Shown here in pieces: positions 1 to 64,000 of a DNA stretch of 64,000 bases. Positions within the stretch are counted from its first letter, which is position 1. Each line of letters begins with the position of its first letter. The translations under genes and the position numbers were made by a program. The DNA is from Methylobacterium sp. (lineage in GTDB: Bacteria; Pseudomonadota; Alphaproteobacteria; Rhizobiales; Beijerinckiaceae). The stretch lies in contig JADCBP010000002.1 of NCBI GenBank assembly GCA_020253445.1, positions 1-64,000 of the forward strand. The letters run 5' to 3'. The notes under the pieces are model-generated. The model was given only the letters and a program-made list of their open reading frames with translations, was not told the origin of the DNA and ran no database searches.

Positions 1-170
1 GCATTTTCTTGACGCGAACCGGTGCCCACTTCGCTTGAAAATGCTTCTCTCTTTATTCTTGTCGCATTTTCTTCACGCCAACCGGCGCCCACTTCGCTTG
101 AAAATGCTTCTCTCTTTTCTTGATCGCATTTTCTTGACGCGAACCGGTGCCCACTTCGCTTGAAAATGCT
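1..170. repeat. Three tandem copies of a 45-bp palindromic repeat (type A)
   Basis: Near-identical 45-bp copies lie at 1-45, 64-108 and 126-170, spaced by about 62 bp. Each begins GCATTTTCTT and ends GAAAATGCT, so the ends form an 8-bp inverted repeat, and each carries a central ACCGG core. The linkers are short and pyrimidine-rich (TCTCTCTTT). The third copy runs into the stop codon of the FAD oxidoreductase gene. The same element recurs at 35.5, 40.1 and 54.8-55.0 kb. It looks like a non-coding interspersed palindrome (REP/RPE-like); any role in mRNA 3' ends is inference. Confidence 0.85.
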
Positions 171-1355
171 CTAGATCACGTTCCGCTCCAGCAGCGGGGT
201 GCTGGTGAGCACCCGCTCCGGGGAAAGATCGGCGAGGTCGAGGCTGGTGTAGCGCCCCTCCGTGATGAGTTCGGCCAATCCGCGCCCCAAAGCGGGGGAT
301 TGTTGCAACCCATGGCCGGAGAAACCACAGGCGATGAAGCCATTGGCGAGGCCCGGCACCCAGCCCACCAGCGCGTTGTGGTCGAGCAGGTTCATGTCGT
401 AATGCCCGGCCCAGGCGCGTCCCGGACGGATCGCCTCGAAGGCGGGGATGCGCATGGCGAGCGCGGGCCAGATCACTTCTTCGAACAGCGCCCAATCCAC
501 CTCGAAATCGGTTGAGTGATCGGTTTCATCGAGGTCATCCGGTGAATAGCCAGTGATATAGCCCTCGCCCTCGGGCCGCCACCACACGCCTGATTTGTCG
601 ATGATGAGCGGATGGCGCGGCAAGGCCTCCTTGCAGGAAAAGCTGAAAACGCTGCGCTTCTTCGCGTAGATCGGCACGGGAAAACCCATCTCGGCCGAAA
701 GTGCGCGCGCGCCGGAGGCGCCGGCGGCATTGACCAGCGTGGCGCAACCGATGCGGCTGCCATCCTCGAGGGTCACGCCTGTCACGCGACCGCTCGCGAT
801 TTCCACGCCCGTGACCCGCCCCTTGCGATATTCGACGCCGAGCGACCGCGCCTTCGCGCGAAAGGCCTGCATCAGTCCATAGCCATCGAACCAGCCTTCA
901 CCCGAAACCCCGTAGGAGCCGATGGCGAGGTCGGATGTCTCGAGCCATGGGAAGGTCCGCTTCAGCTCGGCCGCATCCAGCAGCGCGATATCGGCGCCCA
1001 TCGCCCGCTGGATGGCGTTGTTCGCGGTGAAGCCTTCGCGATGGGCTTCCTCGCCGAGATAAAGATAGCCGCCCTCGTGCAGGCCCACATTCGGGCGGTC
1101 ACTTTCCACGGCGAGGATCTCGCCGATGGCACGCAGAAACCCAATTCCATGGAGCGAGATCGCGATGTTCACCGGCTGGCTGAATTGCTGCCGGATGGAC
1201 CCGGCCGAGAGGGCCGAGGCCGAACGCTGATAAGTCATGTCCGGCTCGACCACGAGGATGCGGCCGGAAAAGCCGGGATGCGCGGCAAGATGCCAGGCGG
1301 TGGAGGAGCCGGTCACCGCCCCGCCGGCGATAACCACGTCATGATTCTCTGCCAT
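171..1355 (-). CDS. FAD-dependent oxidoreductase (DAO family, FOXRED1-like)
   Basis: Protein of 394 residues. The N-terminal dinucleotide-binding signature VVIAGGAVTGSSTAWHLA is the Rossmann FAD site of the D-amino-acid-oxidase-like fold. It is followed by the stretch SIRQQFSQPVNI, characteristic of FOXRED1-like/sarcosine-oxidase-like members. The C-terminal GFSGHGLQQSPALGRGLAEL is the usual second flavin-contact segment. I chose the ATG at 1355 because GGGAAGA precedes it; an in-frame ATG 30 bases upstream adds only a non-conserved decapeptide. The gene is divergent from an ALDH7-type dehydrogenase about 100 bp away, which suggests an amine or imino-acid oxidase feeding that enzyme, as with pipecolate oxidase in lysine breakdown. 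The substrate is inference; the flavoprotein class is clear. Confidence 0.85.
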   Translation of the reverse strand: MAENHDVVIAGGAVTGSSTAWHLAAHPGFSGRILVVEPDMTYQRSASALSAGSIRQQFSQPVNIAISLHGIGFLRAIGEILAVESDRPNVGLHEGGYLYLGEEAHREGFTANNAIQRAMGADIALLDAAELKRTFPWLETSDLAIGSYGVSGEGWFDGYGLMQAFRAKARSLGVEYRKGRVTGVEIASGRVTGVTLEDGSRIGCATLVNAAGASGARALSAEMGFPVPIYAKKRSVFSFSCKEALPRHPLIIDKSGVWWRPEGEGYITGYSPDDLDETDHSTDFEVDWALFEEVIWPALAMRIPAFEAIRPGRAWAGHYDMNLLDHNALVGWVPGLANGFIACGFSGHGLQQSPALGRGLAELITEGRYTSLDLADLSPERVLTSTPLLERNVI

Positions 1356-1459
1356 TCGTCTTCCCGCCGCCCTCGCAACCGCCACAAAGCTTCGCTAGCT
1401 TGACAACCGATCCTGCAACGCGCCCGGTCTTCGGCGCGCCCATCCACGGAATGAAACCG

Positions 1460-3025
<1,566 letters not shown>

Positions 3026-3355
3026 GGCGAAGCAGCGTCACGCCGCCCGGTCCTCCCGCGCCTCGACGATCCAGGCGGCCATTCGCCGCCTTGTTTCCCG
3101 GCGCGTTGCACCGGCTGGAGGCGCTCGTGGCCGTTGATGAAGCGCGTGACAATGGGCCCGGTTTTCCCAGGCCAGAAGACCGGCATGCCGAAGTTTGCCC
3201 GACCGCGCATGGCTTCGATCAGCCCGGCGGGCTCCGGTGGAGAGCCGAGAACCCGTGTCATCACGCCCCGCGCCCGGATTTCCCGGATCGCGAGACCCGC
3301 TGCGCCGTCTCTGGCAGGGTGGATGATCCTGCGCGTCGAAGGAAGCCCGAGCTGG

Positions 3356-3390
3356 AGCATTTTCCGAGCTGACCGGATCAGCTCGGAATC
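3356..3390. repeat. Palindromic repeat, type B
   Basis: AGCATTTT followed by a perfect 9-bp stem: CCGAGCTGA (3364-3372), loop CCGGA, TCAGCTCGG (3378-3386). The same architecture, AGAGCATT plus an (A/T)CTGA...TCAG hairpin, recurs at 35461-35500 and 54924-54963. It lies in the gene-poor gap before the TraX-like gene. Confidence 0.75.
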
Positions 3391-3493
3391 CGCTCTGAGG
3401 GGGATACGTCAGCGTGGGTTCATTCCGCTTTGTCGATTGACAGGGGAGGCCGAGCCGGGCTCTCTCGGGGAAGTTTTTTGCGGAAAATCGCGC

Positions 3494-4303
3494 GTGACCA
3501 CGGCCGAACCTCGCCTTCCCGCTCCGCCGGTGACGACGACCGATGTGCTGAAGGCCACCGCACTTCTGCTCATTGTGGTCGACCATGTCGGGCATTTCCT
3601 CGCGGATGACTGGGGGATCCTGCGTGTCATCGGCCGTCTCGGCGTGCCGATCTTCTTCTTTCTCATCGGCTTCGCCCGCAACCGGGATGTTCCGTGGAGC
3701 TGGCCGGCGCTCGGCATCTTGCTCACGGGCGTGGATTATCTCTCGCTCGGATCGCTCGAGAATGTGCAGCTCAACATTCTCTTCAATTTCGCGGCCATCC
3801 GCCTCGCCCTGCCGCTCGTGGAACGTTTCCTGGCGCTGAGCTTCCTGCGGCTGGCGCTTCTGCTTCTTGTCTGTGCCCTGCTGTTGCCGCTCGTCAATCC
3901 ATGGCTCGAATATGGTGCGGAGGGCTGGCTTTTCGCAGCTTTCGGACTGATGCATCGCAAGGCAATCGCCGATGCCTCCTTTAAACCCTTGCGCGACCTT
4001 TCGGGGCTGGTCGCCTTCGTGATCTATGCCGTGGTGGAGCAGCGGGATTATGGCTTCGCCCTGCCGAACACGGTTTTCTTGGTGCTGGGGCTCGCCGCCA
4101 TCGCGATGATCCTGCGGGATTTCCGGCGCGGGGATTCAATCATTCAACCCCCCTCGGGCCTGCGACGGGCCTTGCGGTTCTGCGGGCGGCACAGCCTTGA
4201 AATCTATGCCGCGCAGATCGTGCTGCTTGCGGCGCTCGGCAGCTTGTGGTCCACCGACGGGAACGACACCGAAACCGGGGATGCCGATGACCAGGCCGCT
4301 TGA
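3494..4303 (+). CDS. TraX-like family integral membrane protein (acyltransferase-like fold)
   Basis: About 269 residues from the GTG at 3494; no good ATG is available and a GTG at 3530 is an alternative. The N-terminus TTTDVLKATALLLIVVDHVG, with a following FLIGFARN segment, matches the TraX family signature (D-x-LK ... (I/V)DH). TraX of F plasmids acetylates pilin, and the family is related to membrane acyltransferases, with the His of the DH pair as the likely active-site residue. About eight to nine hydrophobic helices follow. The C-terminal helix contains FCGRHSLEIYAAQIVLL, also typical. The 3' end overlaps the CoA-transferase start by 17 bp, indicating co-transcription. Its substrate here is unknown. 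Confidence 0.7.
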   Translation: MTTAEPRLPAPPVTTTDVLKATALLLIVVDHVGHFLADDWGILRVIGRLGVPIFFFLIGFARNRDVPWSWPALGILLTGVDYLSLGSLENVQLNILFNFAAIRLALPLVERFLALSFLRLALLLLVCALLLPLVNPWLEYGAEGWLFAAFGLMHRKAIADASFKPLRDLSGLVAFVIYAVVEQRDYGFALPNTVFLVLGLAAIAMILRDFRRGDSIIQPPSGLRRALRFCGRHSLEIYAAQIVLLAALGSLWSTDGNDTETGDADDQAA

Positions 4304-5474
4304 GGGATTGAAGGTTCTCGAACTCGCGCGCATTCTTGCCGGGCCTTGGGTGGGGCAGACGCTCGCCGATCTCGGGGCGGATGTCGTGAAGGTGGAGCGC
4401 AAGGGCGCGGGCGACGATACGCGCACATGGGGCCCGCCCTTCGTGGCAAAGGCCGGCGGCGGCGACCTCGGCGCGGCCTATTTCCATGCCTGCAACCGGG
4501 GAAAGCGCTCGATCGAAGCGGATTTCGAAAGCGCCGAGGATATCGCGATGATCCGCGATCTCGTGCTCGCGGCGGATGTCGTGGTCGAGAATTTCAAGGT
4601 CGGGGGCCTCGTGAAATACGGGCTTGATGCGGAGAGCCTGCGCAAGCTGAAACCCTCGCTGATCTGCGCCTCGATCACCGGTTTCGGGCAGGATGGGCCC
4701 TATGCGGCTCGCGCGGGCTACGATTTCCTTATCCAGGGCATGGCGGGCGCGATGGATATCACCGGCCAGCCCGAGGGACAGCCGACCAAGGCCGGCTACG
4801 CGACCGCGGATATCTTCACCGGGATGTATGCGAGCGTGGCGATCCTCGCCGCCCTGCGCCGTCGCGATTCAACCGGCGAGGGCGCGACGATCGATTGTGC
4901 TTTGCTCGACAGCCAGATCGCGGTGCTCGGCAACCAGGCGCTGAACTATCTCGTTTCGGGCAAGACACCGCAGCGGCTGGGCAATGCGCACCCGAACATC
5001 GTTCCTTACGAAGTCTTTCCGGTCGCGGATGGCTACATCATCATCGCGAGCGGCAATGACGGGCAATATCGCAAGCTCTGCGCGGCGATCGGCGGGGAAG
5101 AACTCGCCGCGCATCCCGATTACGCCACCAATCGCGGCCGCGTGGAGAAGCGCGCAACCCTCGTGCCGCTGATCTCCGCGCTGACGGCGAAAATCCCGAA
5201 GGCCGAGATGCTCGCGCGGCTCGAGGCGGCGGGCGTGCCGGCCGGGCCGATCAACAACATCGGCGAGGTCTTCGCCGATCCGCAGGTGAACCATCGCCGG
5301 GTGCGCGTCGACCTTGCGAACCCGCAGGCCGAAGCCGGATTCGTGCCCTCCGTGCGCTCGGCGATTCTGCTCGACGGCGAGCCGCAGGTCTCGCCCCGCC
5401 ACGCGCCCGGCCTCGGGCAGCATAGGGCCGAGATCCTTGCTGATCCGAACTGGAACTCCCGCAGACAGGGCTGA
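4287..5474 (+). CDS. Class III (CaiB/BaiF family) CoA-transferase
   Basis: A 395-residue family III CoA-transferase. The start LEGLKVLELARILAGPWVGQ is the hallmark CaiB/BaiF N-terminus, which forms part of the interlocked-ring dimer. The catalytic aspartate that forms the acyl-anhydride is Asp146 in GYDFLIQGMAG. The ATG at 4287 is preferred because GGGG lies about 8 bases upstream. The start overlaps the end of the TraX-like gene, and the stop is only 2 bp from the next start, so a three-gene operon is likely. CoA-transferase plus TPP-enzyme pairing resembles frc-oxc oxalate loci, but the partner here is acetolactate-synthase-like. The acyl substrate cannot be read from sequence. Confidence 0.9.
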   Translation: MTRPLEGLKVLELARILAGPWVGQTLADLGADVVKVERKGAGDDTRTWGPPFVAKAGGGDLGAAYFHACNRGKRSIEADFESAEDIAMIRDLVLAADVVVENFKVGGLVKYGLDAESLRKLKPSLICASITGFGQDGPYAARAGYDFLIQGMAGAMDITGQPEGQPTKAGYATADIFTGMYASVAILAALRRRDSTGEGATIDCALLDSQIAVLGNQALNYLVSGKTPQRLGNAHPNIVPYEVFPVADGYIIIASGNDGQYRKLCAAIGGEELAAHPDYATNRGRVEKRATLVPLISALTAKIPKAEMLARLEAAGVPAGPINNIGEVFADPQVNHRRVRVDLANPQAEAGFVPSVRSAILLDGEPQVSPRHAPGLGQHRAEILADPNWNSRRQG

Positions 5475-5476
5475 TC

Positions 5477-7144
5477 ATGATTGCCATCGCTCCCCGCCGC
5501 GCCGCCGATATCCTCGTGGCACAACTCATCCGCCAGCAGGTGACCGACATCTTCTGCGTGCCGGGCGAAAGCTACCTCGCCGTGCTCGACAGCCTGCATG
5601 ACGCGTCCATTCGCGTCACAGTCTGCCGGCAGGAGGGCGGGGCCTGCATGATGGCCGATGCCGTGGGGCGCCTCACGGGCCGGCCGGGCATCTGCTTCGT
5701 CACGCGTGGGCCGGGGGCGCTGAATGCCGCGCCGGCGATCCATATCGCGCATCAGGATTCCATTCCGCTGATCCTGTTCGTGGGGCAGATCGAGCGTTCG
5801 GCGCGCGAGCGCGGCGCCTTCCAGGAGCTCGATTACCGCGATGTCTTTGGCTCCATGACCAAATGGACGACCGAGATCGACGATGCCGCGCGAATCCCCG
5901 AGATCATCCATCGCGCCTTCCATGTCGCGATGTCCGGCCGCAAGGGCCCGGTGGTGATCGCGCTGCCGGAGGACATGCTGACCGAGATGGCGGCGGTCGC
6001 CGATGCGCCTTTCGTGGAGCCGCTCGAGACGCACCCGTCGCTCTCGCAGATGGCGCAGCTCCAGAAGCGGCTCTGGGCCGCGAAGAGGCCGATCGTCATC
6101 ACGGGCGGCACCGGCTGGAGCCAGCAGGCGGTGGATCGCCTCGTGCGCTTCGCGGAAGCCTTCGACCTGCCGGTCTCGAATTCCTTCCGCCGACAGATGG
6201 TCTTCCCCGAGCGGCACGGCCAATATGTCGGCAATCTCGGCATCGGGCCGAACCCGCCGCTGCTGAAATACATCCGGGAGGCGGATCTCATCCTCGCGAT
6301 TGGCGCGCGCCTCGGCGAGATGCCCTCGCAGGGTTATTCGCTGCTGGACATTCCGGGCGATGGCGAAAGGCTCATCCATGTCCATGCAGGCTCGGATGAA
6401 CTCGGCCGCGTCTATGCGACGAAGTTGCCCATCCATGCGAGTATGGAAGCCTTCGCCGCAGCCTTGCAGACGCTTCAGCCGCCCGGAGAAAGGCCCTGGG
6501 CGGAGGCCCGGGCCGGCCTTCATGCGGAATATCGCAAATGGACCGAGGTGCCGACGAACATTCCCGGCACGCTTCAGATGGGCCCGGTGATGGCCTATCT
6601 GCGCGATCATCTCCCGGCTGATTCCGTGCTCTGCAACGGCGCGGGCAACTATGCGACCTGGCTCCACCGCTATTACATGTTCAACCGCTACGCGACGCAG
6701 GCAGCGCCGACTTCTGGCTCCATGGGCTATGGCGTGCCGGCGGCCGTGGGCGTGAAGCGCGCCTTTCCGGAAAAGACGGTGGTCGCTTTTGCCGGCGACG
6801 GCTGCTTCCTGATGAACGGGCAGGATTTCGCCACCGCCGTGCAATATGATCTTCCGATCATCGTGCTCGTCATCGACAACCGGATGTATGGCACCATCCG
6901 CATGCATCAGGAGCGGGAATTTCCTGGCCGCGTCTCCGCGACCGAATTGAAGAACCCGGATTTCGCGGCCTATGCGCGGGCCTTCGGCGGGCATGGCGAG
7001 CGGGTGGAGCGCACGGCGGAGTTCATTCCGGCTTTCGAGCGGGCCCGCGCCTCCGGCAAGCCGGCGATCCTGCACCTGCTGATTGACCCCGAGGCCATCA
7101 CCCCGACCACGACCATCACCGCCCTCCGCAACCATCAGCGCTGA
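5477..7144 (+). CDS. Thiamine-pyrophosphate enzyme, acetolactate synthase-like large subunit
   Basis: Protein of 555 residues with the three TPP-enzyme domains. The N-terminal Pyr domain has the cofactor-activating glutamate (Glu53 in CRQEGGACMMADA). A central domain begins around WAAKRPIVITGG. The C-terminal PP domain carries the metal/diphosphate motif from FAGDGCFLMNGQDFATA to VIDNRMYGT. It aligns best with stand-alone acetolactate-synthase-like or 2-oxoacid decarboxylase-like proteins; no regulatory subunit (ilvH) gene is nearby. It begins 2 bp after the CoA-transferase stop and is almost certainly translated from the same mRNA. The sequence does not decide between synthase, decarboxylase and oxalyl-CoA decarboxylase activity; I favour an uncharacterised branch acting with the CoA-transferase. 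Confidence 0.85.
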   Translation: MIAIAPRRAADILVAQLIRQQVTDIFCVPGESYLAVLDSLHDASIRVTVCRQEGGACMMADAVGRLTGRPGICFVTRGPGALNAAPAIHIAHQDSIPLILFVGQIERSARERGAFQELDYRDVFGSMTKWTTEIDDAARIPEIIHRAFHVAMSGRKGPVVIALPEDMLTEMAAVADAPFVEPLETHPSLSQMAQLQKRLWAAKRPIVITGGTGWSQQAVDRLVRFAEAFDLPVSNSFRRQMVFPERHGQYVGNLGIGPNPPLLKYIREADLILAIGARLGEMPSQGYSLLDIPGDGERLIHVHAGSDELGRVYATKLPIHASMEAFAAALQTLQPPGERPWAEARAGLHAEYRKWTEVPTNIPGTLQMGPVMAYLRDHLPADSVLCNGAGNYATWLHRYYMFNRYATQAAPTSGSMGYGVPAAVGVKRAFPEKTVVAFAGDGCFLMNGQDFATAVQYDLPIIVLVIDNRMYGTIRMHQEREFPGRVSATELKNPDFAAYARAFGGHGERVERTAEFIPAFERARASGKPAILHLLIDPEAITPTTTITALRNHQR

Positions 7145-7215
7145 GGTGAAGTTCTCGTTTCTCGCCCCAGAAATGGCCGCAATTCGGACCTAGTTTGATT
7201 TTTGGTTTCTCGGGA

Positions 7216-7230
7216 TTAACGAGCGGTTAA
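7216..7230. promoter_or_regulatory. Perfect CtrA-type box upstream of the class A PBP gene
   Basis: TTAACGAGCGGTTAA is an exact TTAA-N7-TTAA, the binding consensus of the alphaproteobacterial cell-cycle regulator CtrA. It lies 79 bp before the ATG of the PBP1a-like gene, inside the only sizeable intergenic space of that block (7145-7308). Binding is inference from the consensus. Confidence 0.6.
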
Positions 7231-7308
7231 GCTGATTGACCCAGCATTTCGGGCCGTCAGCTTCTTCCGTTCGAAGAGGCTTGGAAGGCGGGGGCTCAAG
7301 GTCCGGAT

Positions 7309-9432
7309 ATGGCCAGAGGGCGGGCAGGCGGTTCGCGGCGCGAACCGCGCTTCGACGATGATGGCGGCTATGCCTCGAGCGAGCTTCGGCTCGCACCGGA
7401 GGATCGTGACCGCCGGACAAGCCATCGTCCCGAGCCTCCCGCTGATCACGAGCCGCCGCGCCGTGGTCGCGACCGGCATCGCCGGGGCAAGGGTCGACGC
7501 GGCTTTTTCGGCACGATCTTCTACTGGAGCCTGACACTCGCGCTCTGGGGCGCCATCGCGCTCGCCGGCATCATTGGTTATTTCGCGATGAAATTGCCGC
7601 CGATCGATCAGCTCGCGGTGCCGAAGCGCCCGCCCAACGTGGCGATCCTCGCGGCGGATGGCACGCTCATCGCCAACCGGGGCGAAACCGGCGGCGCCAA
7701 CGTGCCCTTCGGTGAATTGCCGCGCTACCTGCCGATGGCCTTTGTCTCCATCGAGGACCGGCGCTTCTACTCGCATTTCGGCATCGATCCCGTGGGTCTC
7801 GCGCGCGCCGTGGTGCGCAACGCGAGTTCGGGCCGCGCGGCGGAGGGGGGCTCCACCCTCACCCAGCAGCTCGCGAAGAACCTCTTCCTCACGCAGGAGC
7901 GCACGCTCAGCCGCAAGATCCAGGAAGCCCTGCTGTCGATCTGGCTGGAGCGGAACTATTCGAAAGACCAGATCCTCGAACTCTACATGAACCGCGTCTA
8001 TTTCGGCTCCGGCGCCTATGGCGTGGAAGCGGCCTCGCAGCGCTATTTCGGCAAGAGCGCCCGGGCGCTCACCCTCGGCGAGGCGGCCGTGCTCGCCGGC
8101 CTCGTGCAGAGCCCGTCGCGCCTGGCGCCGAACCGCAACCCGGAGGGCGCTGCCGAACGCGCCGCTCTTGTGCTCGCCAAGATGGTGGAACAGGGCCATG
8201 CGACGCCGGAGATGGTGAAGCTCGCCAGGACAAACACCACCGAAGCGCGCAAGAGGGCGCGGCCCGGCGCCGGCAATTATGTCGCCGACTGGGTGATGGA
8301 CGTGCTCGATGACCATATCGGCACCATCGACCGCGACATCGTGGTGAAGACCACGATCGACCCGCGCCTGCAGGGCCTCGCCGAGAAGGTGGTCGCCACC
8401 GAATTCGAGCAGAAGCGCCTGAAGTTGAATGTCGACCAGATCGCGATGGTCGCGATGAGCCCCGATGGCGCGGTGCGCGCACTGGTCGGTGGACGTGATT
8501 ACGCGCAGAGCCAGTTCAACCGCGCGGTGATGGCGCGCCGCCAGCCGGGTTCCAGCTTCAAGCCCTTCGTCTATCTCGCGGCCCTCGAGAAAGGCCTCAC
8601 GCCGGATACCATCCGCGAGGATGGCCCGGTGAACATCAAGGGCTGGAAACCTGAGAACTACAGCCGCGAATACTATGGCAGCGTGACCCTCCAGCAGGCG
8701 CTGGCCATGTCTCTGAACACGATTCCGGCCAAGCTCATCATGGAGATCGGACCGCGCACGGTGGTGCGCACGGCGCAGAGGCTCGGCATTTCGTCGGGCC
8801 TCCGGGCAGATGCGTCGCTGGCGCTCGGCACCTCGGAAGTCACGCCGATGGAAATGACCACAGCCTATGCCGCCTTCGCGAATGGCGGCACGGGGGTCAT
8901 TCCGCATGCGATCATCGAGGTGAAGGGGACCGATGGCACGCTGATCTACCGGCGCCAGCCGCAGAATCTGGGCCAGGTTGCCGAGCCGGCAACCATTGGC
9001 GCGCTGAACCGCATGATGCGCGAGACGCTGGTTTCCGGCACCGCCCGCAAATCGGATCTGCCGGGCTGGCAGGCCGCCGGCAAGACCGGCACCACGCAGG
9101 AGCACAAGGATGCGTGGTTCTTGGGGTACACGGCGCATCTCGTCGCGGGCTTCTGGGTGGGCAACGACGAAGGCGACCTGATGAGGAAGGTCACGGGTTC
9201 CGGCCTTCCGGCCGAACTCTGGGCCAGCTTCATGCGCGAGGCCCATGGCAAGGTTCCGCCGCAGCCGCTGCCGGGCCTCAACGAAGGCGGCTGGCTAGGG
9301 GTCGGCAATGGCATGCCGGTGGCGCAGCAGCCAGCCGGCACGCGCCAGGCACCCGGCGGCGATTCCCCGATGCGGCTCGAGGGGCCGAGCGCGCAGGATC
9401 GCAGCCTGCTCTCGCGCCTGTTCGGTGGCTGA
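7309..9432 (+). CDS. mrcA: Bifunctional penicillin-binding protein 1A (transglycosylase/transpeptidase)
   Basis: A 707-residue class A PBP that polymerises and cross-links peptidoglycan at the outer face of the inner membrane. It has a basic, disordered cytoplasmic tail (residues 1-65), one membrane anchor (about 68-93), and a GT51 transglycosylase domain with catalytic Glu149 in EDRRFYSHFG and the downstream GGSTLTQQLAKN motif. The transpeptidase domain has all three active-site motifs: SSFK (Ser415/Lys418), SLN (468-470) and KTGT (592-595). A CtrA-type box lies upstream, which fits cell-cycle control of wall synthesis. The stop is 3 bp from the convergent MFS gene's stop, with no visible terminator between. 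The length is normal for alphaproteobacterial PBP1a proteins. Confidence 0.93.
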   Translation: MARGRAGGSRREPRFDDDGGYASSELRLAPEDRDRRTSHRPEPPADHEPPRRGRDRHRRGKGRRGFFGTIFYWSLTLALWGAIALAGIIGYFAMKLPPIDQLAVPKRPPNVAILAADGTLIANRGETGGANVPFGELPRYLPMAFVSIEDRRFYSHFGIDPVGLARAVVRNASSGRAAEGGSTLTQQLAKNLFLTQERTLSRKIQEALLSIWLERNYSKDQILELYMNRVYFGSGAYGVEAASQRYFGKSARALTLGEAAVLAGLVQSPSRLAPNRNPEGAAERAALVLAKMVEQGHATPEMVKLARTNTTEARKRARPGAGNYVADWVMDVLDDHIGTIDRDIVVKTTIDPRLQGLAEKVVATEFEQKRLKLNVDQIAMVAMSPDGAVRALVGGRDYAQSQFNRAVMARRQPGSSFKPFVYLAALEKGLTPDTIREDGPVNIKGWKPENYSREYYGSVTLQQALAMSLNTIPAKLIMEIGPRTVVRTAQRLGISSGLRADASLALGTSEVTPMEMTTAYAAFANGGTGVIPHAIIEVKGTDGTLIYRRQPQNLGQVAEPATIGALNRMMRETLVSGTARKSDLPGWQAAGKTGTTQEHKDAWFLGYTAHLVAGFWVGNDEGDLMRKVTGSGLPAELWASFMREAHGKVPPQPLPGLNEGGWLGVGNGMPVAQQPAGTRQAPGGDSPMRLEGPSAQDRSLLSRLFGG

Positions 9433-9435
9433 GGA

Positions 9436-10632
9436 TCAGGAAAATGTGCTGACACGCCGGATGCGCGGCAGGGTCGCCATTCCGATCAGGCCCATCAGGG
9501 CCGTCGCGGCCGTCAGCGCGACAGGGCTCTGCGCCACGAAAGCGCCCACCAGCGCCCCCACGATGGCCGCGAAGCTCATCTGCATGATCCCCAGCAGCGA
9601 CGAGACGCTGCCCGCGCGATCCGGGAACGGCATCAGCGCGCCGGCAGCGGATTGAGGCAGTGTGAAGCCCACGCCCATCGCGTAGAAGGCCATGGGCACG
9701 GCAAGCCCCGCCAACCAATATGGCATCACGAACGAAAAGCCCAGAAGCGCAAGGCCAGCGACCGCCTGCAGCACGGCGCCGATCTCGATGGCGCGCAGGC
9801 TTCCCTTCGAGGCCACCACCTTCTGCGCCATGACCGTGCCGAGGATGTAGCCCAGGACCATCACGCCGAAAGTGGCGGCAAAGCCGGCGGGGGAAAGACC
9901 GAAATGCCCCTGCATCACGAAGCTTGAGCCGGAGATGAAGGCGAAGAGCCCCGCATAGGTCACCGCGCTGAGCAACGCGAAGGACGTGAAGCGTCCGTCC
10001 CGGCAGAGTTCGCCATAGCCGCGCATGATCTCGCGCACCGAAAAGGGCGAAACGAGCGGTTGCCTCAGGGTCTCTGGCAGCCGGCGCGCCACCGCGATGC
10101 CCAGAGCGATCGCAAGAAACACCACGGCGAGGAAGTTCATCCGCCAGCCCGAGAGGATCTCGATGCCCGCGCCCAGCATCGGGGCGATGGCCGGCACGAT
10201 GCCCATGATCGTGCCCATGCGCGCCAACATTTGGCCGGCCTCGCGGCCTCCATGGAGATCGCGCACAATGGCGCGCGCCAGAACCATCGGTCCCGCCGCG
10301 CCCACCCCCTGCAGGAAGCGTGCGGCGATCAGCACCTCAAGACTGGGCGCCATGGCCGAGGCGAGGTTGGCGAAGGCATAAAGCGCGAGCCCGGCCAGCA
10401 TCACCTGCTTGCGGCCGCGACGATCGGACAACGGGCCGTAGAAGACCTGCCCCAAGGCGAAGCCGAGGAGATAGGCCGAGAGTGTCCACTGCGCTTGCGC
10501 GGTCGTTGCGCCGAAATGCTGCTGGATGCTCGGCAGCGAAGGCAGATACATGTCGGTCGAGAGCGGCCCGATGGCCGTCAGCAGGCCGAGGAGGATCGTC
10601 ATTCCCAGCGTGCCGGATTTCAAATGCGCCAT
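9436..10632 (-). CDS. Bcr/CflA-family MFS multidrug exporter
   Basis: A 398-residue, 12-helix major facilitator. The N-terminus contains TDMYLPSLPSIQQHFG, the Bcr/CflA (DHA1) signature after helix 1. The cytoplasmic loop 2-3 motif A is GPLSDRRGRKQVML. Helix 5 has a motif-C-like GPMVLARAIVRDLHGG region. The family exports bicyclomycin, chloramphenicol and other small drugs. It is transcribed convergently with the PBP gene and is about 70 bp downstream of the YgjP-like gene on the same strand. The specific substrate is unknown. Confidence 0.88.
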   Translation of the reverse strand: MAHLKSGTLGMTILLGLLTAIGPLSTDMYLPSLPSIQQHFGATTAQAQWTLSAYLLGFALGQVFYGPLSDRRGRKQVMLAGLALYAFANLASAMAPSLEVLIAARFLQGVGAAGPMVLARAIVRDLHGGREAGQMLARMGTIMGIVPAIAPMLGAGIEILSGWRMNFLAVVFLAIALGIAVARRLPETLRQPLVSPFSVREIMRGYGELCRDGRFTSFALLSAVTYAGLFAFISGSSFVMQGHFGLSPAGFAATFGVMVLGYILGTVMAQKVVASKGSLRAIEIGAVLQAVAGLALLGFSFVMPYWLAGLAVPMAFYAMGVGFTLPQSAAGALMPFPDRAGSVSSLLGIMQMSFAAIVGALVGAFVAQSPVALTAATALMGLIGMATLPRIRRVSTFS

Positions 10633-10701
10633 GATGCGGGCCTTGCCCGCTCACGGGCATTGAAGAAACGGGTTTCGCCCGTTGCAGGGCTGGGAGAGGG
10701 G

Positions 10702-11472
10702 TTATGGACCGTAATGATGCAGCGCCGGGCCGTGCCGGTTGAGCCAGTCTTCCGCCACCCGGAAATCCGGCACCAGCGTGCGGACATTCCGCCAATAGCG
10801 CGCGGAGTGATTCATTTCCAGCCGGTGCGCCACCTCATGCGCCGCAAGATAATCGAGCACGAAACCCGGCGCGAGGATGAGCCGCCAGGAATAGGCGAGA
10901 TCACCACGCGACGAGCACGAGCCCCAGCGGCTCACCGTATCCTTGATGCTGATCCGACCGATCGCCACCCCGAGGGTTGCGGCATGCCGGCGGGAGGCAA
11001 CCGTGAGATCGGCGAGGGCCTCGGCCTTCAGGAAGCGCAGCACGCGGCCTGGCAGCGCATCGGATGCGCCATGCACGAGAAGCACGAGGCCTTCCGTGGT
11101 GTGTTCGATCCGTGTCGCGCCTCGGTTCGCGCCGGCGTGGCGGATGCGATGCTCGACACCGCGGATCGGCAAGGTGGCGCCATCGGCAAAGGCCACGCGC
11201 GGCGGCAGGGCCTTCAAACGCGCTTCGAGCCATCCGGCTTGCGAGAGCACGAATTGCTCGGCGCGATGGCGCGCCACGCCGCGCGGCAGGGTGAGGGTCG
11301 CGCCGCCCGTGCGGCGATCGATGCGCAGGATCATGCGCCGGGCTGCCGGGCGGACGACGACGGCAATCTCCTGTGGGCCATCCCGCATCTCGATGCGAAT
11401 GGGGCGCGGCGGCGCGGCGGGTTTGCGCAGGCGCGGGGGGATCAGCAGGTCAATGAGCCGCGAAGGCGCCAT
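10702..11472 (-). CDS. YgjP/SprT-like zinc metallopeptidase (DUF45)
   Basis: A 256-residue DUF45 protein. The zinc site HEVAH (residues 212-216) with the downstream His222 (MNHS) forms the HExxH...H triad. The family-specific motif SRWGSCSSRGDLAYSWRL lies about 30 residues before it. The protein resembles UTP pyrophosphatase/metal-dependent hydrolase YgjP. The N-terminal extension (RLRKPAAPPRPIRIEMRDG) is low-complexity, and the start is uncertain by a few codons because no strong Shine-Dalgarno is visible. It sits between phaZ and the MFS gene on one strand; a functional link is not evident. Confidence 0.85.
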   Translation of the reverse strand: MAPSRLIDLLIPPRLRKPAAPPRPIRIEMRDGPQEIAVVVRPAARRMILRIDRRTGGATLTLPRGVARHRAEQFVLSQAGWLEARLKALPPRVAFADGATLPIRGVEHRIRHAGANRGATRIEHTTEGLVLLVHGASDALPGRVLRFLKAEALADLTVASRRHAATLGVAIGRISIKDTVSRWGSCSSRGDLAYSWRLILAPGFVLDYLAAHEVAHRLEMNHSARYWRNVRTLVPDFRVAEDWLNRHGPALHHYGP

Positions 11473-11531
11473 GGAAACAGAGGCTCCGAATCAATCCCGG
11501 GAGCCCCAGTCTAATGGTCCCTGCCGTGAAA

Positions 11532-12824
11532 TCACCGCACCGCGCGCAGCGCGGGACGAGATGCTGCAACCGCTTCACCCGCATATCCCGCGCAAAGCTC
11601 GATGAAGCCCGCGATCGCCGGGGCGATATCGCGGCGGAAGCGGGAGCCGTTGAACACACCGTAATGCCCCACTTCCTTCTGGAGGTGGTAGAGCTGGCGT
11701 TCCTTCGGCAGGTTCACGCAGAGATCATGCGCAGCCCTGGTCTGGCCGACACCGGAAATGTCGTCCTTCTCACCCTCGACCGTCATGAGGCCGCAGCGGC
11801 GGATGGCGCCGAGATCAACCTTGCGGCCGCGATGCAGCATCTCGCCCTTCGGCAGGGCATGGCGCACGAAAACCGTATCGACCGTCTGGAGATAGAATTC
11901 GGCCGTGAGATCCATCACGGCCATGTATTCATCGTAGAAGTCGCGATGCTTCTCGGCAGAGTCACCGTCGCCTGAAACGAGGTGGTTGAACATGTCCCAA
12001 TGCGCCGTGAGGTGGCGGTCGATGTTCATCGCCATGAAACCCGAAAGCTGGAGATAGCCCGGATAGACCTCGCGCATCAGGCCGGGATGCGGGAACGGCA
12101 CCCGCGCGATGCAATTCGTGCGGAACCATTCGATGCCACGCTTCTGGGCCACCTTGTTCACTTCGGTCGGGCTGCAGCGGGTATCGATCGGGCCACCCAT
12201 CAGCGTCATGGAACGCGGCGTGGCGGGATCGTTATCCTCCTCCATCAGCGCGATGGCCGCGATGACCGGCACGGAGGGCTGGCAGACGGCCATGACATGC
12301 ACATCCGGCCCGAGCAGGCGAATCATGTCGCGCACGTAATCGATGTAATCGTCGAGATCGAAGCCACCCTGCGAGAGCGAGACCATGCGCGCATCGACCC
12401 AATCGGTGATATAGACCTCATGGGTAGGCAGGAAGGCCTCCACCGTGCCGCGCAGCAGGGTCGCGAAATGGCCCGACATCGGGGCAACGATGAGCAGGCG
12501 GGGCTGCGGCGCCAGGTTGACCGGCAGCGCGCGATCGAAATGGATGAGGTTGCAGAACGGCGCCCGCCACACCACACGCTCGATGACATCGACACGCTGG
12601 CCGTTCACAACCGTCTGCGGAAGATCGAAAATCGGCTTGCCATAGCGGCGCGTCACGCGCTCGAAGAGCTCGCAGGTCGCCGAAACGGAGCGGCCATAGA
12701 CCGTATGGGTGAGCGGGTTGAGCGGGTTGCGGTAGAACAGCCGCAAGGCATCGCTCGCGGCGCGCGCAGGGCCCAGCACCGCATGCGCCATCTCGTAGAA
12801 CATATATCCGGATTGTCTCATCAT
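11532..12824 (-). CDS. phaZ: Intracellular polyhydroxyalkanoate (PHB) depolymerase
   Basis: A 430-residue intracellular PHB depolymerase. The family signature is seen in YGRSVSATCELFERVTRRYGKP-like N-terminal text, in the APMSGHFATLLRGTVE segment, and in the nucleophile region MAVCQPSVPVIAA. There the cysteine (Cys181) replaces the lipase-box serine, as in PhaZ of Ralstonia. The C-terminus has the conserved VGHYGVFNGSRFR histidine region. It mobilises storage PHB to hydroxybutyrate in the cytoplasm. The start ATG at 12824, immediately followed by a second ATG, has GGGAG upstream. It is divergent from regB; the shared region 12825-13107 could place it under redox control, but no specific site is obvious. 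Confidence 0.92.
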   Translation of the reverse strand: MMRQSGYMFYEMAHAVLGPARAASDALRLFYRNPLNPLTHTVYGRSVSATCELFERVTRRYGKPIFDLPQTVVNGQRVDVIERVVWRAPFCNLIHFDRALPVNLAPQPRLLIVAPMSGHFATLLRGTVEAFLPTHEVYITDWVDARMVSLSQGGFDLDDYIDYVRDMIRLLGPDVHVMAVCQPSVPVIAAIALMEEDNDPATPRSMTLMGGPIDTRCSPTEVNKVAQKRGIEWFRTNCIARVPFPHPGLMREVYPGYLQLSGFMAMNIDRHLTAHWDMFNHLVSGDGDSAEKHRDFYDEYMAVMDLTAEFYLQTVDTVFVRHALPKGEMLHRGRKVDLGAIRRCGLMTVEGEKDDISGVGQTRAAHDLCVNLPKERQLYHLQKEVGHYGVFNGSRFRRDIAPAIAGFIELCAGYAGEAVAASRPALRAVR

Positions 12825-13107
12825 CAGAGCAAGCTCCCATGGGCGCAGGCCGCGAAGTGTCTGCCGCTGCTACACGCGACAATGTCGGCAGGTTCGTGAA
12901 GTTCCTATTCGACTTTCGAAATATTCCCCCGAAAAGGACTTAGGCCCGTGGCATTTTTTCCGCAACTGCTTTCCCATTGGTGAAATCCGCATCCCCGGGG
13001 CAACATGTATGGCCGGGAGACGGAAAGAGGTCTATGAATGGGCTTCCGTCTTGCCCATCCGAGATCGGACGTGTCGGCATCTGCGCGAGGGGGCGAGGGT
13101 GAAAACC

Positions 13108-14526
13108 ATGCCAAGACGGCTGCGTTCCAAACTCCCGCGGGATCACCGCCTGCTGCGTCTCGAAACGCTGCTGCGCCTGCGCTGGTATGCGGTGATCGTG
13201 CAGGCCATCCTGATCCTGGTCGGTCAGTTCCCGGTCGGGCTCGATCTGCCACTGGGCAGCATCGGGCTGGTGCTCGCCTTCGCGGTGGCGCTGAACATGG
13301 CGCTGCATGTGCGCGCCCCGGCCGGCTATCGCATGGAGGAATCGGCCGCTTTCGTGCTTCTGGGCGCGGATATCCTGCAGCTTGCCGCGCTTCTTTATTT
13401 CGCGGGTGGCGTTACCAACCCGTTCTCGATCTTCTTCCTTGCGCCGGTGCTCATCTCGGCGATGGCGCTGCCGCTCCAGCGCACGATCGTGCTCGGCGTT
13501 CTGGCCATGGCGGCCACGACATTCATTCTATTCTATCACGAGCCGTTGCACAGCTCCGGTGGGGAGGTTCTGGCGGTTCCCGATTATTATTCGCCCTGGC
13601 TCTGGCTCGCCTTGCAGGCCGCAATCGTGTTCGTCGGGCTTTATGCCTGGCGCATTGCCGAGGAAGCCCGCCAGCTCGCGCAGGCACTGGCCATGACCGA
13701 GCTCGTGCTGGAGCGCGAGCAGCACATCTCGGATCTCGATGGCCTCGCGGCAGCCGCCGCCCATGAGCTTGGCACCCCGCTCTCGACCATTGCCGTGGTG
13801 GTTGGGGAGCTTCTGCATGGCTCGATCAAGGACGAGGCGCTGAAGGCCGATCTCCAGTTGATCAAGGAACAATCGGCGCGCTGCCGGCAGATTCTGGCGC
13901 AGATAACCACACTTGGTGAGCCCAGTGCCGCGCCGTTCCGCACGATCACGGTCTCGGGCCTCGTGGCGGAGGTTGTCGCGCGCTATCGCGATCGTGGCGC
14001 GCCGATCACCCTGATGCGCGAGGGGCCCGATCCCGAACCGCGCTGCCTGCGCAATCCCGGCCTGCTCTATGGCATCGGCAACCTGGTGCAGAACGCGGCC
14101 GAATTCGCCGGCTCCGCCGTGCAGATCAGCGTGCGCTGGGATGATCGCGACGTGACAATCGAGATTCGCGACGATGGCCCGGGCATCCCCGACTTTGTGC
14201 TGGAGCGGCTGGGTGAGCCCTATCTCACCTCCCGCCCCTGGGACGAGAACAACCCGGAAGCTGGCCCCGGCGGGGGCATGGGCCTCGGGCTCTTCATCGC
14301 GAAGGTGCTGCTGGAACGCTCCGGCGCCACGCTGAACGCCGCCAACCGGGTGGATCCGGAGACCGGTGCGACAATTCGTCTGATGTGGCCGCGCCATCTG
14401 TTCAACGAACTCGTCCGTATCGAAGTGTCGGAATACCAGATTTCCGGATTGTCATCGGATGCTGCCGGGAGCCGCTCGGGCTTGAAGGAAGCAAAGACGC
14501 TTTCGGGAAGCCCGGAATCCAGTTAA
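13108..14526 (+). CDS. regB: Redox sensor histidine kinase RegB/ActS/PrrB
   Basis: About 472 residues. Six membrane helices fill the first 185 residues and include the ubiquinone-binding heptapeptide GGVTNPF (100-106), diagnostic of RegB. The H-box AAAAHELGTPLST holds His219, the autophosphorylation site. The redox cysteine is probably Cys259 in ARCRQILAQ. The N and G boxes (NLVQNAAEFA, DDGPGIP, GGGMGLGLFI) complete the kinase. The ATG at 13108 follows GAGGGTG; an earlier in-frame start at 13009 would add an unconserved leader. It phosphorylates the adjacent RegA. The pair controls respiration, nitrogen and carbon fixation genes in response to quinone redox state in relatives. Confidence 0.93.
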   Translation: MPRRLRSKLPRDHRLLRLETLLRLRWYAVIVQAILILVGQFPVGLDLPLGSIGLVLAFAVALNMALHVRAPAGYRMEESAAFVLLGADILQLAALLYFAGGVTNPFSIFFLAPVLISAMALPLQRTIVLGVLAMAATTFILFYHEPLHSSGGEVLAVPDYYSPWLWLALQAAIVFVGLYAWRIAEEARQLAQALAMTELVLEREQHISDLDGLAAAAAHELGTPLSTIAVVVGELLHGSIKDEALKADLQLIKEQSARCRQILAQITTLGEPSAAPFRTITVSGLVAEVVARYRDRGAPITLMREGPDPEPRCLRNPGLLYGIGNLVQNAAEFAGSAVQISVRWDDRDVTIEIRDDGPGIPDFVLERLGEPYLTSRPWDENNPEAGPGGGMGLGLFIAKVLLERSGATLNAANRVDPETGATIRLMWPRHLFNELVRIEVSEYQISGLSSDAAGSRSGLKEAKTLSGSPESS

Positions 14527-14547
14527 GGTAACATCAGAGGTTTGGTG

Positions 14548-15123
14548 ATGGACGTTCAGACCAAAAACCGGGATGACCTCCAGATGACTGCCATGGGTGG
14601 CAACCCCAGCCTCCTGATCCTTGATGATGATCGCCCCTTCCTCGCGCGCCTCGCCAAGGCGATGGAAACGCGGGGCTACCGCGTGACGACCGCCGCCAGC
14701 GTCGACGAGGGCCTCATCGCCATTTCCAGTTTCGCGCCGGATTATGCCATCATTGATGTCCGGCTTGGGGACGGGAACGGCCTTGATGTCGTCTCCGAGA
14801 TCAAGAGGCGCCATCCCGAAACGCGGTCTCTGGTGCTCACGGGCTATGGCAATATCGCGAGCGCGGTGGCGGCCATCAAGCGTGGCGCCTTCGATTACCT
14901 CGCCAAGCCCGCCGATGCCGACGAGATCGACGCGGCGCTTCATGGCGGCATGGGCGAGAAGCCGGTCCTGCCCGAACAGCTGATGTCGGCCGATCGCGTG
15001 CGCTGGGAGCATATCCAGCGGATCTACGAGTTATGCGGCAGGAATGTTTCGGAGACGGCGCGCCGCCTCAACATGCATCGCCGCACCCTGCAGCGCATCC
15101 TCGCCAAGCGCGCGCCCAAATAG
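14548..15123 (+). CDS. regA: Redox response regulator RegA/ActR/PrrA
   Basis: A 191-residue response regulator 21 bp after regB. The receiver domain has the acidic pair in LILDDDRPF, phospho-acceptor Asp70 in YAIIDVRLGDGNGLD, Thr98 in VLTGYGNI and Lys120 in YLAKPADAD. The Fis-type helix-turn-helix (152-187, including NVSETARRLNMHRRTLQRIL) is the near-invariant RegA DNA-binding motif. TTG and GTG codons just upstream are less likely starts than the ATG at 14548. This is a global activator and repressor of redox-dependent operons. A nitrate-respiration operon in this window (55-58 kb) that might once have been a target is now broken. Confidence 0.94.
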   Translation: MDVQTKNRDDLQMTAMGGNPSLLILDDDRPFLARLAKAMETRGYRVTTAASVDEGLIAISSFAPDYAIIDVRLGDGNGLDVVSEIKRRHPETRSLVLTGYGNIASAVAAIKRGAFDYLAKPADADEIDAALHGGMGEKPVLPEQLMSADRVRWEHIQRIYELCGRNVSETARRLNMHRRTLQRILAKRAPK

Positions 15124-15138
15124 GCTCGCGAAAACCGG

Positions 15139-15600
15139 TCAGCGGTCAGGCCTCAGGGCATCAGGATCGCTTGTTCCGAGCCATCTCTGCCCCGCGATCC
15201 AGCCGAGTTGCAGGATGAGACTCTTGCGCATCGATGCGTGAATGGCGCCCGGCGTCGCGCAATCCCGGATCAAATCGGCGTCGAAACCATCGGCGAGGAA
15301 CAGGCCGGCCTCCTCCGGGAAGATTGCCGGCGGCACGCCTTCATGGCTTGCGAAGAAGAAACGGTCGCAATAGGGCCGGTATTCCCGCCATTTGTGATCG
15401 GCGCGGAAATCCTCGACCGAGGACTTGATCTCGATGATCCATAATTCGCCCCTGCGGGAGAAGGCCATCAGATCCGCGCGCCGGCCATTGGGGAGGGCCA
15501 CCTCCGGAAGGGCCATCAGCCCGCGCTGGAAGAGATGCCGCGTGAGCCCGCGCGCGAGAACCGCCGCGAGGCCTTCGCGAGGCATGCGGGCCGGTTCCAT
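15139..15600 (-). CDS. mmcB: MmcB family DNA-repair protein (putative endonuclease)
   Basis: A 153-residue protein matching alphaproteobacterial MmcB. The core LPNGRRADLMAF...LWIIEIKSSVEDFRADHKW contains the D-(x)n-ExK arrangement of PD-(D/E)XK nucleases, with Asp in RADL and Glu-Ile-Lys in IEIKSS. In Caulobacter mmcB is SOS-induced and contributes to mitomycin tolerance. Its ATG overlaps the stop codon of the upstream GMC remnant by one base (TGATG). It is convergent with regA, 15 bp away; this regA-mmcB adjacency is common in the order. Confidence 0.85.
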   Translation of the reverse strand: MEPARMPREGLAAVLARGLTRHLFQRGLMALPEVALPNGRRADLMAFSRRGELWIIEIKSSVEDFRADHKWREYRPYCDRFFFASHEGVPPAIFPEEAGLFLADGFDADLIRDCATPGAIHASMRKSLILQLGWIAGQRWLGTSDPDALRPDR

Positions 15601-16301
15601 CAGGTGGCCAGCGCCTTTCTGTCGGCGGAAAGCAGAAGTTCCGCGGCCATCGGGTCATCCGCGAGGCCCATCCGTGCCGTGCCGACGGGGTGGAAGATCG
15701 TGGTGCCGATCTCCTCGTCGCTGTGCGGTGCCCGGCCGGGCCGGAACTTCTCCGGCTTGAAGCGCTGCAAGGCCGGCTGGCCCATGATCCTCCGCACGAG
15801 GCGGAGCGAATCCACGGCCACCCGCCGGTCCTCGTCGGTCGAGAGGTCATTGGGGTCAATCTCCGGTGGGGCGAGGGGATCGGGCGAGGCAAGGCGCACC
15901 GCGCCACGACTGGTGGGCCGAAGGTTAGAGACCGAGGCCGTGAAGGAACCGAACGGGTGGCGCGTTTCGCCGAACTTGTCGAGCGAGAGCGGCCGCACAT
16001 GGAACTGCACATTGGCGGTGGAAAAACGCGGATCGGATTTCGTGAAAAGCCCGAGCTGCGAAGGCGCCATGGTCAGCGGCCCGCGCCGGAAGAGCAAGAG
16101 CTCCAGGCGCGGATTGCCGATAAGGAAGAGATAGCCAACGGGAATATGGAACCAGATGTCGCTCCCGCCCAGCTCGAGCAGCAACACGCGATTCGCCAAG
16201 TCGGCGCTCAGGCGATTGGCGAGCAGGCCGCCCGCCGCGCCGCCGCCGACGATGATGAAATCGAATTCGCCCGCCGCTTGCCGCTCCTCCTGCCCGCTCA
16301 T
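15600..16301 (-). pseudogene. GMC-family FAD oxidoreductase, internally deleted and 3'-truncated
   Basis: An open frame of 233 codons, versus about 530 for intact choline-dehydrogenase-like GMC enzymes. Residues 1-65 carry the FAD signature FIIVGGGAAGGLLANRLS and the IPVGYLFLIGNPR segment. The text then jumps straight to LFRRGPLTMAPSQLGLF and FSTANVQFHVRPLSLDKFGE, which belong to the C-terminal substrate domain, so roughly 200 central residues are missing in frame. The frame stops just after HPVGTARMG, losing the final active-site segment (normally ending in a GNTNAPT-type motif with the second catalytic His/Asn). A working flavoenzyme is very unlikely. Its stop overlaps the mmcB start, so residual translation may still couple to mmcB. 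Confidence 0.8.
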
Positions 16302-16316
16302 GCCGATCAGCCTCCC

Positions 16317-16337
16317 GCCGGTCTTGTTTTGACCGGC
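16317..16337. other. Perfect 7-bp stem-loop between the RND gene and the GMC remnant
   Basis: GCCGGTC, seven-base loop TTGTTTT, then GACCGGC. No U-run follows on either strand, so it is not a canonical intrinsic terminator. It may end RND operon transcripts by another route or be a leftover of an earlier terminator. Confidence 0.4.
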
Positions 16338-16375
16338 AGGTTAGGCCGCGGCGGGAAGGGCCTCAAGGGCCGAGT

Positions 16376-19300
16376 TCACTCGGCGGCCGCGGCCAGCGCC
16401 GGAGGCGCGTTCGAGACGACCGGAGCAATCGGCTCGGCAAGGGTTTGCACGGCGCGCATGTCATCCGCCTTCAGCTTCTTGCGGAACCACAGGGCATAAA
16501 GCGCCGGCAGGAACAGCAAAGTGAGGAAGGTGGCGACGAACAGGCCCCCCATGATGGTGAAGGCCATCGGGCTCCAGAAGGCCGAGCCCGAGAGCGGCAC
16601 CATCGCGAGGATGGCCGTGAGCGCAGTGAGCACCACGGGCCGTGCGCGCCGCACGGTGGCTTCGGCGATCGCCTCGCGCAAAGGCAGGCCGCTATCGAGA
16701 TCATGGTCGATCTGGTCGACCAGGATCACCGTGTTGCGCATGATCATGCCCGCGAGCGCGATGAGCCCGAGCAAGGCCACGAAGCCGAAGGGCTTGTTGG
16801 CAAGGTTCAGGGCCAGAGAGGCCCCGATCAACCCCAGCGGGGCGGTCGAGAACACGAGGAGCAGCTTCGAGAAGCTCTGAAGCTGGAACATCAGCAGCGT
16901 GAGCATCACCATGAACATGACGGGGAAGAGCTTGAAGATCGAGGCATTGGCCTTGGCCGATTCCTCGATCGCGCCACCGATCTCGAGTCGATAGCCCTGC
17001 GGCATCGCATCACGAATGGGCTGCAGCGCCTTCCAGACCTCGTTCGTCACATCCGGGGCCTGAACACCGTCGATGATGTCCGAACGTACCGTGATCGACA
17101 TGTCGCGGTTGCGCCGCCACAGGATCGGCTCCTCATGCTCGTAGGTGATGCGCGCGACCTGCGCGAGCGGCACCGGCACGCCGTTGCGGGCGGTAAGCGT
17201 GAAATCCGCGAGGCGCGTCGGGTCGAGCCGCTCGCCCGGCACGGCCCGCGCCACGACCTGCACGCTTTCCGTGCGATCGCGGACGGTCGTGATCGGCGCG
17301 CCGGAGACGAGAGTCTGCAGGCTCTGCGCGATGGCCGTCGGGTCGAGCCCGAAGGCGCGGGCGCGATCCTGATCCACGATGAGGCGGATCGAGGGCATCA
17401 TCTCGTTCCAGTCGAGATGCGGATCGAGGATCTTGCTGTTCCGCGCCATGGTCTCGCGGACCTGATAGGCGATGCGGCGCACCTCGATCGGATCGGCACC
17501 CACCACGCGGAACTGCACGGGGAAGCCGACGGGCGGGCCGAAATTGAAGCGATCGACACGCACGCGGGCCGCGGCCAACGCGCCCTCGGCAATGGCCTTC
17601 TCGAGCCGGGCCTTGATGCGCTCACGGGCCTTCACATCCTTGGTGAGAATGACGGTCTGCGCGAAGGCCTCGTTCGGCAGCACGAGGTTCAGTCCGAGCC
17701 AGAAGCGCGGCGACCCTTCCCCGATATAGGTCGTGGCATGGATGACATCCGGATCTTCCGAGAGCAGCTTCTGCGCTTCCTCCGCGACTTTCTTTGTCGC
17801 GCCGATGGAAGAGCCCTCCGGCAGGCGCATCTCGAGGAAGAGTTCCGGGCGCTCGGAAAGCGGAAAGAATTGCTGTTGCACGCGGCCGAACGCCACGATC
17901 GAGAGCGCAAAGATGCCGATGGTCGCCAGAATCACCTTGCCGCGATGCTCCACGCACCACGCCACGACGCGGCGCAGGCGCGAATACATCGGCGTGTCAT
18001 ACATCGCCGCATGGCCATGGTGCAGGATGGGGCGACCATTCGCGTCGCGCTCCACCTTCATCTCCGGCAGCAGCTTCACGCCGAGATAGGGCGTGAACAC
18101 CACCGCCACGAACCAGGAGGCGACAAGCGCGAGGCCCACCACGATGAAGAGCGAGCCGGTATATTCGCCCACCGCCGAGTTCGCGAGGCCGATCGGCAGG
18201 AAGCCGGCGGCCGTCACCAGCGTGCCGGTGAGCATCGGGAAGGCAGTCGATTCCCAGGCGAAGGCCGCGGCCTTCAGCCGGTCCCACCCCTCCTCCAGCT
18301 TCACCATCATCATCTCGACCGCGATGATCGCGTCATCGACGAGCAGACCCAGCGCGATGATGAGCGCGCCCAGCGAGATGCGGTGCAGGTCGATGCCCAG
18401 AGCATCCATCAGGACAAAGACGATCGTGAGCACCAGAGGCACGGAGAGCGCGACCACCAGCCCGGTCCTCCAGCCGAGCGAGAGGAACGACACGGCGAGC
18501 ACGATGAGCAACGCCTCGATGAAGGCGCGCACGAATTCGCGCACGGAGGTTTCGACCACATGCGGCTGGTTCGCGATCTGGTCGATCTCGATCCCGATGG
18601 GGAGCTTCTCCTTGAAGGCGGCGAGCGCCTTGTCCACTTCCCCGCCGAGGGTCACGATATTCGCCCCCTTGAGCATCACCACGCCCACGCCCACGGCAGG
18701 CTTGCCATTCTGGCGGATCAGAAAATCCGGCGGGTCCTTGAAGTCGCGTGTCACATGGGCGATGTCGCCAAGCCGGAAGGTTCGGCCGCCGGCCTCGATC
18801 GGAATCGCGGCGACTGCCGCCGCGCCATCCAGCGCGCCGGAAACGCGCAGCGGAATGCGCTGCGCTGCCGTTTCGAAGATGCCGGCGGGATTGACCGCAT
18901 TCTGCCGGGCGATGGCCTCGAAGATCGCGGTGACCGGAACGCCAAGCGTGGCGAGCTTCACATGGCTGAACTCCACGAAGATACGCTCATCCTGCGTGCC
19001 GTAGAGGTTCACCTTCACCACATCGGGCACGCGCAGCATCTCGCGCTTGAGGTCTTCCGCGACGCTCTTGAGCTTCGCGTAATCCGCGCCGTCGCCGGTG
19101 ATCATCAGCAGGATGGAATCGACATCGCCGAACTCGTCATTGACATTGGGCCCGATGATGCCTGAGGGCAGGTTGCCGCGGATGTCGTTGAGCTTCTTGC
19201 GCAGCTGGTAGAACAGCTCCGGCACCTGGCGGGCCGGGGTGTAATCCTTGAATTCCATCTGCGTCGCCGAGAAGCCCGGCTTGGAATAGGTCACGGCCCG

Positions 19301-19546
19301 GTTGAAATAGGGTAGTTCCTGCAGCTTCTTCTCGATCTTCTCGGTCACCTGCTCCTGCATCTCCTGCGCCGTGGCGCCAGGCCAGACGACCGTGATGGTC
19401 GCCACCTTGATGGTGAAGGAGGGGTCTTCCGCGCGGCCGAGCCGCAGATAGGAGATGATGCCCGCCGCCGTGATGACGAGGATGAGAAAGAGAACCAGCG
19501 CCTGATGCCGCACAGCCCAGGCCGAGAGATTGATGCCGCCCTTCAT
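16376..19546 (-). CDS. RND efflux pump inner-membrane permease (AcrB/MexF-like)
   Basis: A 1056-residue RND transporter with the usual two repeats. Helix TM1 is followed by a porter/docking loop (GRAEDPSFTIK..., VTEKIEKKLQELP). The TM2-TM6 block contains the proton-relay pair in GLLVDDAIIAVEMMM. A second large periplasmic loop and the TM8-TM12 block (LLGLIALAGMIMRNTVILVD, GSAFWSPMAFTIMGG) follow. The sequence fits the HAE1/VexF-like drug and solvent efflux branch rather than the heavy-metal CzcA branch. It lies 11 bp after the adaptor gene in a tetR-adaptor-permease operon. No outer-membrane channel gene is linked, so it probably shares a TolC homologue encoded elsewhere. The length is typical. 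Confidence 0.92.
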   Translation of the reverse strand: MKGGINLSAWAVRHQALVLFLILVITAAGIISYLRLGRAEDPSFTIKVATITVVWPGATAQEMQEQVTEKIEKKLQELPYFNRAVTYSKPGFSATQMEFKDYTPARQVPELFYQLRKKLNDIRGNLPSGIIGPNVNDEFGDVDSILLMITGDGADYAKLKSVAEDLKREMLRVPDVVKVNLYGTQDERIFVEFSHVKLATLGVPVTAIFEAIARQNAVNPAGIFETAAQRIPLRVSGALDGAAAVAAIPIEAGGRTFRLGDIAHVTRDFKDPPDFLIRQNGKPAVGVGVVMLKGANIVTLGGEVDKALAAFKEKLPIGIEIDQIANQPHVVETSVREFVRAFIEALLIVLAVSFLSLGWRTGLVVALSVPLVLTIVFVLMDALGIDLHRISLGALIIALGLLVDDAIIAVEMMMVKLEEGWDRLKAAAFAWESTAFPMLTGTLVTAAGFLPIGLANSAVGEYTGSLFIVVGLALVASWFVAVVFTPYLGVKLLPEMKVERDANGRPILHHGHAAMYDTPMYSRLRRVVAWCVEHRGKVILATIGIFALSIVAFGRVQQQFFPLSERPELFLEMRLPEGSSIGATKKVAEEAQKLLSEDPDVIHATTYIGEGSPRFWLGLNLVLPNEAFAQTVILTKDVKARERIKARLEKAIAEGALAAARVRVDRFNFGPPVGFPVQFRVVGADPIEVRRIAYQVRETMARNSKILDPHLDWNEMMPSIRLIVDQDRARAFGLDPTAIAQSLQTLVSGAPITTVRDRTESVQVVARAVPGERLDPTRLADFTLTARNGVPVPLAQVARITYEHEEPILWRRNRDMSITVRSDIIDGVQAPDVTNEVWKALQPIRDAMPQGYRLEIGGAIEESAKANASIFKLFPVMFMVMLTLLMFQLQSFSKLLLVFSTAPLGLIGASLALNLANKPFGFVALLGLIALAGMIMRNTVILVDQIDHDLDSGLPLREAIAEATVRRARPVVLTALTAILAMVPLSGSAFWSPMAFTIMGGLFVATFLTLLFLPALYALWFRKKLKADDMRAVQTLAEPIAPVVSNAPPALAAAAE

Positions 19547-19557
19547 GGGTTTGCTCC

Positions 19558-20709
19558 TCAGCCCAGACGCATTTCGGTAACGGGCCGCACCTTGAGGCCC
19601 GGCTTGAGCTTGTGGACGCCGAGCACGACCACGAGATCGCCATCGGCGAGACCGCTCGAAACCAGTGCATCACGCGCCTCATAGGCGGAAATCTGCACGG
19701 CCTTGCGCTTCAGTTCACCGGAGGCTTCCACGACAAAGACTTCCGTGCCCTTGCCTTCGTTCAGGATTGCGGCAAGCGGCAGGCGCGCAACCCGCAGCTC
19801 TTCCGCCGGGCGCACCGAGAGCGAGGCCGACATGCCGAGCGGCGCATCGGCCGGCAGGCCCTCCAGGGTGAAGCGCGCCTGGAACGTGCGCGTCAGCGGA
19901 TCGGCTGCGGGCGAAAGTTCGCGCAGCTTCGCCGGGTAGCTCCTGCCCGGATCGGTCCAGAGGCTCGCCTCGGCCAGTGCCTTGCGGATGTCATCCATCT
20001 CCTGCTCTGGGATGGCGACGAGCGCTTCGCGCAGGCCATCCTTGGCGATCCGCAGGACCGGCTGGCCGGCGGCCAGAACCTGCCCCGGCTCAACGCTGGT
20101 GGAGACGACAATCCCGTCATCCTCGGCCAGCAGCTCGGCATAGGATTGCGCGTTCCGGGCGAGCTCCAGCTGGCGCTCGGCCCGCAGACGGCGGCCTGTG
20201 GCTTCTTCCAGGGCCGCGCGCTGGCGATCGAGCGCCTGTTCGGTGGACCAGCCCTTGGCGCGCAACTCGATCACGCGCATCAACTCGGCGCTGGACGATT
20301 TCTCGGAAGCCTTTGCAGCCGCAAGTTCAGCCTCGGCCGTTTCGCGCTGGAGCGTGAGATCGGCGGGGTCGAGCGTCGCCACGACCTGTCCCTTCTTCAC
20401 GCGATCACCGGCCTGCACGCGGCGCTCGGCCACCTTGCCGGAGATGCGGAAGCCCTGATCGGTCTCGACTCGGGCCCGCACGGTGCCCACGAGGATGCGC
20501 GCGGGAGCGGCCGTTGCGAACTGCACCTTCTGCACCAGCACGGGGCGGTTCTCGAGGTTTTCAGCCTGCGGTTTGCCAACCTCGGCAGCCGGGCGCCCCA
20601 CCAGAAACCAGGCACCGGCAGCGCTGGTGGCGAGCACCAGCGCCGCGATTCCAAAATTGCGACGGGAGAAGAAGGCGGAAGAAGGGGAGGGCGTATCAGG
20701 GGAGGACAT
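19558..20709 (-). CDS. RND periplasmic adaptor (membrane fusion protein)
   Basis: A 383-residue HlyD/MFP protein. One N-terminal hydrophobic signal/anchor (FGIAALVLATSAAGAWFLVG) is followed by a barrel-sandwich domain split by a long alpha-hairpin (ADLTLQRETAEAELAAAK...RLRAERQLELARNAQSY). The second lipoyl half, GIVVSTSVEPGQVLAAGQPV, precedes the beta-barrel and membrane-proximal domains. It bridges the RND permease and an outer-membrane channel. It is the middle gene of the tetR-MFP-RND operon, 30 bp after tetR. Confidence 0.9.
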   Translation of the reverse strand: MSSPDTPSPSSAFFSRRNFGIAALVLATSAAGAWFLVGRPAAEVGKPQAENLENRPVLVQKVQFATAAPARILVGTVRARVETDQGFRISGKVAERRVQAGDRVKKGQVVATLDPADLTLQRETAEAELAAAKASEKSSSAELMRVIELRAKGWSTEQALDRQRAALEEATGRRLRAERQLELARNAQSYAELLAEDDGIVVSTSVEPGQVLAAGQPVLRIAKDGLREALVAIPEQEMDDIRKALAEASLWTDPGRSYPAKLRELSPAADPLTRTFQARFTLEGLPADAPLGMSASLSVRPAEELRVARLPLAAILNEGKGTEVFVVEASGELKRKAVQISAYEARDALVSSGLADGDLVVVLGVHKLKPGLKVRPVTEMRLG

Positions 20710-20739
20710 GGCAAGCCTCAGGAGGAAAGAAGGAAATTC

Positions 20740-21342
20740 TCAGGGACGAAGGGCTGCGAGGATAAGCTGGGCGATGCGCCGCGCCTGATCCTCCTGGTCA
20801 TCCCCGAAGCGCGCCGATTGCGCGATCATCGTGGGATGGAAGACCTTGGCGGTGGCGCTGAAGGCGGTTTCGGCAAAATCGGCGGGATCGACCGTGCGGA
20901 ATTCTCCCGAGGCAATGCCCTCGCCCACAAGCCGCGCCATCTGGATCACAACGCTTTCGCAATGCGCCTCGATGGCCGGCCAGTTCTCCTCCATCGCAAC
21001 CTCGACCATGTCGAACAGGCGATGCTCGTTGGTGAGCTTCTCCTTGTTGTGGCGATGAAGCTCGACGATGAGCGCCACAAGCCGCTCGGAAGCGGGGGCC
21101 TGACGCTCGACAATGCTCATGATGAGCGCGTCAGTCTCGCGCATGACCTTCGCGCAGAGCGCATCATTGATCGCAAGCTTGGACGGGAAGAAGCGGTAAA
21201 CATTCGCCGGCGACATGCCCATGGCCTGCGCGATGTCCGCGACGGCGGTTTTCGCATAGCCGATGCGGCGAAAATGCTCCTCGGCCACCACAAGGATGCG
21301 CTCGCGCATGTCGTCGGCCGAGATTTTCTGTCGGATATTCAT
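20740..21342 (-). CDS. TetR/AcrR-family repressor of the RND operon
   Basis: A 200-residue TetR regulator. The DNA-binding helix-turn-helix is MRERILVVAEEHFRRIGYAK plus VADIAQAMGMSPANVYRFFP, near the N-terminus. The C-terminal helical ligand domain (EKLTNEHRLFDMVEVAMEEN) resembles AefR-like members. I chose the ATG at 21342 because GGGGAA lies 7 bases upstream; the longer open frame to 21471 runs through A+T-rich promoter DNA. As the first gene of the efflux operon it most likely represses itself and the pump, with ligand binding relieving repression. Confidence 0.88.
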   Translation of the reverse strand: MNIRQKISADDMRERILVVAEEHFRRIGYAKTAVADIAQAMGMSPANVYRFFPSKLAINDALCAKVMRETDALIMSIVERQAPASERLVALIVELHRHNKEKLTNEHRLFDMVEVAMEENWPAIEAHCESVVIQMARLVGEGIASGEFRTVDPADFAETAFSATAKVFHPTMIAQSARFGDDQEDQARRIAQLILAALRP

Positions 21343-21373
21343 GGAGTTCCCCGCCGGATTGATATTTGGCCGG

Positions 21374-21427
21374 TGACGGATAACGTCTGATGATTTTTGA
21401 TTTTTATCAGAAATCAGTCGTCCGTCA
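21374..21427 (-). promoter_or_regulatory. Probable promoter/operator of the tetR-RND operon
   Basis: An A+T-rich island in otherwise G+C-rich DNA. It contains two nested inverted repeats: TGACGGA (21374-21380) with TCCGTCA (21421-21427), and TCTGAT (21386-21391) with ATCAGA (21406-21411). On the minus strand TTGACG is followed after 16 bp by TAAAAA, a plausible -35/-10 pair that the repeats would cover. The position, 32-85 bp before the tetR ATG, suits autorepression. Which repeat is the operator is not decided by sequence. Confidence 0.5.
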
Positions 21428-21525
21428 ACAGAAAGCTTGGTTGTCGCCGGCATGTGGCAGGCGCTGGCCAAGCGCGGGGCCTGCGGCTAGAAGCGTTGCC
21501 GCTTTCCTTCCTTCGGTTCCGGGCG

Positions 21526-22686
21526 ATGACGCGCAGCTTCAATTCCACCTATTCCGGCCTTTCCACGACCGTGTTCGAAACCATGTCGCGGCTGGCGCGC
21601 GAGCACCGGGCCGTCAATCTCGGGCAGGGCTTCCCGGATGATCCCGGCGCAGCGGATATTCGCCAGAGAGCGGCGGATGCGGTGATTACCGGCTGGAACC
21701 AGTATCCGCCGATGATGGGCATTCCTGAGCTGAGACAGGCGATTTCCACCCATTTCGCGCATCATCAGGGCGTGAATTTCGATCCCGACACCGAGATCAT
21801 GGTCACCTCCGGCGCGACCGAGGCGATTGCCGGCGCGCTTTTCGCGCTCATCGAGCCGGGCGATGAGGTGGTGCTGTTCGAACCGATGTATGATGCCTAT
21901 CTGCCGCTGGTGAAGCGCGCGGGGGGCATCCCGAAATTCGTGAAGCTCTCCCCGCCCGATTGGCGCTTCACGGCGGAAAGCCTGATGGCGGCCTTCAGCC
22001 CGCGCACGAAGCTCGTGCTGTTCAACAATCCGCTGAACCCCTCCGCGACCGTGTGCCCCGTGGAGGATCTTTCCATGCTCGCGCATTTCTGCATGGCGCA
22101 CGATGCCATCGCGGTCTGCGACGAAGTGTGGGAGCATGTGGTGTTCGATGGCCTCGTCCATCTGCCGCTCTGCGCCCTGCCCGGCATGCGCGAGCGCACG
22201 GTGAAGATCAGCTCGGCGGGGAAGATCTTCTCGCTCACCGGCTGGAAGGTCGGTTTGGTCATGGCTCCGACAGAAATCATGCGGGTGCTCTCGAAATCGC
22301 ATCAGTTCCTGACCTTCACCACCCCGCCGAACCTGCAGGCGGCGGTGGCCTACGGGCTCGCGAAGGAAGACGCCTTCTTCCGGACGATGCGCGACGACTT
22401 CCAGCAGGCTCGGGATTACCTCGCCAACGGCCTGAAGGGCCTTGGCTTCTCGGTGCTGCCCTCGCAGGGCACCTACTTTCTCAATGTGGATCTGGCGCCG
22501 ATGGGCGTGAACGACGACGTGGCCTTCTGCCAGAAACTCGTGGCCGAGCATGGCGTCGCGGCCATCCCGGTTTCAGCCTTCTATGCCGAGGACCCGGTGC
22601 GCACGATCATGCGGCTGTGTTTTGCCAAGAAGCGCGAGACGCTGGATGCCGCACTCGAGCGGCTTTCGCATGTCAAACCGGCGTAG
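21526..22686 (+). CDS. PLP-dependent aminotransferase, class I/II (kynurenine/methionine aminotransferase-like)
   Basis: A 386-residue fold-type I aminotransferase. Features are VNLGQGFPD at the N-terminus (as in YbdL and kynurenine aminotransferases), the substrate loop YPPMMGIPELR, NNPLNPSA (167-174), the ring-stacking Asp199 in VCDEVWEHVVFDG, and the Schiff-base lysine Lys233 in SSAGKIFSLTGWKVG. The C-terminal arginine is in IMRLCFAK. GQGFPD and the methionine-aminotransferase-like loop suggest a sulfur or aromatic amino-acid substrate. It is divergent from the tetR gene across about 180 bp; co-regulation is possible but unproven. Confidence 0.88.
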   Translation: MTRSFNSTYSGLSTTVFETMSRLAREHRAVNLGQGFPDDPGAADIRQRAADAVITGWNQYPPMMGIPELRQAISTHFAHHQGVNFDPDTEIMVTSGATEAIAGALFALIEPGDEVVLFEPMYDAYLPLVKRAGGIPKFVKLSPPDWRFTAESLMAAFSPRTKLVLFNNPLNPSATVCPVEDLSMLAHFCMAHDAIAVCDEVWEHVVFDGLVHLPLCALPGMRERTVKISSAGKIFSLTGWKVGLVMAPTEIMRVLSKSHQFLTFTTPPNLQAAVAYGLAKEDAFFRTMRDDFQQARDYLANGLKGLGFSVLPSQGTYFLNVDLAPMGVNDDVAFCQKLVAEHGVAAIPVSAFYAEDPVRTIMRLCFAKKRETLDAALERLSHVKPA

Positions 22687-22724
22687 GCCAGTGCAAGACA
22701 GCCCCTGTTTCGCCAGCGCGACCT

Positions 22725-23717
22725 CTATTTCGCCAGCGCAACCTCGCGGCATTCCGCCGGCAGGTCGTCGAGGGTCCAGTGCCTCGGCTTCGGCCTGGGC
22801 TTGGGAGGGGCGTTGGGGTCGGCTGGCGGCCGCGGCGTCATCAGCGCCGCATATTGCTTCTTCAGCCAGTCCTGAAGCTCTTCGCCGCAGCCATCGCCAT
22901 CCTGCGGCAGGGGCTGGTCCGTGCAGGTGGCATCGCCCCTGGGGCAGGCGATGCGAATGTGGAAATGGAAATTATGCCCCCACATCGGGCGCACCTTGGC
23001 GAGCCAGGCGCGATCCGCGCCGGCATCGCGGCAGAAGGCAACCTTGATCGCCGGATTGACGAAAATGCGTGACACTTCCGGCTGCCTGGCCGCGAGCCGG
23101 ACGATCGCGAGATGCGCGCGGGTGTAGACGGCGGGGTCGACATCCATCCAGTCGCGCCGGGCGATGTTCGTGGCGGGCATGTTTTCGCGTTCGTCACGCG
23201 TCAGACGCCTGTCCGGCATGGGGGTCAGCCAGATATCGGCATCGAGCCCTACCTGATGCGAGGCGTGCCCGGTGAGCATTGGCCCGCCGCGCGGCTGGGA
23301 AATGTCACCGACCAGCAAACCCGGCCAGTTCGCCTCGCGCGGGCCGGCCTTCGCGATGCGCTCGACCACGCGAATGAGGTCCGGATGACCCCACATTCGG
23401 TTGCGGGAGAGGCGCATCACCTGCCAGGTCTCGCCATTGACCGGCAGCGCGATGGCGCCCGCGAGGCAGCCGCGCGCGAAGGAGCCGATGGCCCGCGCCT
23501 CCATGGAGACGGGCCTCGGGCTGGCGCCGAAAATCCGCTTCGCGGCATTGGCCGGCAACTCCCTCAGCACCTGCGCGCGGCGCTCTTCCTCCTCGGATTG
23601 CGTCTGTTGCGCGAAAACCGGGCCGGAAAGCCCGAGGAAGGCGAGGGTGGCAACACCGAGGAGCCGGCGCGGGGATCGATGTCCCGGAACGGGCGGGCGG
23701 GCCTTCCTGCAAATCAA
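22725..23717 (-). CDS. mepA: Penicillin-insensitive murein endopeptidase (MepA family)
   Basis: A 330-residue LAS-type zinc peptidase that cuts D-Ala-mDAP cross-links. Metal ligands are visible in GHASHQVGLDAD (His154, Asp161) and in WGHNFHFHIR (last histidines). I place the start at a TTG (23717) because GGGGAGG sits 6 bases upstream and the next 37 residues form a good signal peptide ending at VFAQQ; a longer open frame would add an unrelated 118-residue leader. Several cysteines (FCRDAG, IACPRG, ATCTDQ) suggest periplasmic disulfides as in E. coli MepA. The C-terminal tail has a proline-rich PPADPNAPPKPRPKP linker. It is divergent from a YkuD protein, so two wall enzymes share a promoter region. 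Confidence 0.88.
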   Translation of the reverse strand: MICRKARPPVPGHRSPRRLLGVATLAFLGLSGPVFAQQTQSEEEERRAQVLRELPANAAKRIFGASPRPVSMEARAIGSFARGCLAGAIALPVNGETWQVMRLSRNRMWGHPDLIRVVERIAKAGPREANWPGLLVGDISQPRGGPMLTGHASHQVGLDADIWLTPMPDRRLTRDERENMPATNIARRDWMDVDPAVYTRAHLAIVRLAARQPEVSRIFVNPAIKVAFCRDAGADRAWLAKVRPMWGHNFHFHIRIACPRGDATCTDQPLPQDGDGCGEELQDWLKKQYAALMTPRPPADPNAPPKPRPKPRHWTLDDLPAECREVALAK

Positions 23718-23865
23718 TCGAACCTCCCCGGCGGGCACGTGGCACAAAAGATGCCAGAGGATCGCATGATTCCGGTTAACCAACGCGTACCAATCCACTT
23801 TCCGGGTGCGCCTGATCTTGTCATCCTCCATGCCCTTCCCGCTTCCTGGATTGGAGCGAACCCGG

Positions 23866-24750
23866 ATGTCCCGCGTTCTTCGCCTTTTCCTGTCCGTTTT
23901 CGCGCTGTCGGCAGCCCTCATGGGGCTATGGGATATCCGGTCGGCGGAAGCAGCCTCCGCGTTTTCCTCCCAGCCCCATGGCGGGGGATATGCGCATGAG
24001 GGGTATCGCGACCCGAATGACATCGCGCCGCGTGCCGCACCACGAACGGTAAAGCGCCAGCGGCAGGTCACGCAGCGGAAAATGGTGACGCGCAGGGCCC
24101 CCTTTGGCCAGGCCTACAAGGCGCCGCACGCGGATCGCCCGGTTGCCCAGCTTTCGAAGGCGAAGATGCGGCAGGAGGCGCGCCGCAAGGCGCAGGCCCG
24201 CCAGCGCATGGCGGCGCGGCGATCGGCGCTCCAGCAGGAAATGGGCCGGGAAACGCGGCGCGCGCAGGCTCGCGCGGAGGTTTCGCGCGGTTTCGTGCCG
24301 ATGGGCGGGCTGGAACCGGTGATCGCCCAGCCGGCTCCGCGCGTGGCCTCCCTGGGTGACACGCCGCGCCAGTCGCGGCTTTCCTCGTCCGCCTCAAACG
24401 TGGAAGCCCGGATCGACATCGCCTCGCAGCGGATGATCGTGAAGGTCGATGGCGAAGTGCGCCATGTCTGGAAAGTTTCCACCGGCCGGAGGGGCTTCTC
24501 CACGCCGCGCGGCGCCTACAAACCGCAGCGCATGCATGTGAGCTATTTCTCGCGGAAGTATTACAACTCGCCCATGCCCTATTCGATCTTCTTCCGGGGC
24601 GGCTACGCCATCCACGGCACCACCGCCATCAACCGCCTGGGCGGCCCGGCCTCGCATGGCTGCGTGCGGCTGGCGACCGGGAATGCGCGAACGCTGTTCA
24701 ATCTCGTCCGATCCGCGGGGCCGGCGCGAACGCGCATCATCATTTCTTAG
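23866..24750 (+). CDS. L,D-transpeptidase (YkuD domain)
   Basis: A 294-residue exported protein. The signal peptide covers residues 1-30 (LFLSVFALSAALMGL... ending near AEAASA). A long basic, low-complexity linker (about 60-150; RQEARRKAQARQRMAARR) could bind wall polymers. The YkuD catalytic domain runs from about 180 to the end. Active-site motif: HGTTAIN then SHGCVRL, with the nucleophilic cysteine inside SHGC. It forms 3-3 cross-links or anchors lipoprotein. The ATG at 23866 gives the clean signal peptide; the upstream ATG at 23806 does not. It is divergent from mepA. Confidence 0.9.
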   Translation: MSRVLRLFLSVFALSAALMGLWDIRSAEAASAFSSQPHGGGYAHEGYRDPNDIAPRAAPRTVKRQRQVTQRKMVTRRAPFGQAYKAPHADRPVAQLSKAKMRQEARRKAQARQRMAARRSALQQEMGRETRRAQARAEVSRGFVPMGGLEPVIAQPAPRVASLGDTPRQSRLSSSASNVEARIDIASQRMIVKVDGEVRHVWKVSTGRRGFSTPRGAYKPQRMHVSYFSRKYYNSPMPYSIFFRGGYAIHGTTAINRLGGPASHGCVRLATGNARTLFNLVRSAGPARTRIIIS

Positions 24751-24758
24751 GCCCTTTC

Positions 24759-24869
24759 CAGAGCGCGGAAATCGCGGGTTCGAGCCCGGCCGAACTTGCG
24801 GCCTTCCTCATGCCGGAGAGCGAAAAATGGGGCGGCCTCATCAAGCGGATCGGCATCACCGCCGGTTGA
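24759..24869 (+). pseudogene. C-terminal remnant of a Bug/TctC-type substrate-binding protein
   Basis: Right after the L,D-transpeptidase stop, one frame reads SSPAELAAFLMPESEKWG, GLIKRIGITAG, then stop. This is the characteristic last 30 residues of tripartite-tricarboxylate (Bug) receptors (P-x-E-(F/L)-A-x-F-(I/L) ... E...KW...I...GI). No start, signal peptide or lobe domains precede it, so about 90% of the gene is gone. No TctA/TctB partner is nearby. Confidence 0.65.
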
Positions 24870-24944
24870 TCACGCGGAACTGATCGCCCGGGAAAGGCCG
24901 CGCGGCTCGCCTGAACGGGAAAATCCGGCTATGCCGGCCGGATC

Positions 24945-26804
<1,860 letters not shown>

Positions 26805-26807
26805 GCC

Positions 26808-28613
26808 TCAATTATCCATCTTGAGCGCGGCGATGAAGGCTTCCTGCGGGATTTCCACCTTGCCGAATTGCCGCATCTTCTTCTTGCCTTCCTTCTGCTT
26901 GTCCAGAAGCTTGCGCTTGCGCGAGATGTCGCCGCCATAGCATTTGGCGGTGACGTCTTTCCTCAGCGCGCGCACCGTTTCGCGGGCGATGATCTTGCCG
27001 CCGATCGCCGCCTGGATGGGAATCTGGAAGAGGTGCGGCGGGATGAGATCCTTCAGCTTCTCGCACATCACGCGCCCCCGGCCCTCGGCACGTTGGCGGT
27101 GCACCAGCATGGACAGCGCATCGACCGGCTCGGCATTGACGAGAATCGAGAGCTTCACGAGGTCGCCCTCGCGATAATCCGTGATGGTGTAGTCGAAGCT
27201 GGCATAGCCCTTCGAGACCGATTTCAGCCGGTCATAGAAGTCGAAAACCACCTCGTTCAGCGGCAGGTCATAGACCACCTTCGCGCGCTTTCCGACATAG
27301 GAGAGGTCAACCTGGTTGCCGCGCCGCTCCTGGCAGAGCTTCAGGATCGCGCCAAGATATTCATCCGGCGTGAGGATGGTCGCGCGGATCCACGGTTCGC
27401 GGATCTCGGCGATCTTCATCACATCCGGCAGGTCGGCCGGGTTGTGAAGCTCGATCTCCTCGCCGTCGCGCAACGCGATCCGGTAGACGACGCTGGGCGC
27501 CGTGGCGATGAGGTCGAGGTTGAATTCGCGCGTGAGGCGCTCCTGGATGATCTCCAGATGCAACAGGCCAAGGAAGCCGCAGCGGAAGCCGAAGCCGAGC
27601 GCCGCGCTGCTCTCCATTTCGAAGGTGAAGCTCGCATCGTTGAGGCGCAGCTTGCCCATGGCGGCGCGCAATTCCTCGAAATCCGCCGCATCGACCGGAA
27701 AGAGCCCGCAGAACACCACCGGCTGCACCGGCTTGAAGCCCGGAAGCGCCTGCGCCGCGGGCTTCTTCTCCTCGGTGATGGTATCGCCGACGCGGGTATC
27801 CGCGACTTCCTTGATGGAGGCGGTGATGAAACCCACCTCGCCGGGCGTGAGTTCGGTGACATCGAGCATCTTCGGCGTGAAGACGCCGATCTTCTCGATA
27901 TCGTAAACGGCATCCGTGCCCATCATCTTGATGCGCATGCCCTTTTTCATCCTGCCATCGATGATTCGCACCAGAACGACGACGCCGAGATAGACATCAT
28001 ACCAACTATCCACGAGCAGCGCCTTCAGCGGCGCGTGAATGTCGCCCCTGGGCGGCGGCAGGCGGGTGACGATCGCTTCGAGCACGCCCTCGATGTTGAG
28101 GCCGGTCTTGGCCGAAATCGGCACGGCATCCGAGGCGTCGAGCCCGATCACTTCCTCGATCTGCTCCTTCACCCGGTCCGGCTCGGCGGCGGGAAGGTCG
28201 ATCTTGTTGAGGACGGGCACGATCTCGTGGTCGGCATCAAGCGCATGATAGACGTTGGCGAGAGTCTGGGCTTCCACGCCCTGGGAGGCATCAACCACCA
28301 GCAGCGAGCCCTCGCAGGCCGCAAGACTGCGTGAGACCTCGTAGGCGAAGTCGACGTGGCCCGGCGTATCCATCAGGTTCAGGATGTAGGTCTTCCCGTC
28401 ATTCGCGTGATAATTCAGGCGAACGGTCTGCGCCTTGATGGTGATGCCGCGCTCGCGCTCGATCTCCATGTTGTCGAGCACCTGGTCGACCATCTCGCGC
28501 TCGGAGAGCCCGCCCGTCTTCTGGATCAGGCGATCGGCGAGGGTCGATTTCCCGTGGTCGATATGCGCGACGATGGAAAAATTGCGGATGTTCGGAATTG
28601 GCTCGGTGGTCAT
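26808..28613 (-). CDS. lepA: Elongation factor 4 (LepA), ribosomal back-translocase GTPase
   Basis: A 601-residue translational GTPase. G1 [15 protein letters not shown]3 DTPGHVDF and G4 NKIDLPAA are present. The EF-G-like domains II, III and V are followed by the LepA-specific C-terminal domain ([20 protein letters not shown]). The start [20 protein letters not shown] at 28613 matches the family; the open frame continues upstream without homology. It is a housekeeping factor that remobilises stalled or mistranslocated ribosomes. The length is typical (about 600). Confidence 0.97.
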
Positions 28614-28672
28614 GGGCCGGGAGATAGACCAGCAGGCCCAAATGTCCAATGAAAAGAGCGTCGCACCCCTGC

Positions 28673-30652
28673 TCAGGCCTGTTTTCGTTGCGGCAGGATC
28701 AGTGGGGGCTCTTCGTCGCGCGGCTTCAGCGCCTCGAGGATCACCGAGGCCACCTCGGTGGAACGCACCGGGCGGCCGAGCAGGAAGCCCTGCACGAAAT
28801 CGCAATGCAACTCCCGCAGAACCTCGATCTGCTCCCTCGTCTCCACGCCTTCCGCCGTCACATGCAGGTTCAGCACGCGCCCCAGGGCGATGATGGTGTC
28901 GAGCACCTCGCGTGACCGGGAAGCGGGATCGTTCAATCCGACCATGAAGGAGCCATCGACCTTCAGCGTGTCGAAGGGGAAGCGCCACAGATAGGACAGG
29001 CTCGAATAGCCCGTGCCGAAATCGTCGAGCGCGATGGAAACGCCGAAAGACTTGATGATGTTCAGTTGCGCGAGGATGGCGTCCGGCTTCTCCAGCAGCA
29101 CGCTCTCTGTCATTTCCAGTTCAAGGCGGCGCGGATCGATGCCGGTCTCGTCGAGGACCGAGTGGACGATGGTGCTGAGGCTGCCACTCAGGAATTGCAG
29201 CGGCGAGAGGTTGACGGCAATCGAGATGGATCCCGGCCAGAGCGTGGCCGTCTGGCATGCCTCCCGCAGCACCCATTGGCCGATGCGATCGATGAGGCGC
29301 AGTTCCTCGGCCACGGGAATGAACACAGCAGGCGAGATCGGCGTGCCGTCCTCCGCGTTGAGGCGCAGCAGGGCTTCGAAGGCGCGAAGCGTCTTCCCGT
29401 CGGTGGAATAGAGCGGCTGGTAGTAGATCTCGAAATCCTCGTCTTCCACCGCCTGGCGCAGGCGCGCCTCGAGGGCCTGGCGGCTGCGGCGCTCCTCCTC
29501 GATGGAGGATTCGAAGCCGACCGCGCGTCCGCGCCCGGCCCGCTTCGCGGCATAGAGCGCGAGATCGGCCGCAACGAGCAGCCTCTCGCGGTTCTGGCCA
29601 TCGCGCGGATAAAGGCTTGTGCCGACGCTCGCGCCGATGCGCGCCTCGACCTCACCCATGTGGAAGGGCAAGTCGATCGCAGTCACGATTCGCCGCGCGA
29701 GGCGCATCGAGGCCAGCTCATCCGCCGGCGCCAGTTCCTGCACCATCGCGAATTCATCGCCGCCGAGGCGCGCGACGCAGATGCTGTCGCTGGCGATGTG
29801 CAGGAGGCGTTCGGCCACCTCGCGCAGCAGGGCGTCACCTACCGGATGGCCATGGTTGTCGTTCACATCCTTGAAGCGATCAAGATCGATGAAATGGACG
29901 GCGAATTCCGTCTTCCGCGCCATCAGCTGGTCAATCCGCTCGACCAGCGCCGAGCGATTCAGCAGGCCGGTCAACTCATCATGGCTTGCGACATGGCGCA
30001 GGCGATGCGCCGTTTTACGGCGCTCGCGGGCATGCCAAAGCGCCAGCAGGGCCGGCAGAGCGAAGGCGGAACCTGCCAATGCCGAGATCGAGGCACCGGC
30101 TGTCAGCAGAACCGATTCCAGCATGCGCGCCCGTGCGGTGTGGTCGATATAGACCTCGATCACTCCCATGACATCCTGCTCCAGCGCCAGCGGCATAAAG
30201 GCCGCCGCATAAAGCTGCGGGCGGCTCACGCCATCGCCCCGCCTCGCGAATACCTGGGGCGATCCGGATTGCGCGACCGCCGCGGCATCGCTGCTGCGCT
30301 CACCCTGCGCGACGCGGTGCATATCGTCCCAGCGGCCGCAATCGGCGACATGGCGCAGCAAGCCGTTTCCGTCGAAGATCTTGAAGCGGAAGATTGCCGC
30401 AGTTTGCCGCTTGCAGGAAAGCAGGCGCTGATCGGCTTCAGAGACCGGACGCCCGGCCAGAAGATCGGCAATGGATCCGAGATTGGCGACGAGGAACTCA
30501 CCCCAAACCCGGGCGGTCAGCTCCGCATCCCGATCGAGAATTGCCTGGCGCGCTTTCTGGGTGATGCCATGCGCTCCCCAGACAAGCAGGACGGCGGCGG
30601 CAAGGGTGAAGCCAAGCGCAACCGGCCAGGGCAGCCGACGAGGCTGGAACAT
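28673..30652 (-). CDS. Membrane-bound GGDEF-EAL protein (c-di-GMP synthase/phosphodiesterase)
   Basis: About 659 residues. Helix 1 (about 10-30) and helix 2 (about 180-206) flank an extracytoplasmic sensor domain with two cysteines (LLSCKRQ, VADCGRW). A short HAMP-like or coiled linker leads to a GGDEF domain with an intact active site (GGDEF at about 297-301). An EAL domain follows with intact FEALLRL, the NLSPLQF and ELEMTES segments, [10 protein letters not shown] and the EGVET loop. Both catalytic activities therefore look possible. The start at 30652 follows GGAG; an upstream ATG adds 15 residues without an RBS. It probably tunes c-di-GMP for surface or motility traits; the signal is unknown. 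Confidence 0.92.
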
Positions 30653-31008
30653 GTCAGGACTCCAACACACCAAGACACAATCCTTGGTTGCATGCATTTC
30701 TCTAAGCGAGAATTAAAGTGTTTGCGGGAATGGCAAAATTTCATGCCAAGCCCCACGAATTCGCGCGCGATCGGCAGGGGAGCGGACACGCGCAGGGACG
30801 TCCATGGGCTTCAGCCAGACTAGGGAATGCCCCGGACTGGCGTGACTGGCAGGCGTGAGGAAACGAAAGCGCCGAGCACGATGCCGGCCGGACAGTTCGA
30901 CCGGGTCCCTGGCGTGAGGATGGAGATGAAGGACTTCCGGAACAGGCGGAGGCGCAGAGTAACAACGCTCCCATCCCAGGATCATCCCTTGCATTCACCT
31001 CTGAAAAT
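30653..31008. other. Gene-free interval upstream of the GGDEF-EAL gene
   Basis: About 350 bp with no convincing gene. It contains the GGDEF-EAL 5' region, including an A+T-rich patch near 30690-30740 (CGAGAATTAAAGTG, GGCAAAATTTCATGCC) likely to hold its promoter. Small open frames here lack ribosome-binding sites and homology. The tal terminator begins just beyond it. Confidence 0.5.
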
Positions 31009-31011
31009 GCA

Positions 31012-31032
31012 AAAACGCCCGGGCCTCGCCCG
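31012..31032 (-). terminator. Probable intrinsic terminator after tal
   Basis: On the minus strand CGGGC-GAG-GCCCG forms a 5-bp G+C stem, followed by GCG and then TTTTT, beginning 2 bp after the tal stop codon. The stem is short and the T-run is offset by three bases, so efficiency may be moderate. Confidence 0.55.
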
Positions 31033-31033
31033 A

Positions 31034-31999
31034 TCACGCGTCGAGCCTGTTCCCGATCATCGTCTTGAGCTTGCGCAGATCCGCCGCGAAACCGCGAATG
31101 CCCTCGGCGAGTTTCTCGGTCGCCATCGCATCCTCGTTCAACGCCCAGCGGAAGGAGGCTTCATCCACCGCGATGCGCGCGGGCTTTTCCGCCACAGCGG
31201 CCTTCACGGGGTCGAGCGCGCGAACGAGCGGGCCCGCATCCTTCGCAAGCTGGTCGAGCAAAGCAGGCGCGATGGTCAGCCGATCGCAGCCGGCCAGAGC
31301 CTCGATCTCGCCGATGTTCCGGAAGGACGCACCCATCACCACCGTCTCGTGGCCATGCGCCTTGTAATAGGCGTGGATCGCGCGGACCGAGAGCACGCCG
31401 GGATCGGTTTCGCTGGTGTAATCCTGTCCCGTCGATTTCTTGTACCAGTCGAGAATGCGGCCCACGAAGGGGGAGATCAGAAACGCGCCCGCTTCCGCGC
31501 AGGCCACCGCCTGCGAAAGGTTGAAGAGCAGCGTGAGATTGCAATCCACCCCTTCCTTCTGGAGGATTTCCGCCGCGCGGATGCCCTCCCAGGTCGAGGC
31601 GAGCTTGATGAGGATGCGCTCTCGCCCGATGCCGCGGCTGGCATAATCCGCGATGATCGCGCGGGCCTTGGCGACCGATTTCGCCGTATCGAAGGAGAGA
31701 TCGGCATCCACTTCGGTGGAGACGCGGCCGGGCACGCGCTTCGTGAGTTCCGCCCCGAAGGTGACGGCGAGGCGGTCACAGGCGGCGGAAATGCGCGCCT
31801 CGCGGCTACCGCCCCGGCTGGCCGCCCAGTGCACGGCCTCATCCACGAAACCCTTGTAGGCCTCCATCTCGGCCGCTTTCAGGATCAGCGTGGGGTTCGT
31901 CGTGCAATCCACGGGCTTGAAAGCCTCGATCGCCTGCATGTCGCCGGTATCGGCGACCACCACGGTCATGGATTTGAGCTGCTCGAGTTTGGAAGCCAT
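31034..31999 (-). CDS. tal: Transaldolase
   Basis: A 321-residue class I transaldolase of the TalB type in the non-oxidative pentose phosphate pathway. The N-terminus [18 protein letters not shown] and the [10 protein letters not shown] motif carry the catalytic Asp. The Schiff-base lysine is Lys132 in [57 protein letters not shown] and [13 protein letters not shown] are all as in the E. coli enzyme. Start codons at 32008 and 31999 are both possible; I use 31999 for its spacing from GGGG. It stands alone with its own terminator. Confidence 0.95.
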
Positions 32000-32070
32000 G
32001 GCGCGCATCCCCATCGTTCGTCTTGTGAATTCTATGAATAGCACAAGTAATTCTGTATTTCCTGCATCCG

Positions 32071-33501
32071 TCAGCCGTCTGTGGCAATGGAGTAGGTCGA
32101 CAATCCGCGCCGGTTTTCGTCGATGATGAGGCGCTGCGCAAGAGCCGGCATGGCGCGGTCCGAGCAATCCACCCGGCTGCAGGTGCGGCAGGAGACGCCG
32201 ATGGGTGTGACGATGGTCGGATCCTCAAGGTTCAGGCCATCGGCATAGACCAGTTCCTTCGCGTGGCTCAGCGGGCACCCGAGGCCGATCGCGAGCATGC
32301 CGGCGCGGGCCGGAAGGCCACCGCGCATCACCTGCCTCCCGCCCGGCGTCAACGTGCGCGCAACGCAGAAGAACGAGGAGCCATCCGGCATGCGCGAGAC
32401 CTGCACGCGCAGCATGCCCGGCGTCGCGAAGGCATCATAGACGTTCCAGCGCGGGCAGGCCGCCCCGAAACGCGCGATATGGATGCCGGAGGAAGAAAAC
32501 CGCTTCGAGATGTTCCCCGCGATATCCACGCGAATGAGGTGGAACGGCACGCCCTCCGCGCCGGGGCGACGCAACGTGGTCAGGCGGTGGCAGACCTGCT
32601 CGAAGGAGAGGTTGAAGCGGTGCTTCAGGATGGTTGTATCGTAGCGTGAGGTCCTGGCCGCATCGAGGAAGCGCGGATAAGGCGCCATCACGGCTGCCGC
32701 GAAGTAATTCGCCAGCGCCGAGGCCGCGAGCGAATCCGCCTCGGGCGTCGAGAACTTGCCGCCGGAAACCAGCGCATCGATCTCGCGGCGGAAGCCGAGA
32801 AACGCGATCTGGTGCGCGAGCTGGAAGGTCCGGCTCGGGCTCGTGAGCAGTTCGGAGAGCTGGAGCCGGCGCGTCAGCGGATTATAGGCGCGCAGAAGGC
32901 CGCGCATGCTCTCGGTGGGGGCGATCTCGACATCCACCGCGAACCGCTCGGCCAGCACCTTCACCAGGTCCTGCTGGAGCGTGAACAGGGCCAGGCCGTG
33001 ATCGACCCAGAGGTTTTCGGCGGCCTCCTCCAGCGTCGGGAAATGGTTGAAATGACGCTGGATGAAATCCGACACCTCCTCGGAGGGGATGCTGGCGGAA
33101 GCGCCCTCGCCATCCCCCATGCCCAGCGCACCATCGGCCGGCCCGCCGCGGCGATAGGCATGATAGAGCGTTACGAAAGCCTGCCCGAGGGCAGGCAGCG
33201 TGGCTGCGAGGTCGCGCACGTCGGTCGCCTTCACATCGGCGCTTTCGAACATGGGATCGGAGAGGGCTTCCATGAGGTCGGTCGCGAGCCGGCCATCCTC
33301 CTCGGCGCTCAGGCTGCCGAGATCGATCTGGAATTTCTCCGCCAGCCGGAGCAGCACGGAGGCCGTGACCGGTCGCTGGTTGCTCTCGATCAGGTTGAGA
33401 TAGGACGGCGAAATCCCGAGTTCGCCCGCCATCTGCGATTGGCTGAGCCGTCTTTCCTGCCGCATGCGCCGCACGCGCCCGCCGATGCGTAGGGATCGCA
33501 T
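32071..33501 (-). CDS. XRE-family short-chain acyl regulator (ScfR/RamB-like), divergent from isocitrate lyase
   Basis: A 476-residue regulator. The N-terminal XRE helix-turn-helix (about 10-65) contains [20 protein letters not shown] and [11 protein letters not shown], the strongly conserved HTH of this family. The middle region (about 190-320) is an ImmA/IrrE-like domain ([19 protein letters not shown]) whose HExxH is degenerate (LAHQIAF). The C-terminal domain ends with cysteines ([19 protein letters not shown]). RamB of actinobacteria and relatives control acetate and glyoxylate-shunt genes. Divergence from aceA across 225 bp with palindromic sites argues that it regulates aceA here, probably sensing an acyl-CoA. 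The ATG follows AGGAGACAAAG. Confidence 0.88.
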
Positions 33502-33517
33502 CTTTGTCTCCTGAATA

Positions 33518-33539
33518 TGTAAATCTGTTGCAATTTACA
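33518..33539. promoter_or_regulatory. Perfect inverted repeat, candidate operator for the ScfR/RamB-like regulator
   Basis: TGTAAAT-CTGTTGCA-ATTTACA: perfect 7-bp arms around an 8-bp spacer, starting 17 bp before the regulator's ATG. A third TGTAAAT half-site at 33647-33653 is on the aceA side. A direct repeat ATCGAAAGTCGT occurs at 33652-33663 and 33670-33681. RamB sites in actinobacteria are also A+T-rich with a central TGCAA, which the spacer here contains (TTGCAATTT). Assignment to this regulator is inference from position. Confidence 0.55.
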
Positions 33540-33726
33540 AAATTACAATTGTCATGCTGTCAAGGATTTTCTGCGTTTCCAGACGAATTTCAGCATCTTG
33601 TTGCGCTGCGGGAGTGCCCGTGCGACAAGATGGCCATGTGAAAGCTTGTAAATCGAAAGTCGTAGACGCATCGAAAGTCGTCAACGTTCGGATTCGGCTC
33701 TCACCTCCAGCAAAAGGATGTTTCCG

Positions 33727-35013
33727 ATGACCGCCTCCTACACCCCGCAGAACAAGCGGGATTACACTGCCGCCGATGTGGAGAAGCTGCGTGGCTCGTT
33801 CCAGATGGAATACACGCTGGCCCGCATGGGCGCGGCCCGCCTGCGCCATCTGCTTGCCAACCGCCCCTTCGTCCGCACGCTCGGCGCGCTGACCGGCAAC
33901 CAGGCGATGCAGCAGGTCAAGGCTGGCCTCGAGGCGATCTATCTCTCGGGTTGGCAGGTGGCGGCGGACGCCAACAATGCCGGACAGATGTATCCGGACC
34001 AGTCGCTCTATCCGGCCTCCTCGGTGCCGGATGTGGTGCGCCGCATCAACAACACCCTGCGCCGCGCGGACCAGATCGCCCATATGGAAGGCGACAAGTC
34101 CACCCATTACATGGCGCCGATCATCGCGGATGCGGAAGCCGGCTTCGGTGGCCCCCTCAACGCCTTCGAACTCATGAAGGCAATGATCGAGGCTGGCGCC
34201 GCGGGCGTCCATTTCGAGGATCAGCTGGCCTCGGAAAAGAAGTGCGGCCATCTCGGCGGCAAGGTGCTGGTGCCGACCAAGACCTTCATCCGCACGCTGA
34301 ACGCGGCGCGCCTCGCGGCGGATGTCTGCGGTGTGGACACCGTGCTGCTCGCCCGCACCGATGCGCATGCCGCAAACCTCATCACCTCGGATGTGGATGA
34401 TTACGATCATCCGTGGATCGATCGCGACAGCCGCACGGAGGAGGGTTTCTTCCGCCTGAAGCAGGGCAACAAGCACTCGGTCGAACATGCCATCGCGCGC
34501 GGCCTGGCTTACGGCGAGTATGCCGATCTCGTCTGGTGGGAAACCTCCGAGCCGGACCTTGGCGAAGCCCGCGAATTCGCGACCGAATTCAAGAAGAAGT
34601 ACCCGAACAAGCTGCTCGCCTATAATTGCTCGCCGTCCTTCAACTGGAAGAAGAAGATGAGCGACGCGGAAGCGGCGAAATATCAGGAAGAGATCGGCGC
34701 GCTGGGCTACAAATACCAGTTTGTCACCCTCGCCGGCTTCCACAGCCTCAACCTGTCGATGTTCGAGCTGGCCAAGGGCTATTCGCAGCGCGGCATGGGT
34801 GCCTATTCCGAGATGCAGCAGCGCGAATTCGCCGCCCAGGACATCGGCTTCACCGCCGTCCGTCACCAGCGCGAAGTCGGCACCGGCTATTTCGATGCCG
34901 TTGCGATGGCGATCAGCCAGGGCAAGTCTTCCACCACCGCGATGGCTGGCTCCACCGAGAGCGAGCAGTTCCACGGTGGCGAGGGCCATGGCAAGGCGAT
35001 TGCCGCCGAGTAA
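33727..35013 (+). CDS. aceA: Isocitrate lyase
   Basis: A 428-residue isocitrate lyase, the first glyoxylate-shunt enzyme, splitting isocitrate to succinate and glyoxylate. The signature KKCGHLGGK carries catalytic Cys173. Metal and substrate residues sit in [12 protein letters not shown] and VHFEDQL, and the C-terminal lid motif NCSPSFNW is present. The start at 33727 uses AAAGGA eight bases upstream. No malate synthase gene lies in the window. Expression is probably set by the divergent ScfR/RamB-like regulator. With phaZ in the same window it fits growth on acetate, fatty acids or stored PHB. Confidence 0.96.
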
Positions 35014-35089
35014 CCGGCCGCATCAGGAGCGGGGCGGAACCCCTATGGTCCCGCTCTCCCCAAACCCCCTTCTTTCGAGGAGCATGATC

Positions 35090-35308
35090 ATGTCGAGGCA
35101 ATATTGGGTGATTGGCGGGGAATATCAGTGCGTGGAATTCCAGGCAGTCGTTCCCGGAACCGAGCGCGTCTTCGGCCCCTACCGGTCTTATGAGGAAGCG
35201 GACAGGAAATGGCGCGAGCGTTCCTCGGCGAGCCGCTCATCGGCGACCACCCGCTACAGCATCGTCTCATCCGCTCCGAATCCGGTCCGGCAGCAAGCCT
35301 GGGCCTGA
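35090..35308 (+). CDS. Small DUF4170 protein
   Basis: A 72-residue protein with GAGGAG seven bases before its ATG. SRQYWVIGGEYQCVEFQ and the later GPYRSYEEADRKWRERS are the conserved pieces of DUF4170, a short alphaproteobacterial family of unknown function. The C-terminus is Ser/Arg-rich. It follows aceA by 76 bp and is closed by a strong terminator, so aceA-DUF4170 may be one transcript. No catalytic motif is visible; I do not assign a role. Confidence 0.75.
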   Translation: MSRQYWVIGGEYQCVEFQAVVPGTERVFGPYRSYEEADRKWRERSSASRSSATTRYSIVSSAPNPVRQQAWA

Positions 35309-35336
35309 GGCGGAACGCCGGACGGGGGAGAATATC

Positions 35337-35362
35337 AAAACCGGCGGAAACGCCGGTTTTTT
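35337..35362 (+). terminator. Strong intrinsic (possibly bidirectional) terminator
   Basis: Stem CCGGCG, GAAA tetraloop, CGCCGG, followed by TTTTTT and preceded by AAAA, so the A/T tracts can extend the stem to ten pairs. It sits 28 bp after the DUF4170 stop. The symmetry would also terminate minus-strand transcripts. Confidence 0.9.
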
Positions 35363-35460
35363 CGTTTCGCGGCGGATTTTTCCTACTTCTTCGCAATGCG
35401 GCACCAGAAGGCGCGACCCGGCAATTCGCTCCTCGGCACGATCGCGCCGATCGATCCCCA

Positions 35461-35543
35461 AGAGCATTTTCCGATCTGACCGGATCAGCTCGAATGCTCT
35501 ATCTCTCTGTCCGGTCGCATTTTCTTTGCGCGAACCGGTTGCC
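35461..35543. repeat. Type B palindrome followed by a partial type A copy
   Basis: 35461-35500 is a type B element: AGAGCATT at one end, AATGCTCT at the other, with the internal hairpin region GATCTGACCGGATCAGCTC. 35517-35543 is the first half of a type A copy (GCATTTTCTTTGCGCGAACCGG), interrupted before its right end. Both lie between the aceA-DUF4170 terminator and usg, in a gap (35309-35585) without any gene. Confidence 0.7.
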
Positions 35544-35585
35544 GGTTCCCGGACAAGATCTTGCGCCAAACAATACGGCACGCCC

Positions 35586-35855
35586 TCAGTGCAGTTTGAA
35601 CTCCTGCCCGATCGAGCGGATCTCCGCCGGGGTGATCAGCCGGTTATGCGCGACGATCACGGAATGCAGGCCACCCTCGATCTCGCGCTTCCAGAAATCG
35701 AGGAACTTCCGCAAGGCCGGGAATTTCGGGAAGAGATCATATTCCTGCCAGATGAAATTCTGCAGCAGGTGCGGGTGATCCGGCATGTGGTAGAGAATAT
35801 TGGCCGTCGTCAGCCCATAGCCCTGAAGCTGGCGACGGAAATCGGCATCGATCAT
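35586..35855 (-). CDS. usg: Usg family protein
   Basis: An 89-residue protein matching the alphaproteobacterial Usg family. QLQGYGLTTANILYHMPDHP, the NFIWQEYDLFPKFP segment, KFLDFWKREIEGGLHSV and a C-terminal RLITPAEI are the conserved blocks. The family is often found near trp genes, and its biochemical role is unknown. Here it is isolated, preceded by a palindromic repeat cluster and divergent from a small phasin-like ORF. The length matches the family. Confidence 0.85.
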   Translation of the reverse strand: MIDADFRRQLQGYGLTTANILYHMPDHPHLLQNFIWQEYDLFPKFPALRKFLDFWKREIEGGLHSVIVAHNRLITPAEIRSIGQEFKLH

Positions 35856-36026
35856 GAATTCCTCCGTCTCGACTGGTCCGTTTCCGACAGGAGAGCGCCG
35901 CTCCCGTTACGGAAGTCTTGACATCACCAAAAGTTCAGACAAAAAAACATGCGACATATCATGCTTTTAGCAGCATCGCCTGCTGGCTGCCAGCAAAAGT
36001 CGTTGACGGCCGAACCCTATATCCGG

Positions 36027-36377
36027 ATGATCCTGGTTCCCATGTGGACCTTCTGGATGTCTTCCCTCATCGTTGTGAACCGCATTCCGCGCCTCGCGCA
36101 GGAAGCGCATCGCCTGGTTCTCGGCCGCGTGCCCGATGGACGATTCGAGAGCGAGCGGATGGTCACCGAGAAGGTGCTGGCCGTGCAGGGCGGTATGGTC
36201 GCGGCGAATCTTGAGGGCATACGGATCAGCGTCGAGATCGCCACGCGGATGGCCTTCGGGGATGTGCATTCCGCCTCGAATGCCGTGGCTTCCGCGCCGA
36301 TGCGCATCGCCAGGGCAGCGGCGCAGCCCACGCATCGCACGGTAGCGGACAATGCCCGCCGCCTCTCGGGTGGCTGA
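36027..36377 (+). CDS. Small phasin-like hypothetical protein
   Basis: A 116-residue frame. It begins MILVPMWTFWMSSLIVVNRIP, an amphipathic/hydrophobic stretch, followed by AHRLV and SERMVTEKVLAVQGGMVAAN, which resembles the short phasin-like proteins of rhizobia (SP-x-W N-terminus and a MVxEKVxA helix). Phasins coat PHB granules, which would fit the phaZ gene in this window. The start is uncertain: no good Shine-Dalgarno precedes it, and an upstream ATG at 35949 is possible. Family assignment is by resemblance only. Confidence 0.5.
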   Translation: MILVPMWTFWMSSLIVVNRIPRLAQEAHRLVLGRVPDGRFESERMVTEKVLAVQGGMVAANLEGIRISVEIATRMAFGDVHSASNAVASAPMRIARAAAQPTHRTVADNARRLSGG

Positions 36378-36431
36378 ACCTCCGCCCAAGGGCGCTCTTG
36401 ACCCGAGACGCCGCGCAGAGGAAAGAGCCGC

Positions 36432-37346
36432 ATGGCCTCGACCTCGGCAACGCTCCGTTTCGATGAAGCCCAGCGCATCGCGCTGGGGAGCATTGCCATT
36501 GGCCTGATCGTTCTCGCGCTCAAATTCGCGGCCTATTACCACACGGGTTCGGTCGCGCTCTATTCGGATGCCCTCGAAAGCACGATCAATGTGGTCGCGG
36601 CCTGCGTGGCTTTGTTCGCCTTGCGCCTCTCCGCCAAGCCGGCCGACGCCAAGCACCCCTATGGCCACCAGAAGGTGGAATATCTCGCGGCTGTTTTCGA
36701 AGGCGCGCTGATTCTCGTGGCGGCCATGGCCGTATTCCACGCCGCGTGGGGCGCCTGGAACAACCCGCGCGCGATGAATCATGATCCTCTGGGCTATGGC
36801 CTCAACGTGCTCGCCGGCGTGATCAACGGGGCCTGGTGCTGGCTTCTCATCAGCCGCGGGCGCAAGCTCCGCTCGCCGGCCCTGGTTGCCGATGGCCGGC
36901 ATCTGCTCTCGGACGTGCTTTCCTCGCTGGGCGTGCTGATAGCCCTGGTCATCAGCGTGGCGACCGGATTGCCCTGGCTCGATCCGCTGCTCGCGGGGCT
37001 CGTGGGCGTGAACATTCTGGTTTCCGGCTGGAAGCTGATGCAGGCTTCCTTCGGCGGGCTGATGGACGAGGCCGCAGCACCCGAGGAACTCGATGCGATC
37101 CGCGCCATCATCGGCCGCGAGGGTGAGGGTGCCCTGGAAGCGCATGATCTGCGCACGCGCCACTCCGGCCCGGCCACCTTCATCGAGTTTCATCTCGTCG
37201 TGCCCGGCGAGATGCGGGTGGATCGCTCCCATGACATCTGCGACCGCATCGAAGCCGGGTTGCGCGAAGCGTTTTCGGGAGCCATCATCACGATCCATGT
37301 CGAACCGGAGAACAAGGCCAAGCATTCCGGGATCGTTGTGCTTTGA
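36432..37346 (+). CDS. Cation diffusion facilitator (CDF) metal efflux transporter
   Basis: A 304-residue CDF protein with six transmembrane helices followed by a cytoplasmic domain (about 205-300). The transport metal site is split between helix 2 (YSDALES) and helix 5 (DGRHLLSD). The helix 2 site has Asp-x-x-Glu rather than the classic Asp-x3-Asp, which may shift metal preference. HPYGHQKVEYLAA is the inter-helix CDF motif. Fe/Zn/Mn export is plausible; the exact metal is not determined. It stands between the phasin-like gene and the valine-catabolism cluster. Confidence 0.88.
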   Translation: MASTSATLRFDEAQRIALGSIAIGLIVLALKFAAYYHTGSVALYSDALESTINVVAACVALFALRLSAKPADAKHPYGHQKVEYLAAVFEGALILVAAMAVFHAAWGAWNNPRAMNHDPLGYGLNVLAGVINGAWCWLLISRGRKLRSPALVADGRHLLSDVLSSLGVLIALVISVATGLPWLDPLLAGLVGVNILVSGWKLMQASFGGLMDEAAAPEELDAIRAIIGREGEGALEAHDLRTRHSGPATFIEFHLVVPGEMRVDRSHDICDRIEAGLREAFSGAIITIHVEPENKAKHSGIVVL

Positions 37347-37424
37347 TGCGCCTTGCCGGTGCGCGATTCCGATGCGACCTACCGGATAACCGGATCGAAC
37401 GCGGCTTCATGGGGAGGAAGTGTC

Positions 37425-38588
37425 ATGCTCGCGCCAGTGGAAAATCGAGCCTTCGCGCTCTCGGATGACGATCGCGCGGTCATCGAAATGGCCCGCACCT
37501 TCGCGGATGAAAAGCTCGCTCCCCATGCCCTCGAATGGGACGAGAAGAAGCACTTTCCAATTGATGTGCTGCGCGAAACCGCCGCTCTGGGCATGGGCGC
37601 CTGTTATGTGAGCGAGGATTGGGGCGGCTCCGGCCTCACGCGGCTTCAGACCGCGCTCGTCTTCGAGGCGCTTTCCACCGGCTGCCCGGCGGTCGCCTCC
37701 TATCTCTCGATCCACAACATGGTCGCGGGGCTCATCGAACGTTTCGGCGAGGAGGCGCTGAAAGCGAAATACATGCCCGCCATGGTCTCGATGGAGATGC
37801 TCTCCTCCTATTGCCTCACCGAACCCGGCTCGGGCTCGGATGCGGCGGCGCTGAAGACGCGCGCCCGGCGCGAGGGCGATTTCTACATCGTGGACGGCGT
37901 CAAGCAGTTCATCTCCGGCGCCGGCTCCACCGATCTCTACGCCGTGATGGTGCGCACGGGCGAGGAGGGGCCGAAGGGCATTTCCTGTCTTCTGATCGAG
38001 AAGGACATGCCGGGCCTCTCCTTCGGTGCCAACGAGAAGAAGATGGGCTGGAATGCGCAGCCCACGCGCCAGGTCATCATGGAGAATTGCCGCGTGCCGG
38101 TCTCAAACCTGGTCGGCAAGGAGGGGCAGGGCTTCACCATCGCGATGAACGGGCTCGATGGCGGGCGGCTCAACATTTCGGCTTCGGCTTTGGGCGGCGC
38201 GCAGGCGGCCTTCGACAAGGCGAAGACCTACCTTTCCGAGCGGGTCGCCTTCGGCAGGAAACTGCAGGAATTCCAGGCCCTTCAGTTTCGCCTCGCCGAT
38301 ATGGCGATCGACCTCGAAGCCGCGCGAATCTTGCTCTATGCGGCCGCGAGCGCCTATGACCGCAAGGAGCCGGATGCCACGATGCGCTGCGCGATGGCCA
38401 AGCGTTTCGTGACCGAAACCGCCTCGAGCGTCGCGGATCGCGCTTTGCAGCTCCTCGGCGGCTACGGCTATCTGCAGGATTACGGCATCGAGAAGATCGT
38501 GCGCGATCTGCGCGTCCATCAGATCCTCGAGGGGACCAACGAGATCATGCGGATGATCGTGGCACGCAATCTGCTCGGCACGCGCTGA
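37425..38588 (+). CDS. Acyl-CoA dehydrogenase, probable isobutyryl-CoA dehydrogenase
   Basis: A 387-residue flavoprotein. FAD/substrate motifs are YCLTEPGSGSDAAALKTRA, GVKQFISGAGSTDLY and the signature QLLGGYGYLQDYGIEKIVRD with LEGTNEIMRMIVARN. The PGSGSDAAALKT and QFISGAGSTDLY combination is typical of the ACAD8/isobutyryl-CoA type. It catalyses the third step of valine degradation. The ATG at 37425 has an excellent GGGGAGGAAG. Followed by an unknown membrane protein and mmsB in tight order, it forms a valine-catabolism operon, although the hydratase, hydrolase and mmsA are not in the window. Confidence 0.9.
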   Translation: MLAPVENRAFALSDDDRAVIEMARTFADEKLAPHALEWDEKKHFPIDVLRETAALGMGACYVSEDWGGSGLTRLQTALVFEALSTGCPAVASYLSIHNMVAGLIERFGEEALKAKYMPAMVSMEMLSSYCLTEPGSGSDAAALKTRARREGDFYIVDGVKQFISGAGSTDLYAVMVRTGEEGPKGISCLLIEKDMPGLSFGANEKKMGWNAQPTRQVIMENCRVPVSNLVGKEGQGFTIAMNGLDGGRLNISASALGGAQAAFDKAKTYLSERVAFGRKLQEFQALQFRLADMAIDLEAARILLYAAASAYDRKEPDATMRCAMAKRFVTETASSVADRALQLLGGYGYLQDYGIEKIVRDLRVHQILEGTNEIMRMIVARNLLGTR

Positions 38589-38593
38589 CCGGC

Positions 38594-39184
38594 ATGATCG
38601 ACTTCAATTCCGCGCTGCTGATTCTCGCCGGCATTGCCGGATTGTGGTTCGCCACGCGCTTTCTCTATCGGCCGAAAGGGTCTTCAGGCGGGCTCGGTGG
38701 CATGTTCAGGCGCGAGATGGCGGAAACGGTGCCGGGCATCGGGCTCGAAGCCCTGCGCTCGCTCTCGGATGATCTCGTGAGCTTCGCGCGGAACGAGGTT
38801 GCCCTGCGGGGGATCATCCTCGCGGGGCCCTTTGTGGCCAAGCAGGCCGATGCCACCTCGGATGTGACGGCCATTCTCATCTCGAATGACCTCACGGGGC
38901 AGGATGATGCGGCCTATTTGCGCCGCTGGCCCTACATCCGGCGGGGGCATGATCTGCGCGACCAGCGCGTCGAACGCGTGCCGGGCGGGCTCATCCATCA
39001 CCTCACCTTGCGCGGCGCGCCGCCGGTGGTTCTGGCCTTCATCGAGGCCCATGCCCCGCTGCCGCCCGCGCTGGAACCAGCGCTCGAACAGGGTGCCACC
39101 CATATCGATATCGGAACCGGAGACGCGGAAGCCTTGCTCAACCGCTGGAACATCCGGGTGACCAGGCGGGGAGAGAAGAAATGA
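38594..39184 (+). CDS. Uncharacterised membrane-anchored protein inside the valine operon
   Basis: A 196-residue protein I cannot assign. A single N-terminal helix (about 6-24, ALLILAGIAGLWFATRFLY) would anchor a soluble domain. Residues 70-98 (LRGIILAGPF...DATSDVTAILIS) faintly recall a nucleotidyltransferase G-S...SD core, but the second acidic residue is missing, so activity is doubtful. Other conserved-looking blocks are PYIRRGHDLRDQRVERVPGG and HIDIGTGDAEALLNRW. It starts 5 bp after the dehydrogenase stop and overlaps the mmsB start by ATGA, so all three are one translational unit. Confidence 0.75.
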   Translation: MIDFNSALLILAGIAGLWFATRFLYRPKGSSGGLGGMFRREMAETVPGIGLEALRSLSDDLVSFARNEVALRGIILAGPFVAKQADATSDVTAILISNDLTGQDDAAYLRRWPYIRRGHDLRDQRVERVPGGLIHHLTLRGAPPVVLAFIEAHAPLPPALEPALEQGATHIDIGTGDAEALLNRWNIRVTRRGEKK

Positions 39185-40065
39185 CGACAATCGCGGTGAT
39201 CGGGCTCGGCAATATGGGCGGCCCCATGGCGCAGAACCTCGTGAAGGCGGGTCACGCCGTGACAGGGTTCGACCTGTCGCCGGCGGCTATCGAGGAGGCG
39301 CGGGCGGGCGGTGTCGCCATCGCGAGGAGTGTCGCGGAGGCGGCGAAGGGTGCGGAGGCGATCGTCACCATGTTGCCGGCCGGCAAGCATGTCCGCGCGG
39401 TCTGGGCGGAAATCGTCGGCATCGCCGGCAAGGGGACCCTGCTCATCGATTCCTCGACAATCGACGTCGAATCCGCCCGCGCGGTGCATGCACAGGCGGA
39501 AACTGCCGGTCTCGTGCCGGTCGATGCTCCGGTCTCCGGCGGAGTGGGCGGGGCAAAGGCGGCCACGCTCACCTTCATGTGCGGCGGCGCGGATGCGGCC
39601 TTTGCCCGCGCGAGGCCCCTGCTCGAAGCCATGGGCAGGAAGATCGTGCATTGCGGCGGTGCGGGCGCGGGGCAGGCGGCGAAGATCTGCAACAACATGA
39701 TCCTCGGCATTTCGATGATTGCGGTTGGCGAGGCCTTCGTGCTGGCCGAGAAGCTGGGCCTTTCGCATCAGGCCTTGTTCGATGTGGCCTCCACCTCCTC
39801 CGGCCAGTGCTGGAGCCTCACCACCTATTGCCCGGTGCCCGGCCCGGTGCCGACGAGCCCCGCGAATAATGGCTACAAGCCCGGTTTCGCGACCGCCCTG
39901 ATGCTGAAGGACCTGAAGCTGAGCCAGGATGCGGCCGCCGCTGCCGGCGCGACCACGCCGATGGGCGCGCTGGCGACACAGCTTTACGGGCTTCATGCAG
40001 CCTGGGGAGAGGGTGGTGCGGATTTCTCCGGCATCATCGAATTGATCCGCGGGAAATCCGACTGA
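39181..40065 (+). CDS. mmsB: 3-hydroxyisobutyrate dehydrogenase
   Basis: A 294-residue beta-hydroxyacid dehydrogenase. The Rossmann motif is IGLGNMGGPMAQNLVKAG. The substrate site is DAPVSGGVGGAKAATLTFM. The catalytic lysine is Lys168 in GQAAKICNNMILG. It oxidises 3-hydroxyisobutyrate to methylmalonate semialdehyde in valine catabolism. The ATG overlaps the stop of the preceding unknown gene (ATGA), indicating translational coupling. The upstream acyl-CoA dehydrogenase supports the pathway. Confidence 0.94.
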   Translation: MTTIAVIGLGNMGGPMAQNLVKAGHAVTGFDLSPAAIEEARAGGVAIARSVAEAAKGAEAIVTMLPAGKHVRAVWAEIVGIAGKGTLLIDSSTIDVESARAVHAQAETAGLVPVDAPVSGGVGGAKAATLTFMCGGADAAFARARPLLEAMGRKIVHCGGAGAGQAAKICNNMILGISMIAVGEAFVLAEKLGLSHQALFDVASTSSGQCWSLTTYCPVPGPVPTSPANNGYKPGFATALMLKDLKLSQDAAAAAGATTPMGALATQLYGLHAAWGEGGADFSGIIELIRGKSD

Positions 40066-40080
40066 CTTCGTTCTTCGCGC

Positions 40081-40101
40081 ATTTTCTTCCCGCGAACCGG
40101 C
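40081..40101. repeat. Partial type A palindromic repeat
   Basis: GCATTTTCTTCCCGCGAACCGG is the left half of the type A element, with no matching right end. It follows the mmsB stop in the short convergent gap before the nitroreductase gene. Confidence 0.6.
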
Positions 40102-40143
40102 TGATACCCGCCCTCGCCCGCCTATGCTTGGCCTGGAATCGCG

Positions 40144-40728
40144 CTACCCGTTCCATACCGCGAAGACGCGATCCAGCTCCGGCTTCGGCTTTGCCGGGGG
40201 CCATTCCGTCGATGTACCCATGGCGATGAGGCAGGTGAGGTGCTCGTTGGCACCCAGAAGGAACCCCTCGCGCATCGCTTTCGTGCCGAGGAACTTGCCC
40301 GAGCGCACGGCGGCGGCGAAACCCGCAGCCTGCACGGCGAGCAGCACGTTTTCCAAGGCGCAGCCCACCGCGAGCCACTGGTCGGATGCCGTGATCTTCG
40401 GATGCTCGGCGTCGATCCGCCCGATCAGCGCGAGGATTTCCGGGCCCTGATGTGCCTTTTCGCGAGCGCGCTCGATCTCGGACGCGGCAATGTCGGGCTG
40501 CAGCTCGCGGCTCGACGCTTCCAGCAGGTCGGCCAGCCGATCGCGGGCGGAATCCGCGATGCGCAGAAACCGGAACGGAACCAGCCGGCCATGATCCGGG
40601 GCCTGCGCTCCGGCCTTCACGATGGCCTGCAGCGTCATCTCGTCGGGGCCAGGGGCCGCCAGGGCGCGAGCATTGCCGGAACGGCGGGCCATCAGCCCGG
40701 AATAGAGAGGATGGACGGTCACGGACAT
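40144..40728 (-). CDS. Minimal nitroreductase family protein (YdjA-like)
   Basis: A 194-residue FMN-dependent nitroreductase of the small YdjA type. The N-terminal arginines contacting FMN phosphate are in MARRSGNARALAAPGP. The family hallmark GAQAPDHGRLVPFRFLRI is present, as are the dimer segment SDQWLAVGCALENVLLAVQA and the C-terminal LTCLIAMGTST. It reduces nitro or quinone-like compounds; the physiological substrate is unknown. It is convergent with mmsB. Confidence 0.88.
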   Translation of the reverse strand: MSVTVHPLYSGLMARRSGNARALAAPGPDEMTLQAIVKAGAQAPDHGRLVPFRFLRIADSARDRLADLLEASSRELQPDIAASEIERAREKAHQGPEILALIGRIDAEHPKITASDQWLAVGCALENVLLAVQAAGFAAAVRSGKFLGTKAMREGFLLGANEHLTCLIAMGTSTEWPPAKPKPELDRVFAVWNG

Positions 40729-40905
40729 GCGGATCTCCCGGTTGCTCGTTTCCAGCTAGGCCGTGCCGCACATTCCAGCAAGTCCCAGCCTCTTCTTTTC
40801 GGGGCCCCTGATTTGTCGCAGGTGTTGCCATAAGCATACAGCATCCTTCAACTGCTTCTGTGCATAGTTTTGCCATGGGGCGTTAAACGCAGTGACTTGA
40901 GGACC

Positions 40906-42102
40906 ATGACAACCAATGACCACCGCGCATCCGGCACGTTGACAGATCCGGCCGCCGATGCTGCGGCGATGCTGTTGCGACTGGGATTTGCGATCTTCGC
41001 GCTCGTCATCCCTTCGGCGACGCTGATGTCGCGCTGGGTGATCGTGGTGCTTGTGCCGATCGGCGCGGTGCTCATCATCCTGTCTTCCCTGCTCCGCGCC
41101 GATTCCGCGCGCCTTTCGGTTCGTGCGCTCTCACACCTCGCCAGCGGTCCGGGCCTGGCTTGCCTGCTGCTCGTGGGCTGGGCGCTGGTTTCGCTGCTCT
41201 GGACTCCCGTGCGGTGGGAGGCGGCGGAAAAGCTCTTCAAGCTGCTCGGCGTGGTCTTGCTCGGGTTCTTCGCGGTTATCGCGCTGCCGCAGCGCATGCG
41301 CGCCACCAACCTGCATCTGATTACCATCGGTGTTGCCCTCGGTGCGACGCTGATCCTCGTCGGCAGCGTTTCGGCGCTTGTTGGCCAGCCTGTCCTGAGC
41401 TTTCCGCCGGCGACGCCCGAGCGGATCGTGATCCTGCTCTCGGTTCTGGGCTGGATCGGCGCGGCATGGCTGCTGATCAAGAACCGCAGGAGCATGGCCT
41501 TCGCGCTGATGGTGCTGGTGATCACCGCCATCGCGCTGGGCCCCAACCGGGCGGCCTTCGGCCCGCTGGCGGCAAGCCTTCTGGTGCTCGCCCTGGCCTG
41601 GAATCGCCCCGAGGCGGCAGGCCGCATTGTCGGCCTTGTCGTGGCTGCCGCCATTCTGCTGCTCCCCTTCGCCAGCGCCTTCGGAAGCCAGCTTGGCATG
41701 GCAGGGTTGGAGCGCTGGTGGCAGATGATCCTTGATGAGCCCCTGCATTTCCTCACTGGCCGCGGCTTCGACGCCGGCAACGCAGCGCGGGTCATCGGGG
41801 TGATCGGCCCTGAACTTCCGGTGAGCCTCATCAGCGACTTGTGGTTCGATCTCGGCGTCCTGGGCGCGCTGTTCTTCGCGATCCCCGTCGCCTGGGCCTT
41901 CATCGCGGCAGGAAAGCTTGGCTATGAGCTTGCCCCGGCGACGCTCGCCGCCCTGTCCGCCGCGATGACCGTCGCGCTCTTCGACCGCAACGCGACGCAG
42001 ACCTGGTGGTTCCATGGCCTCGCCGTCTTCGCCATCGTGCTGATGTCGGTCGAGCGCGGGCGCTATCGCACCTTGCGCCCCCGCGCCGAAATCAATCCCT
42101 GA
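40906..42102 (+). CDS. O-antigen ligase/polymerase-like membrane protein
   Basis: A 398-residue protein with 10-12 hydrophobic helices ([15 protein letters not shown] onward). The long extracytoplasmic loop contains [19 protein letters not shown], and the following helices resemble the Wzy/WaaL O-antigen ligase fold (a GRGFD-type loop). The start ATG has GAGG three bases upstream of ACC. No glycosyltransferase or export gene is adjacent, so it would act with a locus elsewhere; an orphan sugar transferase lies at 52.8 kb. The function is by fold resemblance only. Confidence 0.6.
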
Positions 42103-43086
42103 TCATTCCGCCGCCCTGGCCTGTGGCGTAAGCGCGTGGCAGGCCGCTCCCTCGCGGAAGACCGGCCTCTCGCGCGAGCAGATCGGCATCGCGACGGGGC
42201 AACGCGGATGGAAGGTGCAGCCCGTGGGCGGGTTGATCGGGCTTGGCACCTCGCCCTGAACCGGCACGCGATCACGGCCGATTTCCGCGAGGTTGGGCAC
42301 GGCATCGATCAGCAGGCGCGTGTAAGGGTGCTTCGGCGCGAGAAAGAGCGCATCGCTCTCCTGCACTTCCACGAGACGCCCGAGATACATCACGCCGATA
42401 CGATTCGCCATGTGCCGCACCACGGCGAGATTGTGCGAGATGAAGAGAATGGTGAGACCCAGCCGCTCCTGCAATTCGCGCATCAGGTTCAGGATCTGCG
42501 CCTGCACGCTCACGTCGAGCGCGGAAGTGGGTTCATCGCAGACGATGAATTCCGGCTCGGAGGAAAGGGCGCGGGCAATCGCGATGCGCTGGCGCTGGCC
42601 ACCCGAGAACTGGTGCGGATACTTGTCGCCATCCTTGGGAGACAGGCCCACCAGCGTCAGCAGCTCGGCCACGCGGGCGGCCCGGCTGGCGGCGTCGTTG
42701 CGGGCACCGGTGCGCGCACGGGTGACGATCATCGGCTCGGCGATGATATCCGCCACGCGCCAGCGGGGATTGAGCGAGGCATAGGGATCCTGGAAGATCA
42801 TCTGCACCATGCCGGGGCGGGGCCGCTCGCCCTCGGGCACGCCCGTGAAGCGCACCGTGCCGCCGCTGGGCTGCAGAAGACCGACCACCATCTTGGCCAC
42901 GGTGGATTTGCCGGAGCCGGATTCCCCCACCAGCGCGAAGGTCTCGCCCTTGTGGATGGAGAACGACACCTCATCCACCGCCGTCAGCACCTGGCGCGGC
43001 TCGCGGGCAATGAAGCGCTCGAGCCACGGCTTCGAGACATCAAAGAGGCGGCGGAGATTGGAAATCTCGAGGATGGGCTCGCTCAT
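42103..43086 (-). CDS. dppF: Oligopeptide/dipeptide ABC transporter ATPase (second, DppF/OppF type)
   Basis: A 327-residue ATPase. Walker [11 protein letters not shown]-loop [14 protein letters not shown], signature [15 protein letters not shown], Walker [15 protein letters not shown] and the switch His in ISHNLAVV are present. The C-terminal oligopeptide-type extension has [18 protein letters not shown], the cysteine-rich segment that binds an Fe-S cluster in some relatives. Its start overlaps the dppD stop (ATGA). It powers import with DppD, DppB, DppC and the upstream binding protein. Confidence 0.92.
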
Positions 43087-44069
43087 GCCGGCACCTCGGC
43101 TTCCGAATTGGCGAGCCAGCAGGCAGCCTGCGACGCGCCAGCCTGCACGAGTTCCGGCCGGTCGGTCGCGCAGCGCGGAATGGCGATCGAGCAGCGCGGC
43201 TGAAAGGCGCAGCCCTTGGGGATCGCATCAAGACGGGGCATCGCGCCGGAGATCTGCGTCAATCGTTTCACCCGCGTATCGAGCGCCGGAATGGCACCCA
43301 TCAGGCCGCGCGCATAGGGATGACGCGGATGGCGGATCACCTCGGCCACCGGCCCGATTTCCACGATGCGCCCGGCATACATGACCGCCACGCGATCGGC
43401 TGTCTCGGCGATCACGCCCATGTCATGGGTGATCAGCATTACCGAGGTGCCGCGCGTGCGACAGAGCCGTTTCAGCAGCGTGATGATCTGCGCCTGAACA
43501 CTCACATCGAGCGCGGTGGTGGGCTCATCCGCGACGATGAGATCCGGCCCCGCAGCCAGCGCAAGCGCAATCACCACGCGCTGACGCATGCCGCCGGAGA
43601 ATTCATGCGGATAGCCGTCGATGCGCTTCTCGGGCGCGGGGATGCCCACTTCCGTGAGGAGTTCGATGGCCCGCTGGCGCGCTTCCGCCTTCGAGAGCGG
43701 CAGATGCGCCTGCAAGGTTTCGATCAACTGGTCACCGATGCGGAAGACCGGGTTCAGCGAGGTGAGCGGGTCCTGGAAGATCATGCCGATCTTGCGCCCG
43801 CGGATGGCGCGCATCTCTTTCGGTGGCAGGTTGTCGATCCGCTGGCCGTTGAGATGGATTTCTCCGCCCGTGATGCGGCCGGGTCGCTCGACAAGCCCGA
43901 TGATCGCGGTGCCGGTGAGCGATTTTCCCGCGCCGCTTTCACCCACGACGCCCAGCACCTCGCCGCGTGCAATGGAAAATGACACGCCATCCAGCGCCCG
44001 CAGCGTGCCGCGACGCGTGGCGAAATCAAGCGTGAGGCCCGAGACCTCGAGAACGGGTTTCCCGGCCAT
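43083..44069 (-). CDS. dppD: Oligopeptide/dipeptide ABC transporter ATPase (first, DppD/OppD type)
   Basis: A 328-residue ATPase. Walker A is GESGAGKS, Q-loop MIFQDPLTSLNPVF, signature FSGGMRQRVVIALAL, Walker B LIVADEPTTALDVS and the switch His ITHDMGV. The C-terminal PKGCAFQPRCSIAIPRC motif is the usual cysteine-rich tail. MAGKPVLEVSGLTLDF is the natural start, overlapping the dppC stop by one base; a longer open frame reads antisense-like text. It forms the heterodimeric motor with DppF. Confidence 0.92.
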   Translation of the reverse strand: MAGKPVLEVSGLTLDFATRRGTLRALDGVSFSIARGEVLGVVGESGAGKSLTGTAIIGLVERPGRITGGEIHLNGQRIDNLPPKEMRAIRGRKIGMIFQDPLTSLNPVFRIGDQLIETLQAHLPLSKAEARQRAIELLTEVGIPAPEKRIDGYPHEFSGGMRQRVVIALALAAGPDLIVADEPTTALDVSVQAQIITLLKRLCRTRGTSVMLITHDMGVIAETADRVAVMYAGRIVEIGPVAEVIRHPRHPYARGLMGAIPALDTRVKRLTQISGAMPRLDAIPKGCAFQPRCSIAIPRCATDRPELVQAGASQAACWLANSEAEVPA

Positions 44070-45013
44070 CAGCGCAGCCTCGGATTCATCGCGTCGCGCA
44101 GCCAGTCGCCCAGGAGGTTGATCGCCAGCGCAAGGATGACGAGCGTGAGCGCCGGGAAGAGCAGGATCCACCACTCCCCGGAGAACAGGAATTGCTGGCC
44201 GACGCGGATGAGCGTGCCGAGCGACGGCTGCGTGGGTGGCATGCCCACGCCGAGGAAGGAGAGCGTTGCCTCCTCGATGACGGCCAGGGCGAGGTTGATG
44301 GTGGCGATCACGGTCACCGGACCCATCACATTCGGCAGGATATGCTTGAGCATGATCAGCAGGGGCGAGCGGCCGATGACGCGCGCGGCCTGCACGTATT
44401 CCTTGTTCTTCTCGACCAAGGTGGAACCGCGCACGGTGCGTGCATATTGCGCCCAGTTCGAAAGCCCGATGGCGAGGATCAGCAGGATCAGCGTCGCATC
44501 CTCCTGCTGGCCTGGTGGAATGATGCCGCGCGCCACACCGAAGATGAGCAGCGCGATGAGGATTGCCGGGAAGGAGAGCTGGACATCCGCGACGCGCATG
44601 ATCACGGCCTCGGTCTTCCCGCCGATATAGCCGGCCATCAAGCCCAGAAAGACACCGATCACCGCCGAGAACAGCACCGAGGCCGCGCCCACCAGCAGCG
44701 AGACCTGCGTGCCATAGAGCACGGCGGAAAACATGTCCCGGCCCTGGCTGTCCGACCCGAGGAGGAAGGTTTGCCCGGTGAATTCATTGACCTTGCCCGG
44801 CGGGGTAAGGCCATCCATCAGGTTCAGCGAGGCCGGGTTGAAGGGGTCCTGCGGCGCATAAAGCGGCGCGAGGATCGCCCCGAAGATCATCACCAGCGAG
44901 ACGATGGCCGAGACGATGGCCACAGGCGAATGCCGGAACGACCACATCACATCGCTTTCCCAGATGCGCTGGAAGCGCGAGGGTTCGGCGGGGTTGCGGG
45001 GCATATCGGTCAT
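44069..45013 (-). CDS. dppC: Oligopeptide/dipeptide ABC transporter permease (DppC type)
   Basis: A 314-residue permease. An N-terminal helix (SPVAIVSAIVSLVMIFGAIL) and the OppC N-terminal domain precede the transport core. The EAA loop, which docks on the ATPases, is VQAARVIGRSPLLIMLKHILPN. The start at 45013 is chosen because AAGGGG lies upstream; an earlier start would read through the dppB C-terminus. It overlaps the dppB stop closely, as expected for a coupled operon. Confidence 0.92.
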   Translation of the reverse strand: MTDMPRNPAEPSRFQRIWESDVMWSFRHSPVAIVSAIVSLVMIFGAILAPLYAPQDPFNPASLNLMDGLTPPGKVNEFTGQTFLLGSDSQGRDMFSAVLYGTQVSLLVGAASVLFSAVIGVFLGLMAGYIGGKTEAVIMRVADVQLSFPAILIALLIFGVARGIIPPGQQEDATLILLILAIGLSNWAQYARTVRGSTLVEKNKEYVQAARVIGRSPLLIMLKHILPNVMGPVTVIATINLALAVIEEATLSFLGVGMPPTQPSLGTLIRVGQQFLFSGEWWILLFPALTLVILALAINLLGDWLRDAMNPRLR

Positions 45014-45014
45014 T

Positions 45015-46001
45015 TCAATGCCCCTTCGCCGTGCGGCCGCCCGAACGAAGCCGAGGATCGAGCAGGAAATAGAGGAGATCGACAATCAGGTTGGTAATCA
45101 CGAACACGGCCGCCACGAACATCAGGTAGGCCGCCATCACCGGCACATCGGCGAATTGCACGGCATTGACGAAGAGCGCGCCGAGGCCCGGCCATTGGAA
45201 GACCGTCTCCGTGACAATCGCGAAAGCGATGATCGAGCCGAGCTGCAGGCCGGCAATCGTCACCACCGGCACGAGGGTGTTGCGCAGGGCATGGCGCAGC
45301 TCGATGACCCGTTCACCAAGACCGCGGGCACGCGCGAAGCGGATGAAATCCGCGCGCATGACCTCGAGCATTTCGGAGCGCACGAGCCGCATGATGAGGG
45401 TAAGTTGGAAGAAGGCGAGCGTCAGCACCGGCATGACAAGCGATCTTCGTCCGCTTTCGGTGAGCAAGCCGGTGCTCCACCAGCCGATCTTCACCGTTTC
45501 GCCGCGCCCGAAGGAGGGCAGCCAGCGCAATTCCACCGCGAAAATATAGATGAGCCCGATGCCGATGAGGAAGGTGGGCAAGGACACGCCGATCAGGCTG
45601 ATCGACATGATGGCGTTCGAGATGAACCCTGTGCGGTTGATCGCGACATAAACGCCCAGCAGCACGCCGAAGAACGTGGCCACCAGGGCGGAAAGCACGG
45701 CAAGCTCCACCGTTGCGGGCAGGCGTTCCCTGATCAGGTCCGACACTTTCCGCGCCTGCCTGAAGGAGACACCGAATTCGCCGGTTGCCGCATTGCCGAT
45801 GAAGCGAGCGAATTGCATGGGCCAGGGATCATTCAGGCCAAGGCGCTCCGAAAGCTCCTGCCGGTCCTGCAGGGTGGCTTCCTGCCCGAGCATGTTCGCG
45901 ACGGGATCGCCCACGAAGCGAAACATCGAGAACGCAATGAAGGCAACCGCGACGAGCACAAGAAGGCCCTGCGCGAGAGAGCGAACGGCATAAGCGAACA
46001 T
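45015..46001 (-). CDS. dppB: Oligopeptide/dipeptide ABC transporter permease (DppB type)
   Basis: A 328-residue permease with six helices. The DppB-type N-terminus is VRSLAQGLLVLVAVAFIAFS. The EAA loop is FIRFARARGLGERVIELRHA, followed by LRNTLVPVVTIAGLQLG. It pairs with DppC to form the channel. It begins 61 bp after the binding-protein gene, the gap holding a stem-loop. Confidence 0.92.
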   Translation of the reverse strand: MFAYAVRSLAQGLLVLVAVAFIAFSMFRFVGDPVANMLGQEATLQDRQELSERLGLNDPWPMQFARFIGNAATGEFGVSFRQARKVSDLIRERLPATVELAVLSALVATFFGVLLGVYVAINRTGFISNAIMSISLIGVSLPTFLIGIGLIYIFAVELRWLPSFGRGETVKIGWWSTGLLTESGRRSLVMPVLTLAFFQLTLIMRLVRSEMLEVMRADFIRFARARGLGERVIELRHALRNTLVPVVTIAGLQLGSIIAFAIVTETVFQWPGLGALFVNAVQFADVPVMAAYLMFVAAVFVITNLIVDLLYFLLDPRLRSGGRTAKGH

Positions 46002-46027
46002 GGCGCTCCGACAATCAGGAAAAGGGC

Positions 46028-46050
46028 GGCGGCACCCTCGATATGCCGCC
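46028..46050 (-). promoter_or_regulatory. Intercistronic stem-loop between the binding-protein and dppB genes
   Basis: On the minus strand GGCGGCA, nine-base loop, TGCCGCC, then GCCCTTTT. The stem is a perfect 7-bp G+C-rich hairpin 13 bp after the binding-protein stop, with a weak T-run. Such elements typically give partial termination or protect the upstream mRNA, so the binding protein is made in excess over the permeases. The function here is inference from position and structure. Confidence 0.6.
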
Positions 46051-46062
46051 GCGCCGGGTGAG

Positions 46063-47658
46063 TCAGGAACGCTTGAAGGACACGAACTTCAGCTTCGGCT
46101 GGTTTGACACATCCACCGGAATGTCGAGATCGCTCTTCATGCCGTAGGCGAGGGTCTGATGATGCAACGGGATATAGAGGGCTTCTTCCTTCAGGCGGCC
46201 CCAGATATCCGCAATCGTGGCATTGCGCTTGGCGATATCCGTTTCCGAGGACAGCGTCTGGATCTTGCTGTCGATCTCGGCATTGGAATAACGGAGCGCA
46301 TTCCAGCTGCCGCGCGAACCGGCCCGGGTGTGGTAGAGGAACGAGAAGACGTAATCCGAATCGAAGGTCGGCACGCCCCAGCCGAGCATGAAGAAGTCGG
46401 TCTCCGGCGGCTGCTTCTGGATCAGCGTGAAGTGGATGGACTTCGACTGGCTGACCAGGTTCACCTTGACCCCGATCGCGCCCCACATGCCGACAGCGGC
46501 CTGGCAAATGGCTTCGTCGTTCACGTAGCGATCATTCGGGCAATGCAAGGTGGTCGAGAACCCGTTGGGGTAGCCGGCATCCGCGAGCAGCTTTCGCGCG
46601 GCGGCCAAATCCACGGCGGGAGCGGCATCGAGTTCCTTGGTCCAGCCATTCACGAAGGGCGGCATGATGACACCCGTCGGCACGCTTTCACCCCGCATCA
46701 CCACACGCTGGATAGCCGCGCGGTTCAACGCCATGTTCATGGCCTGGCGCACGCGCTTGTCGGCGAAGGGGTTCTTGCCCTCGACATTATCAGACTTCAG
46801 ATCGGCATCGCCCACATTGAAACCGAAGAAGATGGTGCGGTTCTCCGGCCCGGAATTGACCCGCAGCTTGCGATCCTGCCTGAGGCGCTCGATATCCTGC
46901 ACCGGCAGGTCCTGCACGAAATCGATCTCGCCCGAGAGCAGCGCGGCAATGCGTGTCGCATCCGCCTTGATGGGCGTGTAGATAACTTCCGTCACCTCAA
47001 GCGGCACTTCGGCCTTGCCCCAGTAATTGTCGTTGCGCTTCAGCACGGTCTTCACGTCCGGCTCGCGGCTGACCAGTGAGAACGGGCCCGTGCCATTGGC
47101 ATTGCGGACCGCGAAGTTCTCTTCCTTGTTCTTGAAGTCCTGAACCTTGGTGGCGTTGTTCTTCTCGGCCCAGCCCTTGTCCATCATGAACAGGTCGCCC
47201 AGGTTGTTGGGCAGCAGCGGGTTGGGCCCCTTGGTCTTGATGCGCACCGTGTGGGAATCGACCTTGGTCACGCTCTCGATGGAGGTCAGCAGGCCCTTCA
47301 TGTCCGAGGTGGGCTGCATGGCGCGCTCGAGCGAGAAGACCACGTCATCCGCATCGAAATCGGCGCCGTCATGGAACTTCACGCCGGTCCGGAGCTTGAA
47401 CTCCCAGATGGCGGGATCGGAGGTGACGCCCCAGCTGGTCGCCAGCGCCGGCAATTGCTTGCCGGTATGGTCGCGGATGATCAGCGGTTCGTAGATCTGG
47501 TGGGCGAGGGTATGGGTCGGCCCCTCGTTCTGGGCATGCGGATCAAGCGTCAGCGAATCACCGGAACGCGCCCATTTCAGGCTGCGTGCTTCGGCGATGC
47601 CCGCGAGCATCGTCGTCGTGGCGAGGACCGCGAGCAGGCCCCGGATGGTCATTTTCAT
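46063..47658 (-). CDS. Periplasmic peptide-binding protein (SBP family 5)
   Basis: A 531-residue solute-binding protein. Signal peptide 1-24 (IRGLLAVLATTTMLAGIAEA). Family 5 landmarks are LTLDPHAQNEGPTHTLAHQIYEPL near the N-terminus, WEFKLRTGVKFHDGADFDADD, and the RVRQAMNMALNRAAIQRVV helix. It delivers di- or oligopeptides, or similar amides, to DppBC. The divergent M20 amidohydrolase suggests that the imported substrate could be an N-acyl amino acid or peptide. The first gene of the dpp operon. Confidence 0.92.
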   Translation of the reverse strand: MKMTIRGLLAVLATTTMLAGIAEARSLKWARSGDSLTLDPHAQNEGPTHTLAHQIYEPLIIRDHTGKQLPALATSWGVTSDPAIWEFKLRTGVKFHDGADFDADDVVFSLERAMQPTSDMKGLLTSIESVTKVDSHTVRIKTKGPNPLLPNNLGDLFMMDKGWAEKNNATKVQDFKNKEENFAVRNANGTGPFSLVSREPDVKTVLKRNDNYWGKAEVPLEVTEVIYTPIKADATRIAALLSGEIDFVQDLPVQDIERLRQDRKLRVNSGPENRTIFFGFNVGDADLKSDNVEGKNPFADKRVRQAMNMALNRAAIQRVVMRGESVPTGVIMPPFVNGWTKELDAAPAVDLAAARKLLADAGYPNGFSTTLHCPNDRYVNDEAICQAAVGMWGAIGVKVNLVSQSKSIHFTLIQKQPPETDFFMLGWGVPTFDSDYVFSFLYHTRAGSRGSWNALRYSNAEIDSKIQTLSSETDIAKRNATIADIWGRLKEEALYIPLHHQTLAYGMKSDLDIPVDVSNQPKLKFVSFKRS

Positions 47659-47943
47659 GGAACTCTCCCTGTTCTTGCTGGACAGCCTCCCGGACCGCCC
47701 TTGATGGAAGGCTAAACGAAATGGAAACCGTTTGTCACGAGCGAAGCGAATCCCGGGCGATATACCACGCGGGATGTGCGGCTATGCGCTGAACTGATCC
47801 GATTTCCGAAAGACCTCCCTTTTCGTTATGGCGCGAAGTGGAGTAGCTTCAAGTCGTGATCGGGAGGTCGCGCGGCCCGGGAGCCGCGCGCCAGCCGGGA
47901 GCCCTGGCGGCTCGCACCGGACATCCCTCGCGAAGGAGATACC

Positions 47944-49113
47944 ATGAAGATCGATCCGCGAATTGCGGCCCTCAAGGGCGAGGTAACCGGCTGGCGCCGC
48001 GATTTCCACGCCCATCCGGAAGTGCTCTACGAGGTGCATCGGACGGCGGGCATTGTTGCAGCGAAACTGCGCGAATTCGGTTGCGACGAGGTGGTGGAAG
48101 GCATCGGCCGCACCGGCGTCGTCGGCCTCATTCACGGAAAGAACGGCCCCGGCGGCCGGGTGGTGGGCCTGCGCGCCGATATGGATGCGCTGCCGATCTC
48201 CGAGGAAACCAACCTTCCTCACGCCTCGAAGACGCCGGGAAAGATGCATGCCTGCGGGCATGACGGGCACACGGCCATGCTGCTGGGTGCCGCGAAGCAT
48301 CTCGCCTCCACCCGCGAGTTCGAAGGTTCGGTGGCGGTGATCTTCCAGCCGGCCGAGGAAGGCGGGGCAGGCGGCAAGGCCATGGTGGATGACGGCATGA
48401 TGGATCGCTGGAACATCCGGGAAGTCTACGGGATGCACAACATGCCCGGACTGCCGCCGGGCCAGTTCGCGACGCGCGCCGGGCCGCTGATGGCGGCGAC
48501 GGCCTATTTCGAGATCACCGTGGAGGGCCGCGGCGCCCATGCCGCGAAGCCGCATGAGGGCATCGATCCGGTGGTGATCGGCGCGCAGCTCGTCACGGCG
48601 CTGCAATCCATCTCCTCGCGCAATACCGACCCGATGAAGCAGGTCGTGGTCTCGACCACGATCTTCCAGGCGGGCGAGGCGATGAACGTCATTCCGCAGC
48701 GGGCCTATCTTCGCGGCACCGTGCGCACGCTGGATGCCGGCGTGCGCGAAATGGTGGAGCGGCGCTTCAGGCAGATCTGTGACGGCGCCGCGAAGATGTT
48801 CGAGGCCGAAGTGCGTCTCGATTACCAGCGCCGCTACCCGGCGACCGTGAACCACGCCGCGCAGACCAGGGTGGCCGCCGATCTCGCCCGCGCCGTTGCC
48901 GGGCCGAACGGCGTGGATGATGACATCGCGCCCACCATGGGCGGAGAAGATTTTTCCTACATGCTGGAAGCGCGGCCCGGGGCCTTCATCTTCATCGGCA
49001 ATGGTGATAGTGCGGGCCTTCACCATCCGGCCTATGATTTCAACGACGAGATCATTCCGGTTGGCATCCAGTACTGGGCGCTGATCGCCGAGAGGGCGGG
49101 GCTGGCGCGCTGA
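47944..49113 (+). CDS. M20-family amidohydrolase (hippurate / N-acyl-amino-acid hydrolase)
   Basis: A 389-residue M20D metallopeptidase. Metal ligands are visible in [11 protein letters not shown], with further ligands in [11 protein letters not shown] (catalytic Glu pair) and in [13 protein letters not shown]. The dimerisation/lid domain begins near [12 protein letters not shown]. The C-terminal ligand histidine is in [19 protein letters not shown]. It hydrolyses N-acyl amino acids or amidohydrolase substrates in the cytoplasm. GAAGGAGATACC precedes the ATG. It is divergent from the dpp operon across 285 bp with no other gene, so it likely processes what Dpp imports. Confidence 0.92.
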
Positions 49114-49135
49114 TCTTGCGGCGGGGGGCCGCCTC

Positions 49136-49516
49136 ATGCCGCTGACGCTCGCCCTGATCGCCCATGACAAGATGAAGCCGGTGCTGGCCGATTGGGCCGC
49201 CGAACACGAGGCAGCCCTCCGGCCGCACCGGCTCGTCTGCACCGGCACGACCGGCGGCGTGATTGCCGCGCGCTGCCCGTCGCTCGATATCACGCGCGTG
49301 GCCTCCGGCCCGCTGGGCGGCGACCAGCAGATCGGCGCGCTGATCGTCGAGAAGAGGATCGCCGGCATCATCTTCTTCATCGATCCGCTCTCGCCCATGC
49401 CGCATGACGTGGATGTGAAGGCGCTGACCCGCCTCGCCGTGGTCTATGATGTGCCGATCGCGATGAGCCGCTCCACGGCCGACCTCATGCTCAGGGGCGG
49501 GCTGCTGACGGCATGA
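49136..49516 (+). CDS. mgsA: Methylglyoxal synthase
   Basis: A 126-residue enzyme converting dihydroxyacetone phosphate to methylglyoxal, a bypass that releases phosphate when triose phosphates accumulate. Motifs: IAHDKMKP (His10), TGTTGGVI phosphate loop, [14 protein letters not shown] with catalytic Asp63, FFIDPL (Asp83) and MPHDVDV (His90). The length matches E. coli MgsA less its tail. It follows the amidohydrolase by 22 bp and overlaps the chrA start (ATGA), an unusual pairing. Confidence 0.93.
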
Positions 49517-50796
49517 GCGAAGCGCCGGCTACACCGTCTGCGCCACCTTCGCTCGCTGAACTCTTCCGCGTCTTCTTCCAGATCGGCTGCATTTCCTTCG
49601 GGGGGGCCGCCGGGCAGATCGCGCTCATGCACCGCATGCTCGTGGATGAGCGGAAATGGATCGAGGAGCGCGATTTCGTTTCGGGCCTCAATTTCTGCAC
49701 CCTTTTGCCGGGCCCGGAGGCGCAGCAGCTCGCGACCTATATCGGCTGGCGTCTGCATGGTCTTGCAGGCGGAACGATGGCCGGCCTGCTTTTCGTGCTG
49801 CCGGGCGCGGCGCTCATTCTTCTCCTCGCGCAGCTCTATGCCTGGGGCGCGAATCTGCCCTCCGTGCAGGCGGCGCTTCTCGGCGTGAAGGCAGCGGTGA
49901 TCGCCATCCTGATCGAGGCGGTGCTGAAGATCGGCAGGCGCGCGCTGGGCGCGAACGCCTTCCGTATGGTGGCTCTGGTCGCCTTCCTCGCGATGATGGC
50001 CTTCGCCGTGCCCTTTCCGGTCGTGATCCTGGGCGCGGCGCTCGCCGGCCTCTGGATCGGCGTGCCGCCTCCGCCCGCGACAGCCGCCGCGACCGCGCCG
50101 ATCCGGCTTCCCTGGCGTGCAGCGTTCCTCTGTCTCGCGCTGTGGTGGATGCCGGTTCTGTTGGCGGCGCTTGTGATGGGGCCGGGGCATCTGCTGGTGG
50201 AGGTGGGCCTGTTCTTCTCGAAGCTCGCGGTCATCACCTTTGGCGGGGCCTATGCTCTGCTGGCCTATCTCTCCGAAGAGGCTGTGTCGCGCGGCTGGGT
50301 GTCGCCCACGCAGATGCTCGATGCCCTGGGTTTCGCTGAAACCACCCCCGGCCCGACCATCCTCGTCAACCCCTTCGTGGCCTTCCTTGCCGGCTGGCAG
50401 AAGGAGGGGAGCGCGATCATCGCCTGGCTCGCGGGCCTGATGGCCCTGTGGACGACCTTCGCGCCGTCCTTCCTGTGGATCTTCGTCGGGTCGCCCTCGC
50501 TCGATCGCGTGAATGCAAACCGGGCCTTGCGCTCGGCGCTTGCGGGCATCAGCGCGGCAGTGGTGGGAATCATCGCGACGGTGGGTGCGAAATTCGCGAT
50601 CCTCGTGCTGTTCCCGCAAGCGAAGACATTTGTTTTCGGGCCGATCCAGCTTCTGGCCCCCGCCGGTTCGCCGGACATCAAGGCGATGCTGCTCGCGGCC
50701 CTGGCCCTGGCACTGAGTTTTCTCCTCCATTGGTCGATGCTGCGCATGCTCGGCATGGTCACGATTGCGGGATTGGCGCTGTTTTTCGTGGCTTAG
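49513..50796 (+). CDS. chrA: Chromate transporter ChrA (two-domain CHR family)
   Basis: A 427-residue CHR transporter with two homologous halves. The first half starts [21 protein letters not shown] and [20 protein letters not shown]; the second repeats it as [20 protein letters not shown] and [20 protein letters not shown]. These (S/T)FGG and PGP motifs are diagnostic. It exports or exchanges chromate, a sulfate-like anion; many homologues may have other anions as natural substrate. Translationally coupled to mgsA. Confidence 0.92.
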
Positions 50797-50891
50797 CGGC
50801 GGATTTCTCGCCTGCGAGCCTCACTCTCGGTTGCGCGAAATCGCGTTTGGGACTATGGCGAGCCCTTCTGCAGGATGAAAAGGCGCGCTGA

Positions 50892-51176
50892 ATGGCGAAG
50901 GAAGAAGTGATCCAGTTCGAAGGGCTCGTGCTCGAGCTCCTGCCGGATGCCCGTTTCCGGGTGAAGCTCGATAGCGGGCACGAAATCATCGCCTACACGG
51001 CCGGCAAGATGAAGAAGAACCGGATCAAGACTCTCGCCGGGGACCGCGTGACGGTGGAGATGTCGCCCTACGATCTCGAGCGCGGGCGCCTGATCTTCCG
51101 CCACAAGGATGCGAATTCGGGCTTCACACCCGGTGGACCACCGCGTGGCAAGGGTCCCCCGCCCAAGCGCCGCTGA
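50892..51176 (+). CDS. infA: Translation initiation factor IF-1 homologue with extended tail
   Basis: A 94-residue S1/OB-fold protein, longer than the usual 72. [61 protein letters not shown] and RGRLIFRHK are classic IF-1 blocks. The extra C-terminal 20 residues are Gly/Pro/Lys-rich ([14 protein letters not shown]), a feature of the second, often stress-linked IF-1 in alphaproteobacteria. It binds the 30S A site during initiation. It stands alone between chrA and the lipoprotein hydrolase gene. Whether it is the main or accessory IF-1 is not decided by this window. Confidence 0.9.
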
Positions 51177-51301
51177 GGCTTTCCGCAAGGGCTGAAGCCT
51201 TCTCGTCTGCCATGGGCGGGAAATCCTGCTTGCCTTGCGCTGCATGGCAGGCAACAAATCCGGGACTTCCCAACGAGGACCCCTTGGTGTTCGAACCCAG
51301 C

Positions 51302-52507
51302 ATGGCAGCCCCGAGCATGATGTGCATTTCGCGCAGCCCGCAACGCCTCTTCCTCGCGCTGTCTGTTCTGCTGGCGCTGGCCGCCTGCTCCTCACGCCCG
51401 GAGCCCGCCCTCACGATCATCGAGCCGAAACAAGGCTCCGCACAGACGATCCCGGTGGAGCTCTTCGCGGTGAGCATGCGCCGCCCCTCCGAGGACGAGC
51501 GCCTGCGATTCTCGGGCGAGCGGACGCTGGTGCCGCGCTTCGCCCGCGTGGTGATTTCCATTCCGAAGGATCGCCCGTCGGGCGAGATTCAGTGGCCGAA
51601 CGGTTCGACCGGCGACGCCGGCTCGCATTTCGGGGCGCGCGCCTTCGAAACTCTCGATCGTGATGCCTTCAAGGCGAGCATGGCTCGACATGTTTCATCG
51701 AAAAATGGCCGGCACGTGCTGGTTTTCGTCCACGGCTACAACACGCGCTTCGACGAGGCCACCTTCCGCCTCGCGCAGATCGTCCATGACAGCGGCGCGG
51801 ATGTGACGCCCGTGCTGTTCAGCTGGGCTTCCTGGGCGAGCCTTGGCGCCTATCCCTATGATCGGGAAAGCGCTGCCCTCGGTCGCGATGGGCTCGAGAC
51901 GCTGATCGAGAAGCTCTCGGCCGAACCGGGCGTGCGGCAGGTTTCGATCCTGGCGCATTCCATGGGTGGATGGCTGACCCTTGAAACCCTGAGGCAGATC
52001 GTCATCCGCCGTGGCACCCTGCCCGGCAAGGTCACGAATGTCATGCTGGCCGCGCCGGATATCGATATCGATGTCGCGCTGGCGCAGGGGAGCGTCATCC
52101 GGCAATCACGAAAGAAACCGCGGATGACCTTGTTCGTCTCCACCGACGACAGGGCGCTTTCGGCCGCACGCTGGCTATGGGGCAGCCGCGACCGGCTGGG
52201 CGCCATCAACCCCGCCAGGGAACCCTACAAGACCATGATCGAGAAATCCGGTGTGAAAGTCATCGACCTCTCGGATGTGTCGACCGGGGATTCGCTCAAG
52301 CACGCCAAGTTTGCCGCAAGCCCCGCCATCGTTCAGCTCATCGGGAAGCGGCTTGCCAGCGGACAGGACATCGGGACGGCACAAGGCGGAGCCAATCCGC
52401 TGACGGCCATCGTGCAAGGCACGACACGCGCAGCGGAAGCCGTGCTCACGGCACCCTTGCGCATTGGCGAGACGGCCGCGCCGCCGGGCAGCGCGCTTTC
52501 CGAGTAA
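51302..52507 (+). CDS. Alpha/beta-hydrolase lipoprotein (DUF900 family)
   Basis: About 401 residues. A lipoprotein signal ends in the lipobox LALAAC, so the mature protein is anchored by its acylated cysteine. The hydrolase domain shows the strand-loop FVHGYNTRFDEATFRLAQI and the nucleophile elbow LAHSMGGWLT (Ser), with ISIPKDRPSGEIQWP upstream, as in DUF900 proteins. The catalytic Asp is probably in VSTDDRALS. The start is uncertain: ATGs at 51302, 51317 and 51320 all give a workable signal, and a GAGG-preceded TTG/GTG at 51284/51287 is also possible. The substrate is unknown. Confidence 0.8.
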   Translation: MAAPSMMCISRSPQRLFLALSVLLALAACSSRPEPALTIIEPKQGSAQTIPVELFAVSMRRPSEDERLRFSGERTLVPRFARVVISIPKDRPSGEIQWPNGSTGDAGSHFGARAFETLDRDAFKASMARHVSSKNGRHVLVFVHGYNTRFDEATFRLAQIVHDSGADVTPVLFSWASWASLGAYPYDRESAALGRDGLETLIEKLSAEPGVRQVSILAHSMGGWLTLETLRQIVIRRGTLPGKVTNVMLAAPDIDIDVALAQGSVIRQSRKKPRMTLFVSTDDRALSAARWLWGSRDRLGAINPAREPYKTMIEKSGVKVIDLSDVSTGDSLKHAKFAASPAIVQLIGKRLASGQDIGTAQGGANPLTAIVQGTTRAAEAVLTAPLRIGETAAPPGSALSE

Positions 52508-52841
52508 AGGGCGATCCAGCACTGCCGCATCGATCAGCGTTGAGTTCGGAACGAGCAACGCCGTCATCGCCATGGCCATGCCCGATAGCGGTGTGGAGAC
52601 TCTGCGCTTGAGGAACTGGCCGCAAACTTCCCGCGCACGCTTTCGGCCATGCCGCGCACGGCATCGACTTCTCCGGAACCCCGATCGCCACCAGCCGCCG
52701 ATTGTATCGATTTCGATGGAACTCAGCCTCGCGCGACGCCGCAACCGGCTGAACCGAAAAGCAGCAAACCCTTGCCCGGGTGCCGGAGGCCTGATTGCCG
52801 AGGCGATGATTCTGCCCTCCGATCAGGACCCCGTTTGCGGC
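52508..52841. other. Gene-free interval with a possible Hsp70-like fragment
   Basis: No complete gene is apparent in these 334 bp. One plus-strand frame at about 52527-52605 reads ISVEFGTSNAVIAMA, strikingly like the N-terminal phosphate-1 loop of Hsp70/YegD proteins (G-(I/V)-D-F-G-T-(S/T)-N). The resemblance ends after about 20 residues, with no start codon context. It may be a short pseudogene fragment or coincidence. Confidence 0.35.
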
Positions 52842-53873
52842 TCAGTAGACGTTTCGATTGCGGAACAACTCTCCGACCGTGCGGAACAGAATGCGCAGGT
52901 CGAGCCAGAACGACCGGTTTCTGACATACCAGAGATCGTGCTGGACGCGCGAGACCATGAGGTCGAGTTCCGGGGTTTCGCCCCGGAAGCCATTGACCTG
53001 AGCCCAGCCTGTGAGGCCCGGTTTGACCGACCGGCGCAGGCTGTAGCCTTCGATGAGCCACTCATAATGGTCATCATGGGCCATGGCATGCGGGCGCGGC
53101 CCCACCAGGGACATCTCGCCCTTCAGCACGTTGAAGAGCTGCGGCAGTTCGTCGAGGCTGGTGGCGCGCATGACGAATCCGACGCGCGTCACGCGATCAT
53201 CATGGCGCTGGGCCTGTCGAACATCAGAGCCGTTCTCCATCACGCGCATCGACCGGAACTTGAGGATCATGAACGGCCTTCCGTTCAACCCGCGCCGATG
53301 TTGCCGGAAGATCACGGGGCCGGAACTCTCGAGTCGGATCAACAGGGCCAGCAGCAGGAAGAGCGGTGCGAGGAAGACGATTGCCGAACAAGACAGCGCG
53401 ATGTCGAGCAGGCGCTTGGCGCCGTTTCCAGCCATCGGGACCGCCGCGCGCCTGGCGGCATCCTGCGGAACAGGATCATTCGCGGCGGCCGGAATGGTGA
53501 TCCGCTTCCGCGCGGAATGCAGCGAGGGTGGCTTGCCGCTATGCCGGGAGCGCAAGCCCCGATCACGCGGCGCGGGCTTCTTGGCCGAAGTCGCCATCAC
53601 CACAGAGGATGGTGCTTCCGGCCTCGGTTCCTCCCATGCAGCCATGGCGAAGGAGGGGTGCGGCTGGACCAGGGGAAAGAGCAGGGCAATGCCGGCAAAG
53701 GCCATAAGAAGGGGCCAGGGAACCGGCTGACCCATTTCCTGCCAGCCCCATGTGTCAGGCTGGGACAGAAGGGCCAGCGCCAATCCAGGAAGCACGGCTC
53801 CGAGAACAAGGGGAAGAGGCGCCCGGAAGATCGAAATCTGCTTCAGTTTTGTGAAAAAAGCTCTTGTTGTCAA
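52842..53873 (-). CDS. Bacterial sugar transferase (polyprenyl-phosphate glycosyl-1-phosphate transferase)
   Basis: About 343 residues from a TTG at 53873 preceded by GGGAG; no ATG fits, and the longer frame adds an unlikely leader. The N-terminal half has two hydrophobic helices (LPLVLGAVLPGLALALL, PLLMAFAGIALLFPLV) and a proline/basic linker. The C-terminal catalytic domain is the classic family: KRLLDIALSCSAIVFLAPLF, FRQHRRGLNGRPFMILKFRS, SLDELPQLFNVLKGEMSLVG with GPRP, and KPGLTGWAQVNG. It transfers the first sugar-phosphate to undecaprenyl phosphate for exopolysaccharide or O-antigen. No glycan cluster surrounds it, so it is an orphan initiator. Confidence 0.88.
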   Translation of the reverse strand: MTTRAFFTKLKQISIFRAPLPLVLGAVLPGLALALLSQPDTWGWQEMGQPVPWPLLMAFAGIALLFPLVQPHPSFAMAAWEEPRPEAPSSVVMATSAKKPAPRDRGLRSRHSGKPPSLHSARKRITIPAAANDPVPQDAARRAAVPMAGNGAKRLLDIALSCSAIVFLAPLFLLLALLIRLESSGPVIFRQHRRGLNGRPFMILKFRSMRVMENGSDVRQAQRHDDRVTRVGFVMRATSLDELPQLFNVLKGEMSLVGPRPHAMAHDDHYEWLIEGYSLRRSVKPGLTGWAQVNGFRGETPELDLMVSRVQHDLWYVRNRSFWLDLRILFRTVGELFRNRNVY

Positions 53874-54081
53874 AACATTGATCTCCCTGTCACGCTGCTG
53901 TCGCGGGAAGAGCGAGTGGCGCCGCTGACGCGGAAGCCGTGCTTCCTGCACGACGCGGAGGCGGCAAGATCAATGCCAGCCGGCGAGGCATGCGGGCCGC
54001 AAGCCCGGGGCAGTCGAAAGGGAAAGGCCGGCAAGAGTTCCCAAGGAACCAAAATTCAGGCGAAAGGCACGCCGGGCCGCC

Positions 54082-54297
54082 TCACGGGCGGGCAGCCGCA
54101 TCATCCGCCGTTGGCGCGATCCGGGGCGAAACAAGGCCCGTCAGGGTCTTGAGCACCATGCCGGCGATGATCAGCATCGGGACGCCATAACCGGCCAGCA
54201 GCATGATGAGCAGGATGTTGTCGGCACCCAGGATGTAGGCGAGGAGGCCGCTCAAGGCTGCGGAGACATTCGCGATCAATGCCAACCCGATGATCAT
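54082..54297 (-). CDS. Small two-helix membrane protein
   Basis: A 71-residue protein. An ideal GGAGG lies seven bases before the ATG. Helix 1 is LALIANVSAALSGLLAYIL, helix 2 IMLLAGYGVPMLIIAGMVL, followed by a short polar tail. No family recognised. It is transcribed toward the sugar transferase gene and could be its partner; that is only positional. Confidence 0.6.
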   Translation of the reverse strand: MIIGLALIANVSAALSGLLAYILGADNILLIMLLAGYGVPMLIIAGMVLKTLTGLVSPRIAPTADDAAARP

Positions 54298-54496
54298 GCT
54301 GGAGCCTCCGTTGGTGCGACACCAGACGCAGTGAGCAGCGCCAACCCATTCATCTAAGGGGCGAATTCTTAAATTTTCACTCATTCCGCATGTGCCGTTT
54401 TCTGCAGGGGCCGCCCGAAGAGATAGCCCGGCCGGCGAGGTCGCCGATCGCGGTTTCCAGCATGAGGAACCTGCGGCTCGGCTCTTGCGGATCGGG

Positions 54497-54730
54497 TTAG
54501 AAATCCGGCTTGCGGATGACACGCTCGATCTCGCCAGGCTGCGCGGTGATGCGGTCGAGAAGCGCCTTGCGCTGCGGCGACGAGTTCACGAAACTGCCGA
54601 AAACACCGGCCTGCCAGGTGCGCAGGCGCAAGAACATGATGTCGAGCGCGCGTTCGATCCCGGTCTCATGCACCGGCCTTATGCGGCAGGCCGGCCCCCG
54701 ACCACGAAAAATGCATGTCTGAATTGGCAT
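54497..54730 (-). CDS. Unrecognised small ORF (possible gene remnant)
   Basis: A 77-residue frame. The C-terminal two thirds are protein-like and well organised: ERALDIMFLRLRTWQAG, GSFVNSSPQRKALLDRI and TAQPGEIERVIRKPDF. The N-terminal part (MPIQTCIFRGRGPACRIRP) is not, and no convincing Shine-Dalgarno is present. It could be a real short protein starting at an internal codon or the 3' end of a lost gene. I recognise no family. It lies immediately upstream (on the minus strand) of the small membrane protein and beside the dense palindrome cluster. Confidence 0.3.
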   Translation of the reverse strand: MPIQTCIFRGRGPACRIRPVHETGIERALDIMFLRLRTWQAGVFGSFVNSSPQRKALLDRITAQPGEIERVIRKPDF

Positions 54731-54812
54731 CAAACGGCTTTGCTGTCCTTTCTTCATGCCGGCGGAGATGACCACTCCCGATCCCGGCTTGGGAAAGCCC
54801 GCCATCATGTCC

Positions 54813-55027
54813 AGAGCATTTTCAAGCGAAGTGGGAACCGGTTCGCGCAAAGAAAATGCGATCAAGAAAAGAGAGGGGCATTTTCCGACCAGGTGGATAC
54901 CGGTTGGTCGAAGAAAATGCTCTAGAGCGCAAACCGATCTGACAGAATCAGATCTGGCGCTCTATCTTCTTGTTTTCGCATCCGCTTTTTCCGCCAACCG
55001 GTATCCACTTGGCGGGCGGATGCTCTA
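54813..55027. repeat. Cluster of palindromic repeats, types A and B
   Basis: Four elements back to back. 54813-54860 is a full type A copy in inverted orientation (AGAGCATTTTCAAGCGAAGT ... GAAAATGC). 54875-54922 is a diverged type A (GCATTTTCCGACCAGG ... GAAAATGCTCT). 54924-54963 is type B (AGAGCGC ... GCGCTCT around GATCTGACAGAATCAGATC). 54978-55027 is a third, diverged A-like copy (CGCATCCGCTTTTTCC ... GGCGGATGCTCTAG). CTAGA links the units. The cluster ends 52 bp before the phosphatidyltransferase start. The region 54298-54812 holds only the weak ORF described separately. Confidence 0.8.
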
Positions 55028-55078
55028 GATTGAGACAAATGTGATTTGGTGCGGCCGATTTCCGGGAGCGGAGCGAAG

Positions 55079-55681
55079 GTGTTCGACGCAAGTTTGGCCC
55101 CGCTGGCCACGCGCCTGCTCGCGCCTGCGGCGCATTGGCTTGATCGCCGCGGCTTGAGCGCCGATCAGGTGACGCTGACCGGTTTCGGAATCGGACTTCT
55201 CGCCGTTCCGCTTCTGGCCATCGGCGAGTTCGGCTGGGCACTCGCTGCCATCCTCGTGAACCGGGTTGCCGATGGGCTGGATGGTACGCTCGCGCGCCTG
55301 CAAGGACCCACCAGCCGGGGTGCCTTTCTTGATATCGCGCTGGATTTCGCCTTCTACGCGCTGGTTGTGCTGGGCTTCGCGCTGGCTGACCCGGCACGGA
55401 ACGCGCTGCCTGCCGCCGTGTTGCTCGCGGCTTTCATCGGGACGGGATCATCCTTTCTCGCTTTCTCGGTGATTGCCGAGCGCAAGGGGCTGGTTTCGAC
55501 GGATTTCACCGGCAAGGGCATCTTCTATCTCGGCGGGCTTGCGGAAGGCGCGGAAACCATCGCGTTCTTCCTGCTGGCAGGCCTCTGGCCGCAAGCCTTC
55601 CCCTGGCTGGCCTATGGCTTCGCCTTCGCCTGTATGCTGACCACGCTCTCCCGCTGGCGGGAAGGCTATCGCCGCTTTTGA
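55079..55681 (+). CDS. CDP-alcohol phosphatidyltransferase family protein
   Basis: A 200-residue membrane enzyme. The catalytic CDP-OH motif D-x2-D-G-x2-A-R-x8-G-x3-D-x3-D is intact: DGLDGTLARLQGP then SRGAFLDIALD. About six helices follow. It makes a phospholipid (phosphatidylglycerol-, inositol- or choline-like) from a CDP-linked donor and an alcohol. The GTG at 55079 with GGAG nearby is the best start; no ATG is available. It is convergent with the truncated nar genes, whose open frame runs antisense through its 3' half. Confidence 0.85.
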   Translation: MFDASLAPLATRLLAPAAHWLDRRGLSADQVTLTGFGIGLLAVPLLAIGEFGWALAAILVNRVADGLDGTLARLQGPTSRGAFLDIALDFAFYALVVLGFALADPARNALPAAVLLAAFIGTGSSFLAFSVIAERKGLVSTDFTGKGIFYLGGLAEGAETIAFFLLAGLWPQAFPWLAYGFAFACMLTTLSRWREGYRRF

Positions 55682-55699
55682 CGAGGCTTCACGTCTGCA

Positions 55700-56749
55700 C
55701 GCGTTGCCGCATGGTAGCCGGGCATTCTCGACCAGCGGCGAGGCGGCGAGGCGGCGCACCTGTCGCAGCTTCGCGGCGAGGCTGTCGACGCCACAATTCC
55801 CGGAAACGGCGCCGGGGCCGAAGAGCACTTCCTCTTCTTCCCAGGCTGCATCGAGGGCCGCGAGATCATCCGGCTCGGGGTCGGGCTCGGAGGCGACGCT
55901 CGCGGCCTCCCCGATGCGGTCGGCATCATAGAGCATCACGCCAAGATAGCGGATGCGCCCGACGCAGGTTTCGGAGCAGACCGTGGGCTGGCCCGCCTCG
56001 ATGCGCGGATAGCAAAAGATGCACTTCTCGCTCTTCCCGCTCGACCAGTTGAAATAGATCTTCTTGTAGGGGCAGCCGGAGACGCACATGCGCCAGCCGC
56101 GGCACTTGTCCTGATCGATCAGGACGATGCCGTCCTCCTCACGCTTGTAGATCGCGCCCGAGGGGCAGGAGGCGACGCAGGTGGGGTTGAGGCAATGCTC
56201 ACAGAGCCTTGGCAGATACATCATGAAGGTATTTTCGAACTGCCCGTAGATCTCCTTCTGCACGCCCTCGAAATTCGCATCCTTCGAACGCTTGGCGAAT
56301 TCGCCGCCGAGGATTTCCTCCCAGTTCGGGCCCCAGTTGATCTTCTCCATCCGCTCGCCGGTGATGAGCGAGCGCGGGCGCGCCGTGGGGAAGGCCTCAA
56401 GCTCCGGCGCCTTCTGCAGGTGCTCGTAATCGAAGGTGAAGGGCTCGTAGTAATCGTCGATTTCCGGCATGTCCGGATTGGCGAAAATATTCGCCAGCAC
56501 GCGCCACTTGCCGCCGATGCGCGGCTCGATCTTGCCGTTTTTCTTGCGGGTCCAGCCGCCTTTCCAGTGCTTCTGGTTTTCCCAATCCTTGGGGTAGCCG
56601 ATCCCCGGCTTGGTCTCGACATTGTTGAACCAAGCGTATTCCATGCCTTCCCGGTTGGTCCAGACGTTCTTGCATGTCACCGAGCAGGTGTGACAGCCGA
56701 TGCACTTGTCGAGGTTGAGCACCATCGCGATCTGCGCGCGGATTTTCAT
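55700..56749 (-). pseudogene. narH: Nitrate reductase beta subunit (narH), truncated and fused to a probable narJ tail
   Basis: Residues 1-285 are clearly NarH: MKIRAQIAMVLNLDKCIGCH plus all four cysteine groups (Cys16-26, 183-195, 216/222/226 with Trp219 of the 3Fe-4S site, 243-262), matching E. coli numbering almost exactly. After RIRYLGVMLYDADRIGEAAS the sequence leaves NarH, which normally continues for about 220 residues. It reads instead PDDLAALDAAWEEEEVLFGP and a later NCG segment, resembling the C-terminus of the chaperone NarJ. An in-frame deletion from mid-narH into narJ is the simplest explanation. The open frame then continues antisense into the phosphatidyltransferase gene (to 55448). 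No narI follows. Non-functional as a reductase subunit. Confidence 0.85.
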
Positions 56750-56761
56750 GGTTTCGTCTCC

Positions 56762-58444
56762 TTATTCGGCAGCCGTGGCGGCGGGATCGCGATAGGGACG
56801 CTCCAGCCAGTCGACATTCTTAATCTTGCGGATGACGACAAACTCGTCGCGATTGGTGCCAATCGTGCCGTAATAATTGAAATCATAGGCGAATTGGACA
56901 TATCCACCAATCATGTGGGTCGGCTTGAGAACGGCGCGTGTCACCGAGTTATGGATGCCGCCGCGCTGCCCGGTCATCTCCGAGCCAGGCACGTTCACGA
57001 TCTTCTCCTGCGCGTGGTACATGAAGAGGGTTCCCTCCTTCATGCGTTGCGACACCACCGCGCGGGCCACCAGAGCCCCGTTGGAATTGAAGGCTTCCAC
57101 CCAGTCGTTATCGACGATGCCCGCCTTCTTCGCATCGGTCTCGGAAAGCCAGACGATCGGCCCGCCGCGGCTGAGCGTGAGCATCAGCAGGTTGTCGGTA
57201 TAGGTGGAATGGATGCCCCATTTCTGGTGCGGGGTGATGAAGTTCAGGACGATCTCCGTCTCGCCATTGGGCCTGCTGCCCCTCACAGGGTGGATCGTCT
57301 TGAGATCAATCGGCGGACGATAGCTGCACAGGCTCTCGCCGAAGGCACGCATCCAGAGATGGTCCTGGTAGAGTTGCTGGCGGCCGGTGAGCGTGCGCCA
57401 CGGAATGAGCTCATGCACATTCGTGTAACTTGCATTGTAGCAAACCTTCTCGCTTTCGAGCCCGGACCAGGTTGGCGCCAAGATGATCTTGCGCGGCTGC
57501 GCCACGACATCGCGGAAGCGGATCTTCTCGTCTTCCTTCGGCAGAGCCAGATGGGCATGTTCGCGGCCCGTGGTTTTCGCGAGCGCCTCCCACGCCTTCA
57601 CGGCCACTTCGCCATTCGTCTCCGGCGCCATCATCAGGATGACTTCCGTGGCGTCGATATCCGAGACGATGCGGGCGAGGCCCTTGTTCGCGCCCTCGGC
57701 ATGCACGCCATTCAGCGCCTTGAGGTGCTCCACCTCATGCCCGGTCTTCCAGGTCATGCCCTTGATGCCGTTGCCGACATTCTCCATCAGCGGGCCGAGC
57801 GCGGTGAAACGCTCGTAGGTGTGGGGGTAATCGCGCATCACCGGCGTCACCACCGGCATGGTCTTGCCGGGGATTGGCTCACATTCGCCGCTCTTCCAGT
57901 CCTTGGGTTCGAAGGCCTGCGCGACTTCCATCGCAGTATCGTGCTTGATGGGGTTCAGCACGATGTCGGTCTCTTCGCCCAGCACTTCCGGTGAGACGCG
58001 GGAGAAGGCCCTGGCGATGCCCTTGTAGATCTCCCAATCCGATTTCGCTTCCCAGGCCGGGTCCACTGCGCTAGAGAGCGGATGGATGAAGGGGTGAATG
58101 TCGGAGGTGTTGAGGTCGTTCTTCTCATACCAGGTGGCCGTGGGCAGCACGATATCCGAGTAGACGCAGGTGTTGGACATGCGGAAATCGAGCGTCACCA
58201 GCAGGTCGAGCTTGCCTTCGGGCGCATTCTCGACCCAGTTCACCTCTTTCGTGCCCGCGGCCTGGGCCGAGCCAAGATCCCGCCCCAGCACGCCGTGGCT
58301 GGTGCCCAGCAGGTGCTTCAGGAAGTATTCGTGCCCCTTGCCGGACGAGCCGAGCAGGTTGGAGCGCCAGACGGACATGTTGCGCGGCCAGTTTTTCGGA
58401 TTGTCCGGGTCCTCCCAGGCGAAGCGGAGCTCGCCGCTCTTCAA
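56762..58444 (-). pseudogene. narG: Nitrate reductase alpha subunit (narG), lacking the 5' half
   Basis: The open frame encodes only the C-terminal 560 residues of about 1,240. It starts within the NarG text ...KSGELRFAWEDPDNPKNWPR and continues through VWRSNLLGSSGKGHE, DIVLPTATWYEKNDLNTSD, HELIPWRTLTGRQQLYQDH, GGIHNSVTRAVLKPTHMIGG and NYYGTIGTNRDEFVV to a normal end. The missing half holds the FS0 iron-sulfur site and much of the Mo-bisMGD pocket including the molybdenum Asp ligand. In-frame homology extends a few codons upstream of 58444, to a stop near 58460, then ends abruptly at the foreign-looking DNA. The 12-bp spacing to narH is the original operon spacing. A deletion or insertion event removed the 5' half. 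Confidence 0.93.
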
Positions 58445-58522
58445 CCCTTTCGCGCCGGCTCATTCTGACAGTGGCGGCTAGCGCCATAACAGATGCACAT
58501 ATAGGCCGTTTGGAGCAAAATC

Positions 58523-59467
58523 ATGCTTGAGGACCATGCCAACCGAGCAGAGGTTCCTTGGCCACAATTTGCCGCCGACCAGCGACGCGCTTTCTTGCTG
58601 AACCGACTTTCAGATTGGGAAGCGCCTGATGGGAAAAATTACCCTGCTCATTCACTTCGCTATCGGCTGCTCGAAGAGCTCACCAAAGACGCAGTGTTGA
58701 AGGTAAGTGCGACGAGCCAGCGCCGTGAAGCTGACCTTCAGAACGCCCTTCTCGACGCAGAAGAGCTAGTCAACGGCTTGTGGGACGCTGCCACCTCTTT
58801 CGAGGCTGACAGGAATCGGCGCGAATTCCTCAACTTTTGGCGGCACGCTGACAACCCAGCTTTGGTGATCAAGAATAAGGCTTACAAGTTGCCTGTTCGG
58901 AGTGAGGTTGAAGGTATCGCCTCGCACTACCTGAAGCAGTCTTTGCGTAGCCAGATGTTTGATCGGACTTTAGCCGATATGTTGCTGGCGCAAGAGCTTT
59001 ATCAATTTGCAGATGAGATGATCCACCCCGTCACGTTTCCCGGACTCCCATCGGCTTCGTCGCTAAAACAATCGCACCCACTGTGGCGCTTCGTTCGTGA
59101 AAACCTGATTGTTACCATTCTGTTTGCAGCGATCGGCTTTGCTGCAGCCTTCGGAATGCGAAATGGTATAGTTGGGGATTGGGCCGGGTGGATCGTCGGG
59201 GCGTGTTTTGCGCTTTGGTTCATAAACATCGCATGGTCATTCCTCGTGCTTCCATTTGTTTGGATGAAATGGTCGAAAGACCGAAAAAAGGTGCTGCAAC
59301 TGCTGGAAGTCATGGGCGCGACTTACGCACTGATGCATTCCGATGCTGTGATTTCAGCCAACCATGTTCTTGAAAGCGTGAAGGCATCAAGCGCCAGTGG
59401 CGTTGTTTGGCCCTCCCCGATTTACGTCCTGCTCGAAGATGTAATCTCGCGGGGCGGTCGTTTCTAA
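58523..59467 (+). CDS. Hypothetical two-helix membrane protein of foreign composition
   Basis: A 314-residue protein with visibly lower G+C and A/T-rich third positions compared with all neighbours, a sign of recent transfer. Residues 1-180 are soluble and mainly helical (LEELTKDAVLKVSATSQRRE, EFLNFWRHADNP). Two transmembrane helices follow (about 193-213 and 220-247), then a cytoplasmic tail with KKVLQLLEVMGATYALMHSD and a terminal WPSPIYVLLEDVISRGGRF. GGAG is seven bases upstream of the ATG. It lies exactly between the truncated narG and the 3' end of tRNA-Ser. I recognise no family; no integrase is present. Confidence 0.75.
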   Translation: MLEDHANRAEVPWPQFAADQRRAFLLNRLSDWEAPDGKNYPAHSLRYRLLEELTKDAVLKVSATSQRREADLQNALLDAEELVNGLWDAATSFEADRNRREFLNFWRHADNPALVIKNKAYKLPVRSEVEGIASHYLKQSLRSQMFDRTLADMLLAQELYQFADEMIHPVTFPGLPSASSLKQSHPLWRFVRENLIVTILFAAIGFAAAFGMRNGIVGDWAGWIVGACFALWFINIAWSFLVLPFVWMKWSKDRKKVLQLLEVMGATYALMHSDAVISANHVLESVKASSASGVVWPSPIYVLLEDVISRGGRF

Positions 59468-59619
59468 ATTCGCCTGAAATAGGCAGGCCGCACATTGGAC
59501 AAGCGCGCTGTCCGTTAGACGGCACGGCTCGACAGAGGCCCTAGCGACTCCCTTTTAGGGGAGCTATTATGGGGACGAGGGGAGTTAATTGCAGAAACCG
59601 CTTTATTTTCAAATGGTAA

Positions 59620-59709
59620 TGGCGGACAGGGAGGGATTCGAACCCTCGATAGAGTTGCCCCTATACACGCGTTCCAGGCGTGCGCCTTCAACCACTCGGC
59701 CACCTGTCC
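59620..59709 (-). tRNA. tRNA-Ser (anticodon GGA)
   Basis: A 90-nt class II tRNA on the minus strand with encoded CCA. The acceptor stem is GGACAGG / CCTGTCC with discriminator G. The D-arm contains GTGGCCGAGTGGTTGAAGG. The anticodon loop is CTGGAAC, giving GGA (reads UCC/UCU). A long variable arm (TATAGGGGCAACTCTA) marks it as serine type, and the T-arm is GGGTTCGAATCCC. Its first 30 nt are duplicated just upstream. Confidence 0.96.
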
Positions 59710-59845
59710 GTCCGCCTGCGCCCATCAGGCGCACGCATTTCTTTCCGAGGACAGATGCGATGCCCGAGGCATCGCTGTGCGCCTTCAACCACTCGGCCAC
59801 CTGTCCGTCCGCCTGCGCCCATCAGGCGCACGCATTTCTTTCCGA
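59680..59845. repeat. 69-bp exact direct repeat: duplicated 5' end of tRNA-Ser
   Basis: 59680-59748 and 59777-59845 are identical (69 bp, 97-bp period, 28-bp spacer). Each copy contains the first 30 nt of tRNA-Ser (59680-59709) plus 39 bp of its upstream flank, which includes the hairpin-forming GCCTGATGGGCGCAGGC-type text. The second copy is an orphan tRNA 5' fragment upstream of the real gene. The remainder of 59846-60057 up to msrA holds no gene that I can support. Confidence 0.9.
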
Positions 59846-60057
59846 TCTGAAGCCACAGGCATTCATCGCGCGAAAGTCGCGCGGGTTATGGCGGGAGGCC
59901 CGACAAAATGCAAGGCGGCTCGCGGCGCTTTTTCGAAAGCGGGCGTCGCTTTTCCCATACCGGGTCACGTGCCTGCGTGAGCGCGGCGAACGCCCTTGCG
60001 CGAAAGGCTGCGCGACCCCAGCTTTAGGGTTCATCCCCGGCCCTTCTGGAGGTTGCC

Positions 60058-60708
60058 ATGTTCTTCGCCCGCAAAGCCGTGACGCTTCCTCGCGCCGATG
60101 AGGCGCTGCCGGGCCGCTCGCAAGCCATTCCCACGGCCGCAACGCATTGGGTGTTTCGCAGGCCACTGAATGGCCCGAACCCCGAGGGCTTCGAGGAGGC
60201 CGTGTTCGGCATGGGCTGCTTCTGGGGTGCCGAGCGCAAGTTCTGGCAGATCGGCGACGGCATCTGGAGCACGGCGGCGGGTTACGCCGGTGGCTTCACG
60301 CCCAACCCCACCTACGAGGAGACTTGCTCCGGCCGCACGGGCCATACGGAAGTGGTGCGCGTGGTTTATGACCCCTCGAAGGTGCGCTTCGCCGATCTCC
60401 TGCGCATCTTCTGGGAGAATCACGATCCGACGCAGGGCATGCGGCAGGGCAACGATATCGGCACGCAATATCGCTCGGCGATCTTCGCCGCCAGCGAGGC
60501 GCAGCTCGCCGAGGCGAAGGCCTCGCGCGAGGCGTATCAGGCTCGGCTGAAGTCGGCGGGATACCCGGACATCACGACCGAGATCGCGCCAGCCGGGCCG
60601 TTCTACTTCGCAGAAGAATATCACCAGCAGTATCTGGCGAAGAACCCGAACGGCTATTGCGGGCTTGGCGGCACGGGCGTTTCCTGTCCCATCGGCCTCA
60701 AGACATAG
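60058..60708 (+). CDS. msrA: Peptide-methionine (S)-S-oxide reductase
   Basis: A 216-residue MsrA repairing oxidised methionine. The catalytic motif GCFWG has Cys54. The substrate pocket text [25 protein letters not shown] is intact, as is [20 protein letters not shown] near the C-terminus with a resolving cysteine pair ([13 protein letters not shown]). GGAGG is six bases upstream of the ATG. The N-terminal 40-residue extension (before [12 protein letters not shown]) is common in alphaproteobacterial forms. It is convergent with nhaA, 2 bp apart. Confidence 0.95.
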
Positions 60709-60710
60709 CG

Positions 60711-61874
60711 TCAGGGGCCGACAGGCGCGCGCTTCGCGGCGATCCACAGCACCAGCACGCCGAAGATCGCGCTGGCGAGCGATCCCACGATCACGCCCAG
60801 GCGCATGCGGTCCTGCAAGGCGGGATCGCTGAAGGAGAGCGAGCCGATGAAGAGGCTCATCGTAAAGCCAATGCCGCAGAGCACGGCCGCGCCATAAACC
60901 TGAAGCCAGGTGGAGCCCGCGGGCCTGGGTGAAAGCCCGGCCCGCACGGCGATCCATGTCGCGCCGAAGATGCCGAACTGCTTGCCCAGGAAGAGGCCGA
61001 GGATGATGCCCATCGTCAGCGGGGCGAAGAGCGCATCAAGCCCCATCCCGGCCAGTGGCACGCCGGCATTCGCGAAGGCGAAGATCGGCACGATGAGGAA
61101 GGACACCCAAGGCTTCAGCCCATGTTCGAGATCCTCCAGCGGCGTCGCGGCGGATTTCATGAGCAGCGGAACAACGAAGCCCATGGCGACACCGGCGAGC
61201 GTGGCATGCACGCCGGATTTCAGCACCAGAGCCCACATCACGATGCCCACCAGCATGTAGGCGGCAATGCGCCGCACACCGAGCCGATTGAACGCCACGA
61301 GAATCGCGAGGCAGACCATCGCGAGCCCCAGCATGGGGAGCGAGAGCTTCGCCGTGTAGAACACGGCGATCACCACCACGGCCATCAGGTCATCGATGAT
61401 CGCGATGGCCAGCACGAAGACCTTGAGACTGAAGGGCACAAGCCGGCCAAGCGCCGCGATGAGGCCCACGACGAAGGCAATGTCGGTCGCGGTCGGCACA
61501 GCCCAGGCCGTTATGTTCTGGGGCGAACCGCTGTTGAGTGCCACGAACAGCAGTGCCGGCACTGCGAAGCCGCCGCACGCGGCGATGAGCGGAAGCACGG
61601 CGCGCCGCCAATCGGAAAGTTCACCCGCGAGGAACTCGCGCTTGATTTCGAGGCCGACGAGCAGGAAGAAGATCGCCATCAGCCCGTCATTCACCCAAAG
61701 ACGCAATGGCTTGGCGATCGCGAAATCGCCGATGGCCACGTGAATGGGGAAGCCGAGAATCGCTGAATAGATGCCGGACAAGCCGGAATTGGCAAAGATC
61801 AGCGCAAGGATGGCAGAGGCTGCCAGGGCAAGGCCCGCCCAGCGTTCCATCGCGGCTTGGTCACCCGCGACCAT
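60711..61874 (-). CDS. nhaA: Na+/H+ antiporter NhaA
   Basis: About 387 residues with the NhaA fold. The ion-binding aspartate pair is in VLAIAIIDDLMAVVVIA, preceded by WAVPTATDIAFVVG. VNDGLMAIFFLLVGLEIKRE and GIGFTMSLFIGSLSF are family hallmarks. It exports Na+ in exchange for protons at alkaline pH. I start at 61874 with GAGGGGA upstream; the frame continues through the tandem repeat region without homology. Confidence 0.94.
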   Translation of the reverse strand: MVAGDQAAMERWAGLALAASAILALIFANSGLSGIYSAILGFPIHVAIGDFAIAKPLRLWVNDGLMAIFFLLVGLEIKREFLAGELSDWRRAVLPLIAACGGFAVPALLFVALNSGSPQNITAWAVPTATDIAFVVGLIAALGRLVPFSLKVFVLAIAIIDDLMAVVVIAVFYTAKLSLPMLGLAMVCLAILVAFNRLGVRRIAAYMLVGIVMWALVLKSGVHATLAGVAMGFVVPLLMKSAATPLEDLEHGLKPWVSFLIVPIFAFANAGVPLAGMGLDALFAPLTMGIILGLFLGKQFGIFGATWIAVRAGLSPRPAGSTWLQVYGAAVLCGIGFTMSLFIGSLSFSDPALQDRMRLGVIVGSLASAIFGVLVLWIAAKRAPVGP

Positions 61875-61967
61875 CGGCCATCCCCTCGCTTTCGGCTGGG
61901 ATGCCGGGTGCTTCCCAAGTCCGTCTCCCGGTGTTACTCGATACGAGCGAAATAGGGCCGATTTGGC

Positions 61968-62039
61968 CATTCGCCAAGCCCGAACCATTCGCCAAGCCCG
62001 AACACTTCGCCAAGCCCAAACACTTCGCCAAGCCCGAAC
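61968..62039. repeat. 18-bp tandem repeat, four units
   Basis: Units 61968-61985, 61986-62003, 62004-62021 and 62022-62039 share the core TTCGCCAAGCCC(G/A)AAC. Units 1 and 2 begin CA and units 3 and 4 begin AC. It lies in the divergent nhaA-UPF0114 promoter region, ending 13 bp before the UPF0114 start. The unit count may vary between strains. Confidence 0.9.
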
Positions 62040-62052
62040 GAGGAATGGCCCG

Positions 62053-62595
62053 ATGATCGAACGCCTTCTGGAGCGGTTTCTGTTTGCGAGCCGCTGGCTT
62101 CTCGCGCCCTTCTACGTGATGCTCGTGGCCGCCCTGGGCGTTCTGCTGCTGAAGGCGGGTCAGGAACTGGTTCATTTCGTCGGCCATGGCTACACGGCCA
62201 CCGAATCGGAGGTGATCCTGGGAGTTCTGGCGCTGGTGGACCTCACGCTGACAGGCTCGCTGATCGTGATCGTGATCTTCTCGGGCTACGAGAATTTTGT
62301 GTCGCGCATCGATCCGGGCCAGACCGAGGACTGGCCCGAATGGATGGGCAAGATCGACTTCACGGGCCTGAAGCTGAAGCTGCTCTCGTCGATTGTGGCC
62401 ATCTCGGCCATTCAGGTGCTCAAGGCCTTCATGAACGTGAAGAACACCACCGACCGCGACCTTATCTGGCTGGTCGCGATCCATATGGTCTTCGTGGTGT
62501 CTGGCCTCATCATGGCGCTGACGGATCGCTTCTCCGAAACGGCGCATGGCAAGAAGACCAGTGACAGGAAGGCCGGCACCGAACGCGGCCAATGA
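62053..62595 (+). CDS. UPF0114 family membrane protein (YqhA-like)
   Basis: A 180-residue integral membrane protein with four helices (LLAPFYVMLVAALGVLLL; ILGVLALVDLTLTGSLIVIV; a central segment; DLIWLVAIHMVFVVSGLIMAL). The text FSGYENFVSRIDPG and WMGKIDFTGLKLKLLSSIVA with ISAIQVLKAFMNV is the conserved UPF0114 core. The function is unknown; a transport or stress role is often guessed, without evidence here. GAGGA precedes the ATG. The 18-bp tandem repeats abut its leader. Confidence 0.88.
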   Translation: MIERLLERFLFASRWLLAPFYVMLVAALGVLLLKAGQELVHFVGHGYTATESEVILGVLALVDLTLTGSLIVIVIFSGYENFVSRIDPGQTEDWPEWMGKIDFTGLKLKLLSSIVAISAIQVLKAFMNVKNTTDRDLIWLVAIHMVFVVSGLIMALTDRFSETAHGKKTSDRKAGTERGQ

Positions 62596-62611
62596 AAAGG
62601 GGCATGCGGCC

Positions 62612-63076
62612 TCAGGCGGCGCGCGGCGAGGATTCAGAGGTCAGGATGGCAAAGAGCGCGGCAGGGTCATCCGCCTGCCGCAGCATCTGCACCTGCGCGG
62701 GCGAGCGGAAGAACCGCGCCACGCGTGAAAGCGCCTGCAGGTGATCGGCGCCCGCGCTTTCCGGCGCCAGCAGCACGAAGATGAGATCCACCGGCTGGCC
62801 ATCGACCGATTCGAAATCCACGGGCCGTCCGAGCCGGGCGAAGAGCCCGAAGAGATGCGACAGGCCGGGAATTGCCGCATGCGGGATCGCAACGCCCTGC
62901 CCGATGCCGGTGGAGCCGAGACGCTCCCGCTGGAGCAGTTGATCGAAGATAACGCGCTCCGGGCAACCGCTGATTTCGGCCGCACGCAGGGACAGCTCGT
63001 GCAGGAGCTGCTTCTTGCCGTTGGGCTTCAGATCCGAAAGCACGGCCTCCGGAACAAGGAGTGACGTAAGCGCCAT
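62612..63076 (-). CDS. ptsN: Nitrogen-PTS EIIA component (PtsN)
   Basis: A 154-residue EIIA-Ntr protein. The phosphorylatable histidine is His66 in GQGVAIPHAAIPG. QLLQRERLGSTGIG and FVLLAPESAGADHLQALSRV are conserved EIIA-Ntr blocks. It receives phosphate from the NPr arm and regulates K+ uptake and other processes. Within rpoN-hpf-ptsN order, the classical cluster, it is the last gene; 83 bp separate it from hpf. Confidence 0.94.
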   Translation of the reverse strand: MALTSLLVPEAVLSDLKPNGKKQLLHELSLRAAEISGCPERVIFDQLLQRERLGSTGIGQGVAIPHAAIPGLSHLFGLFARLGRPVDFESVDGQPVDLIFVLLAPESAGADHLQALSRVARFFRSPAQVQMLRQADDPAALFAILTSESSPRAA

Positions 63077-63159
63077 GACACCTGACCAAGCAGGCGGCGT
63101 GCCGTTCTGCGACGCCGACCCGGAAGTTGCACCTCAAGGGCTTTTCCGCCCCGCCCCTA

Positions 63160-63732
63160 TCAGCCGATATCGACCCAGCCGTAATGGCCATCCTTACGGC
63201 GGTAGAGCACATTCACGCGGCCGGTGCCAGCGTTTCGAAACACGAGCACCGGGAGATCCGATTTCTCGAAGGCCTCCACGGCGGAAGTGGTGCTGTGGCG
63301 CGGGGCATTCGCCACGGCCTCGGCAATGATCACCGCGCCGGCGCCTGTGGTGGCGACCACATCATCCTCGTCGTCCTCCGAATCGTCGAAGGCGGCCGGC
63401 GGGCTGGTGTCGAAGCTGTTGCTCACTACGCGATCCGCGCCGTGCTTGTCCTTCTTGCGCTTGAAGCGGCGCAGGGATTTCGCGATCCGCTCGATCGCGA
63501 CCGAGAGCGATTGATAGGCATCGGGCGCCTCGCCCGTCACATGCATCACCGGACCATGATCGAAGCGCACGGCGCATTCGGTCTTGAAGCCGATGCCATC
63601 GCGCGAGACCGTGACATGGCCGGTGAAGTTGGAATCGACATATTTCCGGATCACTTCGTTGAGACGATGCTCGGCCTGGTGGCGCAGCACTTCTCCGAGA
63701 TCGATGTTCTTGCCGGAAACACGGATTTCCAT
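63160..63732 (-). CDS. hpf: Ribosome hibernation promoting factor, long form
   Basis: A 190-residue long HPF. The N-terminal domain is MEIRVSGKNIDLGEVLRHQ, with SRDGIGFKTECAVRFDHGP and DAYQSLSVAIERIAKSLRRF. An acidic, disordered linker (FDDSEDDEDDV) follows. The C-terminal dimerisation domain is VFRNAGTGRVNVLYRRKDG, ending HYGWVDIG. Long HPF dimerises 70S ribosomes into inactive 100S particles in stationary phase. It is downstream of rpoN, as in relatives. Confidence 0.95.
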   Translation of the reverse strand: MEIRVSGKNIDLGEVLRHQAEHRLNEVIRKYVDSNFTGHVTVSRDGIGFKTECAVRFDHGPVMHVTGEAPDAYQSLSVAIERIAKSLRRFKRKKDKHGADRVVSNSFDTSPPAAFDDSEDDEDDVVATTGAGAVIIAEAVANAPRHSTTSAVEAFEKSDLPVLVFRNAGTGRVNVLYRRKDGHYGWVDIG

Positions 63733-63860
63733 GATCGACTCCCCTGTTCACGCCCCCGATTCCCCAGAGGCGATGGGAAAGGCTACGTCCGGCTGGCAGG
63801 GCTCGTCAATCGAAAGCAGCCAATGCCTGAACGGGCCGAAGCATCGTGCCTAACGCAGGA

Positions 63861-64000
63861 TCAACCCGCTTTCGCGCGAGGCATTGCGGCAAGTTTCTCG
63901 CGCCGGCGGATCGAGGAGGAGGCAATTCCCAACCCTTCCCGATATTTGGCGACCGTGCGCCGCGCGATATCGATACCCATTTCCCTGAGCTTGTCGACGA
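63861..64000 (-). CDS. rpoN: RNA polymerase sigma-54 factor (3' end only)
   Basis: The window edge cuts this gene; about 46 C-terminal codons are visible. The RpoN box, ARRTVAKYRE, is intact within DKLREMGIDIARRTVAKYRE and is followed by LGIASSSIRREKLAAMPRAKAG and the stop at 63861. The RpoN box contacts the -24 element of sigma-54 promoters. The upstream part lies beyond 64000. Its order with hpf and ptsN is the conserved sigma-54 locus. Confidence 0.93.
   Translation of the reverse strand, partial: VDKLREMGIDIARRTVAKYREGLGIASSSIRRREKLAAMPRAKAG

Follow-up and report, generated by a model that had tools for sequence, protein, structure and literature searches.

The window analyzed here is the first 64 kb of a 164-kb contig (C11) from a 3.28 Mb genome of a genus in the Beijerinckiaceae, assembled into 18 contigs with a completeness score of 100 and a contamination score of 0.02. 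It contains pieces of a respiratory nitrate reductase (nar) operon, which none of the paper titles listed in our literature searches concerned. They lie between cdp, an intact gene for a CDP-alcohol phosphatidyltransferase (55046..55681, plus strand; PF01066), and a tRNA-Ser(GGA) gene (59620..59709, minus strand). We compared this locus with 16 other genomes of the genus and use as our main reference L027, an intact nar operon on contig C7 of the relative G007.

Pieces of a nitrate reductase operon

The 3′ part of narG, about 563 codons and the stop codon, occupies 56762..58456 on the minus strand and was delimited by alignment to Escherichia coli NarG, by profile TIGR01580 and by comparison within the genus. 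Positions 56762-58459 align with residues 685-1239 of the E. coli protein (E 2.4e-270) and cover TIGR01580 positions 684-1235 of 1235, confirming the preliminary description of this locus, in which narG starts in mid-protein with about 560 residues left, and falling short of a complete NarG. An in-frame TGA stands immediately upstream of the fragment, its first listed start is a TTG at 58444, and in the furthest-reaching loci DNA homology ends at 58450-58458. The narG stop is separated from the narH ATG by 12 bp, the spacing found in L027, so the retention of this distance reported earlier holds. The 5′ part of narH (about 286 codons; 55885..56749, minus strand), recognized by blastn to relatives and by TIGR01660, matches profile positions 1-290 of 492; narH in L027 spans all of 1-492, and a complete NarH is therefore missing from the window. 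Both pieces are free of stops and frameshifts, and together they share 81-91% DNA identity with the copies in the genus.

Beyond narH, we mapped positions 55681-55910 by blastn against 12 loci fetched from 11 genomes of the genus. The first stub is the 3′ end of narJ (about 143 bp; 55746..55890, minus strand), which encodes only the C-terminal tail and matches L027 6833-6975, part of a gene recognized as narJ by TIGR00684, at 90% identity; the best alignment covers 55746-55888 with 90.2% identity over 143 bp (E 4e-52). Matches to narJ were recovered from 11 of the 12 loci, with left ends at 55742-55759 and right ends at 55888-55905, and the exception, L026 on contig C21 of G007, comes from a contig that stops within narG. 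Because the TIGR00684 domain corresponds to residues 8-160 of the 250 in the L027 protein and the surviving piece lies beyond it, the NarJ tail is invisible to a profile search. The comparison with relatives thus bears out the earlier claim that narH runs openly into NarJ-like sequence, except that the real narJ piece amounts to 47 codons and not to 60 residues.

Two smaller fragments follow. The first, 46 bp at 55717..55762 (minus strand), derives from a beta-carbonic anhydrase gene; it is 87% identical to L027 3726-3771, which lies in a gene matching PF00484, and 10 of the 12 loci match it at E < 0.01 with identities of 76-87% (weakest E 0.003). In L027 the carbonic anhydrase gene sits about 3.1 kb farther downstream of narJ, with narI, a PpiC-type isomerase gene and a hemerythrin-like gene in between. 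The second fragment, 41 bp at 55683..55723 (minus strand), comes from a DUF1045 gene of a phosphonate operon, with 35 of 41 bp identical to positions 1350-1310 of locus L056 in the sister genome G010 (E 2e-7 in one search and 1e-8 in another). The match to a further sister genome, G004, is weak when taken alone (73%, E 0.12). In both sisters this gene adjoins cdp, and the corresponding bases are found some 780 bp past cdp, oriented as they are in the window. The preliminary description was right overall about the wreck, and it overlooked both of these fragments and the phosphonate-operon context.

The pieces are spanned by an open frame of 433 codons (55448..56749, minus strand), in which narH, the narJ tail and the carbonic anhydrase fragment are joined in frame; it then reads through the DUF1045 piece in a different register and ends antisense to cdp. 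A chance fusion of narH, narJ and carbonic anhydrase is the best explanation of this frame, which needs no function, since two in-frame joins in a row are expected about once in nine cases. We rejected a functional fusion protein as the leading explanation on the same grounds and because the frame finishes on the antisense strand of the neighboring gene.

The interval between cdp and tRNA-Ser

On the left of the scar, cdp is 94-95% identical at the amino acid level in G004 and G010 (94% in G004), and DNA homology to both genomes stops at 55682. To the right of narG, a segment of about 52% GC (58457..59619), recognized from the GC profile against surroundings of about 57-67%, contains an orphan ORF of 314 amino acids (58523-59467, plus strand) that is present in 1 of 298 family genomes, namely this one. 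It had no match in Pfam, PADLOC, viral contigs, plasmids or the 297 other family genomes, and the weak matches that we did see came from NCBIfam (E 0.025 and 0.039) and PHROGs (E 0.47). The 3′ end of the tRNA gene closes the variable interval, and the DNA from 59620 on continues in G004, G005 and G007. A perfect 69-bp direct repeat (59680-59748 and 59777-59845) comprises the 5′ part of this tRNA gene and the region upstream of it; by alignment, two copies are present in relatives L162 and L163 and one copy in L161 and L165.

The distance from cdp to tRNA-Ser is 3.9 kb in the window, about 24.8 kb in G004 and about 12.4 kb in G005. In the latter two genomes, cdp and the tRNA-Ser region lie in the same order on one contig with a phosphonate operon between them, accompanied by extra genes in G004, where no nar genes were found. 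Among the phosphonate genes, PhnM and the DUF1045 protein were tested with profiles, and the remaining labels rest on reading and DNA similarity. In G007, other transporter genes, labeled by reading, adjoin the tRNA gene. We rejected the idea that the phosphonate operon was lost from the genome altogether, as contig C12 still carries a copy, next to genes resembling pqqB-E that were labeled by reading. The 41-bp DUF1045 piece fits the G010 copy (85%) and has no match to the C12 copy at E <= 1.

Several other features of the surroundings deserve mention. The C12 phosphonate operon (L179, from position 9554 onwards of contig C12 in the genome under study, G000) is 87.5% identical in DNA to that of G004, and window stretches to the left of the scar are mostly 92-95% identical, with parts at 85-87%; these values perhaps hint that the C12 copy is foreign. 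A dispersed repeat of about 40-60 bp occurs at 54813-54874, 104-148 and 35494-35539, at 3422-3467 of L179, and in relatives at L032 and L059. At 49500-49546, about 1 kb of the sister sequence (G004, L055 3478-4484) is missing from the window, a further indel between the two.

Missing parts and the age of the loss

We looked for the missing parts elsewhere in the assembly and did not find the narG 5′ half, the NarJ domain or narI. Searching the genome with the protein of the narG 3′ half returned no second 3′ half; the other match fell within a 964-codon frame whose visible 760-770 amino acids, by reading, resemble the alpha subunit of a formate dehydrogenase. TIGR00684 had no match in the genome, against matches in 4 of 14 control genomes, and neither did TIGR00351, which matched in 3 of the 14, so that a NarJ domain and NarI are both absent by profile and the earlier statement that narI is gone stands. 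The 9.7-kb upstream cluster of a relative gave no DNA match to the narG 5′ half or to narK, in a search that a strongly diverged narK might escape. With the 10.2-kb downstream cluster of L027 as query, nothing in the genome matched within positions 3772-6832. In these searches the window pieces were the only nar matches in the genome; other hits were weak or fell outside narK, narG, narH, narJ and narI.

Relatives, by comparison, commonly carry a long narG. Eleven of the other 16 genomes in the genus have narG in an open frame of at least 1,240 amino acids, among them G007, where a contig end cuts the frame. In G004, G005, G010, G011 and G016, narG was represented only by weak paralogue matches (the G005 and G010 genomes are only 83% and 78% complete). 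Two internal segments of L027 are absent from the window, one of about 1.2 kb from narJ to narH and one of about 3.1 kb from the carbonic anhydrase gene to narJ that includes narI. Together with the loss of the narG 5′ half, they support the earlier proposal of two or more large deletions. The surviving pieces are collinear with narG-H-J-I-...-can, as the preliminary description had it, and every matched piece keeps its ancestral order and strand; we saw none that was inverted or displaced. The locus is therefore a set of collinear fragments of an operon that is intact in relatives and whose missing parts were not found elsewhere in the genome.

That the loss is recent and not a product of point decay was a further claim, and it has some support. 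The frames are open, and the narG and narH pieces are 88-91% identical in DNA to their closest copies; among 80 of at least 592 matching stretches, the top identity is 92%, so that none of these 80 is a record of the same strain. The nearest named ones are two Beijerinckiaceae MAG contigs with 91-92% NarG identity. What tempers the claim is a hint of early point decay in narG. At sites where five outgroups agree, the narG branch leading to this genome carries 16 synonymous and 17 nonsynonymous changes and that of the sister copy 13 and 1 (Fisher P 0.007). When a single outgroup is used, the counts are 50:23 and 41:9 (P 0.10). The window narG alters 8 of 417 invariant columns, within the range of 0-8 among 13 other copies, of which the intact L025 also has 8. 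For narH, the counts are 8:3 and 6:2 (P 1), or 20:4 and 13:5 with one outgroup (P 0.46), and none of 249 invariant columns is altered. On modest evidence, these comparisons fit a recent loss after which narG, though not narH, began to drift.

Synonymous distances are 0.40 for narG (to G007 contig C21) and 0.26 for narH (to G007 contig C7), below those of two core genes, msrA (0.57) and nhaA (0.62). As nar is also the slower between other genomes of the genus, such as G003 and G015 (narG 0.83 and narH 0.46, compared to nhaA 1.03 and msrA 1.50), the low values do not separate a vertical from a horizontal origin. G007 itself has two narG copies, on C21 and C7, with 82% DNA identity where they overlap. 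Its C7 contig pairs a narH close to that of the window (dS 0.26) with a distant narG (dS 0.83), which may point to recombination within the nar operon or to a mixed bin.

Joins, mechanism and meaning

We printed the five joins of the scar against their parental sequences. No shared bases are seen at the join of cdp and DUF1045. The DUF1045/carbonic anhydrase join has about 7 imperfect bp, of which about 3 are strictly shared, and the carbonic anhydrase/narJ join has 17 imperfect bp, of which the parents share 12, 13, 13 and 13 in the four relatives tested. At the narJ/narH join both parents fit over 4 bp (G007) or 6 bp (narJ of G012 with narH of G007), and the right-hand partner at the narG join is unmatched. 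Random joins of L027 genes gave runs of at least 3 bp at about 7%, at least 4 bp at 2.7% and at least 6 bp at 0.3%, and 0.05% of random 17-mer pairs share at least 12 of 17 bases; since the breakpoint positions come from the alignments themselves and the 17-mers were picked as best fits to the window, these comparisons favor overlap. By this reading of the alignments, short homology appears clear where carbonic anhydrase meets narJ and moderate where narJ meets narH, but weak between DUF1045 and carbonic anhydrase and absent between cdp and DUF1045.

We conclude, with a probability of about 0.86, that the nar locus is the dead remnant of a narGHJI operon left by successive deletions. These would have taken out the 5′ half of narG, the 3′ half of narH together with the core of narJ, and a stretch running from narI into the carbonic anhydrase gene, most of which was lost. 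The phosphonate genes that occupy the interval in sister species would have been deleted as well. We infer the mechanism as well as the number and order of the events: the joins were probably illegitimate (RecA-independent) and aided by short similar stretches, and the surviving stubs would have stayed in order, with two joins falling in frame by chance to give the 433-codon ORF. Since each matched piece retains its order and strand, an arrangement that deletions yield for free, a series of deletions offers the simplest account. The same arrangement weighs against a single complex event, in which template switching during replication built the whole mosaic. Such an event would suit a string of pieces as short as 41, 46 and 143 bp with short similarity at some joins, but with the ancestral arrangement kept and no inverted or displaced piece seen, we regard it as improbable.

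The assembly must also be considered, since this is a draft genome of 18 contigs and the joins are known from the assembly alone. Reads from an intact operon could have been misjoined, so that the deletions are absent from the organism. Such an artefact would have to produce five successive joins between collinear pieces, the small pieces match no sampled parent at more than 85-90% identity, and the missing parts were not found in an assembly with the scores given above; we consider it very unlikely. It is harder still to believe that the truncated narGH pair or a chimeric iron-sulfur protein of 433 amino acids has been retained for a new function. The open frames, the two in-frame joins and a narH part unaltered at 249 of 249 invariant columns would fit such a role, but the joins would fall in frame by luck often enough, narG hints at relaxed selection, the frame ends antisense to cdp, and recent loss accounts for the open frames. 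It is from this balance that we infer a lack of function.

In comparison with the known narGHJI respiratory nitrate reductase (TIGR01580, TIGR01660, TIGR00684 and TIGR00351), the window shares the gene order and the 12-bp spacing, but it holds only the narG 3′ part, the narH 5′ part and the narJ tail, with narI and narK not found. A study of Streptococcus agalactiae traces the majority of indels in a lineage under reductive evolution to RecA-independent recombination, as deletions between short repeats, and states that large deletions may comprise several consecutive ones (PMC3637634); deletions there are lineage-wide, whereas ours affect a single alphaproteobacterial locus. Variable segments in E. 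coli have likewise been attributed largely to illegitimate recombination, in a comparison within a species (PMC2884548), while ours is between species. In Thermus thermophilus NAR1, partial loss of denitrification is ascribed to recent deletions and IS insertions (PMC7694296); nitrite-respiration genes and insertion sequences are involved there, whereas the scar concerns nar genes and showed no IS at casual inspection. The nar scar is ordinary gene loss in kind and well resolved in detail.

A broader possibility, which we consider doubtful, is that the interval from cdp to tRNA-Ser is a replacement hotspot. Whole respiratory or catabolic modules (for phosphonate use, nitrate respiration or transport) would enter it by exchange and later be broken up by deletions at short homologies, through a single multi-jump event or a few of them. 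If so, chimeric open frames would be left behind as raw material for new proteins.

These results carry a warning for annotation, as the remnants would receive narG and narH labels, and the narH-narJ-carbonic anhydrase chimera is likely to enter databases as a false fusion protein. A complete nitrate reductase is impossible here, since the N-terminal half of NarG and about the last 40% of NarH are missing, as is the whole of NarI. Because neither narI nor a complete narG was found, nitrate respiration via Nar should not be predicted for this organism from the pieces. The scar displays, nearly base by base, the loss of a respiratory operon by deletions and not by point mutation.
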